From a virus: a DNA stretch of 49,808 nucleotides. The DNA lies in the IMG/VR virus record IMGVR_UViG_3300043446_005271, positions 1 to 49,808 of that record; one strand, 5' to 3'. Positions 1 to 49,808 of the stretch are shown here, piece by piece. How positions within the stretch are numbered: position 1 is the stretch's first letter; every line of letters starts with the position of its first letter. The notes beneath the pieces are model-generated. The model searched no databases. It saw only the letters and a list, made by a program, of their open reading frames with translations, and was not told the origin of the DNA. The position numbers and the translations under genes were made by a program.

Positions 1-17
1 AAAGATGTCTCTCATAT

Positions 18-38
18 CCTAGACTGAGGGTGTCTAGG
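18..38 (+). promoter_or_regulatory. psbA leader hairpin (possible PhotoRC-type element)
   Basis: A perfect 7-bp stem, CCTAGAC (18-24) with GTCTAGG (32-38), closes a 7-nt loop about 55 nt before the psbA start. Cyanophage psbA leaders are known to carry conserved PhotoRC RNA structures; membership here is inference from position and shape only. No convincing Shine-Dalgarno sequence is seen before the psbA ATG at 93. Confidence 0.35.
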
Positions 39-92
39 AAATAAGTACCTCCACCATTTCCCTGATGGACTTACTTACTTTTAAACGTACAA

Positions 93-2293
93 ATGACTGC
101 TACACTTTCACAACAAAAACAAACAAATTCCTGGGAACAATTCTGTAACTGGGTAACTTCAACCGATAATAGGTTGTATGTGGGATGGTTTGGAGTCCTT
201 ATGATTCCTTGCCTACTTGCTGCTACAACTTGTTTCATCATCGCATTCATCGGTGCTCCCCCAGTGGACATTGATGGCATTCGTGAACCAGTTGCTGGAT
301 CTCTAATGTATGGAAATAACATCATCTCTGGTGCTGTTGTTCCAAGTTCTAACGCCATCGGCCTGCATTCGTAAAGGAGTGCCTTATACCAGAAATGGTA
401 TAAGCAAATCGGGTGAATTGCTGGAAACCTAACCCAGTGAAAGGATAAAAGTGTATAAATAGTAATATGGAAACCACTTCTATCCTAATGACTATCTACG
501 AACAGTTTATTGAGTATTGTAAAATTGAAAACTTTGATAGTCAGTACTATGAAAAACACCATATTGTTCCAAGACATTCTGGTGGTACTGATGATAAAGA
601 AAATCTAATTTACTTACCTCCACATATTCACACACTCGCACATTATTACCGTTGGTTGTCATTTCAAGAAATAGGTGACAAAGTTGCTTACGAAATGAGA
701 TGGAACCAAAATATGGAAGGTGTGAAACTTCGTTCTCAACTTGCTGTTGAAACTAATAAACAAAAGGGTAATACTTTTTGGAATAGTGAATGGCAAAGAG
801 AGCAGGGACTAAAAGGTGGAACAAAAGGAGGTTCTGCTAATACTCAAAACCAGTTTATTGCTAGACAAAAAGTTGGTAAAACTTATGGAAAGCAAGTTGG
901 TCTTTCAAGGCAAAAAAGTGATTTGGTAGAAATACTGAAACACTCCACATCTTGGAAACACAAAACTGGAAAAACTGTTACTCTTTTTCCACAAGAAAGT
1001 GTGACTAAACTTTGTGAAGAACTCCAAAGTATTGAATACTTTGATATTCCAAACAAAGCACTTATAGGAAAACTTCTTCGTGGTGAAAAAAAACAACTTT
1101 ATGGGTGGTCTTTTACTGGTATGGCAATCAGCAGCCAAGACACAGACGATACTTCTGTGTAAGGTTCATCGACTAGTCGGTTTCTCAAGCGTGAGATGTA
1201 ATACGACATTAGCGCCCGACACCCTCAATTTAGGGTGATGATATAGTCAGCACCATAAGGAAACTTATGGATTATGCGTTCTACCCCATCTGGGAAGCTG
1301 CTTCCCTAGATGAGTGGCTTTACAACGGTGGTCCTTTCCAACTCGTTGTCTTCCACTTCCTCATCGGCATCTACTGCTATATGGGTCGTGAATGGGAACT
1401 TTCTTACCGTCTAGGTATGCGTCCTTGGATTATGGTTGCTTACAGCGCACCTGTTGCTGCTGCATCTGCGGTATTCCTGGTCTATCCTTTCGGTCAAGGT
1501 TCTTTCTCTGATGCAATGCCTCTGGGTATCTCTGGTACGTTCAACTATATGCTTGTCTTCCAAGCAGAACACAACATTCTGATGCACCCCTTCCATATGC
1601 TTGGAGTTGCTGGTGTCTTCGGTGGTTCTCTGTTCAGTGCTATGCACGGTTCTCTGGTTACTTCCTCGCTGGTTCGTGAGACCACCGAGAATGAGTCCCA
1701 GAACTATGGTTACAAGTTTGGTCAAGAAGAAGAGACCTACAACATCGTTGCTGCACACGGTTACTTTGGACGCCTTATTTTCCAATATGCTTCCTTCAAT
1801 AACTCCCGTTCGCTGCACTTCTTCCTTGCTGCTTGGCCTGTAGTTGGAATCTGGTTTGCTGCTCTTGGTGTAAGCACCATGGCATTCAACCTTAATGGTT
1901 TTAACTTTAATCAATCACTTCTATCATCTGATGGTCGTGTGATTAATACCTGGGCTGACATTCTTAACCGAGCAAATCTTGGTTTTGAAGTAATGCACGA
2001 GCGTAGATTTGGGTATTGCGCTCTTTAAATCGGATGAATTGCTGGAAACCCCAAGTGGGCAATCAGCAGCCAAGTCCTAGATACATCTAGGAAAGGTTCA
2101 GAGACTACCTGAGGAATAAAGTTTCCTTAATAACAGGCACGAGCGTCCGACACCAGAAATGGTGATGATATAGTCCAATCCTGGTAGTAATACCAGACAA
2201 CCAAAGGAATAAAAGAATGCCCATAATTTTCCTTTGGACCTTGCATCTGTTGAAGCAACTCCTGTTGCCTTGACTGCACCGACCATCGGGTGA
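93..2293 (+). CDS. psbA: Photosystem II D1 protein, split by two group I introns
   Basis: Joined exons 93-368, 1279-2004 and 2216-2293 encode 359 residues, the normal D1 length. D1 is the reaction-centre core subunit of PSII in the thylakoid membrane; phage copies replace photodamaged host D1 during infection. The spliced numbering matches cyanobacterial D1: Tyr161, Asp170, Glu189, His190, His332, Glu333, Asp342 and Ala344 (processing site, followed by a 15-residue tail) are all present. Residue 130 is Glu, as in high-light D1 forms. Unspliced translation stops two codons after His92, so splicing is required. Junctions were chosen because each exon ends in T, each intron ends in G, and the protein is continuous (His92|Phe93; Arg334|Asn335). 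A terminator follows at 2303. Confidence 0.97.
442..486 (+). promoter_or_regulatory. Late promoter in the loop of a hairpin before the intron endonuclease
   Basis: TATAAATA at 454-461 is the T4-type late promoter consensus. It sits in the loop of an inverted repeat: AGGATA (442-447) and AAGTG (449-453) pair with CACTT (475-479) and TATCCT (481-486), with one mismatch. The 3' arm ends one base before ATG 488. Long psbA read-through RNA would fold and hide the start, while RNA begun at the late promoter would lack the 5' arm. T4 I-TevI is controlled in this way; extension to this gene is inference. Confidence 0.7.
488..1162 (+). CDS. Intron-encoded HNH homing endonuclease
   Basis: The product (224 residues from this start) has an N-terminal HNH nuclease core, [20 protein letters not shown], in its first 60 residues, followed by further His residues and a basic, Gly/Lys-rich region likely to bind DNA. 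By family it would cut intronless psbA near the intron site and drive intron homing. An in-frame ATG at 467 would add 7 residues, but it lies only 5 nt beyond the late promoter -10 box and would be nearly leaderless. ATG 488 is 26 nt beyond the box, matching the 20-25 nt seen at the free-standing endonuclease genes. The last codons overlap intron core sequence. Target specificity is not readable here. Confidence 0.88.
   Translation: MTIYEQFIEYCKIENFDSQYYEKHHIVPRHSGGTDDKENLIYLPPHIHTLAHYYRWLSFQEIGDKVAYEMRWNQNMEGVKLRSQLAVETNKQKGNTFWNSEWQREQGLKGGTKGGSANTQNQFIARQKVGKTYGKQVGLSRQKSDLVEILKHSTSWKHKTGKTVTLFPQESVTKLCEELQSIEYFDIPNKALIGKLLRGEKKQLYGWSFTGMAISSQDTDDTSV
2005..2215 (+). ncRNA. Group I intron 2 of psbA (211 bp, no ORF)
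   Basis: It splits psbA after codon 334 (Arg), immediately after the His332-Glu333 manganese-ligand codons. The exon end GAGCGT pairs over six bases with the internal guide GCGCTC at 2018-2023, with a terminal U-G pair, and the last intron base is G2215. It shares the core blocks ATTGCTGGAAACC, CAATCAGCAGCCAAG and GATGATATAGTC with intron 1. A psbA intron of about this size is known from cyanophage S-PM2 (recall). Endonuclease function, if any, must come from a separate gene such as the one at 2360. Confidence 0.9.
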
Positions 2294-2302
2294 TATAATA
2301 AA

Positions 2303-2329
2303 GGGGAACTCTTCGGAGTTCCTTTTTTT
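2303..2329 (+). terminator. psbA terminator
   Basis: GGAACTC (2305-2311) pairs with GAGTTCC (2316-2322) around a TTCG tetraloop, followed by seven T residues. It starts 10 nt after the psbA stop and runs directly into the late promoter for the next gene. Confidence 0.92.
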
Positions 2330-2336
2330 ATAAATA
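2329..2336 (+). promoter_or_regulatory. T4-type late promoter TATAAATA
   Basis: Exact TATAAATA directly after the psbA terminator and 23 nt before the start of the endonuclease VII-like gene, so that gene has its own late transcript. Confidence 0.7.
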
Positions 2337-2359
2337 TTTATGCACGAAAGAAAACACGA

Positions 2360-2788
2360 ATGACTAAACTTTACTCTGAACTTTATAGGACTTGTATGAC
2401 TTGTAGTAAGGAAAAACTTGCTACTGAGTTCTATGTTCGCAATAAAAAAACTGGAGTTCGACATTCATCTTGTAAAGAATGTGATAAAGCAAGAGTAAAA
2501 GCACGGCATCAAGCAAATCCAGAACGCACGAGAAATAATGACTTGAAGAGAAACTATGGTATAACCCTCCAAGAACATCAACAAATGTTTGAAGAGCAAA
2601 ATGGAGTTTGTGCTACTTGTAAAAGTCCTGGTGATGGAAAATGGAAAAAACTTTGTGTAGACCACGACCATAAGACAGGAAAGGTTAGACAACTTCTTTG
2701 TAGGAGATGTAATATGATATTAGGACAAGCATATGATAATATAAGTCTCTTTGAGGAATATATTAAATACCTACAAAAGCACCAATAA
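2360..2788 (+). CDS. Endonuclease VII-family nuclease, possible free-standing homing endonuclease
   Basis: The 142-residue product has two CxxC pairs near the N-terminus (CMTC, CKEC), a third in CATC, then the signature LCVDHDHKTGKVRQLLCRRC and the downstream Asn-Leu-type helix. This is the recombination endonuclease VII (T4 gp49) fold, a His-Me finger nuclease with a structural zinc. T4 gp49 resolves branched DNA, but this gene sits immediately after an intron-bearing psbA, exactly where S-PM2 encodes a homing enzyme that targets the psbA intron site, so a homing role is plausible. It is transcribed from its own late promoter. Alternative: a true Holliday-junction resolvase. Confidence 0.85.
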   Translation: MTKLYSELYRTCMTCSKEKLATEFYVRNKKTGVRHSSCKECDKARVKARHQANPERTRNNDLKRNYGITLQEHQQMFEEQNGVCATCKSPGDGKWKKLCVDHDHKTGKVRQLLCRRCNMILGQAYDNISLFEEYIKYLQKHQ

Positions 2789-2789
2789 T

Positions 2790-2909
2790 ATGTCTCATAA
2801 TAATCAACACGAACCTATGCCTAACTGGGTAATCTGGGCAGGTGTAGGTATGATGATATTCACAGTTCTTATATTTGCCATATTCACTCTTTCAATGATG
2901 TACTTTTAA
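2790..2909 (+). CDS. Small single-pass membrane protein, unknown
   Basis: A 39-residue product. A polar N-terminus (MSHNNQHEPMPN) is followed by one hydrophobic helix (about residues 13-38) ending MMYF. It begins 1 nt after the preceding stop, suggesting translational coupling. The size and topology resemble small photosynthetic subunits, but no family is recognised. Function is unknown. Confidence 0.6.
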   Translation: MSHNNQHEPMPNWVIWAGVGMMIFTVLIFAIFTLSMMYF

Positions 2910-2912
2910 CAT

Positions 2913-2987
2913 ATGTTACTCATTCTTACATTCTTCATACTCTTCGGAGTGTTTATGTTTATAATGTCGATTACCCAAGATTTATGA
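2913..2987 (+). CDS. Very small hydrophobic peptide, doubtful
   Basis: A 24-residue reading frame, almost all hydrophobic with a C-terminal SITQDL, begins 3 nt after the preceding stop. It could be a second mini membrane protein made by coupling. There is no independent ribosome binding site and no recognised family; at this length it may be chance. Confidence 0.35.
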   Translation: MLLILTFFILFGVFMFIMSITQDL

Positions 2988-3029
2988 GAAATAAATATTC
3001 ACAAGTCGCAAGTACTTATGAATATTCTC
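2986..3029 (+). promoter_or_regulatory. Late promoter within a start-codon-sequestering inverted repeat
   Basis: AATAAATA (2990-2997), a late-promoter variant, overlaps the 5' arm of an imperfect hairpin. GAGA (2986-2989) pairs with TCTC (3026-3029), and ATATTC (2995-3000) pairs with GAATAT (3020-3025), with a 5-nt bulge. The 3' arm begins at the G of the ATG at 3018. The arrangement resembles that before the intron endonuclease. Confidence 0.5.
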
Positions 3030-3389
3030 CAGTCGCCTCAAGACTACTTGTTCAATTTACAGACAACAAGTTCATCAGAAGCAAGACGATTATGGAGAAA
3101 AAATATAAAAGAAAGTTGGAATCATAAATGCGCTTATTGTAACTCGGAAGAAAATTTGACATTAGATCACGTTGTTCCACAATCAAAAGGTGGTTTGGAT
3201 ATTACAAGAAATGTAGTATGCTGTTGTCACTCTTGCAATCAATCTAAAGGACATGAATATTGGAAATTGTGGTATGTTCAACAAGACTTCTATAATGAAG
3301 ATAGTTTGAATAAAATAGAAGACTGGATGAAACCACCAAAACCTACGAATCTTTACGTTTATCGTCCAAGAAGGAATAATGCTTCATGA
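3018..3389 (+). CDS. Free-standing HNH endonuclease
   Basis: The 123-residue product carries a compact HNH domain: CAYC (zinc pair), LTLDHVVPQSKGG with the catalytic His, an Asn in DITRNVV, and the second zinc pair CHSC followed by NQSKG. This is the classic CxxC...DHVxP...CxxCNxxK pattern of HNH nucleases. The N-terminus (about 35 residues) and the C-terminal WMKPPKP tail are likely DNA contacts. It is probably a mobile homing-type gene, and it has its own late promoter. The next small gene overlaps its stop codon (ATGA). Confidence 0.88.
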   Translation: MNILQSPQDYLFNLQTTSSSEARRLWRKNIKESWNHKCAYCNSEENLTLDHVVPQSKGGLDITRNVVCCCHSCNQSKGHEYWKLWYVQQDFYNEDSLNKIEDWMKPPKPTNLYVYRPRRNNAS

Positions 3390-3529
3390 TAGATTCAACA
3401 ACTCCATATAAATTATCAGAGATCATCAGAGACACTTGGCCTGGTCTTTACACTTCGCCAAAAAAGACTTATAATGACAATCCACCATCTACATCAAATG
3501 AATCAGATACAAAAACTTCAACAGATTGA
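3386..3529 (+). CDS. Small hypothetical protein
   Basis: A 47-residue product with a mixed N-terminal half (PYKLSEIIRDTWPGLY) and a disordered Ser/Thr/Asn-rich tail. ATG 3386 overlaps the stop of the HNH gene, typical of translationally coupled phage genes. Not recognised. Confidence 0.5.
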   Translation: MIDSTTPYKLSEIIRDTWPGLYTSPKKTYNDNPPSTSNESDTKTSTD

Positions 3530-3641
3530 ATATACTGATCATTATTCGGTCTTTGATAAAAATGGTAAAAAAATCTGCGATACTGCAACAATTCAGGATG
3601 CTATGCTAATGGCATCTTTTGTGGAGGGGGAGGACTTATAA
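3474..3641 (+). CDS. Small hypothetical protein
   Basis: A 55-residue product, out of frame with and overlapping the preceding gene by 56 nt. The C-terminal part (EYTDHYSVFDKNGKKICDTA then a short acidic helix) looks like a structured small domain. Not recognised. Confidence 0.5.
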   Translation: MTIHHLHQMNQIQKLQQIEYTDHYSVFDKNGKKICDTATIQDAMLMASFVEGEDL

Positions 3642-3690
3642 ACAAGTTAAAATTCTTCTTGACCAAGTTGTAAATGTTCTATCAACAAGA

Positions 3691-3762
3691 ATGGAAGATG
3701 ATAACCAACTTAAAGCACAAAATATTTTGCCAGAAAGAATGGCAGAACCTGTGATCGTATAA
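3691..3762 (+). CDS. Possible tiny ORF, doubtful
   Basis: A 23-codon frame ending AEPVIV. The same frame is open upstream past 3640, where a strong GGAGG sequence lies at about 3628-3633, so the true start may be a non-ATG codon nearer that site. No family is recognised. This is the only content seen between 3642 and the glutaredoxin promoter. Confidence 0.25.
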   Translation: MEDDNQLKAQNILPERMAEPVIV

Positions 3763-3765
3763 ATT
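3758..3765 (+). promoter_or_regulatory. Late-promoter-like TATAAATT
   Basis: One mismatch from TATAAATA, 20 nt before the glutaredoxin ATG, the same distance as at other late genes here. Confidence 0.4.
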
Positions 3766-3785
3766 ATCTTATATACTTAACAATT

Positions 3786-4025
3786 ATGAAATTTACAGTT
3801 TATTCAAAAGACGGTTGCCCCTATTGCAGCAAAATTAAACAGGTGCTGGAGTTGGCAAATCTTGAGCACGTTGTTTATAATCTTGGCGAACACTTTGATC
3901 GCGAAGGATTTTATGCTGAATTTGGAGAGGGATCTACATTTCCGCAAGTTATCCTAAATGACCAAACTCATCTTGGGGGATGTGTAGACACTGTTCAATA
4001 TCTCAAGGAACAAAATTTAGTCTAA
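3786..4025 (+). CDS. grx: Glutaredoxin
   Basis: A 79-residue thioredoxin-fold protein with the dithiol active site CPYC at residues 11-14, the cis-proline block TFPQV, and the glutathione-binding GG-D motif (GGCVD). It matches class I glutaredoxin length and layout. By family it reduces ribonucleotide reductase and protein-glutathione disulfides, supporting dNTP synthesis during infection. Its stop codon overlaps the next start (TAATG), implying coupled translation. Confidence 0.93.
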   Translation: MKFTVYSKDGCPYCSKIKQVLELANLEHVVYNLGEHFDREGFYAEFGEGSTFPQVILNDQTHLGGCVDTVQYLKEQNLV

Positions 4026-4384
4026 TGGAATCTACCTTTCACGAAGTTTATTTTGATGTTGAAAAGGCAATCGATCTTGCTTTCAATGGACAATTTGTTT
4101 TAAAGTTTTATGATTATCTAAAAATTCGTGGAACACTTAAACGTGAAGTAGAAGAATTTATTAAAAGTACTACTGCAAATGAAATCAGCAATCTTGTGAT
4201 GGATTTGGACGAATACCTGGAAGGTGGTTCTGATGAAATACATAAACAATTGCGAGAGGGTTATGGACATATTCCAAAACCACAAGCAAGAAAGATACGG
4301 AATTATCTTTATGCGATTCTCGAAGACGCTTGGAAATATAATTATGATAAACGGCCAGGAAGACGGAAAAAGCAAACTAAATAA
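4025..4384 (+). CDS. Hypothetical cyanophage protein
   Basis: A 119-residue product, largely helical by composition, with a basic C-terminal tail (KRPGRRKKQTK) that could bind nucleic acid or simply be disordered. The start at 4025 overlaps the glutaredoxin stop; an upstream in-frame codon exists but would place the start inside the glutaredoxin gene. It overlaps the next gene by 41 nt. No family is recognised with confidence. Confidence 0.75.
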   Translation: MESTFHEVYFDVEKAIDLAFNGQFVLKFYDYLKIRGTLKREVEEFIKSTTANEISNLVMDLDEYLEGGSDEIHKQLREGYGHIPKPQARKIRNYLYAILEDAWKYNYDKRPGRRKKQTK

Positions 4385-4553
4385 ATCTGAACCCGAAATT
4401 AATCGGGGAGTTGAATTACTACTTAGGAATAGGAGGAAGAGAGAGTCATCAAAACCAAAAACTTTTCAAGTGAAGTTTGGTAAAATGATTTCTCTCTTTC
4501 GTAGAGAGTTTCATTTCTTTATAGAATTTCACTTTGATGTCAAGAAAAACTAA
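4344..4553 (+). CDS. Small basic hypothetical protein
   Basis: A 69-residue product in a frame different from the gene it overlaps. It is rich in Lys/Arg (ELLLRNRRKRES) and ends with an aromatic, amphipathic segment (FRREFHFFIEFHFDVKKN). The highly biased C-terminus looks like a real conserved phage peptide rather than a chance frame. Function unknown. Confidence 0.6.
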   Translation: MINGQEDGKSKLNKSEPEINRGVELLLRNRRKRESSKPKTFQVKFGKMISLFRREFHFFIEFHFDVKKN

Positions 4554-4570
4554 CTCTCTGGAGAAGACAA

Positions 4571-4807
4571 ATGGAATCAGCATATGTAATAACATTTTCT
4601 ATAATGTTCACTTTGCTATTTTTTATGGTTGGTAGTATAATAGGATGGTTAACATATATGCATTTGTTAGGAACAAGAACTCCATATTTACATCCAGAGT
4701 TTTTTGATGAAAATGGACAAATCATACCTGATGAAGTTGTTTCTGTCAGATTTGAAGAAGGATATTTTGATGATGAAGAAGAATTTGATGAAGAAGATGA
4801 TGATTAA
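4571..4807 (+). CDS. Membrane-anchored acidic protein
   Basis: A 78-residue product with one N-terminal transmembrane segment (about residues 5-30, ending WLTYMHLLG). A cytoplasmic or periplasmic domain (TPYLHPEFFDENGQIIPDEV) follows, then a strongly acidic tail of Asp/Glu. Not assigned to a known family; the topology suggests an inner-membrane-associated phage protein. Confidence 0.75.
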   Translation: MESAYVITFSIMFTLLFFMVGSIIGWLTYMHLLGTRTPYLHPEFFDENGQIIPDEVVSVRFEEGYFDDEEEFDEEDDD

Positions 4808-4815
4808 AAAATACA

Positions 4816-4823
4816 ACTAAATA
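4816..4823 (+). promoter_or_regulatory. Late-promoter variant ACTAAATA
   Basis: The TAAATA core lies 31 nt before ATG 4855 in the short intergenic gap. Confidence 0.4.
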
Positions 4824-4854
4824 TGTTAAATTTATACAATTGCGATTGAAATTT

Positions 4855-5430
4855 ATGACTGCGACAAAAACTAATAAAATTTCAACTGAAAAATCAATTG
4901 AAATTCTTCCAACTAATCCATTTATATTTGAAATTTTAGAACTTGCATCAAAGCAAAGAAGTAATGAAAAGAAAGTGGAAGTTCTAAAAATTTATGATGA
5001 CCCCTCCCTTAAAACTGTTTTAATTTGGAACTTTGATGAATCTATAATTACTCTTCTTCCTGAAGGGGATGTTCCTTATTCAAGCACTAGTGAACAGACA
5101 TCTTACAGCGGAACTTTAAGTTCTAAAGTTCAAGATGCAGTGTCTAAAATGGAAGAATTGGATTCAAATTCTTTAGGATCTATGGATCAGGGCAGATCTT
5201 CAATTCGAAAAGAATATCAAATGTTTTATAATTTTGTAAAGGGTGGTAATGACGGATTGAGTTCTATTCGTAGAGAAACAATGTTCATTAATATCCTACA
5301 AGGTCTGCATCCAAAAGAAGCAGAACTTATTTGCCTAGTGAAAGATAAAAAGCTAACAGATAAATACAAAATTAGTTTTGATAATGTAAAAGAAGCATAT
5401 CCCGATATTCAGTGGGGTGGCCGTTCATGA
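4855..5430 (+). CDS. Conserved cyanophage protein (DUF6433-like)
   Basis: A 191-residue product. The N-terminal third (PFIFEILELASKQRSNEKKVEVLKIY) and the C-terminal block (FINILQGLHPKEAELICLVKDKKL) resemble a conserved T4-like cyanophage protein family I recall as DUF6433; the middle is Ser-rich and low complexity. ATG 4855 is preferred over an upstream TTG at 4840. The stop overlaps the next start (ATGA). Function unknown. Confidence 0.75.
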   Translation: MTATKTNKISTEKSIEILPTNPFIFEILELASKQRSNEKKVEVLKIYDDPSLKTVLIWNFDESIITLLPEGDVPYSSTSEQTSYSGTLSSKVQDAVSKMEELDSNSLGSMDQGRSSIRKEYQMFYNFVKGGNDGLSSIRRETMFINILQGLHPKEAELICLVKDKKLTDKYKISFDNVKEAYPDIQWGGRS

Positions 5431-5762
5431 CAGTAGTTACAGAGAAAGGAAAAAAGATGGCAGAAACTTCAAAGCGAGAAAAAAAAGTTCTGCCTCATGA
5501 GTATGGATGTGAAATTCTTCTTGAGAAAACAACTCTTGAAAAAGCTAAGGATACTTCATTTCCAAATGATGCTTATCTAGTTTGGTATAATGAAAATAAT
5601 GAAGATTTTATTGACTTGGTAAGAGGAACAAGAGTTCGAATTTTTGATATGTATTATGATCGTTTTGGTGCCAATTCAATTCAAAAAATTGATTTTGGAT
5701 ATGGCAGAACTAACCCAAAACTTTGGGGATATAAACAACCAGAGAAGAAGAAAAAGAAATGA
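5427..5762 (+). CDS. Conserved hypothetical protein
   Basis: A 111-residue product from ATG 5427, which overlaps the previous stop; a second possible start is Met at 5457 (MAETSKREKK). The core (DAYLVWYNENNEDFIDLVRGTRVRIFDMYYDRFG) looks like a small globular domain and the C-terminus ends in a lysine run. It overlaps the next gene by 4 nt. Not recognised functionally. Confidence 0.72.
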   Translation: MTVVTEKGKKMAETSKREKKVLPHEYGCEILLEKTTLEKAKDTSFPNDAYLVWYNENNEDFIDLVRGTRVRIFDMYYDRFGANSIQKIDFGYGRTNPKLWGYKQPEKKKKK

Positions 5763-5977
5763 GTGAAGGATTTAAAGGGTTCACTAAATCTGCTGATGAT
5801 AAAGAGTTGAGACTTTATATTAAGAACAAAGAAGTTAATAAATTAATCAAGGAATATAAAAAATTAAAAAAATATCAAAGGTCTTCTATTTTTGAAATTG
5901 AAAAACTTTCTGGACAAGAAACGAAAATAGATAAATTAATTAACCAATATGGGATAGATTCTGAAGCAATTGAATAA
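5759..5977 (+). CDS. Small helical hypothetical protein
   Basis: A 72-residue Lys-rich product with heptad-like helices (KEVNKLIKEYKKLKKY), possibly a short coiled coil. Translationally coupled on both sides: ATGA overlap before it and a 1-nt TAATG overlap with speD after it. Confidence 0.7.
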   Translation: MSEGFKGFTKSADDKELRLYIKNKEVNKLIKEYKKLKKYQRSSIFEIEKLSGQETKIDKLINQYGIDSEAIE

Positions 5978-6303
5978 TGGGAAAACATTACTTACTTAAC
6001 TTGTATGGATGCTCGTTCGTTCTTTTGGACGACGAGCGTTGTCTTATTGATTTATTAGAAAACGCAGCGGTTGCTAGTGGTGCCACTGTGGTTCAGACTA
6101 TTTCAAAAAAGTTTGAACCACAAGGAGTTACTGTAATTTGTTTGCTTTCTGAAAGTCATATTAGTATTCATACTTGGCCAGAGGAAGGTAAAGCGGCAGT
6201 AGATGTTTATACCTGTGGAGATTGTAATCCAAAGATTGGATGTGACATTATCATTCAACAGTTGTATGCGACCGATCATACATTGAGTTATATTGAGAGA
6301 TAA
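5977..6303 (+). CDS. speD: S-adenosylmethionine decarboxylase proenzyme
   Basis: A 108-residue product of the short bacterial/archaeal SpeD class. The self-cleavage motif LSESHISIHTWPE gives Glu59|Ser60, Ser60 becoming the pyruvoyl cofactor; His65 and Cys80 match the catalytic pair of the family. It makes decarboxylated SAM, the aminopropyl donor for spermidine. Polyamines help condense phage DNA, and speD is a recurrent cyanomyovirus auxiliary gene. It is the last gene of the coupled run from 4855; a new promoter follows. Confidence 0.95.
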   Translation: MGKHYLLNLYGCSFVLLDDERCLIDLLENAAVASGATVVQTISKKFEPQGVTVICLLSESHISIHTWPEEGKAAVDVYTCGDCNPKIGCDIIIQQLYATDHTLSYIER

Positions 6304-6328
6304 ACTGTAACAAATATTACAAAAGTGC

Positions 6329-6358
6329 TTGTCTATATAGTGTAACTAGAGGTATAAT
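6329..6358 (+). promoter_or_regulatory. Sigma70-type promoter
   Basis: TTGTCT (6329-6334), an 18-nt spacer and TATAAT (6353-6358), in the gap before the exported-protein gene at 6379. Start of transcription would be near 6365. Confidence 0.6.
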
Positions 6359-6378
6359 AATCCTCTAACGTTCATCCT

Positions 6379-6582
6379 ATGACTAAAGCACTTTTGCTTT
6401 TAGCATGGGTTCCTTTCCTCTTTGTTTCAGCGCCACAAGCATCTAGTATCCAACAGGTTGCTGTTTCTTGTGACACCGCGATGGAACTAATGGACATCGT
6501 TAAAAACGACGATGTAGTAAACCAAAAGATAGAGGACCGATTGTTATTAGAACTCCGAAAGGATTTCATAGTAAGGTGCTAA
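6379..6582 (+). CDS. Small exported protein
   Basis: A 67-residue product with a signal peptide: hydrophobic residues 3-17 (KALLLLAWVPFLFVSA) and a likely cleavage after the ASS or APQA region. The mature part has two Cys (VSCDTA and the C-terminal VRC) that could form a disulfide in the periplasm. Cyanophages often encode such short secreted proteins of unknown role. It is the first gene after the early-type promoter at 6329. Confidence 0.7.
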   Translation: MTKALLLLAWVPFLFVSAPQASSIQQVAVSCDTAMELMDIVKNDDVVNQKIEDRLLLELRKDFIVRC

Positions 6583-6590
6583 AACCTAAT

Positions 6591-6673
6591 AGGACGGAAG
6601 TAAGCCGACGCGGAACGGATCGTTCATTCGCTATTCGCAAATAGCGAACGCAAACGCCGACTGAAGGAACGCT
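6591..6673 (+). promoter_or_regulatory. Candidate glutamine riboswitch (Downstream-peptide/glnA type)
   Basis: The leader of the 45-residue peptide gene contains CGTTCAT (6621-6627), a perfect 9-bp hairpin (6627-6635 with 6640-6648), and GAAGGAACGC (6663-6672). CGTTC and GAACG (6667-6671) form the closing P1 helix. These conserved strings, and a short ORF 32 nt downstream, match the glutamine-sensing Downstream-peptide RNA known from marine cyanobacteria and cyanophages. A second partial set upstream, ACGGAAGTAAGCCGAC with GGAACG (6612-6617), could pair with the same CGTTC as an alternative helix. Not checked with a covariance model. Confidence 0.6.
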
Positions 6674-6704
6674 CTTTAACCTAAAAAACTAAGGAGAAAA
6701 CCTA

Positions 6705-6842
6705 ATGTCTAAAGTCGTATACAGAGGCGTAGAGTATGATACTCAAAAGCGTTTAGAGTATCAACAACAAATGATGCAACAACCTCAACAATACAACGAA
6801 ACCTATCGTGGTGTTAAGTTTGTAAAGGAGGGGCACAAATGA
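6705..6842 (+). CDS. YRGV-motif short peptide (DUF4278-like)
   Basis: A 45-residue product with two copies of a YRGV motif (VVYRGVEYDTQKR and ETYRGVKFVKEG) around a Gln-rich linker. The motif recalls DUF4278-type cyanobacterial proteins and the short peptides found behind glutamine riboswitches. A good Shine-Dalgarno (AAGGAG, about 6690) precedes ATG 6705. Its likely regulation by the leader riboswitch suggests a role tied to host nitrogen status. The next gene overlaps its stop. Confidence 0.75.
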   Translation: MSKVVYRGVEYDTQKRLEYQQQMMQQPQQYNETYRGVKFVKEGHK

Positions 6843-6940
6843 ATACTTACTTCGTTCGTTATCTTAAGAAAAAAGCGAAGAAGGAAAAACTCCTTCATAA
6901 CGCACAACTGAATATGGCAAAGCAACCTCAAGTTGCTTAA
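6839..6940 (+). CDS. Small basic peptide
   Basis: A 33-residue Lys-rich product (YFVRYLKKKAKKEK) whose ATG overlaps the previous stop (ATGA) and has a strong GGAGGGG upstream. It shares the riboswitch-led transcript, which ends at the terminator just after it. Function unknown. Confidence 0.65.
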   Translation: MNTYFVRYLKKKAKKEKLLHNAQLNMAKQPQVA

Positions 6941-6946
6941 TAAATT

Positions 6947-6976
6947 AGAGAGGGACTTGACTCCCTCTCTTTTTTT
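6947..6976 (+). terminator. Strong intrinsic terminator
   Basis: AGAGAGGGA (6947-6955) pairs perfectly with TCCCTCTCT (6962-6970) around a 6-nt loop, followed by a T tract to 6976. It ends the riboswitch-peptide operon. Confidence 0.93.
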
Positions 6977-6985
6977 ATCTATAAT
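6957..6985 (+). promoter_or_regulatory. Sigma70-type promoter overlapping the terminator
   Basis: TTGACT (6957-6962), exactly 17 nt, TATAAT (6980-6985). The -35 box lies in the loop and first stem base of the terminator hairpin. It would transcribe the 7009 gene and thyX. Confidence 0.65.
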
Positions 6986-7008
6986 TACCTTTGTGAGGGT
7001 TAATCAAG

Positions 7009-7251
7009 ATGGATAAAGAAAAGCTTAAGTTAATCATCAGAAACCTTGAGTCTCTTGTCGATTGTCTTAAATCAGAAGTATATTCTGATGTAGATGCATA
7101 TAAACCAGATCTTCAGTATGAAGAAGTAGCACCTTATATTGATGATTACGATGAGGTGTTCTATGATGATGAGAGTGATGAACTAGCAGATTTAATGAAA
7201 GTAAATCAAAAATACAAACTTACAAACGATGATGATGGAGATGGACTGTGA
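7009..7251 (+). CDS. Acidic hypothetical protein
   Basis: An 80-residue product with a helical N-terminus (KLKLIIRNLESLVDCLKSEV) and a strongly acidic, Asp/Tyr-rich remainder ending DDDGDGL. It is coupled to thyX through a GTGA overlap. Acidic small proteins in phages sometimes mimic DNA or inhibit host factors, but nothing specific is seen. Confidence 0.75.
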   Translation: MDKEKLKLIIRNLESLVDCLKSEVYSDVDAYKPDLQYEEVAPYIDDYDEVFYDDESDELADLMKVNQKYKLTNDDDGDGL

Positions 7252-8000
7252 AACCTATTAAAGCAAAAGACCTTCTTGAACTGGATAAAAATCTTGAAGT
7301 AGTAATGCTTCAATGTTATCCACTTCCAGAGCAAGTAATTTATCAAGCAGGAAAATGCGACTATTCAGAAACACCAATTCATAATCAAAAAATTCCTAAA
7401 CCAAGTGAATGTGGAGAATGGGTTGTTGAACGTCTTTTAAGTAATGAGAAAGGACACTGGGGACCTCTAGAACACCCTTCAATTACTTTTTCTGTGTCTG
7501 GGTACGTTCACAACGTTGCAATGCAAGCAAGGACCCATAGAGTAGGAGTTAGTTTTGATGTTCAATCTCAACGATATACTGGAAAAAGAGTCATTAAGGT
7601 TGCTAGTGGAGAACTAAAACCAAAAGATGTATTTTATGTCCGCCCTCCAGGATTTTATACTAATCGTTATGGTAAAAAATATGATTGGACAGAAGAAGAT
7701 TATGTGGATGAATTAAATTGGATTGTAGAAGGATGTAAGCGTTATGCAGTAAAATATGATAAAGGAATGTGTGAAGAACATATTCGTGATTATCTTGCTC
7801 AAGCAATTCGTCAAAACTTTGTAGTTTCTTTTAATCTTCGTTCAGTTCTGCATCTTTTAGATTTGAGAGCAAAAATGGATGCTCAGTTAGAAATTCAAGC
7901 ACTTTGTGAGCAAATTGCACCTCATCTTGAAAAGTGGGCTCCACACGTTTGGAAGTATTATGAAGAGAAAAGATTACATCGTGCTCGTTTAAGTCCTTAA
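7248..8000 (+). CDS. thyX: FAD-dependent thymidylate synthase ThyX
   Basis: A 250-residue product with the ThyX signature R-x-HR...SQR at residues 95-109 (RTHRVGVSFDVQSQRY) and the C-terminal substrate loop (NLRSVLHLLDLR). It methylates dUMP to dTMP using methylene-THF and FADH2, feeding phage DNA synthesis. The start is GTG 7248, overlapping the previous stop (GTGA); no upstream ATG fits better. It lies on the transcript from the 6957 promoter and ends before a GIY-YIG endonuclease insertion. Confidence 0.95.
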   Translation: MKPIKAKDLLELDKNLEVVMLQCYPLPEQVIYQAGKCDYSETPIHNQKIPKPSECGEWVVERLLSNEKGHWGPLEHPSITFSVSGYVHNVAMQARTHRVGVSFDVQSQRYTGKRVIKVASGELKPKDVFYVRPPGFYTNRYGKKYDWTEEDYVDELNWIVEGCKRYAVKYDKGMCEEHIRDYLAQAIRQNFVVSFNLRSVLHLLDLRAKMDAQLEIQALCEQIAPHLEKWAPHVWKYYEEKRLHRARLSP

Positions 8001-8035
8001 TACTATAAATATTGGTAGAGTAAAACTATCGTATT
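7999..8035 (+). promoter_or_regulatory. Late promoter within a start-abutting inverted repeat
   Basis: TATAAATA (8004-8011) overlaps the 5' arm AATACTATA (7999-8007), which pairs at 8 of 9 positions with TATCGTATT (8027-8035). The 3' arm ends directly against ATG 8036, so read-through RNA from thyX would fold over the start. The pattern repeats that before two other endonuclease genes. Confidence 0.55.
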
Positions 8036-8746
8036 ATGGTTTCACATTACATTTATAAGATAACTAATACTCTAAATCAAAAAATTTATGTTGGAAAATC
8101 TAAAAATCCAAAAGTTAGATGGAGACAACATAAATCTCACTCTAAAAAAAGAAATACAAAATTATATTATGCTATGAGAAAATATGGTGTAGAAAATTTT
8201 ACATTTGAAATTTTAGAGGAGTGTTTGGAAAGTCAAGTAAATGAAAGAGAAACACACTATGTTTCTCTTTTGGAACCATATTATAATATGACTAATGGTG
8301 GTGATGGTGGGGGATTTTTAAACAAAAAACATGGCGATAAGTGGAAAAGTGCAATTAAACAAAGTAATTCTAAAAAAGTTGCTTGTTATGACTTGGAAGG
8401 AAATCTCATAAAAGTTTATGAAAGTTGTAGAGAAGCTTCTTATGATATTTTTGATAAAAACAGTAGAGGCATAGATGCTGTAACCAGAGGAGAATATCAA
8501 ACTTATGGTGGATATCAATGGAAATCTTTTGATAAAAAACCAGATTTAAAAATTAAACCGTATAAAAGAACATCGCATAAAATTAGAAAAGTTGGAAAAT
8601 ATGATTTGTCTAATAATCTAATACAAGTATATGATAGTATGTCTATTGCTGCTGAAAAAAATAATGCTTCAACTTCAAAAATAACTCTAGTATGTCAAGG
8701 AAAAAGAAAAACACACTCTGGACATATTTGGAAATATATTGTATAG
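8036..8746 (+). CDS. GIY-YIG homing endonuclease (Seg-like) with C-terminal repeats
   Basis: A 236-residue product. Residues 5-35 hold the GIY-YIG core (HYIYKIT...KIYVGKSKNP..RWRQH), followed by the family Glu region and the Asn-containing YYNMTNGGDGG. The C-terminal half has two NUMOD1-like DNA-binding repeats (YDLEGNLIKVYESCREAS and YDLSNNLIQVYDSMSIAA, each followed by a G-H/Y-x-W-K end). Such proteins nick specific phage sites to spread themselves. It is inserted between thyX and a 52-residue gene and has its own late promoter. Confidence 0.92.
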   Translation: MVSHYIYKITNTLNQKIYVGKSKNPKVRWRQHKSHSKKRNTKLYYAMRKYGVENFTFEILEECLESQVNERETHYVSLLEPYYNMTNGGDGGGFLNKKHGDKWKSAIKQSNSKKVACYDLEGNLIKVYESCREASYDIFDKNSRGIDAVTRGEYQTYGGYQWKSFDKKPDLKIKPYKRTSHKIRKVGKYDLSNNLIQVYDSMSIAAEKNNASTSKITLVCQGKRKTHSGHIWKYIV

Positions 8747-8769
8747 TATCCTAAAAACTAACAAGTAAA

Positions 8770-8928
8770 ATGAAAACTTGGTGCTTAAAAGATCATTTAA
8801 CCGGACATATTTTTAAAGTTATTCTTACTCAAGAAGAACTTGATAATTTTTTTCAAAAAAATCCAAATGTTAGTGAGTGTATTGAATGCATTGAATGTGA
8901 AGATGCTCCATCACTAACACTTGAATAA
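8770..8928 (+). CDS. Small hypothetical protein
   Basis: A 52-residue product with a compact N-terminal part (WCLKDHLTGHIFKVILTQEELDNF, a two-strand plus helix pattern) and two close Cys (CIECIEC) that might bind a metal. It was probably next to thyX before the endonuclease inserted. Not recognised. Confidence 0.55.
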   Translation: MKTWCLKDHLTGHIFKVILTQEELDNFFQKNPNVSECIECIECEDAPSLTLE

Positions 8929-8931
8929 ATA
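8924..8931 (+). promoter_or_regulatory. Late-promoter variant AATAAATA
   Basis: 26 nt before the TTG start at 8958, overlapping the stop of the preceding gene. Confidence 0.5.
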
Positions 8932-8957
8932 TCCTTACATACTATGGAGGTGTAACA

Positions 8958-9206
8958 TTGGCAACATATCCAGTTTACAATAAAGTCACAGGCGAACAAA
9001 AAGAAGTTACGATGAGTGTTCATGATTGGGACCAGTGGAAAAAAGATAACGCAGAATGGGATAGAGATTGGAGTGATCCATCTACTTGTCCAAGTTCTGG
9101 GGAGTTAGGTGAAGTTTATGATAGACTGAAGAAATCTCATCCAGGATGGAATGATGTTCTACACCAAGCATCAAAGGCTCCTGGATCAAAAGTAAAACCA
9201 ATCTAA
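8958..9206 (+). CDS. Conserved hypothetical protein
   Basis: An 82-residue product starting MATYPVYNKVTGEQKEV. The start is TTG 8958, chosen because GGAGG (about 8946) lies at good spacing and the Ala-Thr-Tyr-Pro N-terminus is sensible; no ATG is available until the fourth decade of residues. The body is Trp- and Asp-rich (HDWDQWKKDNAEWDRDW). It sits just before phoH and behind a late promoter. Function unknown. Confidence 0.7.
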   Translation: MATYPVYNKVTGEQKEVTMSVHDWDQWKKDNAEWDRDWSDPSTCPSSGELGEVYDRLKKSHPGWNDVLHQASKAPGSKVKPI

Positions 9207-9212
9207 TTTTAT

Positions 9213-9974
9213 ATGGCAAGAAGAAAGAGAACATCTGACCAACCAATCGGTGTTGGTATGACTACTAGACAGATGAAGCGTAAGAAACCAATTAGTTTTG
9301 ATATAATGAGGGAGGTTGAACCTCTCACAGAAAATCAAAAAAGATTATTTGAATCTTATGACCAGAACAAACATATCGTTGCTTATGGATGTGCTGGTAC
9401 AGGTAAAACATTTATTACACTATATAATGCTTTACAAGATGTTCTTGATGAAAGAAGTCCTTACGAAAAAATTTATATCGTAAGGTCTCTTGTTGCTACT
9501 CGTGAAATTGGTTTCCTTCCTGGAGACCATGAGGATAAGTCTTCACTTTATCAGATTCCTTATAAGAACATGGTGAAGTATATGTTTGAGTTACCCGACG
9601 AAGCATCATTTGAAATGCTCTATGGAAATCTCAAAACACAAGGAACAATTAGTTTTTGGAGTACTTCTTTTATTAGGGGAACTACTCTGGACAAATCAAT
9701 TATTATTGTTGATGAAATGCAAAATCTTTCATTTCACGAATTAGATTCTATTATTACTAGGGTTGGTGAAGATAGTAAAATTATGTTTTGTGGAGATGCC
9801 ACACAAAGTGATTTAATTAAAACAAATGATAGAAATGGTATTATTGATTTCCTAAAAATCTTAAGAGTTATGCCATCTTTTGAACTAATTGAATTCGGTA
9901 TTGAAGATGTATGTAGATCTGGTCTTGTTAAAGAATATCTAACTGCAAAATACGAATTGGGTTTAACTTTATAA
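9213..9974 (+). CDS. phoH: PhoH-like P-loop ATPase
   Basis: A 253-residue product with Walker A GCAGTGKT (residues 59-66), Walker B IIIVDEMQN (Asp167, Glu168) and the GDATQSD block, all diagnostic of the PhoH family (SF1-helicase-like ATPases). PhoH is a common cyanophage auxiliary gene linked to phosphate stress, although its biochemical role in phages is unsettled. The N-terminal 35 residues are basic and probably disordered. It starts 6 nt after the previous stop. Confidence 0.94.
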   Translation: MARRKRTSDQPIGVGMTTRQMKRKKPISFDIMREVEPLTENQKRLFESYDQNKHIVAYGCAGTGKTFITLYNALQDVLDERSPYEKIYIVRSLVATREIGFLPGDHEDKSSLYQIPYKNMVKYMFELPDEASFEMLYGNLKTQGTISFWSTSFIRGTTLDKSIIIVDEMQNLSFHELDSIITRVGEDSKIMFCGDATQSDLIKTNDRNGIIDFLKILRVMPSFELIEFGIEDVCRSGLVKEYLTAKYELGLTL

Positions 9975-10038
9975 CTTAACACTGGACTAGTAATGGAAAA
10001 CTCTGGCAAAAAATTACAAATCATAATAATAAACAAAA

Positions 10039-10719
10039 ATGACATTTATCCATCATAATTTTTTAGGTGATATAGAATTAGAAAAGAAAGAAACAAACGG
10101 CATTCGATTGTACAATCTTCCTGATGGTCAATGGGTGCCTTCGATTACTTCTGTTACTTCTTTTTATAATCGAGATATCTTTGTTAAGTGGAGGAAAAGA
10201 GTAGGATTAGAAGAAGCAAATCGCATTACAAAAAAAGCAACGGCAAGAGGAACTGATTTTCACCAAGTCTCTCAAGATTATCTTGAAAACAAAGAACTAA
10301 ACTGGGATGATTATCAACCTCTAACAAAGTTTATGTTTCATCACGCAAAACCTTATCTTGATAAGATAAATAATATTCATGCAATTGAAAGAACTCTTTA
10401 TTCAGAATACTTAGGGCTTGCTGGACGAGTTGACTGTATTGCTGAATATGAAGGAGAGTTGGCAGTTATTGACTTTAAAACTTCGGAAAAAATAAAACCA
10501 GAAGAATGGATTGAAAATTATTTTGTTCAAGAAACATTTTATGCTGCTGCATACTATGAAATGACTGGACAAGTTGTTAAAAAACTTATTACACTAATGG
10601 TAACTCCTGGTGGAGAAGTAAAAGTATTTGACAAAAGGAATAAAGGGGATTATATTAAGTTATTAGTTCGCTACATTAAAGAATTTGTACGTCACAATAC
10701 TAGGCAAAATGGAGAATGA
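10039..10719 (+). CDS. PD-(D/E)XK superfamily exonuclease
   Basis: A 226-residue product with the RecB/MGME1-like nuclease layout: a GTDFH motif (71-75), Asp132 in GRVDCIAEY, and the catalytic AVIDFKTS (Asp145, Lys147), then a YAAAYYEMTG helix. This is the standard cyanophage PD-(D/E)XK nuclease. It probably degrades host DNA or trims recombination ends; which is not evident. It lies directly upstream of gp33 and gp59, overlapping gp33 by 11 nt. Confidence 0.87.
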   Translation: MTFIHHNFLGDIELEKKETNGIRLYNLPDGQWVPSITSVTSFYNRDIFVKWRKRVGLEEANRITKKATARGTDFHQVSQDYLENKELNWDDYQPLTKFMFHHAKPYLDKINNIHAIERTLYSEYLGLAGRVDCIAEYEGELAVIDFKTSEKIKPEEWIENYFVQETFYAAAYYEMTGQVVKKLITLMVTPGGEVKVFDKRNKGDYIKLLVRYIKEFVRHNTRQNGE

Positions 10720-10966
10720 ATTAGAAAAGGTACTGGAAAGTAAATTTTTTTGTCCATCAAGGTTCGCTCAAGAGATTGAGAATCTTGTTCAAATTAATGA
10801 GGATATGAGTTACATTGATGCAATCATTCATTTCTGTGAATTGAATGGTATCGATGTTGAGTCGGTTCCTAAACTTATTTCCAAACCTCTTAAAGATAAA
10901 ATTAAGTATGAAGCAATGGAACTTAATTTTCTTAAAAAAACTTCCCGAGCAAAATTAATTTTTTAA
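10709..10966 (+). CDS. 33: gp33-like late transcription coactivator
   Basis: An 85-residue product resembling cyanophage gp33: an acidic N-terminus, IDAIIHFCELNGIDVESVPKLI, and the conserved end LNFLKKTSRAKL. In T4, gp33 binds the RNA polymerase beta flap and links it to the sliding clamp at TATAAATA promoters, the promoter type found repeatedly in this window. ATG 10709 overlaps the nuclease gene; an upstream TTG frame was not used. gp59 follows after 8 nt. Confidence 0.82.
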   Translation: MENELEKVLESKFFCPSRFAQEIENLVQINEDMSYIDAIIHFCELNGIDVESVPKLISKPLKDKIKYEAMELNFLKKTSRAKLIF

Positions 10967-10974
10967 TTTATTGA

Positions 10975-11571
10975 ATGATGCCCTTTGACTGTTATAAAAC
11001 TTACATTGCATTGAAGAATCACTTTACGAAGGATTCTTATGATTACTTGAAATATTCAGGGAAAACTAGAGCATCATTAGATTCTTTCTACAAGCGTCGG
11101 GATCGTTTCTGGTTTGAAAAGGTATCCAGACAAAAAACAGATAAAGAAGTTGAAGAGTTTTTTGTTGCAAACTTTGTCTCCTGTAGTGATCCACAATCTT
11201 TATGGATTGGTGAGATTATTAAAGAGGGTGAGTCAACATACAAGCAATGGCAGAAGCGTATTCAATCTCTTTCCTATACTTTTAAAGAAGAGATTAGAAA
11301 TGTCTTCACCCCAAAAAACTTTAATAGTATGTTTTTGATTCAAACGGGACGACACCCTCAAGTTTTAAAAGAACATTTGCAAAGTCGTCTTTCTTTGGAG
11401 GCAATGGTAATTCTGGATAGAATACTTGGATATAAGTCTCAGTTTGATAAAAAGTTAGATGATCCTGTTTGGAAACTAACTTCTATGCGTATGAGTAAGT
11501 ATTCACCTTTCCTACATATTGATGTATTTCGTTATAAGAAAATTTTGAAAGAAGTAGTTTTAGGAGATTGA
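10975..11571 (+). CDS. 59: gp59-like helicase loader
   Basis: A 198-residue product (T4 gp59 is 217). It has the T4 gp59 pattern: an N-terminal DCYKTYIALKNHFT, a central WFEKVSRQKTDKEVEEFFVANFV, and the C-terminal SPFLHIDVFRYKKILK. gp59 loads the gp41 helicase onto gp32-coated forks and recombination intermediates. It starts MetMet; the second ATG (10978) is equally possible. Its stop overlaps the next start (TGATG). Confidence 0.87.
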   Translation: MMPFDCYKTYIALKNHFTKDSYDYLKYSGKTRASLDSFYKRRDRFWFEKVSRQKTDKEVEEFFVANFVSCSDPQSLWIGEIIKEGESTYKQWQKRIQSLSYTFKEEIRNVFTPKNFNSMFLIQTGRHPQVLKEHLQSRLSLEAMVILDRILGYKSQFDKKLDDPVWKLTSMRMSKYSPFLHIDVFRYKKILKEVVLGD

Positions 11572-11915
11572 TGACTTTTTTTAATTCCGAAGTTGTCCGT
11601 GCAGAGATGACAGAAATTGCTGAACTTCAGGAAATAGTTTATCGAAATGTATTTGATTTTCCTAGTATGACCAAAGAGGAAAAGATGAATCATATTGATG
11701 TTCTTGAAAGACTTTTAGATAAACAAAAGATTCTTTATACTCGTATGAGTTTATCAGATGATCCTGAAGCAAAGAAAATGAAAGAAAGAATTTATGAATC
11801 TGCTTCTATCATGGGTCTTCCTTCTAACGTTGATATGAATATCGTCTTTAATAACATGTCAAAGATGCTTGAAGCAATGAAGGAAAGAATTGACAAAACA
11901 GGTTCAGACCTGTAG
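11571..11915 (+). CDS. DUF1825 family protein
   Basis: A 114-residue product. The opening FFNSEVVRAEMTEIAELQ and the helix KMNHIDVLERLLDKQKILYTRMSLSDDPEA match DUF1825, a family found in cyanobacteria and their phages (there starting FFDSEIVQ). All helical, function unknown. It lies between gp59 and gp32 and is probably co-transcribed, which hints at a replication or transcription accessory role. Confidence 0.8.
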   Translation: MTFFNSEVVRAEMTEIAELQEIVYRNVFDFPSMTKEEKMNHIDVLERLLDKQKILYTRMSLSDDPEAKKMKERIYESASIMGLPSNVDMNIVFNNMSKMLEAMKERIDKTGSDL

Positions 11916-11963
11916 AATAACGAGGTATACAAAAGCCAAATCCTACTAATACGGAGAAATCTA

Positions 11964-12911
11964 ATGTCTTTCGAAAATCTCAAAAAACAATCTAAACTGG
12001 GTTCTCTCACTTCTAAATTGGTAAAAGAAGTTGAGAAGATGAGTACAACTTCTGGAGGTGCTGATGATCGTCTTTGGAAACCAGAAATGGATAAAACTGG
12101 TAACGGTTTCGCAGTAATCCGTTTCCTTCCTGCCCCTGAGGGTGAAGAACTTCCCTGGGCAAAAATGTACTCCCATGCCTTCCAAGGTCCTGGTGGTTGG
12201 TACATTGAAAATTCTTTGACTACTATTGGTCAGAAAGATCCTCTTGGTGAACATAATCGTGAACTGTGGAATAGTGGTTCAGAAACAAATAAAGAAACTG
12301 TTCGTAAGCAGAAGCGTAAACTATCTTACTACAGCAATATCTACGTTGTAAAAGATCCTGCAAATCCTTCTAACGAAGGTAAAGTCTTCCTCTTCAAGTA
12401 TGGTAAGAAGATCTTTGATAAGATTATGGAAGCAATGCAACCTGAGTTTGAAGATGAAACTCCCATCAATCCCTTTGACTTCTGGCAGGGTGCAAACTTC
12501 AAACTCAAAATCGTAAAGAAAGATGGGTATTGGAACTATGACAAATCTGAATTTGGTTCTATTGAACCACTACTGGATGATGACGATGCTCTGGAAGCAC
12601 TTTGGAAAAAAGAGTATTCTCTGACTGCTCTTACTGCTTCCGACCAATTCAAGTCTTATGAAGAACTTGAGCGTCGTATGAATATGGTTCTTGGTCTGAA
12701 GAATGCTTCTCCTACTCGTTCTCGTGCAGTAGTCGAGCAAGAAGATGAACTTGAAGAGTTTGCACAAACTCCCACCGTTCAAGAGCGTGTAGTGGAAGAA
12801 CTTGAACAGTCTTATGCTCGTTCTAAGTCTCCTTCACTTCCCAAGATTACTTCAGAGGATGAAGATGAGGATGATGCTCTTTCTTATTTTCAGCGTCTTG
12901 CTGAAGATTGA
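11964..12911 (+). CDS. 32: gp32-like single-stranded DNA-binding protein
   Basis: A 315-residue product with T4 gp32 architecture: an N-terminal basic cooperative-binding segment (KKQSKLGSLTSKL), an OB-fold core (AVIRFLPAPEGEELPWAKMYSH through FDFWQGANFKLKIV), and a strongly acidic C-terminal tail that recruits partners. It coats ssDNA in replication, recombination and repair. No Cys occurs anywhere, so the T4 zinc site (His-Cys3) is absent. A good AGGAG-like RBS (CGGAGAAATCTAATG) precedes it. It ends at a terminator that lies within the convergent gp53 gene. Confidence 0.93.
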   Translation: MSFENLKKQSKLGSLTSKLVKEVEKMSTTSGGADDRLWKPEMDKTGNGFAVIRFLPAPEGEELPWAKMYSHAFQGPGGWYIENSLTTIGQKDPLGEHNRELWNSGSETNKETVRKQKRKLSYYSNIYVVKDPANPSNEGKVFLFKYGKKIFDKIMEAMQPEFEDETPINPFDFWQGANFKLKIVKKDGYWNYDKSEFGSIEPLLDDDDALEALWKKEYSLTALTASDQFKSYEELERRMNMVLGLKNASPTRSRAVVEQEDELEEFAQTPTVQERVVEELEQSYARSKSPSLPKITSEDEDEDDALSYFQRLAED

Positions 12912-13580
12912 TCATTCATAAAGTCTGATATTATCACCTTTCTTAAGGGTCTCGCTAACATATTGCGAAGACCCTTTTTTATATGCCATAATTTCTTTCA
13001 TATCATTTAATACAATATTCAGGTATGTTGGTTTCAGTATAAAAATGTTTCTTTTATCCTCTTCAAGTTTTTCTTCATATTCATAGTTTGTGACTGGAAT
13101 TGCTATATTTGTTAGAGTTTCTGTTACATCAATATAGAAATCAAAATAAGAAATAGAATAATCTGATTGAACTTGTAGTCCTGCAGGAACAATTGTTACA
13201 CCTTGACTATTTTTTATTTCTGGAGTTTCGTAGTGATGTATTCCATTATAAAGAGTGTTATAGTCGCCATATTTTTTGAGAAGGAACTCATCAAAATCAT
13301 TTGCATTTAAAGGCCATTCTGTTTGAACATTGATAACATTGTTACAAATAAGAACTAACCAATCTAATGAAGAGTCTTGATATACCTTAAATGCAACATT
13401 ATCGGGTCTATCATCTCCTTCAATTTTATATTTTGTAAAAAATGATAAGTTTTGGAAAATATCTTCTCTTAATTTTCCTCTTTTAAATAAATTCTTGACT
13501 CTAGCATAATCTCCTATCTGAGCATCTGGTATTCTGCTGACGTAATCTAAGTCTGGAACTTGGCGAAAATAACTTGGCAT
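12912..13580 (-). CDS. 53: gp53-like baseplate wedge subunit
   Basis: A 222-residue product (T4 gp53 is 196). Its start PSYFRQVPDLDYVSR, the segment FFTKYKIEGDDRPDNVAFKVYQDSSLDWLVLICNNV and the NDFDEFLLKKYG block are characteristic of gp53, which links baseplate wedges into the dome. Last gene of the minus-strand block, convergent with gp32: the two stop codons are adjacent with no gap. The gp32 terminator is encoded within its last 70 bases. Confidence 0.92.
   Translation of the reverse strand: MPSYFRQVPDLDYVSRIPDAQIGDYARVKNLFKRGKLREDIFQNLSFFTKYKIEGDDRPDNVAFKVYQDSSLDWLVLICNNVINVQTEWPLNANDFDEFLLKKYGDYNTLYNGIHHYETPEIKNSQGVTIVPAGLQVQSDYSISYFDFYIDVTETLTNIAIPVTNYEYEEKLEEDKRNIFILKPTYLNIVLNDMKEIMAYKKGSSQYVSETLKKGDNIRLYE
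12945..12980 (+). terminator. gp32 terminator inside the gp53 coding end
   Basis: GGGTCT (12947-12952) and CGC (12953-12955) pair with GCG (12965-12967) and AGACCC (12969-12974), followed by six T. The T tract is only on the plus strand, so it serves gp32, yet the bases also encode the gp53 C-terminus. Confidence 0.85.
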
Positions 13581-13581
13581 T

Positions 13582-14961
13582 TTAGAAACCTATGCTATTG
13601 ATTTTGTCTGGGGATTCGTTACCATATTCATCATCATATAGTGGAACGAGTTCTTGGAATTGTAGAGATAATTCATATGATGTCATAGATGGTTCTCCAG
13701 CAAAAGTCATATAATTTCCATCTGGAGTATAATTGACATTACATTGAGTTAAAGCACATTCTTTAAATTTATTTAAGTATGGGTGTTGTCTATTTTTTGA
13801 TGTTATATATGATATTGCAAAGGTGTGTGGTGATTTCAAAAGATAAGATTTACTACTTCTCTTTACTGACATTGCTTGTTTAAAGAACCTTATAATCTTT
13901 CTCACTTCTTTTGCTTCTGCTTCTTCTCTTGGAGATAATCTAAAGGTAAATGAAAATGTTCTTAGACTTGGACTATTAAACAATAACTCAAGGTTTGGGT
14001 TTACTATTGCACCATATTGTCTTTGCATTATATTTGCAGTGCCAGTTGCAGCTTGAGTAAATTTTGAGGTAAAAATACTTTTTAAATCCCCTGTACTACC
14101 CTTTGCTTTATCGAGTTGATCTCCAGTCGCGGTTTCTGCTGCTGCTCCACCACCTGAAATAGCAGATTGTGCTATGTCAGCAAAAGCTTTTGATAGATCA
14201 TCTAATGAATCTCCCTGCCAATCAACTCCGTTGGAATCTGATATTCCTCCTGGAATTGGTAGTACTACAGTTCCTAAAATTTCTCTTTTTCCAAGTTCTG
14301 GTATACCACCACTACTGACCGACACTATTCTGTTTCCAGCTGCACTTTCTGCAGACTTAAGACCAGATGCAACATATTGCACTATACTAAATTTTATACA
14401 ATCTTGTTCTTCTACTTGTAGAGTTATTGGATATTTTGCATTTCCATAACTTCCTTTACCATACCTTGTTCCATCAGCATAAGTTGCAGCTTCTTGCGAT
14501 AATTCTTCTCTTTGTGCATCTGTTGCTGCTTGTTCGGGATTTGTGTCTGGATTTGAAGGTTTTACGTTAGAATCGTTTCCTTTCGAAATTTGTTCTACTT
14601 GTTTTGGTGTTGCTCCTGCTTTTGTTGCAGTTTGACTTGCTGCAGATAAAGCTTGTTTGTTTAAAGCACCACCGGGTTGAAGGGATTTTAATTCACTTTC
14701 TGTAAGTCCACTGCTTGTTGATAATGCCTTTGGTGGTTTAGAACCCGGTTCCGACCAAGTTTTTCCACCATCAAAACTCTCACCATATGCTACAAATGAT
14801 TTTCCACTTCTTGTGGTGACTTCTTTTTGTAAAGTGATTGATGATGCTTTAATATTTCCATCACTTACATTAGAATCAAGTTTTACATTGTATGTTTGTC
14901 CATTTAACTTAAAAGGATTGCTAGTATCTCCCTTTGCTCCATCGGTATTATATGCCATCAA
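13582..14961 (-). CDS. 48: gp48-like baseplate tail-tube cap
   Basis: A 459-residue product, longer than T4 gp48 (364) because of a low-complexity Ser/Ala/Thr-rich N-terminal third (about residues 60-170). The C-terminal half carries the gp48/tube-fold signature: NPNLELLFNSPSLRTFSF, the LSPREEAEAKEVRKIIRFFK helix, TQCNVNYTPDG and SLQFQELVPLYDDEY. It would cap the baseplate where tube polymerisation starts. It starts MetMet (14961 or 14958). gp53 starts 1 nt after it. Confidence 0.87.
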   Translation of the reverse strand: MMAYNTDGAKGDTSNPFKLNGQTYNVKLDSNVSDGNIKASSITLQKEVTTRSGKSFVAYGESFDGGKTWSEPGSKPPKALSTSSGLTESELKSLQPGGALNKQALSAASQTATKAGATPKQVEQISKGNDSNVKPSNPDTNPEQAATDAQREELSQEAATYADGTRYGKGSYGNAKYPITLQVEEQDCIKFSIVQYVASGLKSAESAAGNRIVSVSSGGIPELGKREILGTVVLPIPGGISDSNGVDWQGDSLDDLSKAFADIAQSAISGGGAAAETATGDQLDKAKGSTGDLKSIFTSKFTQAATGTANIMQRQYGAIVNPNLELLFNSPSLRTFSFTFRLSPREEAEAKEVRKIIRFFKQAMSVKRSSKSYLLKSPHTFAISYITSKNRQHPYLNKFKECALTQCNVNYTPDGNYMTFAGEPSMTSYELSLQFQELVPLYDDEYGNESPDKINSIGF

Positions 14962-15031
14962 ACAACCTCCTCACTGAAGGAACCTATGAAGATGTGTTGT
15001 CCTAAGCAGATAGACATTTGGACCAAGTTTT

Positions 15032-15418
15032 TTATTTATTTAGACGGAATTTTGCATATGGGATGGAAAGCATCTCATCTAGTTCTTCATATTTTACAAC
15101 GTGAAGTTTACCCATAATCTCTTCCCATGTATACTGTCTCCCCTCTCTCCAGTGAAAATTAATTGCTTTAAATCCCCATCTTTCTAATGAAGTACATGCA
15201 ATCAGTGGATGTTGGTCATATTCAATATCGGGTGTTTTGGGGGTATAAACAAACGTATAAAATTTTCCTGGTTCTGGATATAAAACTTCTTGCTTCAATA
15301 CATCCATTATAATCATCATTAAATCTTCTGGATCATTTGTATTTGACTCGCCAATTCTTTTTTTGAGTTCTTTCATTCTAGGTGGAATGTTTGTATATTT
15401 TCCAAAACCATCTGCCAT
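15032..15418 (-). CDS. Conserved hypothetical protein in the gp4-gp48 operon
   Basis: A 128-residue product beginning MADGFGKYTNIPPRMKELKKR, with an aromatic centre (KFYTFVYTPKTPDIEYDQHPLIACTSLERWGF). Its ATG overlaps the gp4 stop (TAATG on the minus strand). The location among baseplate and head-completion genes suggests a virion assembly role, but no family is recognised. Between it and gp48 lie 70 nt with an AT-rich AATAAATA-like stretch on the minus strand. Confidence 0.75.
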   Translation of the reverse strand: MADGFGKYTNIPPRMKELKKRIGESNTNDPEDLMMIIMDVLKQEVLYPEPGKFYTFVYTPKTPDIEYDQHPLIACTSLERWGFKAINFHWREGRQYTWEEIMGKLHVVKYEELDEMLSIPYAKFRLNK

Positions 15419-15861
15419 TACTTGATACCTAATTCTTGTTCTGTTATTATACGAAATTCGATCATATTATCTTTACAGAATTCTTGTGCAGCACTCCACT
15501 TTGCTTGATTAGTTGCATAGGTATAAACTTCATGAAGATAAGACTTAGTTGTTCTTGATCTTGGTTGGGGTGCAACTGTCTCTTTTTTTGGTTTAATCTC
15601 AATAATATACTTTTTAATTTCTCCAGATTGTTCTTTAACTTTAATAATAAAATCTGGAAAATAGTTTCTTATTTTTTGTTTAACCGGGTCATAGTATTTG
15701 ATGCGAATTTCTTCACTACCCCATGAAATAATATTTTCATTCAGGTCACACCAGTAGCAAAATTTTCTTTCCCAACTACTTCTACATATAATCTTATTTG
15801 GATCACCAATGTACTTTTGAGGATAAGATGGTTTGTAGATGCTTTTTATGCTTTCTGCCAT
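15418..15861 (-). CDS. 4: gp4-like head completion protein
   Basis: A 147-residue product from MAESIKSIYKP (ATG at 15861; the frame extends further but without a better start). It has the gp4 pattern, related to TnsA-type PD-(D/E)XK folds: SSWERKFCYWCDLNENIISW, then YFPDF and IIEIKPKKE supplying Asp, Glu and Lys at the usual spacing. In T4, gp4 (gp50/65) finishes the head after packaging. First gene of the minus-strand block, divergent from the 15905 gene. Confidence 0.88.
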   Translation of the reverse strand: MAESIKSIYKPSYPQKYIGDPNKIICRSSWERKFCYWCDLNENIISWGSEEIRIKYYDPVKQKIRNYFPDFIIKVKEQSGEIKKYIIEIKPKKETVAPQPRSRTTKSYLHEVYTYATNQAKWSAAQEFCKDNMIEFRIITEQELGIK

Positions 15862-15895
15862 TATCCTTACTACATAATATATAAAGGTCAAAAAG

Positions 15896-15903
15896 TATTT
15901 ATA
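15896..15903 (-). promoter_or_regulatory. Late promoter TATAAATA on the minus strand
   Basis: The plus strand reads TATTTATA, giving TATAAATA on the minus strand, 34 nt before the gp4 start. It lies in the 43-nt divergent gap. Confidence 0.6.
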
Positions 15904-15904
15904 A

Positions 15905-16753
15905 ATGCCTACTCCAAAAACTTTATCTGATATAAAGGCAAATTTACTTCTTAAACCAGCACTTACTTCACATTTTGAAGTTGAGGTAGGTTATCCTACA
16001 AAGAGAGGAGATTTTTTGAAATACTTAAAAGATAATGGCGTTGCATATACTTCAGCAACCTCTGGGGCATTAACTTTACTATGTTCTGAGGCAACATTGC
16101 CTGGTTCTTCTTTAGCAACTCATGAAATTAATAATGATTTTCATGGAGTTACCGAAAGACATGTTTATAGAAGAATTTATGATGATAGAATTGATTTGAC
16201 TTTTTATGTTGATGCACAAAATTATATGCCAATTAGATTTTTTGAAACTTGGATAAAATATACTGTAAATGAGAGTATTGCTGAGAAAAGAGAATCTGGT
16301 GGAAATATATTGGGTCCCGTGGGAAGTTTAAATTCCCAATATTTCTATAGGGTTAGGTATCCAAATGATTATAAGGGATCTTTGAAAATAGTTAAGTTTG
16401 AAAGAGATTATGCTTCCAATTTGACATATGAATTTAAAGATGCATTTCCGATTTCAATTTCTTCTATGCCAATATCTTATGATTCATCATCTTTATTAAA
16501 ATGTACCGTATCTATGACTTATATAAGATATGTTTTGTATCCATCTTCTAAAAATAATGATAAGGTGCCAGATCAGACACCAGAATCTTCTAATAGTGGA
16601 GTCGTTTTGAATAATGAATATAACTGGGCACAAAATTATAATCAATCATTTGGGGGGGGATTTAATGCTGGTGGAGTTCCTGACCTTCCTGCACTAAGTT
16701 CTGGCAATACTGTTTCTGGATTTACTGTTGGTGCAAATTCCAACATTGCTTAA
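15905..16753 (+). CDS. 54: Tail-tube-fold baseplate protein (gp54-like tube initiator)
   Basis: A 282-residue product with tube-fold features: HFEVEVGYPTKRG, an LCSEATLPGSSLATHEI strand block, RRIYDDRIDLTFYVD, and DAFPISISSMPISYDSSSLLKCTVSMTYIRY. This pattern is shared by gp19, gp48 and gp54. The adjacent gp48 and the gene order favour the gp54 tube-initiator role; a tube-like structural protein is the alternative. The C-terminus is Gly/Asn-rich. First gene of the plus-strand tail operon. Confidence 0.65.
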   Translation: MPTPKTLSDIKANLLLKPALTSHFEVEVGYPTKRGDFLKYLKDNGVAYTSATSGALTLLCSEATLPGSSLATHEINNDFHGVTERHVYRRIYDDRIDLTFYVDAQNYMPIRFFETWIKYTVNESIAEKRESGGNILGPVGSLNSQYFYRVRYPNDYKGSLKIVKFERDYASNLTYEFKDAFPISISSMPISYDSSSLLKCTVSMTYIRYVLYPSSKNNDKVPDQTPESSNSGVVLNNEYNWAQNYNQSFGGGFNAGGVPDLPALSSGNTVSGFTVGANSNIA

Positions 16754-16757
16754 GTAC

Positions 16758-16765
16758 AATAAATA
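16758..16765 (+). promoter_or_regulatory. Late-promoter variant AATAAATA
   Basis: 29 nt before the gp26 ATG in the intergenic gap. Confidence 0.5.
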
Positions 16766-16794
16766 AATTTACACTGAATTACCTATAGGATATT

Positions 16795-17514
16795 ATGCCT
16801 TTACCTAAGATTGCTACACCAACTTATGAACTTGAATTGCCTTCAACTGGAGAGACGATTCGATATAGACCTTTTCTCGTCAAGGAAGAAAAAGTATTAG
16901 TGATTGCTTTGGAGAGTGAAGACACTAAGCAAATTACTAGTGCTATTAAGAATGTTATTAAAAATTGTGTTATAACAAAAAATATAAAAGTAGAATCCTT
17001 ACCTACTTTTGATATTGAATATCTTTTCCTTAACATCAGAGGAAAATCTGTCGGAGAAGATATTGAGGTTAATGTGATTTGTCCAGATGATCAGGAGACG
17101 ACAACTACAATTAAGTTGAATCTTGATGACATCAAAGTTGAGAAAAATGAGAAGCACACTAATAAAATAAAGGTTGATAAGAGTATTGTGATGGAAATGA
17201 AATATCCATCACTTGATCAATTCATTAAAAATAATTTTGATTTTACTGATACAAATGCTATGGAACAATCTTTTGATTTGATTGCTTCTTGCATTGATAA
17301 AATTTATACTGAAGATGAAGTTTGGGCAGCGGCCGATGTAACCAAGAAAGAACTTGGCGATTTTTTGGAACAAATGAATTCATCACAATTTAAAGAAATT
17401 GAAAAATTCTTTGAAACAATGCCAAGACTATCACATAAGGTTACCGTTGTAAATCCAAAAACTAAAGTTGAAAGTGAAGTTGTTTTAGAAGGGTTAGCAA
17501 GTTTTTTCGCATAG
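16795..17514 (+). CDS. 26: gp26-like baseplate hub assembly protein / tail chaperone
   Basis: A 239-residue product of the T4 baseplate gp26 type: PTYELELPSTGETIRYRPFLVKEEKVLVIALES, a YLFLNIRGKSVGEDIEVNVICPDD block and an all-helical C-terminus (SSQFKEIEKFFETMPRLSH). It is needed for hub assembly and sits where other tailed phages encode tail assembly chaperones, directly before the tape measure. The last codons AGT TTT TTC GCA TAG contain a T_TTT_TTC slippery heptamer, and the -1 frame is open into the next gene. Confidence 0.82.
   Translation: MPLPKIATPTYELELPSTGETIRYRPFLVKEEKVLVIALESEDTKQITSAIKNVIKNCVITKNIKVESLPTFDIEYLFLNIRGKSVGEDIEVNVICPDDQETTTTIKLNLDDIKVEKNEKHTNKIKVDKSIVMEMKYPSLDQFIKNNFDFTDTNAMEQSFDLIASCIDKIYTEDEVWAAADVTKKELGDFLEQMNSSQFKEIEKFFETMPRLSHKVTVVNPKTKVESEVVLEGLASFFA
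17502..17508 (+). other. Candidate -1 ribosomal frameshift site T_TTT_TTC
   Basis: In the gp26 frame the codons AGT TTT TTC carry the canonical X_XXY_YYZ heptamer. Slipping back one base gives CGC ATA GCC CTA GTT CAT ATG with no stop, entering the 59-residue gene in frame and making a fusion of about 303 residues. The downstream gene lacks a clear Shine-Dalgarno. No strong stimulatory structure was found by eye. Confidence 0.5.
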
Positions 17515-17525
17515 CCCTAGTTCAT

Positions 17526-17705
17526 ATGGATCTGGAAAGTTATTTCCGTCTTAATTTTGCCTTGATGCAATACCATAAATATTCTTTGACAGAAATTGAA
17601 AATATGATGCCTTGGGAACGAGACATCTATGTTGTTTTATTACAACAGCATTTGGAAGAAGAAAAATTAAAACAACAGCAATCGAATGGCACTCAATTCT
17701 TCTAA
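17526..17705 (+). CDS. Small tail-assembly protein (gp51-like or chaperone second half)
   Basis: A 59-residue product with LMQYHKYSLTEIENMMPWERDIYVVLLQQHLEEEK. The MPWERDIYV block is typical of the second partner of tail assembly chaperones and of small T4-type hub assembly proteins. It may be made alone from ATG 17526 or as the -1 frameshift extension of gp26; the absence of a ribosome binding site favours the second. It overlaps the tape-measure gene start by 20 nt, implying coupling. Confidence 0.72.
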   Translation: MDLESYFRLNFALMQYHKYSLTEIENMMPWERDIYVVLLQQHLEEEKLKQQQSNGTQFF

Positions 17706-20118
17706 AAATTTGCCAGCATTAATGCCATCAAAGGCAAAGAATGGGAGTGCCCTTGTTAATGAAAAAATAGATGAAAGGATATTAAGATTACTTGGATTAG
17801 AAGATATATTTGATATTGATTATGATACTTATTCTTCTCTTTTAAGAGAAAGAATGGCTGCTGCAAGAATGACAAAGCAGACTATTGCAACAGAAGAAGT
17901 TGAAATGATAACTGATGAGTGGAAACGAATAAAGGGTAAAAAAGGTAGATTTAAAGTAAAGAAAATAACTGCAGCAAGTTTTAAAAAAGGAACCGCATTT
18001 GGTATTAATCTTAAAAATAAAAAACTTGTTGCGAGAATAAAACCACTTGCACTCCCTCCAGCAGCGGATGAAATAAAGGGTCAAGATGATACTAAAGAAA
18101 TTATAGGTCTTCTTGGAGAAATAATAAAAAATTTAACACTACAAAATAAAGTTCAAAAAAGTTCTAATGAAAGATCTAGAAAAGAAGCAGAAGATGCCAA
18201 GAGAGGTCTTGCTGAATCTAGATTAGAAAAAGGATTTTCTGCTGCAATAAAAGTCGCTGAAAAAATTATTGCACCGGTAAAATCTTTATTGAATAGAATT
18301 ATTGATTTTATAACTCAAATTTTTATAGGTAGATCTATTGTTTTACTTTTGGAGTGGTTTGGTAATAAGGATAATAGGGATAAGGTTCAGTCCATTATTA
18401 GATTTTTTGGTGATCATTGGCCAAAACTTTTAGCACTTTACATTAGGTTTGGGACACAATTTGGAAGGTTTGTTGGTGGACTTTCTAAACTTGTAATTTC
18501 TGGGACATTAAGACTTGTACAACTTGCTGCTAAACTTGTTGGTGCTAAAGGTGCTGCTAGATTCTTAGGTGGATGGGGTGGTAAGTTACTGGGTGCTGGT
18601 TTAACAGTTGCAACAACTGTTGGAACCACTATGGCTTTAAGTAGTGGTATTGAAAATTTTGCAGGACTCGAAAATTTGGGAAAAGAACCCCCACCAAAAA
18701 CTCCTGGTTATTTTGGTGGGGGTTTAGCACAATTTAAAAATCTATTAGGATTTTTTGGTGGTGGACCTGGATTTGTAAGTGGACAAAAAGGAATTGATAA
18801 GGTTCCTGCTATGCTTACTGATGGTGAATTTGTTATGTCTCGTGGTGCTGTTCAAAAATATGGTGTGGGAACACTTGAGTCAATGAATGCTGCTGGTGGT
18901 GGCACAAATAGACCTAGGATGATAAATGGAGCAACATACGCTTATGGTGGTGGATTAGTAGGTACAGATAGATCTAGCGATTCTTCTTATAGAAAAAATG
19001 AACAAGAATTGAAGAAGCAGAAAAAGGAAGAGAATATTAGTGGTCGTGCAGGGTCTCCTGGTGCTGCTTTATCGGTTCAACAAAGAGTTCAAAGAATAGA
19101 AAAGCAACTTGCAGCACAAAAAGCACTTAGTTCTGGTGGTTTGTCTTTAAAAGGAACGCAGGGATTTGATATTGGTAAAGGTTATGCAGCATCTTATAAA
19201 GGTAGGGATTCTATTGTAGTTAAAGACGCTGTTAAGCAAGGAACGAGATATGGTGATATTATGGTTGAACCAGAAATCACAATTGCAGGCAAACGTTATT
19301 TTGCCCAGCAGAAAGGAAATGATATAATTTATTCTTCTAATTTTGCTAGAGGTTTATCCGGACAGGTAGACAAATATGGTGCTAGAAATAAATCATATCA
19401 AGGAAAAGGTGCTGGAATTCTTGGTGGATTTGGATTAAAGAGGGATAATAAGAGTTTGCCAAAAACTAAAATAATGATGGGTCCAGATGGACCATTTGTT
19501 GGATATCTTAGATTCCGTGGTGGTCAACCAGAATATGCAAGACCAACAGAAAGAAAGAGTGGATTTTTGGAACAACTTACAAATCTCTTTGATCCTAAGG
19601 GGGCAAGGTCTAGGCAGGAAACTTTGAATGCCCGATCAATGAGACTTTCTGCAATTACTGATTTGGAACAATATAGAAAGGAGGGGATGACCGAAGATAA
19701 CATTAAAAAAATGTTAGGTCCAAATTTATATAAGAATGCCATAAATGATTCAAAAGCAAAACAGTCTGCGTTTTCCAAGAAAAATACTATAATACAAGAT
19801 TCACATAGAGCTCAGGAAAGAAACTATTATAAGAATCGTGGTATTGGGGGAATGGGCGGACTTGGATCTAGTTATCGGGGACAAGAACTTCAATTATCAG
19901 CAAAAGCAAATGCTGCTAGGATATCGCCAACCAAACCAAAAACAAGACAATTGACACCTCCATCAAGACAACCTGTTGTTGTTAGAACAAAACCAGTTGG
20001 AAGTGGAAATGGTGGAGTGACAAAATCATCTGGAGGAAGACCAAGAACTCCAAACTTTGGTGCAAGTTGTCCATCTAGCAATGCGCCAAGAAGCAAGAAA
20101 ATTTTAGGAATTTTTTAA
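17686..20118 (+). CDS. Tape-measure-like structural protein
   Basis: An 810-residue product. The N-terminal 200 residues are charged and helical (coiled-coil-like KNLTLQNKVQKSSNERSRKEAEDAK). A hydrophobic/Gly-rich helical core follows (about 215-330), then the tape-measure motif DKVPAMLTDGEFVMSRGAVQ (about 370-390) and a long low-complexity basic C-terminus. It fits a tail length determinator/hub component (gp29 role) by position after the chaperones, although it does not look like T4 gp29. A second such protein follows 3 nt later. Confidence 0.65.
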   Translation: MALNSSKNLPALMPSKAKNGSALVNEKIDERILRLLGLEDIFDIDYDTYSSLLRERMAAARMTKQTIATEEVEMITDEWKRIKGKKGRFKVKKITAASFKKGTAFGINLKNKKLVARIKPLALPPAADEIKGQDDTKEIIGLLGEIIKNLTLQNKVQKSSNERSRKEAEDAKRGLAESRLEKGFSAAIKVAEKIIAPVKSLLNRIIDFITQIFIGRSIVLLLEWFGNKDNRDKVQSIIRFFGDHWPKLLALYIRFGTQFGRFVGGLSKLVISGTLRLVQLAAKLVGAKGAARFLGGWGGKLLGAGLTVATTVGTTMALSSGIENFAGLENLGKEPPPKTPGYFGGGLAQFKNLLGFFGGGPGFVSGQKGIDKVPAMLTDGEFVMSRGAVQKYGVGTLESMNAAGGGTNRPRMINGATYAYGGGLVGTDRSSDSSYRKNEQELKKQKKEENISGRAGSPGAALSVQQRVQRIEKQLAAQKALSSGGLSLKGTQGFDIGKGYAASYKGRDSIVVKDAVKQGTRYGDIMVEPEITIAGKRYFAQQKGNDIIYSSNFARGLSGQVDKYGARNKSYQGKGAGILGGFGLKRDNKSLPKTKIMMGPDGPFVGYLRFRGGQPEYARPTERKSGFLEQLTNLFDPKGARSRQETLNARSMRLSAITDLEQYRKEGMTEDNIKKMLGPNLYKNAINDSKAKQSAFSKKNTIIQDSHRAQERNYYKNRGIGGMGGLGSSYRGQELQLSAKANAARISPTKPKTRQLTPPSRQPVVVRTKPVGSGNGGVTKSSGGRPRTPNFGASCPSSNAPRSKKILGIF

Positions 20119-20121
20119 TAA

Positions 20122-23028
20122 ATGAAACCTAAATCACTACCTCCATTAAAAATAAATTCAACAAAACTTTTACCAGGTTCTAGCATTTCTGCTATCACTA
20201 AAAGAATTAGTGTTAAATCTTTATCGAGTGGAGATAAATCTTTTTCTAAAAGTAATCTTGGAATCATAAAAAAACAGGTTATTAAAATTGGCGATTTAGT
20301 AAAGACTAATACATTATTAAAGCAAGCAGAAGAGACTAAAAAAAGGAAACTGTTAGAACAAAAAAAGTTTTCTGAGAGAGAAGAAAAATTAGAGGCAAAA
20401 CCAGAGAAAAAAGAGAACAATAAAGTTAAACTTCCTGGAGTTCCGAAATTAAGTTTTCTTGATAGAATTAAAAAGTTTTTATTCAATATTTTACTTGGGT
20501 TTATAGTTGTTAGATTGCTACCACAACTTCCTAAGTTAATGGGAGTTGTAAAGTTAGCAGGGCAAGCACTTGATTTTGTCACTAATTGGGGAGGAAAATT
20601 ATTAAATGGTCTTGTGACCTTCATTGATTGGGGATATAAAGCATATGATAATACAAGAAATTTTTTGAAGAATATTGGAGGAGAAAATACTCTTAAAGTT
20701 TTTGATGGATTTATTGGTGCAATGGATAAGGTAATTGAAGCATCTATTATTGCTGCAATTGCTTTTGGAGAACTTCGTGATACCGGTGGTGGAGGTCCTG
20801 GTGGAGGAAGACCTGGAAGAGGTGGAAGACCTGGAAGAGGTGGAAGACCTGGAGTAACTCAGGGGCGAGGAGGACAAGGACAAAGACCTAGAGTTCCTGG
20901 GACTGGACCAAGAGTTACTACTGGTCAGGGAGGTAGGTTTAGACTTCCTACCAGAGGAGCAGTCGTTAAAGGTGGATTACTTGGATTAGTAACTCTTATT
21001 CCCGATATTCTTAACTCTTGGGACTTGTGGCAAAATCAAGGAAGAGGAAAGGATGCATTAAGAACATTTTTTAGTGCTGTTACTGGTGCTATTGCCGGGT
21101 TAGGTGCCGTTGCTGCTGTAGAGGCTGGAGCAGCTGCTTTGGGTATAACCGGTGTTGGTATTCCCGCCGCTATCGCTCTTGCCGTTACTGGATTTGCTGC
21201 TTCTTCTTTAGCTGGAACAGGTGCATATAATTTAGCTGATGCATTTCTTAGAAAAATAGGATTGGTTGATAATGATCCTGAAACCGGAAAACCTTATGCA
21301 TATAGAAGTGGTGGTCCAGTTACAAGAGGTGGAAAATTAACAGGTCCTGCAAAAAGAGAAGTTAAAAAAACTAAAGTAAAGCGAGAAGTAAGTATTACGC
21401 CACCAAAATTAAAACCGGGTGCTGATGTTGGTGGTGGTAAGGAAATAGAAAAAATGTTTCCAAAGTCAACTAAAAGTGATACGATGAATCCTTTGGGATA
21501 TTCTGAAAATTTTTATGAAAAGACTAGTGATATTCCTTTCTTTGGTCCAATTTTTGGATTAGTTACTAAAACTTTATTGGGAGATAAACCAAACTCTCTT
21601 GATTATGAAAATATTGGAAAGGGTTTAAATTCTTGGATGAGTAATACATTCAGTAGTGAAGTGTTGAGAACTGGTGGAGCATTTGCAGGTGGTGGTGAAG
21701 TTAATACTGAAATGTTTATGAGAGGTGAAGACTTAACAAAAGTGATTGCAAAGTCAGTAGAGGAGACAGTTTCATCAAGAGTTGATAACGTTTTAAATGA
21801 TTTGATGAAACAGTTGGGATTAAAGGAAATAGATCGTGGAAAAGAACCTGGAGAAACAGCACCTGGTGCAGAGGATGAGCCTTCAGGTTCTCCTACTCTT
21901 ACTGGCAACACAAATGCAGAAAAAGTTTTTAGATACTTGGTAGATAACGAAGGATTCACTCCAGAGGCATCTGCTGGTGTTATTGGAAATTTAATGCAAG
22001 AATCTGGAGTCAATCCAAAGTCTAGGCAACTTGGTGGTGGTCCTGGTAGGGGTATTATGCAGTGGACAGAATCTGAAAGATGGGCATCTCTAACTGCATG
22101 GGCAAATAATTCGGGTAAGGATCCATGGGCATTAGAAACTCAAGTTGAGTGGATGATTAAAGAAATGAAGTCTTATGGAACTTATAATAGAATTAAAGGA
22201 GTAAGTTCATATAAAAAAGCAGTTGAAATATTTGAGAAAGAAATGGAGAGAGCAGGAACTCCAAATTATCCACGTAGATATCAATTTGCCGCAGATGCTC
22301 TTGCAAGTTTTAGTAGTGGTGCTGGATCTGGTGGTGCTGGCGGAAGTTTCACACAACTCTCAAACAATCCCGATGCAAAGAGAGGATCAAAACTTGCAGG
22401 AGAACTTGGAAGATTTTTGGATGCAAAAGGTTTGGGGAGATGGGGATCTGGTGTAAATCAACATCCAGAACATCGCCCTTGGAGTCCAGAGAGTGGACAT
22501 AGTGCTAATTCACTTCATTATGCATCTCAGGGAGCAAGGGCAATTGATATTGGTGGATATGGAAGAAGTCGTGGATATTCTGACCAAGATCAAATTCTTG
22601 CAGGAATTGCGGAATTCAATAAGTTAAAGGGTGTCAAACCAGTTCAATTATTAAAAGATGGATATCCAGGTCATGATAATCATGTTCACGTTGCTTATGG
22701 TAGAGGTGGTCTTGTCAGAGGATTTACTAAGGCAATCCTTGGAGAAAGGGGTGTTGAGTTTGTTCTTGATACTGATACCACATCAGCATTAGAACAAAAC
22801 TTTCCTGGATTTTTGGATGCATTAAACAAAGCAAATTATAATGGAGCTATTAATGTTTTGAGAAATTATGCTTATTATGAATCTGGTTCTATGATAGAAG
22901 TTATTGTGGAGCAACCAGAACCAGAAATTGTTATGGTTCCTGTTCCAACCCCACAACAATCAGTTATTTCATCATCTACACCACTATCTTCAAATTCTTG
23001 GCGAGATCATGCATATATGCAGGGTTAA
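20122..23028 (+). CDS. Tape-measure-like virion protein with peptidoglycan hydrolase domains
   Basis: A 968-residue product. After a charged helical N-terminus and a hydrophobic segment (about 112-135, FLFNILLGFIVVRLLPQLP) comes a Gly/Arg/Pro repeat (about 225-275) and an Ala/Gly-rich membrane-active stretch (330-375). Residues about 596-730 form a tail lysozyme domain (AGVIGNLMQESGVNPKSRQ, GRGIMQWTESERW). Residues about 790-865 resemble an M15-type peptidase (SLHYASQGARAIDIGGY, HDNHVHVAYG, supplying His, Asp and His). The C-terminus GERGVEFVLDTDTTSALEQN is tape-measure-like. It probably drills the cell wall during DNA entry. Confidence 0.8.
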   Translation: MKPKSLPPLKINSTKLLPGSSISAITKRISVKSLSSGDKSFSKSNLGIIKKQVIKIGDLVKTNTLLKQAEETKKRKLLEQKKFSEREEKLEAKPEKKENNKVKLPGVPKLSFLDRIKKFLFNILLGFIVVRLLPQLPKLMGVVKLAGQALDFVTNWGGKLLNGLVTFIDWGYKAYDNTRNFLKNIGGENTLKVFDGFIGAMDKVIEASIIAAIAFGELRDTGGGGPGGGRPGRGGRPGRGGRPGVTQGRGGQGQRPRVPGTGPRVTTGQGGRFRLPTRGAVVKGGLLGLVTLIPDILNSWDLWQNQGRGKDALRTFFSAVTGAIAGLGAVAAVEAGAAALGITGVGIPAAIALAVTGFAASSLAGTGAYNLADAFLRKIGLVDNDPETGKPYAYRSGGPVTRGGKLTGPAKREVKKTKVKREVSITPPKLKPGADVGGGKEIEKMFPKSTKSDTMNPLGYSENFYEKTSDIPFFGPIFGLVTKTLLGDKPNSLDYENIGKGLNSWMSNTFSSEVLRTGGAFAGGGEVNTEMFMRGEDLTKVIAKSVEETVSSRVDNVLNDLMKQLGLKEIDRGKEPGETAPGAEDEPSGSPTLTGNTNAEKVFRYLVDNEGFTPEASAGVIGNLMQESGVNPKSRQLGGGPGRGIMQWTESERWASLTAWANNSGKDPWALETQVEWMIKEMKSYGTYNRIKGVSSYKKAVEIFEKEMERAGTPNYPRRYQFAADALASFSSGAGSGGAGGSFTQLSNNPDAKRGSKLAGELGRFLDAKGLGRWGSGVNQHPEHRPWSPESGHSANSLHYASQGARAIDIGGYGRSRGYSDQDQILAGIAEFNKLKGVKPVQLLKDGYPGHDNHVHVAYGRGGLVRGFTKAILGERGVEFVLDTDTTSALEQNFPGFLDALNKANYNGAINVLRNYAYYESGSMIEVIVEQPEPEIVMVPVPTPQQSVISSSTPLSSNSWRDHAYMQG
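20806..20853 (+). repeat. 18-bp tandem repeat encoding GRPGRG
   Basis: GGAAGACCTGGAAGAGGT occurs at 20806-20823 and 20824-20841, plus a partial copy to 20853, in frame, encoding a Gly-Arg-Pro linker in the tape-measure-like protein. Confidence 0.8.
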
Positions 23029-23031
23029 ATA
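23024..23031 (+). promoter_or_regulatory. Late-promoter variant GTTAAATA
   Basis: The TAAATA core, followed by GT, lies 22 nt before the gp27-like start. The same TTAAATAGT string recurs before the genes at 24464 and 31141. Confidence 0.45.
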
Positions 23032-23053
23032 GTATAAAAAAGTATTCATATAA

Positions 23054-24427
23054 ATGTCTCAGAAAACAGTAGATTCTAGGTCCGTTTCTATAGATGAGTT
23101 TTTAATTTCCTCTATAGACAATAAAGTTATTAAAGACATCCCTGACATTATAACAGATTTATATTATTATGAGAGTATTTTAGATCCCTCTATTCGAGTT
23201 CAAATAGTTTATGCTGATACTGGTAATACAGTTGAAAAAGATGGAGTTTATAAGACACTTCTTGAAGGAATGCCTTTAGAATATGGACTTGATTCTCGAA
23301 TAAAATTGAGAGATTATAATGATGTTGAGTTAAATTTAAATGTCAATATTAGTTCTATTACTCCACTATCAAAAGACACTACTAAGTCTTTAGTTGGTGT
23401 TGAGTTTATCTCTCCAGAAGCAATAGACAACTATAAATGCGTTGTTAGAAAAAGATATGACGGAAAAATATCGGACCATGTAAGAAATATTTTAACTGAT
23501 TCTGAACTCTTAAGTACGGAGAAAAAACTAGATATTGAAGAAACTGAGAATACCTTTAATTTTTTTGGTAATCAAAAGAGACCTTTTTATCACATTCTCT
23601 GGTTAGCAAAAAGAAGTGTCCCTAGCATACAAAATGCAAAGGGAAATACTGCTGGATTTCTTTTCTTTGAGACATCTGATGGATTTAAATTTAAATCTAT
23701 AGATGGAATGTTGTCTGAAAATGAACCTAGTGGTAGTAAGAAAAATATAAAAAGTTTTGTCTACAACCAAACTGCAGATCTTCCTGTTGAATATGATGGA
23801 AAAATAGTAGATATAATTCCACCAACTCCAGGTGGAGATATTCAAACAAAACTTGAAGCTGGTACATATTCTACGAGAACAATATTATTTGATCCGTTCA
23901 ATTGTTATTATGAAGTCATTAATCCAAATTCTCAAGGACAAGCAACTGAGCTTGGATCTGAAGAAAATCTTCAAAAAGCAGGGAAGTCTTTGCCAAAAAT
24001 AAATCCAAAATTTAAAAAGGAGGGAAGAAATAAAGATTTTTCAAGAACTCAATACATGCTTCTTGACACAGGTTCAATTCCAAGTGGAAGTACAAAGCAG
24101 CAAATAGAAAAATCAAAAGAACAAAATTTTGATCCTAAAAATATTTTAAACCAATCTTCGATGAGATATAATCAACTTTTTTCATCTCAAACAACAATAA
24201 CACTTGACCGTGCCGATTTTAGTTTACATGCAGGAGATTTAATTTATGTAAGCACTCCAGAACTTTCAAGTAAAAAGATTCAGGATTTTGATGAATATTT
24301 GGGTGGATACTATTTAATTGCTGATATATGTCATTATATAAACATAAAAACTGCTGGATTCACAAAAATAGTAGCAGTTAGAGATTCTGTTGGCACAAAA
24401 GGCACACCAAAATATAATCCACAATAA
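23054..24427 (+). CDS. 27: gp27-like baseplate hub subunit
   Basis: A 457-residue product, longer than T4 gp27 (391). It begins with the gp27-type IDEFLISSIDNKVIKDIPDIITDLYYYESILDPSIRVQIVYAD, and has the tube-like second domain (RPFYHILWLAKRSVPS, FLFFETSDGFKFKSIDGML) and a C-terminal LHAGDLIYVSTPEL block. In T4, trimeric gp27 forms the hub torus that holds the gp5 spike. The gp5-like gene lies 249 nt downstream, with CP12 in between. Confidence 0.85.
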   Translation: MSQKTVDSRSVSIDEFLISSIDNKVIKDIPDIITDLYYYESILDPSIRVQIVYADTGNTVEKDGVYKTLLEGMPLEYGLDSRIKLRDYNDVELNLNVNISSITPLSKDTTKSLVGVEFISPEAIDNYKCVVRKRYDGKISDHVRNILTDSELLSTEKKLDIEETENTFNFFGNQKRPFYHILWLAKRSVPSIQNAKGNTAGFLFFETSDGFKFKSIDGMLSENEPSGSKKNIKSFVYNQTADLPVEYDGKIVDIIPPTPGGDIQTKLEAGTYSTRTILFDPFNCYYEVINPNSQGQATELGSEENLQKAGKSLPKINPKFKKEGRNKDFSRTQYMLLDTGSIPSGSTKQQIEKSKEQNFDPKNILNQSSMRYNQLFSSQTTITLDRADFSLHAGDLIYVSTPELSSKKIQDFDEYLGGYYLIADICHYINIKTAGFTKIVAVRDSVGTKGTPKYNPQ

Positions 24428-24431
24428 AGTT

Positions 24432-24439
24432 GTTAAATA
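24432..24439 (+). promoter_or_regulatory. Late-promoter variant GTTAAATA
   Basis: 24 nt before the CP12 ATG, so CP12 and gp5 can be transcribed from here at late times. Confidence 0.45.
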
Positions 24440-24463
24440 GTCATAGTATCTTTACGCATAGTT

Positions 24464-24676
24464 ATGGAAAGCGTAGAACACCACATTCAGCATGATAAAA
24501 ATTTACTTGATGACCCAACTATATCTGCTCAATCAAGAAGACACACTGAAAGTGAATTGGAGTCTTTAGAAAAATGGGTCAAAAATCACCCAAACGATCA
24601 TCATGATCCAACTGCTTTAGAATTATATTGTGACGAAAATCCTGGTGCATTAGAGTGTAAGATATATGAAGACTAA
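24464..24676 (+). CDS. cp12: CP12-type Calvin cycle inhibitor
   Basis: A 70-residue product. The central helices (HIQHDKNLLDDPTISAQSRRHTESELESLE) and the C-terminal ALELYCDENPGALECKIYED match cyanobacterial CP12, with the redox Cys pair at 56 and 65; only this C-terminal pair is present. CP12 ties up GAPDH and phosphoribulokinase, shutting the Calvin cycle and favouring the pentose phosphate pathway for dNTP synthesis. It is a known cyanophage auxiliary gene. Its stop overlaps the gp5 start (TAATG), placing it inside the baseplate hub operon. Confidence 0.88.
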   Translation: MESVEHHIQHDKNLLDDPTISAQSRRHTESELESLEKWVKNHPNDHHDPTALELYCDENPGALECKIYED

Positions 24677-26403
24677 TGAGTGAAGGATCTTTATTTAACC
24701 CTGGATTTTTAGGAGCACATTTTAACTGGTGGATAGGTCAGATCGCTGATGATTCCACTTGGAGAGATAATGCTGCATCTGGAAAACATGACTCGCCACA
24801 ATCTGTGCCTGGATGGGGACGCAGATATAAAGTGAGAATTATAGGACTCCATGATAAAGAAGAGGAAGTAATATCTTCAGATCAACTTCCTTGGGCTCAA
24901 GTAATGTACCCAATTACTGCGGGTGGTGGACAAACTGGTGCTTCTCAAACACCAAATCTTCGTCAAGGAAATTTTGTATTTGGATTTTTTCTTGACGGAC
25001 AAGACCAACAAGTTCCTGTAATTATGGGAGTGCTGGGCAATAATGCACAGACTCAATTAAAAACAAAAATAGGCAATAATGATTCCAACTTTGCAGCAAC
25101 TAGCGGATATGCTGAAGGAAAAGATCCTCCGATCGGAAGTGCAAAACCAAAAGTTCCTGACGATAGAATAGGAGTTCAAAAACCAAAAGGAAATATACAA
25201 TCTGAAGAGTGCTCTCCTGCACCACCGGGTGTCGCTATTAATGAGTTCGGACTTCGTGCTGATAAATCATTAAATTCTCAACAATTTTCTGATCAGCAAA
25301 GTGCAATAAGAGAAGCACAGGCTAGAGGTTTAACCGGAGATGAGAGAACTAGATTCATTCAGAAAGCTGTTGCGGATGGAATAAGGGCAAGATGTAAAGA
25401 AGCAAGTTCACCAACATCTCCTTCTCAACCAGGTGCTACAATTGAAAATCCGGATGATAATCATATTCAAACAAATGCGGACACAAAAAGAAATGAATTA
25501 TATTTGAAGAAAAGAGTATTAATGAGTCCATGTGATCAGGTAGGTTCTGCATTAAAAGCGATTAATATATTATTAGAAAATCTCACCAGAGATATAGATA
25601 AAATTTTACAAACAGCACAAAGTTATATTGACGCAGCTTCTCAAATTTTATCCAGTGATATTAAGAAATTGATATTTGATTACTCTTGTCAAATAGCGAA
25701 GTATATGAAAATTGTTTTTGATAAAATATTGGAATATATTCTTAAAAAAATTAACATTTCTATGGCAAAGACTGTTGATGTAATGTATCCAAATCAAAGA
25801 CATCAATATCTTGATATTAAAGATCAAATTACCGAAAAAATTTATTCTCTTTTTGGTAGAATTATTGAAAATTTATGTGATCAAATCGGAGCAGCGTTAA
25901 ATCAAATACTTGATATAAAAAATCCATCTAGAGATCGTGATCCATATACTGGTTATAATGGAGATGCTCCTTATGTTCCGATTTGTTCTGTAGAAAAACT
26001 AGTTGGAGATGTTGTTGCAGCAAATCAAAGTGATATTAATAATGGTATTGATGAGATTTTGAAAGGTATAAATGTATTTTTATCCGATATAAGTTCTCAA
26101 CTTGCTGAAGTAAGTAGTAGTTTATCTGATATAACTGCCACCATTAGTTCTATAAGTTCTAGTTTAAGTAGTGCATTGAGATTTGAAAATATAAAATTAA
26201 ATATTTTTAAAGGAGATTTAAAACCAAGTTGTCCATCTTCCAATTTCTACACGTTACATAAGGGTGGCGGATCTTCTGAAGAAGCACAATTTCCAAATTA
26301 TAGTTCAGTTGCTAAAAATGTACAATCTGCAACTAAAATTTCTTTCTCTCCTGGAATTGACTTTGCACAACCAGCAAAGAACACTGAAGATTTGAAATAT
26401 TAA
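24676..26403 (+). CDS. 5: gp5-like baseplate hub / spike protein without lysozyme domain
   Basis: A 575-residue product. The N-terminal part (about residues 45-125: GWGRRYKVRIIGLHDKEEEV, LPWAQVMYPITAGGG, GNFVFGFFLDGQDQQVPVIMGVLGNN) is the gp5/VgrG-type OB fold that sits on the hub. No lysozyme domain or long beta-helix repeat follows. Instead there is a long helical region (about 280-420 and 445-500) with coiled-coil character and Ser-rich heptads. The cell-wall hydrolase role appears to be moved to the 20122 gene. Translation is coupled to CP12. Confidence 0.8.
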   Translation: MSEGSLFNPGFLGAHFNWWIGQIADDSTWRDNAASGKHDSPQSVPGWGRRYKVRIIGLHDKEEEVISSDQLPWAQVMYPITAGGGQTGASQTPNLRQGNFVFGFFLDGQDQQVPVIMGVLGNNAQTQLKTKIGNNDSNFAATSGYAEGKDPPIGSAKPKVPDDRIGVQKPKGNIQSEECSPAPPGVAINEFGLRADKSLNSQQFSDQQSAIREAQARGLTGDERTRFIQKAVADGIRARCKEASSPTSPSQPGATIENPDDNHIQTNADTKRNELYLKKRVLMSPCDQVGSALKAINILLENLTRDIDKILQTAQSYIDAASQILSSDIKKLIFDYSCQIAKYMKIVFDKILEYILKKINISMAKTVDVMYPNQRHQYLDIKDQITEKIYSLFGRIIENLCDQIGAALNQILDIKNPSRDRDPYTGYNGDAPYVPICSVEKLVGDVVAANQSDINNGIDEILKGINVFLSDISSQLAEVSSSLSDITATISSISSSLSSALRFENIKLNIFKGDLKPSCPSSNFYTLHKGGGSSEEAQFPNYSSVAKNVQSATKISFSPGIDFAQPAKNTEDLKY

Positions 26404-26410
26404 GTGGGAC

Positions 26411-26418
26411 AATAAATA
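26411..26418 (+). promoter_or_regulatory. Late-promoter variant AATAAATA
   Basis: 40 nt before the ATG of the 1549-residue structural gene. A 14-codon frame (ATG 26425) lies in the leader and may be chance. Confidence 0.4.
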
Positions 26419-26458
26419 TTAGCAATGAAATCAAAGAACTTAGTATTTAATATATCGA

Positions 26459-29400
26459 ATGGCAAGTAATCTATTCGGACAACCTTCAAAAGATGATATT
26501 AGAGTAGGGTACATCGATCCCAAGTTGGGATATATTAGTGATGTGTCTATATGTGAAGCTAATGAATATGGTAAAGATAATCCAGGCACGATTTTTTTAT
26601 TCAAGAATGGTAATAATATTCTTCAATATTTAACTCTTAACGAAGTTAATAGACTTACTCCATCTGATTTGGAGTCAAATCAAGATTGTGAAGGAATAAA
26701 TCAGAAAAAACCCTGCGGACCACCGGTCATTCAAATTTACGGAGGACGTGGAGTAGGTGCTCAAGCAAATCCAGTTATTGGTGCCGATGGATCATTGTTG
26801 GCAGTTGATTTGGTTCGTGGCGGACATGGATATCAATATAATCCACAGGTAACTGCAAATGACCATTGCTATTATGGTAGTGGTTCTGTGCTTAAGGCAG
26901 TGATTGGAGAGGTTTCAACCGGATTTGAAACTTATGCCGATGAGGAAGATTTTGAAGAATATGAAATTTGCGATCCAAACGAGGTTGGATTTGGTAGAAA
27001 ATATGGTTCAAATGGTGAAGATTTAGGTCCATGGGAACCAAGTAATTATGTAAATATAGGATTGGATCCTATAAGGGAAGAGGTAGAAAAATATGGAAAG
27101 GTTGTAAGAGCTCTTGCGAGGTCTCCATTTTGGGATACTCGAAAAAGAAAACCAAATAAAATAACAGCAAGCGATTCTAAAGTAACGCCCTATCAAACAC
27201 ATAATGTTACTTTTGGTAGTGCTTGGTCTGACTTTATGAATTCTTATGCGGTTTCTCCAGTTTCACCATCAAATATAAAAGGGAGTGATTATTCTGGAAT
27301 ACTTTTTACAATGGAATGGAATGAAGATTTTCCTTTGACTGGAGAATACGTTTTTAGGGGATTATGTGATAATGTTTCACAACTTTATGTTGATAATGAA
27401 AAGGTATTTGATTTAGGTAACTTTAACGGGTCTGTGAATGATGTCAGAAAAATAATTACAGAAGGTATTCACACCATTCGTATAGATCTTTTAAATGTTC
27501 CAATATATGAAACAAAAGTTACATCAGGATCTAGTTCTAATTTAACAAATAACATTAAACCAAAATTTATTCAGGAAGGTAAAAATTATTTTCTAGAAGT
27601 TGGTGGCACTGGAACTGGTGAAGTAACAATTTTAATGGATATTGATGACCAAAGTTTTATCGCAGGACTTGCTGCTAAAGAAGTTATTATACCCTCAGAT
27701 GGTAATGATTTATCCTTCAAAAGGAGATCTGATACTCCACAAAAAGAAACAATTAAAAAGACTGGAAAATTTAGTGCTGGAAAAACTTATGGACCAATAC
27801 AGATTAATGGAGCATCTCCGGGTGCAGGAACTCCTAAAGTTAGTAACAATAAGTTAGGTCTTCTTGACACTGATGGAAGTGATGAAAATATAAAAGTTAT
27901 CATAACAGATATTAAAAATAATACGAGTTCTTCTGTAAGTTCTCAATCAACAACATCTTCTACTGGACTAATAAAAACAGTTCAAGTTTTTAATACTTCA
28001 AGTTATATTGATAAAGCTAATAGAAAACTTTGGAGAACTAATGCATCTTCTGGACTCAATTCAGATTTTTTGACTCAATATGGAGTTTCACCTTTTGATA
28101 CTACAACAAGAGAAGCACAGACTGATAGTTTTGCTGGCATTCATGTTATAAGATGGGAGAGTATAAATTTTCCTATTGATGGTAACTACAATATTGATAT
28201 TATGGTCGATGACAATGTGACTTTATATATTGGAAACCGTTCAACTGGTGGAAAAATTGATGATGGTTCTGGATTATTAAAAGATGAAATTGTGATTAGG
28301 AAGAATGGATTTAATTCTCAAGGTAATAGCAGAGGAAAAACAACAGAATCTAGATTTTTTAAAGCAGGTAGTTATAGAATTAGGGCTGAGTTGGAGCAAA
28401 TTTCTGGAAAGCCTTTGGCAAAGGGCAATCCTATGGCTCTTGCTATCAATATAGAGGTTTCCCAAGTTGAACAAAAAATAGTATCTCCAAAATCTTGGAA
28501 TGAAAATCCTATGGGAGTTTCAGTAACTATTGATGCTCCACCCGAACCAGCTCCTCCACAAGAGGCAATTCCGGAGCAGGAGGGAAGATGCCCAAATAAT
28601 CCAATATGGACGACTAGATTTCCCACCACATCTCAAAGTTGGTATCCAGTTAAATTTTCAAGTCCAAGAATAATAACAGAGACAATTACTGTAGACAATC
28701 CAACACCAACTCAACAAAAGAAGGAAGTGAGTTTTACTGTTTATGGTGAAGGGGCAATAAAAGATTTATCCTTTGTCTTCACTGCAGTTGATGGTTCGCA
28801 CACCTTTGTCATAAATGGTGCAGATACAAATAAAAAATCAAGAGTTGAAAAAATTACTATAACTCCAAATTTAAATTATATTGTTAAATCCAAAGAAGAT
28901 TCTTCTAAATTTAGCTCTGTCGAACAGGGTTTGGTTAAGGGTGGAACTAAAGACAAGGAAAGTGGAGTTGGATCCTCAAATAGGATTTTCGCAGATTATA
29001 CTGCAACTAACAATGATAATGATGATATACAAATAACGACATCTATTGGTTCTTTTTCTAGTTCAAATAAGAGAAAGGCAAAAAACAGTGGTAGGAATAC
29101 ATATGATTTAACATATAGATTGGAGTCTGCTTCAGCAGTTGTAAATAATAGTACTACTTCAACAAGAACTTATGAGGCTCCTGGTTGGAGTAGATTTATG
29201 AATCGTTATGCAATCTCTCCCGTCAAACCTTTAGATACTCCTGGAAGTGATAGTTCTGGAGCAACATATTCTACTTCTTGGAGTATTGACATTCCATATG
29301 ATGGATTTTATGGTTTAAGAGGAACTAGAGATAATAAAGGTAGGATATTAATTGATAATAATGAAATATCGACTCTTGATGGATTTAATAATGAGTCGCC

Positions 29401-31108
29401 AAAGTTAGTAAAAACTTTTCTTTCTAAAGGAAGGCATACTATTACTGCAGAACTTTACAATGAACCAATAGAAACTCAAAGTGTTATAGATCAAAAAATC
29501 TTCAGAACTAAAGATTGGCAAGTTGATACCCAAAGTACAATCACTACCCCATCAAAAATAAAAGCAAAATTTGTTCAAAAGGGAAAACAATATTACCTGG
29601 AAGTTGAAGGGACTGGAAGTGGTGAAATATTCTTTGCAATGGATATTAATGATAGATCATTTATCTTTGGTGTAGCTGCAAAAGAAATTAGTATTCCTTC
29701 AGATAATGGACAAATATCTTTTAAGAGAAATTCGGATAAAGAAATTATTAGAAAATCCGGAAAATTTAGTGCTGGAAAAACTTATGGACCAATTCAAATT
29801 ATTGGTGCCTCACCTGGATCAGGAACTCCTAAAGTCAGTAGTAATAAGTTAGCTCTTCTTGACGCTGAAGGAAATGATGAAAATATTAAGTTTATAATAA
29901 CCGACGTTAAAAACAGTGGAACATCTTCTTCCACTGTTCAGCAGACTCTATCTGGCGGCACATCAAAAGATGGCGTAACATATAGTGGTCCAAATCTTTT
30001 CCATTATACTGATAGTAGATGGGGAGATTTTATGAATAATCATTCAATATCACCATATCTACCTCCACTTGATTCTGATAATCCACAGATAAATGGTAAA
30101 AAAACTTATACTTGGAAAGGAGTTAAATTTCCTGAAAGTGGACAATACAAAGTGGCATTTCAAGCAGATAATAGTGCATCTTTATTGATTAATGGAATAA
30201 AGGTTTTAGATTCAAGAGGATTCACGGGAATTCCTCCATTTGATGCTGTTAATATTACTGCAGGAACTTATGATATCGTCGTAGAAATGGAAAATACTCC
30301 AGACTTTACTAATATTTTCACAAAAAATCCTGTAGGATTTGGTCTTGTTATTATAAAGGAAATCTCCCAATCATCAAATAAACAAACTCCATGGACATCA
30401 AATCCCATGGGAATTTCTGCAATTCTAATTCCACCCCCTTGTCCAAAAAAGTTGAGTGGTAGAGGAGTTGTTACTGAAATTATAGTAGAAGATCCTGGAA
30501 ATGGATATACGCCACCACCAACAATAATTCCAAGTACAACAGGAACTAGTACATATCCAGTTATTTTAAGATTAGAAAATGTAATAGTTACAAATCCAGG
30601 TATAAATTATAGATGCGGAGAGGACAAAATTATAGTCACTCCCAGTAATGGTGCAGTGTTAGATTATGAATGCGATTCTTTTGGTAGAATTACTACAGTA
30701 ACGCCTGTTAATCCTGGTATAGGTTTTACCTCATATCCAAGTATAACTATTCAAACTGAAACAGGAATTAATTTTGAAGCAATACCAGTTCTTGTGCCAG
30801 TTAGAGATCCTATTGTAGTAGATACGGCAAAACTTATTCAAGTCACAGATTTGGTTGGTCTTAAACAGAATGGTTATATTGATGGTAGAGCATATTATGG
30901 ATCTGTATTTTATAAAGATAATGTTAGATATGCTGGATTCTATGAGACTCCGGGAGAACTTGTTCAAGTATATAATACCTTACAAGAAAGTATTGATGCT
31001 AAGGTTACTTCTGCGCCAACTGCAATTGAAAGATCTGGTACTGATACAGAACTCAGTTCTAACAATCCAAAACTCAATATTCCAAATACTCCAGAGAATT
31101 TTATTTGA
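26459..31108 (+). CDS. Large virion protein with PA14-like repeats
   Basis: A 1549-residue product. At about residues 254-350, 523-660, 903-1005 and 1180-1290 there are PA14-like modules: W..FMN.Y.VSP, then FP..G.Y.....DN...LYIDN and G.HTI..., a carbohydrate-binding beta-barrel pattern. A second module (KxYFLEVGGTGTGEV ... KFSAGKTYGPIQI.GASPG.GTPKVS) occurs twice, near 367-490 and 1033-1150, and must have arisen by internal duplication. The C-terminal 200 residues contain VxDPGNGYTPPP-type repeats. It is probably a baseplate-associated fibre or adhesin; it lies between the gp5-like gene and small spike-like genes. Confidence 0.7.
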   Translation: MASNLFGQPSKDDIRVGYIDPKLGYISDVSICEANEYGKDNPGTIFLFKNGNNILQYLTLNEVNRLTPSDLESNQDCEGINQKKPCGPPVIQIYGGRGVGAQANPVIGADGSLLAVDLVRGGHGYQYNPQVTANDHCYYGSGSVLKAVIGEVSTGFETYADEEDFEEYEICDPNEVGFGRKYGSNGEDLGPWEPSNYVNIGLDPIREEVEKYGKVVRALARSPFWDTRKRKPNKITASDSKVTPYQTHNVTFGSAWSDFMNSYAVSPVSPSNIKGSDYSGILFTMEWNEDFPLTGEYVFRGLCDNVSQLYVDNEKVFDLGNFNGSVNDVRKIITEGIHTIRIDLLNVPIYETKVTSGSSSNLTNNIKPKFIQEGKNYFLEVGGTGTGEVTILMDIDDQSFIAGLAAKEVIIPSDGNDLSFKRRSDTPQKETIKKTGKFSAGKTYGPIQINGASPGAGTPKVSNNKLGLLDTDGSDENIKVIITDIKNNTSSSVSSQSTTSSTGLIKTVQVFNTSSYIDKANRKLWRTNASSGLNSDFLTQYGVSPFDTTTREAQTDSFAGIHVIRWESINFPIDGNYNIDIMVDDNVTLYIGNRSTGGKIDDGSGLLKDEIVIRKNGFNSQGNSRGKTTESRFFKAGSYRIRAELEQISGKPLAKGNPMALAINIEVSQVEQKIVSPKSWNENPMGVSVTIDAPPEPAPPQEAIPEQEGRCPNNPIWTTRFPTTSQSWYPVKFSSPRIITETITVDNPTPTQQKKEVSFTVYGEGAIKDLSFVFTAVDGSHTFVINGADTNKKSRVEKITITPNLNYIVKSKEDSSKFSSVEQGLVKGGTKDKESGVGSSNRIFADYTATNNDNDDIQITTSIGSFSSSNKRKAKNSGRNTYDLTYRLESASAVVNNSTTSTRTYEAPGWSRFMNRYAISPVKPLDTPGSDSSGATYSTSWSIDIPYDGFYGLRGTRDNKGRILIDNNEISTLDGFNNESPKLVKTFLSKGRHTITAELYNEPIETQSVIDQKIFRTKDWQVDTQSTITTPSKIKAKFVQKGKQYYLEVEGTGSGEIFFAMDINDRSFIFGVAAKEISIPSDNGQISFKRNSDKEIIRKSGKFSAGKTYGPIQIIGASPGSGTPKVSSNKLALLDAEGNDENIKFIITDVKNSGTSSSTVQQTLSGGTSKDGVTYSGPNLFHYTDSRWGDFMNNHSISPYLPPLDSDNPQINGKKTYTWKGVKFPESGQYKVAFQADNSASLLINGIKVLDSRGFTGIPPFDAVNITAGTYDIVVEMENTPDFTNIFTKNPVGFGLVIIKEISQSSNKQTPWTSNPMGISAILIPPPCPKKLSGRGVVTEIIVEDPGNGYTPPPTIIPSTTGTSTYPVILRLENVIVTNPGINYRCGEDKIIVTPSNGAVLDYECDSFGRITTVTPVNPGIGFTSYPSITIQTETGINFEAIPVLVPVRDPIVVDTAKLIQVTDLVGLKQNGYIDGRAYYGSVFYKDNVRYAGFYETPGELVQVYNTLQESIDAKVTSAPTAIERSGTDTELSSNNPKLNIPNTPENFI

Positions 31109-31112
31109 AATG

Positions 31113-31120
31113 ATTAAATA
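31113..31120 (+). promoter_or_regulatory. Late-promoter variant ATTAAATA
   Basis: The TAAATA core, followed by GTG, lies 20 nt before the next ATG. Confidence 0.4.
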
Positions 31121-31140
31121 GTGTATACCAATTTATAATA

Positions 31141-31803
31141 ATGGCAACTTCTCAGAATAGATTCAATAATAGATCTGGGTCACCCAGAAGTGCTGCATAT
31201 GCATCTGGATCTCTTCCAGAAAACAACACTGCTAAGAAAAATTATACAGGACTTCGTTATGGTAATGATCATGGATCAATAAATTTTGGACATATTCACA
31301 AGTCTGGAGATTGTACTGCAGACGTATTATTGCAAGCTTCTGATGGGAGACACTCTATTTCTTTGGATAAAGAGGGTCCAAGAAAATCTTGTACTCAAAT
31401 TACTGCCCCTGGTAGGATATCTATTGAATCTGGAGAAGACCTTACTGAAACTGAAGACTCTCTTTACATTGGTTCTTGGAATGGTAATATAGATATTAAT
31501 GCATTAAATGGAAAAATCAGACTTATTGGAACTGATATTGAATTAATTGCAGTTGGTGAGGGTGGTTCCAAGGGGAATATTCGAATGAAAGCCCCAAGTG
31601 GAACAATAGAACTTGATGGTAAAAAGGTAATAATAAATGCAAAGGCAATGTACAAATTGGCAACATCTGGAAAAGCAGAAATTGCTGCTAATAGTTGCTT
31701 GAGTATCTATAGTTCTGTAATAAGAGGCGTGACGGATGCTGTTGCAAATAAAGATGGAAAAAATGGGGGTAGAAACTTCCAAGTCAAACAATCTGAATTT
31801 TAA
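31141..31803 (+). CDS. Spike-like small virion protein
   Basis: A 220-residue product. Residues 70-170 show short regular strands ending in G/N turns (GRISIESGEDL, GNIDINALNGKIRLIGTDIELIA, GNIRMKAPSGTIELDGKKVIINA), the periodic pattern of gp5-type beta-helix needles. Since the gp5-like protein lacks this part, this may supply the membrane-piercing needle or an associated tip; that is inference from pattern and position. Confidence 0.6.
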   Translation: MATSQNRFNNRSGSPRSAAYASGSLPENNTAKKNYTGLRYGNDHGSINFGHIHKSGDCTADVLLQASDGRHSISLDKEGPRKSCTQITAPGRISIESGEDLTETEDSLYIGSWNGNIDINALNGKIRLIGTDIELIAVGEGGSKGNIRMKAPSGTIELDGKKVIINAKAMYKLATSGKAEIAANSCLSIYSSVIRGVTDAVANKDGKNGGRNFQVKQSEF

Positions 31804-31814
31804 GGAGATAAAAA

Positions 31815-32474
31815 ATGGCACAATGTTCTGATGATCTTGCTTTGGGTGGACAGTTGATGGTCGGTGCAGGGCTTCCACCTATGATGGGTGTTGGTCCTGG
31901 AAAAATTAATGGATCTGCTTTTGTTGAAGGTCCTATGCAAATTGGTGCAGCTAAAGAATATGGCAGTGTTGATGCCACAATGATGGTTGGCAGAACTTTC
32001 AATTCTGATTCTAGATCTCCATTTTATTCTTTATGGGCAAAACTTTATTCTAGATTTCAAAGTTTTGTAAGAGTTGATTTACTTCTAAAATCCAGATATA
32101 TTGAAGCTGAAGTTGTAAGAACAAGAGTTCTTCAGGCAACAATTAAGAATTTTGTAATTGATCATCCAACAAAACCTGGTAAGAAATTAGTTCACACTTG
32201 CCTTGAAGGACCGGAAAATGGCGTTTACATTCGAGGAAGAGTATTAAATAGAAACTACATTGAACTTCCAGATTATTGGAAAGAACTTGTGGATGTAGAA
32301 ACAATTACAGTTTCTCTAACTCCAATTGGATCTCATCAAGACATTATTGTAAAAAGAATTGATGAAGAAAAGGTGCATTTGCAGTCAAAGGCAAATATGC
32401 CAATAAATTGTTTTTATCATGTTTTTGCGGAGAGAAAAGATGTTAGACCTTTAGAAGTGGAGATTGACGGATAA
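31815..32474 (+). CDS. Virion protein, paralog 1 with shared C-terminal domain
   Basis: A 219-residue product. The N-terminal 110 residues are unlike those of the next gene; residues 113-210 (FVIDHPTKPGKKLVHTCLEGPENG, IELPDYWKELVD, SLTPIG, NCFYHVFAERKD) form a domain repeated in the next protein and common at the ends of cyanophage structural proteins, near S74-type tail-spike ends. The RBS is AAGGAG and the stop overlaps the next start (ATAATG). Probably a baseplate or fibre component. Confidence 0.65.
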   Translation: MAQCSDDLALGGQLMVGAGLPPMMGVGPGKINGSAFVEGPMQIGAAKEYGSVDATMMVGRTFNSDSRSPFYSLWAKLYSRFQSFVRVDLLLKSRYIEAEVVRTRVLQATIKNFVIDHPTKPGKKLVHTCLEGPENGVYIRGRVLNRNYIELPDYWKELVDVETITVSLTPIGSHQDIIVKRIDEEKVHLQSKANMPINCFYHVFAERKDVRPLEVEIDG

Positions 32475-33238
32475 TGGCATTTACTTTTCAAAAATACGGA
32501 ACATTTGCCGGACCTGGGGTTGATATAAACTATAGAAATAATGATGATTTTTCTTTAGATCCTTTTGATGGATACTGGAATATTGATGATGTTTCCATGG
32601 TTCTTGCAAATGTAGTTGAATCGCCATCTGATTATGTTTATATGCATTTGAATGGATTTGACACTTCTGTTGTTACTTTAGAAAGAAGTCAGGGAAATAT
32701 TCCTAATTTTAATGTAAACGCAAATCAAACAACTTTTAGTGGTAATGTTGATATTGGGGGGGATCTTACTGTAGAAGGTAATTTATTGGTCGAAACTATT
32801 TCTGGAACTGCTTGGTCAAATTTAGTTAGTGATGTAAACAGTAAGAAATCTTTTGATATTTCTCATCCCTCAAAGGGAGGATATAGACTTAGATACATTT
32901 GCCTTGAAGGACCTGAGGCAGAAGTTTATTTTAGAGGAAAACTTTCTAATGGAAATGTTATAGAACTTCCAGATTATTGGAAAGATTTGGTTGATATTGA
33001 AACTGTGGGTGTAACTCTAACCCCCATTGGGTGTTATCAAGAACTCTTTGTAGAAAAAATTGAATGGGGAAGTAAGATTATTGTAAAAAATAATGCAGGT
33101 GGTGCCGTTAATTGTTCTTACGTTGTCTATGGAGAAAGAAAAGATGTTGATAAAAATATTTCAGAATATCAAGGAACAAGTCCTGCCGATTATCCTGGTG
33201 ACAATTCTCAATATGTGATTAATGGTGTAAGGGCTTGA
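32474..33238 (+). CDS. Virion protein, paralog 2 with shared C-terminal domain
   Basis: A 254-residue product. Residues 75-110 look like a fibre beta segment (TTFSGNVDIGGDLTVEGNLLVE), and residues 127-223 repeat the domain of the previous protein (FDISHPSKGGYRLRYICLEGPE, IELPDYWKDLVD, TLTPIG, VNCSYVVYGERKD). The catalytic dyad of self-cleaving S74 tail chaperones is not evident, so autoproteolysis is uncertain. The -35 box of the next promoter overlaps its stop codon. Confidence 0.65.
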   Translation: MAFTFQKYGTFAGPGVDINYRNNDDFSLDPFDGYWNIDDVSMVLANVVESPSDYVYMHLNGFDTSVVTLERSQGNIPNFNVNANQTTFSGNVDIGGDLTVEGNLLVETISGTAWSNLVSDVNSKKSFDISHPSKGGYRLRYICLEGPEAEVYFRGKLSNGNVIELPDYWKDLVDIETVGVTLTPIGCYQELFVEKIEWGSKIIVKNNAGGAVNCSYVVYGERKDVDKNISEYQGTSPADYPGDNSQYVINGVRA

Positions 33239-33263
33239 CGCCCTCTCCAGGACCTGCTATGAT
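33235..33263 (+). promoter_or_regulatory. Sigma70-type promoter
   Basis: TTGACG (33235-33240), 17 nt, TATGAT (33258-33263). It would transcribe the small genes and the tRNA genes downstream, using host polymerase early in infection. Confidence 0.6.
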
Positions 33264-33288
33264 ACCTAGGTAATCAACGGACGACCGA

Positions 33289-33471
33289 ATGCAAGACGAG
33301 TACCTCTCACGCTGCGTGGTTGACCCTATCAAACGTACAGTGTACTTGTACTCCAATGAAGGGTCAGAAAAACAATTGACATGTGATACTGTTGAAGAGT
33401 TTATGAACGTGCTAGAATTCGTTCGTGCTACAGTGGATGAAGAGACACTCTCATACGCAAATCCACTTTAA
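33289..33471 (+). CDS. Small hypothetical protein
   Basis: A 60-residue product (DPIKRTVYLYSNEGSEKQLTCDTVEEFMNVLEFVRAT), a compact alpha/beta pattern, with a CDS start 25 nt after the early promoter -10 box. Base composition is more GC-rich than the fibre genes around it. Not recognised. Confidence 0.65.
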   Translation: MQDEYLSRCVVDPIKRTVYLYSNEGSEKQLTCDTVEEFMNVLEFVRATVDEETLSYANPL

Positions 33472-33530
33472 GTTCCATTTTTGGTCGAAAAAAATCCCGG
33501 TAAAAATTCTCACACGATACTTTTTTCAAA

Positions 33531-33710
33531 ATGCGTCCAGAAACACGAGAATCAATGGAAATGCTGTTCGCAGCAAAGTGGAATGTTCCAACGGCAGCAA
33601 AGAATTGTAATCTTACAAACAAAGAAATGAAGATTACATTTAATGAATATTGCCGTTTACATCCTCCAACTTATGTGGTAGAATCAGGTAGTCAACTCAG
33701 TTTTTTCTGA
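33531..33710 (+). CDS. Small conserved helical protein
   Basis: A 59-residue product: MRPETRESMEMLFAAKWNVP followed by NLTNKEMKITFNEYCRLHPP, resembling a helix-turn-helix-sized peptide widespread, as I recall, in T4-like cyanophages. Function unknown. It ends 8 nt before the tRNA-Leu gene. Confidence 0.6.
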   Translation: MRPETRESMEMLFAAKWNVPTAAKNCNLTNKEMKITFNEYCRLHPPTYVVESGSQLSFF

Positions 33711-33718
33711 GTTTTTAT

Positions 33719-34000
33719 GCGAGTATGGTGGAATCGGTAGACACACCAGACTTATGAAAATTGAGCCTCATTTGGGAAACCTTGTGAGTGTAACTCCTCA
33801 AATTCGGTGAAACCTGTAAAATGGCAATACCGAGCCAAGCATCGTAAGATGAAGGTGTAGAGACTAGACGGGGAGCACCTAAACCAAAAGGTATGGTGAA
33901 GGTATAGTCCAGACCACAAACCGAAAGGGTAGTGAAAACTATAGTGGTACGAAAATCTGTTGAGCGTATGCTCGTGGGAGTTCAAGTCTCCCTACTCGCA
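33719..34000 (+). tRNA. trnL-UAA: tRNA-Leu(UAA), split by a group I intron
   Basis: Exons 33719-33753 and 33952-34000 give an 84-nt tRNA. The acceptor GCGAGTA pairs with TACTCGC, discriminator A34000, no encoded CCA. The D arm is GGTGGAATCGGTAGAC, the variable arm GAGC-GTAT-GCTC, the T arm GGGAG-TTCAAGT-CTCCC. The anticodon loop CTTAAAA gives UAA; one mismatch (C-U) closes the anticodon stem. The intron lies after U34, the exact position used in cyanobacteria and plastids. Confidence 0.92.
33754..33951 (+). ncRNA. Group I intron in tRNA-Leu(UAA)
   Basis: 198 bp. It contains the blocks known from the cyanobacterial tRNA-Leu intron: ATTGAGCC near the 5' end, GGTGAAACCT, GGCAATACCGAGCCAAGC, GGTGTAGAGACTAGACGGGG and TATAGTCC before the 3' end, and it terminates with G33951. 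The exon CTT pairs with the guide GAG with a U-G at the splice site. No ORF is inside. Confidence 0.92.
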
Positions 34001-34013
34001 CTGAGGTTTAACC

Positions 34014-34021
34014 TCTAAATA
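34014..34021 (+). promoter_or_regulatory. Late-promoter variant TCTAAATA
   Basis: The TAAATA core, followed by GT, lies 24 nt before the start at 34046, just behind the tRNA-Leu gene. Confidence 0.4.
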
Positions 34022-34045
34022 GTCAAAAGTAGTAGGAAAACTCCT

Positions 34046-34315
34046 ATGAAGTACAGAATTGATGCCGCATATGTCTGGTACAATCGCGGAAGACAAATTG
34101 TTTTAATGTACTTTATAAATAAAATTCCTTTTACTTTTGATGAACTCGATGACGAATCTTTATTCGACTTAGAGTTGATCAAATTAGCAGACAATGAAAG
34201 ACGCTTTGAACCAGAGGACTTGTATCAATCTTCTTACTATCTTATGTTAGAAGAATGTCATCCTCTTATGTTTGAGTTGGATTTAGAAAATCCTGAAATG
34301 TTGCCTGTTGATTAA
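34046..34315 (+). CDS. Hypothetical protein
   Basis: An 89-residue product with a hydrophobic beta-like N-terminus (YRIDAAYVWYNRGRQIVLMYFINKIPF) and an acidic helical C-terminus. It lies between two tRNA genes. Not recognised. Confidence 0.7.
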   Translation: MKYRIDAAYVWYNRGRQIVLMYFINKIPFTFDELDDESLFDLELIKLADNERRFEPEDLYQSSYYLMLEECHPLMFELDLENPEMLPVD

Positions 34316-34318
34316 TTT

Positions 34319-34391
34319 GCTGGTGTAACTCAATTGGTAGAGTAATTCTTTTGTAAAGAATAAGTTGCAGGATCGTGCCCTGTCACCAGCT
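34319..34391 (+). tRNA. trnT-UGU: tRNA-Thr(UGU)
   Basis: A 73-nt cloverleaf. The acceptor GCTGGTG pairs with CACCAGC, discriminator T34391. The anticodon stem ATTCT/AGAAT encloses loop TTTGTAA, anticodon UGU. The D arm is ACTCAATTGGTAGAGT and the T arm GCAGG-...-CCTGT with one imperfect pair. No CCA is encoded. It starts 3 nt after the preceding gene. Confidence 0.92.
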
Positions 34392-34410
34392 TGAGTTCTA
34401 TAACTCCAAA

Positions 34411-34554
34411 ATGTCACTTATTTCACAAAGAGATAGAGAAGTTGCTGTAAAAGCACTTGAGCATTATTCATCTTTCGTAAAAGACGAATCTGATAAGATG
34501 GAACTGAATGCTCTTATAAATTGGATTAAATTAGAGATTAGTAAAAATGAATAA
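34411..34554 (+). CDS. Small helical protein
   Basis: A 47-residue product (SLISQRDREVAVKALEHYSSFVKDESDKMELNALINWIKLE), all helical by pattern, 19 nt after tRNA-Thr. Not recognised. Confidence 0.55.
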   Translation: MSLISQRDREVAVKALEHYSSFVKDESDKMELNALINWIKLEISKNE

Positions 34555-34564
34555 ATATCATTAC

Positions 34565-34637
34565 CTGTGACCGGCAAATTTACAGGAGGAGGGTGAAAAT
34601 CCCTCCATTTTTATATAAATAATAATGCCGGTTACAG
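34565..34637 (+). promoter_or_regulatory. 12-bp inverted repeat enclosing a terminator and a late promoter
   Basis: CTGTGACCGGCA (34565-34576) pairs as RNA over all 12 positions (one G-U) with TGCCGGTTACAG (34626-34637), whose end is 9 nt before the HNH ATG. Inside are a terminator hairpin and TATAAATA (34614-34621), 25 nt before the start. Read-through RNA would fold over the translation start; late RNA would not. Confidence 0.65.
34588..34613 (+). terminator. Intrinsic terminator
   Basis: GGAGGG (34588-34593) pairs with CCCTCC (34601-34606), loop of 7 nt, then ATTTTTA. It ends the tRNA-region transcript just before the late promoter. Confidence 0.75.
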
Positions 34638-34646
34638 AGTAGAACT

Positions 34647-35189
34647 ATGTCAAAGTATGATTTTCTTCATCAACTTGAAGAGGATGAAGAGTGTAAAGAA
34701 TTAAGAGATTACCCTGGATATTTTATTACTACGAAAGGAAGAGTTTGGAGCAGTATAAAAGGAAAGGGTAGATGGATGAGTTCATATAAACAAGGGCAAT
34801 ATTATTGGGGGGTTATGATTGGTGGAAGAAATGGTGGCAATAAACTTATACATCAATTGGTTGGAAGAAATTTTTTAAATGAATACAGAATTGGACTGAA
34901 AATCCTTCATAAAAATGAAAATCTAGATCATCCTAATATAAATTTTTTAGATAACCTTTATGTAGGAACTCAAAAAGATAATATTATAGATAAAAATACA
35001 AAAAATAGAGGAAGGCACGGCGGAAAACAACATTTGAGTATAAAGCAGGTTGAAGAAATTAAAACTATGTGGTACAATAGTAGTGGAGAAACCGTTAATA
35101 AATTTTCTACAAGAATATGTGAGTTATATGGAGTTAGTAGAACTACAATTTCTTATATCATAAAAGAAAAAACTTGGTATTATGTTTAG
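34647..35189 (+). CDS. HNH homing endonuclease with NUMOD4-like and HTH parts
   Basis: A 180-residue product. Residues 15-50 (ELRDYPGYFITTKGRVWSSIKGKGRWMS) are NUMOD4-like. The HNH_3-type core follows (IHQLVGRNFL, KILHKNENLDHPNINFLDNLYVGTQKDN), with the typical H..N..D-N-L..L..GT-Q.DN pattern. The C-terminus (LSIKQVEEIKTMW ... LYGVSRTTISYIIKEKTW) is a helix-turn-helix. This is a classic free-standing mobile endonuclease, inserted between tRNA-Thr/47-residue gene and another small gene, with its own late promoter. Confidence 0.92.
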   Translation: MSKYDFLHQLEEDEECKELRDYPGYFITTKGRVWSSIKGKGRWMSSYKQGQYYWGVMIGGRNGGNKLIHQLVGRNFLNEYRIGLKILHKNENLDHPNINFLDNLYVGTQKDNIIDKNTKNRGRHGGKQHLSIKQVEEIKTMWYNSSGETVNKFSTRICELYGVSRTTISYIIKEKTWYYV

Positions 35190-35234
35190 AAAGGAGGTAG
35201 ATCAATTAAAATAAATCTCTGGTACTGTAAAGAT

Positions 35235-35378
35235 ATGAGTCAATGGAGATGGACTCTTACTGATGACTCGCGACCTATCCTTAAACAGGAATCTGGACAA
35301 AGACCATTTCTTAGGGATGCAATGAATGACGTTGCAAATACAGTAGAATATATGTTAGAATGCAAACAAAGTGAGTAA
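35235..35378 (+). CDS. Small hypothetical protein
   Basis: A 47-residue product (SQWRWTLTDDSRPILKQESGQRPFLRDAMNDVANTVEYMLECK). It starts 46 nt after the endonuclease and ends 10 nt before the Mom-like gene. Not recognised. Confidence 0.55.
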   Translation: MSQWRWTLTDDSRPILKQESGQRPFLRDAMNDVANTVEYMLECKQSE

Positions 35379-35388
35379 AAATACTTAG

Positions 35389-36030
35389 ATGAAGAGTGAG
35401 TATTTTATAGATAAGGTAGGTAAGGAAGAAATCAAAGATCTTCTTTATACCTACCATTATCTTAAAGACGAATCGAAGGATTTCAAAAGTGGATATAATT
35501 ACTCACTTTACCGCAAGTCATTCACAGACATACTTAATATTGGCGGGTCTATTGGTGCTTGCATTTTCAGTACTCTCCCAGTTCCAGAAATTGCAGTAGG
35601 AGCATTTGGACTAGAAAGAAATCAACAAGAAGGCATATACGAATTATCAAGACTTTGTATACATCCTGATATTCAAAAAGAAGAATATAATATCACATCT
35701 TGGTTCGTCAGTCGTTGTATAAGGAGATTTAGAAAAGATGCCCGCGTTCGTGCTATTCTTAGTTACGCTGACAATAATCACCACACTGGAATTATATACA
35801 GAGCTTGTAATTTTCAATACTATGGTTTGACTGATAAGAAATCTGACTTTTGGATTAAACAATTAGATGGTTCATTTATCAAACACTCAAGAGGTGCTAT
35901 CAAAGGATTAGATGGAGAGTGGAGAGAGAGGAGTAGAAAACATCGGTATTTAATGATATTTGATAGGGAACTAAAAAAACGCTTGACATGGAAAGAAGAA
36001 TTGTGGTATAATACAAAAGGCGATACTTAA
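35389..36030 (+). CDS. Mom-like GNAT DNA-modification protein
   Basis: A 213-residue product resembling the phage Mu Mom family. Visible are AVGAFGLERNQ, the YELSRLCIHPD block (84-94), SWFVSRCIR (104-112), ILSYADNNHHTGIIYRACNFQYYG (123-146) and a terminal SRKHRYLMIF (182-191). Mom is an acyltransferase-fold enzyme that modifies adenine in DNA and protects the phage from restriction. Assignment rests on these motifs, so a different GNAT acceptor is possible. A sigma70-type promoter overlaps its 3' end. Confidence 0.72.
   Translation: MKSEYFIDKVGKEEIKDLLYTYHYLKDESKDFKSGYNYSLYRKSFTDILNIGGSIGACIFSTLPVPEIAVGAFGLERNQQEGIYELSRLCIHPDIQKEEYNITSWFVSRCIRRFRKDARVRAILSYADNNHHTGIIYRACNFQYYGLTDKKSDFWIKQLDGSFIKHSRGAIKGLDGEWRERSRKHRYLMIFDRELKKRLTWKEELWYNTKGDT
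35983..36012 (+). promoter_or_regulatory. Consensus sigma70 promoter
   Basis: Perfect TTGACA (35983-35988) and TATAAT (36007-36012) with an 18-nt spacer, inside the 3' end of the Mom-like gene. Transcription from about 36019 would reach the terminator at 36055-36075 after about 57 nt. Confidence 0.65.
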
Positions 36031-36054
36031 CCAAACTCCTTCCGTGTGCTTCAG

Positions 36055-36075
36055 AACCTCCCTCGTGGAGGTTTT
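36055..36075 (+). terminator. Intrinsic terminator
   Basis: AACCTCC (36055-36061) pairs with GGAGGTT (36067-36073), loop CTCGT, then a short T run. It separates the accessory island from the fibre genes. Confidence 0.7.
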
Positions 36076-36082
36076 GTTGTAT

Positions 36083-36090
36083 GATAAATA
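36083..36090 (+). promoter_or_regulatory. Late-promoter variant GATAAATA
   Basis: 31 nt before the ATG of the 1954-residue fibre gene and just after the terminator. Confidence 0.5.
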
Positions 36091-36121
36091 ATCCATAACG
36101 GAAACTATAAGTGTTAATAAA

Positions 36122-39100
36122 ATGGGTCTTTCACGCCTTAATAATTTTCTGAAGTCTGCGAGAGGAACAGTTCTCTACGTTAATCCTAATGACTTAGATG
36201 CCACTGATAGTATTGAAAATCAAGGTAACTCTTTGACTCGCCCATTTAAAACTATTCAGAGAGCATTAATTGAGTCTGCAAGATTTTCGTACCAGAAAGG
36301 TTTAAGTAATGATAGATTTAATAAAACTACAATTATTCTTTACCCTGGAGACCATATTGTAGATAATCGTCCTGGATTCATCCCTGATGGTGAAGGTATT
36401 TTTCTTCGTAGAGACGGAACAGTAACAAATGATTTCCCACCATATGATTTAAGTACAAATTTTGATTTAACAAATTCAGCAAACCAACTTTATAAACTTA
36501 ACAGTATTCATGGTGGCGTTATTATCCCTCGCGGAACTTCGATTGTTGGGTTGGACTTAAGAAAGACTAAAATAAGACCAAAATATGTTCCAAATCCATT
36601 AAATGATAATATTGAAAAATCAACTATTTTTAGAGTTACTGGTGGATGTTATTTCTGGCAGTTTTCTTTGTTTGATGCTGATCCAAATGGACAGTGTTAT
36701 ATTGATTATACTACCAATCTTTTTGTTCCGAACTTTTCTCACCACAAATTAACTTGTTTTGAATATGCTGATGGTGTAAATGAAGTAAGTATAGATGATG
36801 AATACATTACCAATAGAAATTTTGGTAGAACTGATCTTGAAATGTATTATGAAAAGGTTGGTCTTGTTTATGGACAATCATCTGGTCGTCCTATTGAACC
36901 AGATTATCCAAGTTCAGGTCTTGATATTGAACCAAAAATCGACGAATATCGTATTGTTGGATCAACTGGATTTACTGTAGGTATAGCAAGTATAATATCA
37001 GGAGATGGAATAACTCCTGGTACAACAGTCACTGTAACTACAGAAGATGCTGTTCCTGGATTAGATGTAGATACCCCATTTAGAATTGAAGGTGTAACTG
37101 CAGATGGTTATGATGGACAATTTGTAGTTACTGAAAAAATATCAGATACTATAATTAAATATCAAGTTCAAAACGAACCAACTCTTGCATTATCTACTTC
37201 TGAAGGAGCAACTCTTACATTACAATCAGATACCGTAAGTTCAGCATCTCCCTATATTTTTAACATCTCTCTTCGTTCCGTATATGGAATGTGTGGAATT
37301 CTTGCTGATGGGGATAAAGCAACTGGATTTAAATCTATGGTTGTTGCACAATTCACTGGAATTGGACTTCAAAAAGATGATAGGGCATTTGTCATTTTCG
37401 ATGAAGAAACCGGATTATATCAAGATAGCTCAGTTCCAGGCAATGAGACTTTAAGTAATAATTCTAGATCTATTCATAATCCAGAGTGGAGAAATTTCCA
37501 CATTAAAGCTACTAATGATGCATTTATTCAAAATGTTTCAATTTTTGCAATTGGTTATGCGGAACATTTTGTCACTGAAAGTGGTGGCGACATGTCAATC
37601 ACTAACTCAAACTCTAACTTTGGATCTAAAGCATTAGTTGCTAGTGGATTTAAGAGAAATGCTTTTCCTCAAGATGATCTTGGGTATATCACACATATTA
37701 TACCCCCAAAAGAGGTTTCCTTAGATGAATTTACTTATGAATTCAATGCTATTGATGTCGCAAAAACAATTTCTTTTGGGTCAACTGGAAACTTATATCT
37801 TTATGGTCAAACAAACTCAGATGTTTACCCTGATAATGTGATTGAGGGGTATCGTATAGGTGCAAGACAAAATGATAGACTAAATGTACTTGTTTCTTCA
37901 TCGGGAACAGTAACGGAATATTCTTCTAGAATTGTAATGCCACAGTCTCAGACAAGTTCTGAGAAATCATTTAATGTTACTAATAATTCCAATAATGTAT
38001 TGACCATTGGAGCGCATACTCTGACAAATGGGGAAAAAATTAGATTTTTAAGTGATATTGGAAAAATACCAGATGGACTTTTAAATAATCAAGTTTATTA
38101 TGCAATCACACAGGTAAATGATGTTGGAATAGGAACGACTCAGATTAAAGTTGCAAAGACTCTAAGTGAGTCTCTTACACATACAAACACATCTCCAAAA
38201 AATATAACTTTCAATACTAAAGGAGGTTCTTTAAAAGTTGTAAGTAGGGTTTCTGATAAAATATCAGGTGATATTGGACATCCAATTCAATTTGATACTA
38301 CGAGAAATCAGTGGTATATTAGAGTAGCATCGGCAAGCACTGAAAATGGAATTTATAATGTAATTGTAGGATTAGGAACAACTGCTCTTGGGGAAGCAAC
38401 ATCAAGAACGTATATCAAACGTAAAAAAGACAATAGATCTTTATCCGAAAGAATATATCGTGTCAGATATGTTATACCAAAAGATGTAGGTGCATCCAAC
38501 GTAAGACCACCAAGTGATGGATATATTTTACAAGAATCAAACACTTCTATAGGATCTACTGATGGAGAAGTGCAAACTTATTTTGGTAGTGGATCAATTA
38601 GCAATGCAAATGACCAAAGAAACTTCAGATTCATTGCCAATGCAAATTGGCAAAGTAATATTGCAAATGTTTCCACAGAACTTCCACACAACTTAACTAT
38701 CGGTTCTCAAGTTGAAATAATAAATGTAGAGTCTAGTTTAAATCCTACTGGAGTAGGTAATTCTGGATTTAATGGCACATTTTCTGTCACAGGAATTAGT
38801 AGTGCAAAACATTTTTCTTTCAGTTTATTAGATAATCCAGGATCTTTTGCAAATAATACTAATTCTAGGGATACAACCCTCCCGTATTTTAAGAAAAAAG
38901 AGCATAATAATACATACTATATTTTTAGAAATGAGCAAGTTCAAAAGTTTACACCACAAGTTGAAGATGGTATTTATTATTTGACAATTTTAAATTCATC
39001 TGTTATTCCGTCAGTTAATTATTTTACAGATGAAAAGTTTTCGCAAAATGTCAAAAACTTATATCCACAACTCGATAAGGATAATCCAGTATCAGATCCA

Positions 39101-41986
39101 ATAGAGGCAAAATCTTTTGCACAATCTTCATTAATTGGAGAAACTTTAGTTGATGAACCAAAAAATAGTATTACAAAAGAAACTATTTCTAAGAATTTAA
39201 TAGATGTGGGCGTTGGAATTGGTGTTACTAACATTGTTTCAACAAGTTCAACTATTCACACTATTCATACCTCAATTGATCATGGATTAAATCGTATCAC
39301 CAAAGTTTCAATTGCAAGTAGTGGACTTGGATATGGATTTGCATCTGCAGGAGATCTCTATAATGCACAATTGGTAGGTATTGGAACATCTATTACAGGA
39401 AAATATGCAACGGCAAAGGTAACAGTCAATGCGGCTGGTAATATTACCAACGTAGTTATTATGGATGGTGGTAGTGCTTATGGGATAGGAAATTCTTTAT
39501 CTGTTGTTGGACTCTCAACTTTTGCTGGATTTACTACTGCAATTGTAAATGTAACCAAAATTTATAATAATGTTGGAGACTCTATAAGAATTAATGGTGT
39601 AAGTTCAGAATCTTATTCATCTTTCAACAATCTTTATAGAATAACTGGAGTTGGTGTAGGATCTGCAAATAGTTTTACTGTAGAGTCTTCTGTTGGAGTT
39701 TCTACATGGGTTTCTAGCACTGGCATTGGATCAGTTGTAACTTCAAATTCAACAGCATATTTAACTGGAGAGACTTTAAGAATTAGTTCTCTTGTATATG
39801 ATAGAGTTAGTGGAATCGCTACAGTTATAACCCAAAACAGACATGGACTTAAGATTGATTCAAAAATTAGAATCGGTGGAGCAAATCAATCACTTTACAA
39901 TGGAGACTTTGTAGTTACAGAAAATGTTGGACTTACTTCATTTAGAGTTAAGATTGGAATAGGAACAACTGCACCAACAGCTACTGGAACACTATATGGT
40001 TATAGGGGAGGTGTAACTTCCAATGAAGGTATTGTTACAATTGATAATGAAAATTTAAATGGAAGAATGACATCAATTTATGCAGGAATTACGACTACTC
40101 TATATTCTGCAATAAATGATGTTACTACTGAAAGCATCACTCTTAATGGAATTGATAGTTTAGATGTTAAAATTGGAGATTATTTTGCAATCGATGATGA
40201 AATTGTAAGAGTAAAAACAACAGTTCCCAATAATATTAGTGCTGGAACTCCAATTTCAGTGTTTAGAAGTGTTCTTGGAACAAAAGCATCTACTCACATT
40301 AGCAATTCTGTTGTAAGAAAAATTCGTCCTCTTCCAGTAGAACTTAGAAGACACTCTATTTCTCGTGCATCTAGTCATACATTTGAATACGTTGGATTTG
40401 GTCCGGGAAATTATTCAACTGCATTTCCAGATAGACAAGATCGACAAATTTCTTCACAAGAGGAACTTTTAGGACAATCTACCAGAAAAAATGGTGGAAT
40501 AAACTTCTATACTGGAATGAATGATAAGGGTATTTCATATTCCGGAAACAAAAAACTAAGCACAGTAACCGGTCAGGAAGAAATCTTTGATACTCCTATT
40601 CAAACTATTACGGGCGAAGACATTTCCGATTTTCCAAGTATTAATGTCATCAGCGCAATTGAAGGTAATTTTGGACGTTCCATCACGATATCTGGAGGTT
40701 CAAATAAAAATTCAGTTTCTGAATTTAATGGTCCAGTAATTTTTACAAATAAATTAACTTCAAATTCGCCAAAAGGAATTGAGGCAAACTCTTTATATTT
40801 GCAAGGAGATGCTGTTGTTTCTAGAAAATTCACTGTGGGTGTTTCAACGCCAACATCTGCAGGAAATCCTGGTGATGTTGTTTATCTTGACAACCCAACA
40901 AAAACTGGATTTGTAGGGTGGATTTATACAAAAGAAAATGCATGGTTCCGTTTTGGTGCAATTAATGAAGCTAGTGTTTCAAACTCCCCAATTTTTGATA
41001 CTCTTGGAATTAATACTATCACTGCTGGAGCAAATAGATTATTAGTAAATTCCGGAACAAATCAATTCTCAGTCACTTCTTCTGGTGGAGTTGGGATAGG
41101 AACAACTGATAGAGGATTTAAATTAAATATATCTGGAAATGCCAACATTTCTGGAAATTTAAATATCTCCGGTGTTTTAACTGCATCTAATTTTGTAGGT
41201 GATGGTTCTTTAATTACAAATTTAAGTTTACCTGCTAGTGGATGGACTAATACTTCCAATGAAGTTTATAATACTGACTTCAAAAATGTTGGTATTGGAA
41301 CATCTGTTCCAAGATTTATGTTTGAGGTTGGGACAGTTGGAATGTCTTCAACAAGCATTTATGTCAATGGTCAAGCAAGATTTGTAGGTCTTATTACTGC
41401 AAATAATATTAATGTGAGTGGAATTATAACAGCAACTTCATACAATCTTCAAAGTTCTTCTGGAAGAATTACTGCTGGGATAATCACATCTACTAATTTG
41501 GTTGTAGGAACTTCTGGAACTGCTCTTATAACATCTAGTTCTAATATTGGTATTGGAACTCTTACACCAAGAGCAAAATTGGATGTTGAAGGTCTTACAA
41601 GACTTAAAACTTATTCCGAATCTATTACTACCCTGACAAGTGCATCTAATTTTGTTACTATTGATCTTTCAGTTTCACAAACATTTGAATTGACTCTAAC
41701 TGAAAATATAAACTACTTTGTAATTGTAAATCCACCAGCAAATTCATCTTCATTTACAATTAAAATAACACAAGGTTCAAGTGGTGGTTATACTGTTGAT
41801 TTGGATGATTTTAGAAATATTGGATTAAATTCAATTCCAGTATATTGGCCTGGTGGAGGTATTGTTCCAAATGTTACCTCAACTGCAAATAGAAGTGACA
41901 TTTATTCTTTCCGATTATTTGACGGTAACAATATGTCAACTGTTGGAATGTACGCCGTTGTGGTTGGACAAAACTTTATAAACTGA
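36122..41986 (+). CDS. Giant tail fibre / baseplate-associated structural protein
   Basis: A 1954-residue product. The N-terminus (GTVLYVNPNDLDATDSIENQGNS, RPFKTIQRALIESARFSY, TTIILYPGDHIVDNRPG) is the start of a pectin-lyase-like right-handed beta-helix, common in cyanophage fibres. The middle has repeated small beta domains with VTVxxxG and xxGxGTT turns. The last 400 residues carry the GIGTT...LNISGNANISGNLNISGVLTASNFVGDGS pattern that recurs in the last gene of the window. It is a likely receptor-binding or fibre network protein made late. Confidence 0.75.
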   Translation: MGLSRLNNFLKSARGTVLYVNPNDLDATDSIENQGNSLTRPFKTIQRALIESARFSYQKGLSNDRFNKTTIILYPGDHIVDNRPGFIPDGEGIFLRRDGTVTNDFPPYDLSTNFDLTNSANQLYKLNSIHGGVIIPRGTSIVGLDLRKTKIRPKYVPNPLNDNIEKSTIFRVTGGCYFWQFSLFDADPNGQCYIDYTTNLFVPNFSHHKLTCFEYADGVNEVSIDDEYITNRNFGRTDLEMYYEKVGLVYGQSSGRPIEPDYPSSGLDIEPKIDEYRIVGSTGFTVGIASIISGDGITPGTTVTVTTEDAVPGLDVDTPFRIEGVTADGYDGQFVVTEKISDTIIKYQVQNEPTLALSTSEGATLTLQSDTVSSASPYIFNISLRSVYGMCGILADGDKATGFKSMVVAQFTGIGLQKDDRAFVIFDEETGLYQDSSVPGNETLSNNSRSIHNPEWRNFHIKATNDAFIQNVSIFAIGYAEHFVTESGGDMSITNSNSNFGSKALVASGFKRNAFPQDDLGYITHIIPPKEVSLDEFTYEFNAIDVAKTISFGSTGNLYLYGQTNSDVYPDNVIEGYRIGARQNDRLNVLVSSSGTVTEYSSRIVMPQSQTSSEKSFNVTNNSNNVLTIGAHTLTNGEKIRFLSDIGKIPDGLLNNQVYYAITQVNDVGIGTTQIKVAKTLSESLTHTNTSPKNITFNTKGGSLKVVSRVSDKISGDIGHPIQFDTTRNQWYIRVASASTENGIYNVIVGLGTTALGEATSRTYIKRKKDNRSLSERIYRVRYVIPKDVGASNVRPPSDGYILQESNTSIGSTDGEVQTYFGSGSISNANDQRNFRFIANANWQSNIANVSTELPHNLTIGSQVEIINVESSLNPTGVGNSGFNGTFSVTGISSAKHFSFSLLDNPGSFANNTNSRDTTLPYFKKKEHNNTYYIFRNEQVQKFTPQVEDGIYYLTILNSSVIPSVNYFTDEKFSQNVKNLYPQLDKDNPVSDPIEAKSFAQSSLIGETLVDEPKNSITKETISKNLIDVGVGIGVTNIVSTSSTIHTIHTSIDHGLNRITKVSIASSGLGYGFASAGDLYNAQLVGIGTSITGKYATAKVTVNAAGNITNVVIMDGGSAYGIGNSLSVVGLSTFAGFTTAIVNVTKIYNNVGDSIRINGVSSESYSSFNNLYRITGVGVGSANSFTVESSVGVSTWVSSTGIGSVVTSNSTAYLTGETLRISSLVYDRVSGIATVITQNRHGLKIDSKIRIGGANQSLYNGDFVVTENVGLTSFRVKIGIGTTAPTATGTLYGYRGGVTSNEGIVTIDNENLNGRMTSIYAGITTTLYSAINDVTTESITLNGIDSLDVKIGDYFAIDDEIVRVKTTVPNNISAGTPISVFRSVLGTKASTHISNSVVRKIRPLPVELRRHSISRASSHTFEYVGFGPGNYSTAFPDRQDRQISSQEELLGQSTRKNGGINFYTGMNDKGISYSGNKKLSTVTGQEEIFDTPIQTITGEDISDFPSINVISAIEGNFGRSITISGGSNKNSVSEFNGPVIFTNKLTSNSPKGIEANSLYLQGDAVVSRKFTVGVSTPTSAGNPGDVVYLDNPTKTGFVGWIYTKENAWFRFGAINEASVSNSPIFDTLGINTITAGANRLLVNSGTNQFSVTSSGGVGIGTTDRGFKLNISGNANISGNLNISGVLTASNFVGDGSLITNLSLPASGWTNTSNEVYNTDFKNVGIGTSVPRFMFEVGTVGMSSTSIYVNGQARFVGLITANNINVSGIITATSYNLQSSSGRITAGIITSTNLVVGTSGTALITSSSNIGIGTLTPRAKLDVEGLTRLKTYSESITTLTSASNFVTIDLSVSQTFELTLTENINYFVIVNPPANSSSFTIKITQGSSGGYTVDLDDFRNIGLNSIPVYWPGGGIVPNVTSTANRSDIYSFRLFDGNNMSTVGMYAVVVGQNFIN

Positions 41987-41997
41987 GGTAAAAACTA

Positions 41998-44900
41998 ATG
42001 CCAGCAAATAATAAGCAGACTACTCTCGATCTTAATGGTCCTATTTTATCATTTATAGTACAACCTTCTTCAATTTCGGCTTGTGGTATTGTAACTTTTG
42101 TTGGAATTGCAACAGCAACTTTTCCATCACAAACACCTTCCAATTCAGCCACTCCAACAGGTTACATCTCTTACAAATGGTACGCTCAAGACACTCAATC
42201 ATCTACAGTTAAGTTAACTGATGGATCTTTTAATGGAGCAACTATTTCCGGTTCCTCAACTAATACTTTAACAATAGATTCTCCTGTTTATCTTAATAAG
42301 TATAAATTTTTTGTAGAAGCGGATTATATTCCTTCAGCATATGTAGTTTCTGGATCTGATGTTACTGCTGGTACTGCAAGATCTACCGGTAATGCTATTA
42401 ATGATCCAATAAATTCCAATACTGCAGTATTGACTGCATACCCAGAAATTACAATCATTCAACATCCAAGATCTGTTACATTGGAAGAATCTGTTTTGAG
42501 GATTATAGATGGTTCTGGGACTGATACGTATCTTAAATTAAAAGACACTCCTTTTTATAATGACTTTGATCCGGGAAAAATATATACAATTATTTCAAGT
42601 AATGATGTTAAAGTTGATGTCCAAGTTTCAGGTGCAGGTGGAGGTTCATCTTATGTTGGAGATGCAAAATCTGTTGGTGGTAACGGTGGTCTTTCTTCTG
42701 GCAAACTTACTCTCCTTGCTGACAAAGAATATAAGTTAATTGTTGGTGGTGCAGGAGGAAATTCTTTAGGAACTCCAGGTATTAATGGAGGTGGGAGTAA
42801 TACTAGAGGTGGTGGCGGCGGCGGTTATAGTGGAATATTTTTTGGATCCGTATCACAAAATAATGCACTAATAATCGCTGGTGGTGGCGGCGGTGGTGGA
42901 ACTTTATTTGGAACTAATTATATTTCTAATGTTTATCATGTGTTTAATAATAGTTTGAACAGGCACGAGTTAACACAAACTAGTCGAGATATTACTGTTA
43001 ACTATGTTGGAGCAAGTGCAGCTGATGGTTTACCTTGTAGTAATAATTTATCATATAAGCATTACCAAATAATTTTTAAAACTCCTTTTACGGATGATAC
43101 TTATTCTATTGAAATCACTAATATAGCACAACAAACTGCAGGTGGAGGATATAAAAGTATTAGCAATAGTGGAATATCAGAAAAAACTAAATTTGGATTT
43201 AGGATTTGGTTCTGTGCAAATGGATATAATAGTTATGTGAGATCTTTTTCTATTCGCACTAATGGTCTAAAGGAAGGATTTAACTATCAACAAGAGGCAT
43301 CTACTGGAGGTGATGGTGGAGGTTCTTCTGGAAAAAATTCCAATGCTATTGGAAGTGGTAAAGCAGGAACTCAGTCTTCTGGTGGTATAGGTGGCCAAGG
43401 TAATGGGACTCCTGGAAATCCTGGTACTATCCTGACCGGAGGATCTGGGGCTGGTGGCGGTGGTGGTGGATATTATGGTGGTGGAGGAGGAGTAATAAGT
43501 TCTAATTCAGCGTCTTTAACTGATGGTGGTGGAGGAGGAGGTTCTGGATATCTTCATCCAACATTAATTACTGATGGATCTACAAAACAGGGAGCAGGAG
43601 CATCTGCCTCAACTGATGGTTCAATATTACTTGATTTTGAACCAATTACTTCAACTGCTCAGGAATTTGAAGCAACTTTTTCTGTTAATGCTGAAGTAGA
43701 TGATGATTCTGACAATCAAATTTTATATCAATGGCAATTAAATGGTGTTGATTTGGTTGATGGAGCAAGCACAAAAGAAACCAAAAAAATAATTAGAATT
43801 CCATCAAATAAGTATGGATATCCAGCAAATTCCCTTTTAAGACTTCCTCTTTGGGACAAGAACTCAGATTCTGTTTTGGATTTAATCGACCTTACCAATG
43901 TTGCAAACACAGTTACTAATACCGGGGTATCATGGGTAACAGGTGGAGGAAAATTCTATAATGGATATGCATATTTTAATGGAAATTCGCATCTTGAGAT
44001 ATCTCCTACTTCTGATTTTAATTTTGGACTAGGTGATTTTACCGTAGAATCTTGGGTATATTTTACTCAAAGTGGAATTAATGAAATATTTTCTTGTGGA
44101 CCTTATACGACTGAGAGAAGTGCAACGTCAGCAAGATCCCAAAGTACATATCCAACTACAAATGATGGGTGGTATACTAGAAGTGGAGTACAACAAGATA
44201 ATCCATATACTAATGTAAGACAACTAGTAATTCGTTGGGGAGGAACTACAATTTATGATAGTTCCAAAAACACAAACATACCTATACCTTCAAGTAATTC
44301 TGGTGTAACTGTTGGAAATTATACTTATTTTCCAATTTCAGGGAGAACAGGCACTTCTCAATATGGATGGTCAAGCGATTACAATAATGCATTTAATGTT
44401 TATAGAGTTTCTTCTTCTTTTACGATTAGAAAAAATTTATCATCACAACTTGAGGCATCTGTAGCAGGAACTTTTGTTTCCGGTGGAACTTTAAATTTAT
44501 ATACTTGGCATCACGTAGCAGTGTCAAGAAAAGAAGGGTCTATTAAGTTGTTTATTGATGGAAAAACAGTTGCCACTCAATCTTGGAGAGATATAAACAT
44601 TAAGTCATCTTCTCCTGTTTTAATTGGAAAGGCATTGAATGCAATTCAAGAATATCCTATAGTTGGAAGAATGCAAGACTTTCAAGTATATGGAATTTCA
44701 AAATATACATCGGATTTTACTGTTCCTTTATCTGGAATGGTTGACTCAAGCCTTGTTTTGGATTTGCCTTTATGGGACGAAGGTACAGGAACTTTAAAAC
44801 TTACTGATTTATCTCCAAATAAAAAAACAATAACTGATGAGTTAACTTATGGAAAGTCGCCCTTATGGAATAAGGGTACTGGGAAATTTTATGGAGGTGC

Positions 44901-47148
44901 TGCTTATTTTAATGGAAAACATTATTTGAATGTTGGGTCAAGTCAAGACTTTAATTTTGGAACTGGAGACTTTACTCTAGAATTGTGGTGCAAATTTTCT
45001 ACATGGACTACTGCTACTACGGAAGTTTTAGTAAATGTTGGTGAAGGTGGTAGTGGTAGGGGAATACGGTTTGCATTATCTAGGAACAGTGTCGAAGGGG
45101 CCACTTTTTATCTCGCAGACATAAATTCGCGTAGATCAATTGGAACTGTTAGTAATTTGAAAATTGGAACTTGGAGGCATTTAGCAGTTTCTAAGTCTTC
45201 CACATCTGTCAAATTTTATGTTGATGGCAAATTAATATCATCTACAAATACTTCTTCGTGGTCATCTGGAATATTTGGTGGAGATTCGTATGGTTATATT
45301 GGATTGTTACGTGGTTCTGAACCAAATTATCCTCAATGTTATATGCAGGACCTTAAAATTTATAAAGGTCTCAATAAATATCCAACAGAATTTACTCCCA
45401 ACCAAAACTCTAGCATATCGCTTCAATCGGATACTTCCTCATATATTGAAAAATCTATTACTAGTGTCAGTGGATCCAAGACAAAAAATCTTACCATATC
45501 CACAGATGATGTTTCTTATAATTTGTTAAGATGCAATATAACACATCCAACAGCTTGTAATTCTCCATTATACACAAATAGTGTTGAGTATAATGTTATA
45601 TCGACATATCAAATTGCCCCAACAGTTGTTCCGGATGAACCTGTTACTCCCCGTGCTATTTTAGAAATGGAAGTTTATTATGCTAATGCGACAATGGATT
45701 CCAAAACTATTAATCTTTCTACTGAAGGATCATATTCGATATTTAGAACAGTAGAATCAGAATTAATACAAAATACTAATATTACATCTTCCGATACTAT
45801 TTGTTTATATGCAAAAGAGAGAGATCTTTATGTTGAAGTAGAAATGTATGGGTCTTCTGGATCTGGGGCTGGTGGCGGTGGTGGTAGTAATAATGGTGGA
45901 GAGGGAGGATATTCAAAAATTAGATTTTTGATGAAAAAGAATGAAGAATATATTTTGCGTGGAATTAAATCACAAGGTGCTCTTTGGTTATATAGAAAGG
46001 CAAAATTAATTGCTTGTGTTGGCCAAGGTGGATCTTCGGGAAAAGGTATCTCTAATAAAGTGGGCGACCGTGGCGGCCGAGGAGGTGGAGTTGGTGTAAG
46101 TGGCGAAAATGGATCAAATAAACTTGGAGTAGGCGGAAAAGGTGGCGTAGCAATACAGTCCGGACAATTATCAGGAAATGGAATTTTTGGTTCCTCATCT
46201 TCAGAAGTTTTTATATATCCAGAGGACTCAAGAGCCACAAGAAGTCAGACTGGAGGTGGTGGTAGAACAATTTCTTGTACAAAAGGTGTATATTGGAGGA
46301 AGCAAGGAAAAACTGCGTGTGAGGATCTGGGTAAAATAAAATTTTTCTTAGGTGATGGAACAGTAATTCAAAATAGTGCCCAAATTGACAGAGGATATAA
46401 GGATGGATATCCTATAAATCAAACTGGTGGTGCTGGACTTAGTTTTACTGGCGAAGGAGGGCATGGGGCAACAGGCGGAAATTCCGGAAGTGGGGATTCA
46501 CTTCTGGGTGCTGGCGGCGGTGGATCTGGATATCATGATGGATCAGTAAGTGTTATAGAAACAACTCTTGGTGGAAATTCATCAAGAAATACTAGATTTG
46601 TTATAAGGGATATAAGCGAAACTCCAAATGATTTTGGCGATTTCTACCAAGATTCTACAGGAAGAATATTAATATTTTCTGCTGCTACTGCAGGTAAAGA
46701 TCCAAGAACTCTTACAAAAACTATTGGAAAAGTTCTTCCTGGGACAGATGCATGTATTGATGATGCAAGATGGCAGAGATTTTTGGAACTTGCTGCAACA
46801 CAAGATTATCGTTTAACTGCTACTCTTGATGGAAGAACAACATCAATTACAAAAGCACAACCTTTTAATATTAGAAGAATGCTCAATGCAAATTATGTTA
46901 AACTCAAAACTAGTTTGACTGATTGGCAACTTGTTCAATATGCATATCCTCTATATTGTTTAGCATGGGACGAAACCAATCTTTCTTCTCCTGGATATGG
47001 TAGTGATTATTCTATTCTTTCTTGGTCAGGAACTAATTATTATTATGGATATTATGGAGATTCTTCTAACTCATTCTTTTCTACAACAACATATAGTCAT
47101 ACTACTGCCAATTACTGGATTCTTCCTCCAGGAGTTCCTGATTTTTAA
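41998..47148 (+). CDS. Giant adhesin with Gly-rich tracts and LamG-like lectin domains
   Basis: A 1716-residue product. Two Gly-rich regions (about residues 200-305 and 430-530, then 1285-1520) contain runs such as GGGGGGYSG. Two concanavalin/LamG-like domains appear at about residues 655-915 (AYFNGNSHLEISPTSDFNFG, FTVESWVYF, TWHHVAVSRKEGSIKLFIDGK) and 980-1140 (AYFNGKHYLNVGSSQDFNFG, FTLELWCKF, TWRHLAVSKSS). The C-terminal 140 residues end in a Tyr-rich segment. Lectin folds and Gly-rich loops suit polysaccharide receptor binding. It starts 11 nt after the preceding gene. Confidence 0.75.
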   Translation: MPANNKQTTLDLNGPILSFIVQPSSISACGIVTFVGIATATFPSQTPSNSATPTGYISYKWYAQDTQSSTVKLTDGSFNGATISGSSTNTLTIDSPVYLNKYKFFVEADYIPSAYVVSGSDVTAGTARSTGNAINDPINSNTAVLTAYPEITIIQHPRSVTLEESVLRIIDGSGTDTYLKLKDTPFYNDFDPGKIYTIISSNDVKVDVQVSGAGGGSSYVGDAKSVGGNGGLSSGKLTLLADKEYKLIVGGAGGNSLGTPGINGGGSNTRGGGGGGYSGIFFGSVSQNNALIIAGGGGGGGTLFGTNYISNVYHVFNNSLNRHELTQTSRDITVNYVGASAADGLPCSNNLSYKHYQIIFKTPFTDDTYSIEITNIAQQTAGGGYKSISNSGISEKTKFGFRIWFCANGYNSYVRSFSIRTNGLKEGFNYQQEASTGGDGGGSSGKNSNAIGSGKAGTQSSGGIGGQGNGTPGNPGTILTGGSGAGGGGGGYYGGGGGVISSNSASLTDGGGGGGSGYLHPTLITDGSTKQGAGASASTDGSILLDFEPITSTAQEFEATFSVNAEVDDDSDNQILYQWQLNGVDLVDGASTKETKKIIRIPSNKYGYPANSLLRLPLWDKNSDSVLDLIDLTNVANTVTNTGVSWVTGGGKFYNGYAYFNGNSHLEISPTSDFNFGLGDFTVESWVYFTQSGINEIFSCGPYTTERSATSARSQSTYPTTNDGWYTRSGVQQDNPYTNVRQLVIRWGGTTIYDSSKNTNIPIPSSNSGVTVGNYTYFPISGRTGTSQYGWSSDYNNAFNVYRVSSSFTIRKNLSSQLEASVAGTFVSGGTLNLYTWHHVAVSRKEGSIKLFIDGKTVATQSWRDINIKSSSPVLIGKALNAIQEYPIVGRMQDFQVYGISKYTSDFTVPLSGMVDSSLVLDLPLWDEGTGTLKLTDLSPNKKTITDELTYGKSPLWNKGTGKFYGGAAYFNGKHYLNVGSSQDFNFGTGDFTLELWCKFSTWTTATTEVLVNVGEGGSGRGIRFALSRNSVEGATFYLADINSRRSIGTVSNLKIGTWRHLAVSKSSTSVKFYVDGKLISSTNTSSWSSGIFGGDSYGYIGLLRGSEPNYPQCYMQDLKIYKGLNKYPTEFTPNQNSSISLQSDTSSYIEKSITSVSGSKTKNLTISTDDVSYNLLRCNITHPTACNSPLYTNSVEYNVISTYQIAPTVVPDEPVTPRAILEMEVYYANATMDSKTINLSTEGSYSIFRTVESELIQNTNITSSDTICLYAKERDLYVEVEMYGSSGSGAGGGGGSNNGGEGGYSKIRFLMKKNEEYILRGIKSQGALWLYRKAKLIACVGQGGSSGKGISNKVGDRGGRGGGVGVSGENGSNKLGVGGKGGVAIQSGQLSGNGIFGSSSSEVFIYPEDSRATRSQTGGGGRTISCTKGVYWRKQGKTACEDLGKIKFFLGDGTVIQNSAQIDRGYKDGYPINQTGGAGLSFTGEGGHGATGGNSGSGDSLLGAGGGGSGYHDGSVSVIETTLGGNSSRNTRFVIRDISETPNDFGDFYQDSTGRILIFSAATAGKDPRTLTKTIGKVLPGTDACIDDARWQRFLELAATQDYRLTATLDGRTTSITKAQPFNIRRMLNANYVKLKTSLTDWQLVQYAYPLYCLAWDETNLSSPGYGSDYSILSWSGTNYYYGYYGDSSNSFFSTTTYSHTTANYWILPPGVPDF

Positions 47149-47149
47149 T

Positions 47150-47157
47150 TATAAATA
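47150..47157 (+). promoter_or_regulatory. T4-type late promoter TATAAATA
   Basis: Exact consensus 33 nt before ATG 47191, in the 42-nt gap after the adhesin gene. Confidence 0.65.
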
Positions 47158-47190
47158 ACTAATAATCTAACTGGGGGAGAGTGAACCCAA

Positions 47191-49808
47191 ATGGCAATTA
47201 ATAAGAATTTTGTCGTAAAGAACGGGTTAGAAGTCGATACAAATCTTATTATTGCAGATTCTAATTCTAATCGCGTTGGTATAGGAACTACTCTCCCCCA
47301 ATATAAATTCGAAGTTACTGAAGATATTGGGTCAAAAACTTTATATGTTGGTCCATCCAAAAATACATTTTCAGTTGTTACTGGACCAACTGGACTTGGA
47401 AATTCTGTAGGAATTGGAACGTCCTTACCTGGATATTTGCTAGATATACAATCTCCAGTAAGTACTGGACAAACTGCTGTTTATGTAAAAGGTGACGTTA
47501 GAGTTACTGGAATATCAACAATTGAAACTTCATTATTTGTAACTGGAGGTCCTATAGTTGTTGGATCGGTTTCTCCGACAGGAACAGCAAATCAGATATT
47601 ACAACTTCATACAGGTGGAGCTTATATTGCTGATAATGTCGGTATAGGAACAACCACTCCGGGAGCAGAATTGCACGTAGTTCCAACATCAACCGGTATT
47701 GCAGGACTCTTTTCTGGATCAACTTCTGCAGATTTGGTTAGAATTACTCAATCAGGGTCTGGAAATGCATTAGTTGTTGAAGATACTGCAAATCCAGATT
47801 CAACTCCCTTTGTTGTAAGCACTATTGGTAATGTAGGACTTGCAACCACAAATCCAACGTCAAAACTTCATGTTATTGGTGATGTATTAGTAACTGGTAT
47901 CTCCACATTTAACAATAGAGTAGACGTTGATACCGATTTAAATGTTGATAGAAATGTAACTGTAACTGGAATCTCTACATTTACCAATTATATTGATGCT
48001 AATGGTGGTGCTTATATTGATAACATCCAAATAGGTATAAGTGGTGATAATGAAATTGATACTACCACAGGTATTTTAACTCTTGATTCTGCTGCAGGAC
48101 AAGTAACCGTTGATGATAGATTATTAGTAACTGGTATCTCCACATTTAACAATAGAGTAGACGTTGATACCGATTTAAATGTTGATAGGAATGTAACTGT
48201 AACTGGAATCTCTACATTTACTGGTAATGTAGATGCTAATGGTGGTGCTTATATTGATAACATCCAAATAGGTATAAGTGGTGATAATGAAATTGATACT
48301 ACGTCTGGAATCTTAACGATTGATTCTTCTGCCGGTCAAGTAACCGTTGATGATAGATTATTAGTAACTGGTATCTCCACATTTAACAATAGAGTAGACG
48401 TTGATACCGATTTAAATGTTGATAGGAATGTAACTGTAGTTGGATTTTCTACCTTTAATAATCTTGTAGATATTGATACCGATTTAAATGTTGATAGAAA
48501 TGTAACTGTAGTTGGATTTTCTACCTTTAATAACCGAGTAGACATTGATACCGATTTAAATGTTGATAGAAATGTAACTGTAGTTGGATTTTCTACATTC
48601 ACCAATGGCCCTCTATTAATAGGCAGTGGAGCATCAACAGGAACCGCATCGCAAACACTTCAAGTTAATAGTGGTGGTGCTTATGTTTCTGGTAATGTTG
48701 GAATAGGAATTACAAATCCAACATCAAAACTCCATGCAGTTGGTGATGCATTGATTGTCGGTGTTGTAACTTCTAATGGTTTTAATGCGACTACTGGTAA
48801 TGATTATAAAATTAATAATACTTCAGTTCTTACATCAACAACTCTAGGTTCTGGAGTAGTTAATTCATCTTTAACTTCTGTTGGAACTCTTGGATCACTT
48901 AACGTATCTGGTGTCACCACAACAGGAACTCTGAGAGTAGGGACTGGTGGAACTATAATCAGCACAACTTCAAATGGAGATACTGGAATAGGAACCACAA
49001 ATCCAACATCAAAACTTCACGTTGTTGGTAATGAATTAGTTGTTGGTGTTGTAACTTCTAATGGTTTTAATGCGACTACTGGTAATGATTATAAAATTAA
49101 TAATACTTCAGTTCTTACATCAACAACTCTAGGTTCTGGAGTAGTTAATTCATCTTTAACTTCTGTTGGAACTCTTACCGGACTCAATGTAACAGGAACA
49201 ACTACTCTTGCAGTTGCAAATGCTACTAATTTAACTTCACAAAATCTCAATAGTACTGGATTCTCCACTTTTTCAGGAATTACTACAGTAACAACAACTT
49301 TATTTGTCAAGCAATTAAACGTTTCTGGTGTTTCTACTTTTAGTAGCGATATTCTGCCATCTGTAGACGCTACTTATAATATTGGATCTCCAACTAAAAG
49401 ATGGGGAAATTTTTATGTAGATAGTATTACAGGAACACTGGCAGGAGGTGCTGCTACTGTCTCAGTCATATCGGATGCTCAAAATGCAACTAGATACTTA
49501 ACTTTCTTCGAGGGAACTTCTGGTGTAGGATCTATTAGAGCAAATACTAATCTTACTTATAATCCAGGTACTATAACATTATCTTTGCAAAATGGTCCTC
49601 TATTAATAGGCACAGCAACCTCAACAGGAACAACATCACAAAATCTTCAAGTTACTGGTGGTGCTTATGTAAGTGGTAATCTTGGAATAGGAACCACAAA
49701 TCCAACATCAAAACTTCACGTTGTTGGTAATGAATTAGTTGTTGGTGTTGTAACTTCTAATGGTTTTAATGCGACTACTGGTAATGATTATAAAATTAAT
49801 AATACTTC
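47191..49808 (+). CDS. Tail fibre protein, 3' end beyond the window
   Basis: Open from ATG 47191 (strong GGGGGAGAG about 16 nt before) to the window end with no stop, at least 872 residues. It starts AINKNFVVKNGLEVDTNLII, the usual start of cyanophage fibres. The rest is a chain of short beta repeats of the type VGIGTT.P..KLHVVG..LVTGISTF, with segments duplicated almost exactly at the DNA level. It is presumably a trimeric distal fibre; the receptor-binding tip is not in the window. Confidence 0.82.
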   Translation, partial: MAINKNFVVKNGLEVDTNLIIADSNSNRVGIGTTLPQYKFEVTEDIGSKTLYVGPSKNTFSVVTGPTGLGNSVGIGTSLPGYLLDIQSPVSTGQTAVYVKGDVRVTGISTIETSLFVTGGPIVVGSVSPTGTANQILQLHTGGAYIADNVGIGTTTPGAELHVVPTSTGIAGLFSGSTSADLVRITQSGSGNALVVEDTANPDSTPFVVSTIGNVGLATTNPTSKLHVIGDVLVTGISTFNNRVDVDTDLNVDRNVTVTGISTFTNYIDANGGAYIDNIQIGISGDNEIDTTTGILTLDSAAGQVTVDDRLLVTGISTFNNRVDVDTDLNVDRNVTVTGISTFTGNVDANGGAYIDNIQIGISGDNEIDTTSGILTIDSSAGQVTVDDRLLVTGISTFNNRVDVDTDLNVDRNVTVVGFSTFNNLVDIDTDLNVDRNVTVVGFSTFNNRVDIDTDLNVDRNVTVVGFSTFTNGPLLIGSGASTGTASQTLQVNSGGAYVSGNVGIGITNPTSKLHAVGDALIVGVVTSNGFNATTGNDYKINNTSVLTSTTLGSGVVNSSLTSVGTLGSLNVSGVTTTGTLRVGTGGTIISTTSNGDTGIGTTNPTSKLHVVGNELVVGVVTSNGFNATTGNDYKINNTSVLTSTTLGSGVVNSSLTSVGTLTGLNVTGTTTLAVANATNLTSQNLNSTGFSTFSGITTVTTTLFVKQLNVSGVSTFSSDILPSVDATYNIGSPTKRWGNFYVDSITGTLAGGAATVSVISDAQNATRYLTFFEGTSGVGSIRANTNLTYNPGTITLSLQNGPLLIGTATSTGTTSQNLQVTGGAYVSGNLGIGTTNPTSKLHVVGNELVVGVVTSNGFNATTGNDYKINNT
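47887..48616 (+). repeat. 237-bp and 72-bp in-frame tandem repeats in the fibre gene
   Basis: A unit beginning TTAGTAACTGGTATCTCCAC recurs at 47887, 48124 and 48361, an exact 237-bp (79-codon) period. Inside the last copy a shorter unit containing TTGATACCGATTTAAATG recurs at 48401, 48473 and 48545, a 72-bp (24-codon) period. Both are multiples of three, so copy changes keep the frame. Confidence 0.88.
48760..49808 (+). repeat. Long dispersed repeat in the fibre gene
   Basis: A near-identical block of about 130 bp, starting GGTGTTGTAACTTCTAATGG and running through the AACTCTAGGTTCTGGAGTAG region, begins near 48760, 49045 and 49744 (the last cut by the window end). The spacing is not constant, so this is duplication with divergence rather than a simple tandem array. 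Confidence 0.8.

Follow-up and report, generated by a model that had tools for sequence, protein, structure and literature searches.

In a viral DNA fragment from IMG/VR (49,808 bases, analyzed over its whole length and hereafter called the window), a tRNA-Leu(UAA) gene at positions 33719–34000 of the plus strand is interrupted between U34 and A35 by a 198-nt group I intron (33754–33951). The fragment derives from a T4-like cyanophage, a virus of marine cyanobacteria, with genes for a single-strand DNA-binding protein, tail tube, baseplate hub and lysozyme, PsbA, PhoH and tail fibres. Considered jointly, the data make it probable that this is a working tRNA-Leu gene with a self-splicing intron of a mobile lineage specialized on the anticodon loop of UAA-anticodon tRNA genes, and that the lineage spreads among co-infecting phages by HNH endonuclease homing, with splicing, HNH cleavage and homing as predicted steps. 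The tRNA-Leu(UAA) intron is the textbook example of an ancient intron. A phage-borne, putatively mobile version at the same site, common to several bacterial phyla, makes horizontal spread testable.

ARAGORN called only a tRNA-Thr in the intact window and did not find the tRNA-Leu. When 33754–33951 were deleted it returned an 84-nt tRNA-Leu with anticodon taa, in agreement with the initial annotation, which held that the gene folds as tRNA-Leu only after removal of 198 nt. In the spliced gene ARAGORN recovered the 5′ exon (33719–33753, plus strand, nt 1–35), which ends in C32 U33 U34 and is the same or nearly the same in intronless phage alleles, and the 3′ exon (33952–34000, plus strand), which begins with A35 A36. 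Both splice sites are defined by intronless alleles of the phage tRNA-Leu gene, present in S-CAM4 and, with the exons joined, in 92 viral contigs; these alleles and ARAGORN give the same coordinates, insertion after U34 and intron length as first annotated. The tRNA-Leu(UAA) gene of the window is predicted to be a working gene.

The intron, which ends in G and holds no endonuclease ORF, was recognized by the group I covariance model, a check proposed at the outset: Rfam RF00028 (Intron_gpI) matched 33744–33933 over the full model (1–253) with 59.6 bits (cut-off 50; E 1e-12). The window intron alone was more stably folded than its shuffles (z -2.5). Helices P1 to P9 (all plus strand) were assigned on the window intron, and pairs were counted across an alignment of related introns. 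Standard pairs made up 95.3% of the pair cells in 66 viral introns, when compared with 30–40% in controls with the 3′ strand slid by 1–2 columns, and compensatory changes, on both sides of the pair, were observed in 29 of the 54 pairs across the alignment. P1 pairs exon CUU and the following A (33751–33754) with the internal guide UGAG (33762–33765) and has a U.G at the 5′ splice site; its C-G, U-A and U.G pairs were 100% conserved (181/181 introns counted). In viral introns, pairing reached 98% or more in each of the helices P3, P4, P7 and P8, and compensatory changes were present. For P3 (33794–33798 with 33871–33875) it was 98–100%, and four of five pairs showed such changes; P4 (33803–33808 with 33829–33834), which encloses P5, was 100% paired in the 66 viral introns; and P7, the guanosine-binding helix (33862–33866 with 33905–33909), was likewise fully paired (100%), two of its pairs showing compensatory changes. 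In the P9 domain (33913–33948; P9, P9a and P9b), P9b was 100% paired, and each of its four pairs showed compensatory changes. The terminal G was found in 210/210 related introns, and all group I pairings are intact in the window intron. Judged by these comparisons, the fold pattern is like that of a ribozyme under selection, and the window intron is predicted to self-splice. Cyanobacterial tRNA-Leu introns are classified as IC3, and alignment with them would place the window intron in the same subgroup.

To other phages we applied a pattern scan with a query that spans the 5′ exon and the P4–P5 region. It matched 105 viral contigs, cyanophages included; a search of other cyanophages had been suggested in the initial annotation. 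The matched contigs, two annotated huge-phage records and the window provided 94 complete viral genes; all 94 folded as tRNA-Leu(taa) in ARAGORN when spliced and none (0/94) when unspliced. Huge phages LR756501 and LR756511 (735 and 595 kb) carry a tRNA-Leu intron, and the cultured Agrobacterium phage Atu_ph07, found separately from the scan, has a 278-nt intron at the same tRNA-Leu site. Rfam, at its own cut-off and also at E 0.001, did not report the introns of these three phages. Such phage tRNA introns are easily overlooked because Rfam fails to report several of them, and more than 100 phage contigs with a tRNA intron were apparently passed over because ARAGORN by default also skips the interrupted gene.

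A 2014 review placed all phage introns then known in protein-coding genes, despite the many tRNA genes of phages (Hausner et al., PMC3984707), and the word 'intron' is absent from the main text of the huge-phage paper. For cyanophages the initial annotation pointed to no earlier case; no paper describing such a tRNA intron was found in the open-licence literature searched, so a prior description is possible. In Microcoleus phage My-WqHQDG a 286-nt tRNA-Arg is annotated (L580:713–998), with group I-like signatures and no Rfam match at E 0.001; on this evidence, at least one phage tRNA intron already appears to be on record. The phage tRNA-Leu introns are a real and apparently overlooked class, with a likely homing mechanism modelled on a known precedent.

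Related sequences were also observed outside canonical tRNA-Leu genes. Pelagibacter phage HTVC120P and a relative carry the same intron family in a capsid gene (L005:2950–3150 and L007:2446–2626). Four contigs (L367, L388, L391 and L402) encode UAA-anticodon tRNAs with short variable arms, an abnormal body for tRNA-Leu, and some of these have the same intron. Matches in crAss-like phages were set aside as tRNA introns: their neighbours are genes for helicase and polymerase, and no tRNA is annotated at these places.

A single exon type occurred in 42 intron-bearing and 92 intronless contigs. L059, with the intron, and the intronless L234 share 99.5% identity across 1,198 nt of flanking sequence, and their exons do not differ in the first 60 nt. 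As read from these two contigs, the difference is a recent and precise gain or loss of the intron; the pair could represent loss rather than gain.

Several introns of 670–860 nt in phages and Gammaproteobacteria carry HNH ORFs, often antisense. An 861-nt phage tRNA-Leu intron (L058) has a LAGLIDADG endonuclease in place of HNH. Downstream of 14 intron-bearing phage tRNA-Leu genes, an HNH gene of 153–167 codons starts at a distance of 9–49 nt, and its product is ∼50% identical to the intron-encoded HNH (E to 1e-59). The 80 closest viral HNH homologues divide as follows: 13 are within such introns (9 on the P1/P2 side and 4 antisense in the core), 22 adjoin intron-bearing tRNA genes, just beyond them, 41 are at most 200 nt from an intronless tRNA(UAA) gene and 4 are elsewhere. 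Because 41 of these 80 adjoin intronless genes, the HNH family tracks the tRNA(UAA) gene, not the intron alone. An exclusive link between the tRNA-adjacent HNH and the intron (14 intron-bearing contigs vs. 0 intronless contigs with the exact exons) fell, since the HNH-first search put about half of the genes beside intronless tRNA(UAA). In a sample chosen by neighbouring genes, the HNH was present at 2 of 12 intron-bearing and 8 of 73 intronless genes. HNH genes of the tRNA(UAA)-associated family are absent from the window, and most intron-bearing cyanophage contigs are without one nearby.

The window encodes an HNH endonuclease of another kind (34647–35189; phrog_59) ∼650 nt downstream of the tRNA-Leu gene, which is not conserved with the intron. 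It was rejected as a mover: it lies beside the tRNA only in L060, a contig with 100% identity to the window across 5,303 nt. A Mom-like DNA modification gene (35389–36030) has apparent homologues near 14 of 62 intron-bearing vs. 4 of 92 intronless tRNA-Leu genes.

Homing is likely the mover of the phage tRNA-Leu introns because many phages have the HNH family within such introns or adjacent to the tRNA gene. The proposed lineage, in phages, Pseudomonadota and some other bacteria, would be specialized on the anticodon loop of tRNA genes with a UAA anticodon. The precursor would fold around P1 (exon CUU with the intron guide), P3–P8 and P9, and guanosine-driven self-excision would leave an intact tRNA. 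The HNH enzyme, whose gene lies within the intron or immediately next to the tRNA gene, would cut intronless tRNA(UAA) genes; repair of the cut would copy the intron in, and the intron would then shield its carrier from cutting. By such homing the intron would move between co-infecting phages. The window copy is an ORF-less form, whose HNH would have been lost, would never have been present or would be supplied in trans.

In the intronless tRNA(UAA) genes beside HNH, divergence is strong in the anticodon stem and the D-arm, and the variable arm is short in many of them. Of 41 such genes in one sample, 40 had departed from the canonical site. In the neighbour-gene sample the HNH was found at 0 of 26 canonical vs. 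8 of 47 diverged intronless genes (p 0.044, from few and related phages). This divergence would fit immunity gained by re-coding the tRNA. We tentatively propose, as an idea that may well need revision, that the tRNA(UAA) gene of phages is contested, as the homing target of one HNH family, where safety would come from an intron that splits the site or from a replaced or re-coded tRNA body, and where all stages in the building of a mobile intron may be visible. The arrangements seen are HNH with intronless tRNA, HNH with intron-bearing tRNA, HNH within the intron, and intron alone. A 2023 paper describes the origin of collaborative homing as not clear (PMC10448857), and this series bears on it.

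That most cyanophage copies lack both an ORF and an adjacent HNH, and that the cyanophage introns form a single clade, would also be expected if the intron had entered cyanophages once, had been inherited vertically and were now only being lost, with the HNH genes as unrelated neighbours. We consider this unlikely for two reasons. Of the 80 closest HNH homologues, 76 lie within or next to tRNA genes that have the UAA anticodon or carry the intron, and several placements with respect to the intron are seen. The tRNA-Leu intron family is shared by huge phages, cyanophages and members of several bacterial phyla, whose branches are mixed in the tree.

Movement that dispenses with an endonuclease appears less probable again. 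Free intron RNA would reverse splice into the transcripts of other tRNAs, which would then undergo reverse transcription and recombination. The lack of an endonuclease in most copies, a guide so short (CUU/GAG) that it could target several UAA tRNAs, and the occurrence of the family in the Pelagibacter phage capsid genes are in keeping with such a route, but it leaves the concentration of one HNH family on the same tRNA genes unexplained. Spread by HNH homing remains the preferred reading.

To place the window intron, we inferred a tree of 93 introns, a step proposed in the initial annotation. Plastid introns were left out, and the root was unset because the outgroup introns from other tRNAs (L332–L334) were not added. 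The cyanobacterial introns formed one clade (100/100) on a stem of 1.06, with the phage introns outside. The cyanophage introns also formed a clade (96/89), and their nearest rows were other phage introns, L064 and then L058 with L109. Cyanobacterial introns can be told from those of Pseudomonadota at 17 diagnostic columns. The cyanophage intron matches Pseudomonadota in 16 of them; in column 27, in the P2 region, the window intron agrees with cyanobacteria. A Legionellaceae-labelled MAG (L164) that falls in the cyanobacterial clade, probably through binning contamination, was left out of these counts. The best identities of the window intron were 84% with another phage, 75% with Pseudomonadota and 67% with a cyanobacterium. 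The cyanobacterial-type sequence blocks claimed in the initial annotation were not borne out by the columns, the clade or the identities, although the insertion site, U34/A35, is indeed that of the cyanobacterial tRNA-Leu(UAA) introns.

In AU tests, a sister relation between cyanophage and cyanobacterial introns was not rejected (p 0.60), and nor was a single clade of all phage introns (p 0.094). A firm claim that the phage introns are unrelated to the cyanobacterial ones was dropped on the first of these values. Because of it and of the unrooted tree, our claim about lineage is limited to a position outside the extant cyanobacterial clade: the tree excludes the window intron from that clade and leaves a deep sister relation unrejected. 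These data suggest that (i) the window intron is not drawn from the extant cyanobacterial intron clade; and (ii) it belongs to a phage and Pseudomonadota lineage that is also present in some other bacteria.

Among 339 cyanobacterial genomes, 69 matched the intron pattern; all 69 had the cyanobacterial type and none the window type. CsoS2 marked the host family as picocyanobacteria. Of 121 genomes of this family, 69 had an exact intronless tRNA-Leu(UAA) gene, a looser pattern added 2, and ∼50 showed neither pattern. The hosts had been named as a place to search, and the intron pattern was found in 0 of these 121 genomes. RF00028 gave no match in 15 family genomes, which were without an exact intronless match or outside the sample of 121; in two of the 15 the looser pattern found an intronless gene. 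No evidence for movement of the window intron's lineage into chromosomes was found in the cyanobacterial genomes surveyed.

It is thus quite improbable that the phage acquired an intron-bearing tRNA-Leu gene from a cyanobacterium and that its intron is the old cyanobacterial one. The same tRNA and insertion site, column 27 and the unrejected sister relation speak for such a capture. The window intron is not a captured host intron because its columns, clade and identities are non-cyanobacterial and the picocyanobacterial genomes are without the intron pattern; in addition, the intron type differs in every intron-bearing cyanobacterial genome, and the exons match intronless phage genes. Recent host capture, raised in the initial annotation together with assembly error, is not supported, and neither is the latter, given the 105 viral contigs and the folding of every spliced gene. 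That the gene is dead, as a non-splicing remnant or an artefact of assembly, is hardly credible even on evidence drawn from sequence throughout, in view of those contigs and folded genes, the compensatory changes throughout the fold and the invariant core P1 pairs and terminal G.

The cyanobacterial tRNA-Leu(UAA) intron shares with the window intron the tRNA, the U34/A35 site, P1 (CUU with GAG) and the overall fold, but differs in 16 of 17 diagnostic core columns and is separated by a long branch. Phage tRNA-Leu introns, unlike the cyanobacterial ones, are sporadic and have relatives linked to HNH genes. Work by Vepritskiy et al. in 2002 is said to concern tRNA-Leu introns of the proteobacterial kind. 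Proteobacterial tRNA-Leu introns, already known (PMC4853749), share with the window the core signatures UUCGGKGAAACC and AUAGUCCAGACCACAAAC, and some carry the tRNA(UAA)-associated HNH family; they are chromosomal, whereas the window copy is phage-borne, short and without an ORF.

In collaborative homing, the target of a free-standing endonuclease is the intronless gene, and carriers of the intron are protected from the cut, as with F-CphI and the intron in psbA of cyanophage S-PM2 (PMC6083498). The tRNA-Leu case is similar in having a short, ORF-less group I intron, a free-standing endonuclease next door in some relatives, and an intron that would block cutting. It differs in its tRNA gene target, an HNH and not an Endo VII type enzyme, cutting that is predicted, and a window locus without endonuclease. 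The window also has a psbA gene (93–2288) with two group I introns: the first (∼371–1279) holds an HNH ORF (467–1162) 92% identical to one in Synechococcus phage S-SRM01, and the second lies within ∼2004–2216 (RF00028 match 1955–2197, 92 bits). Just downstream, an Endonuclease VII-type ORF (2360–2788; Pfam E 8e-26) has the type and place of F-CphI of S-PM2. A free-standing GIY-YIG homing endonuclease (8036–8746) adjoins a thymidylate synthase gene.

The endonuclease of the tRNA-fMet intron belongs to the PD-(D/E)XK family, not HNH. T4 SegB, a homing endonuclease of the phage tRNA region as cited in PMC10448857, is like the tRNA(UAA) HNH a free-standing phage endonuclease that biases tRNA gene inheritance, but it acts without an intron. 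The cyanobacterial tRNA-fMet intron endonuclease (Bonocora and Shub, 2001, as cited in PMC3984707) is cellular and concerns another tRNA, but resembles the tRNA(UAA) HNH in its specificity for a tRNA anticodon region.
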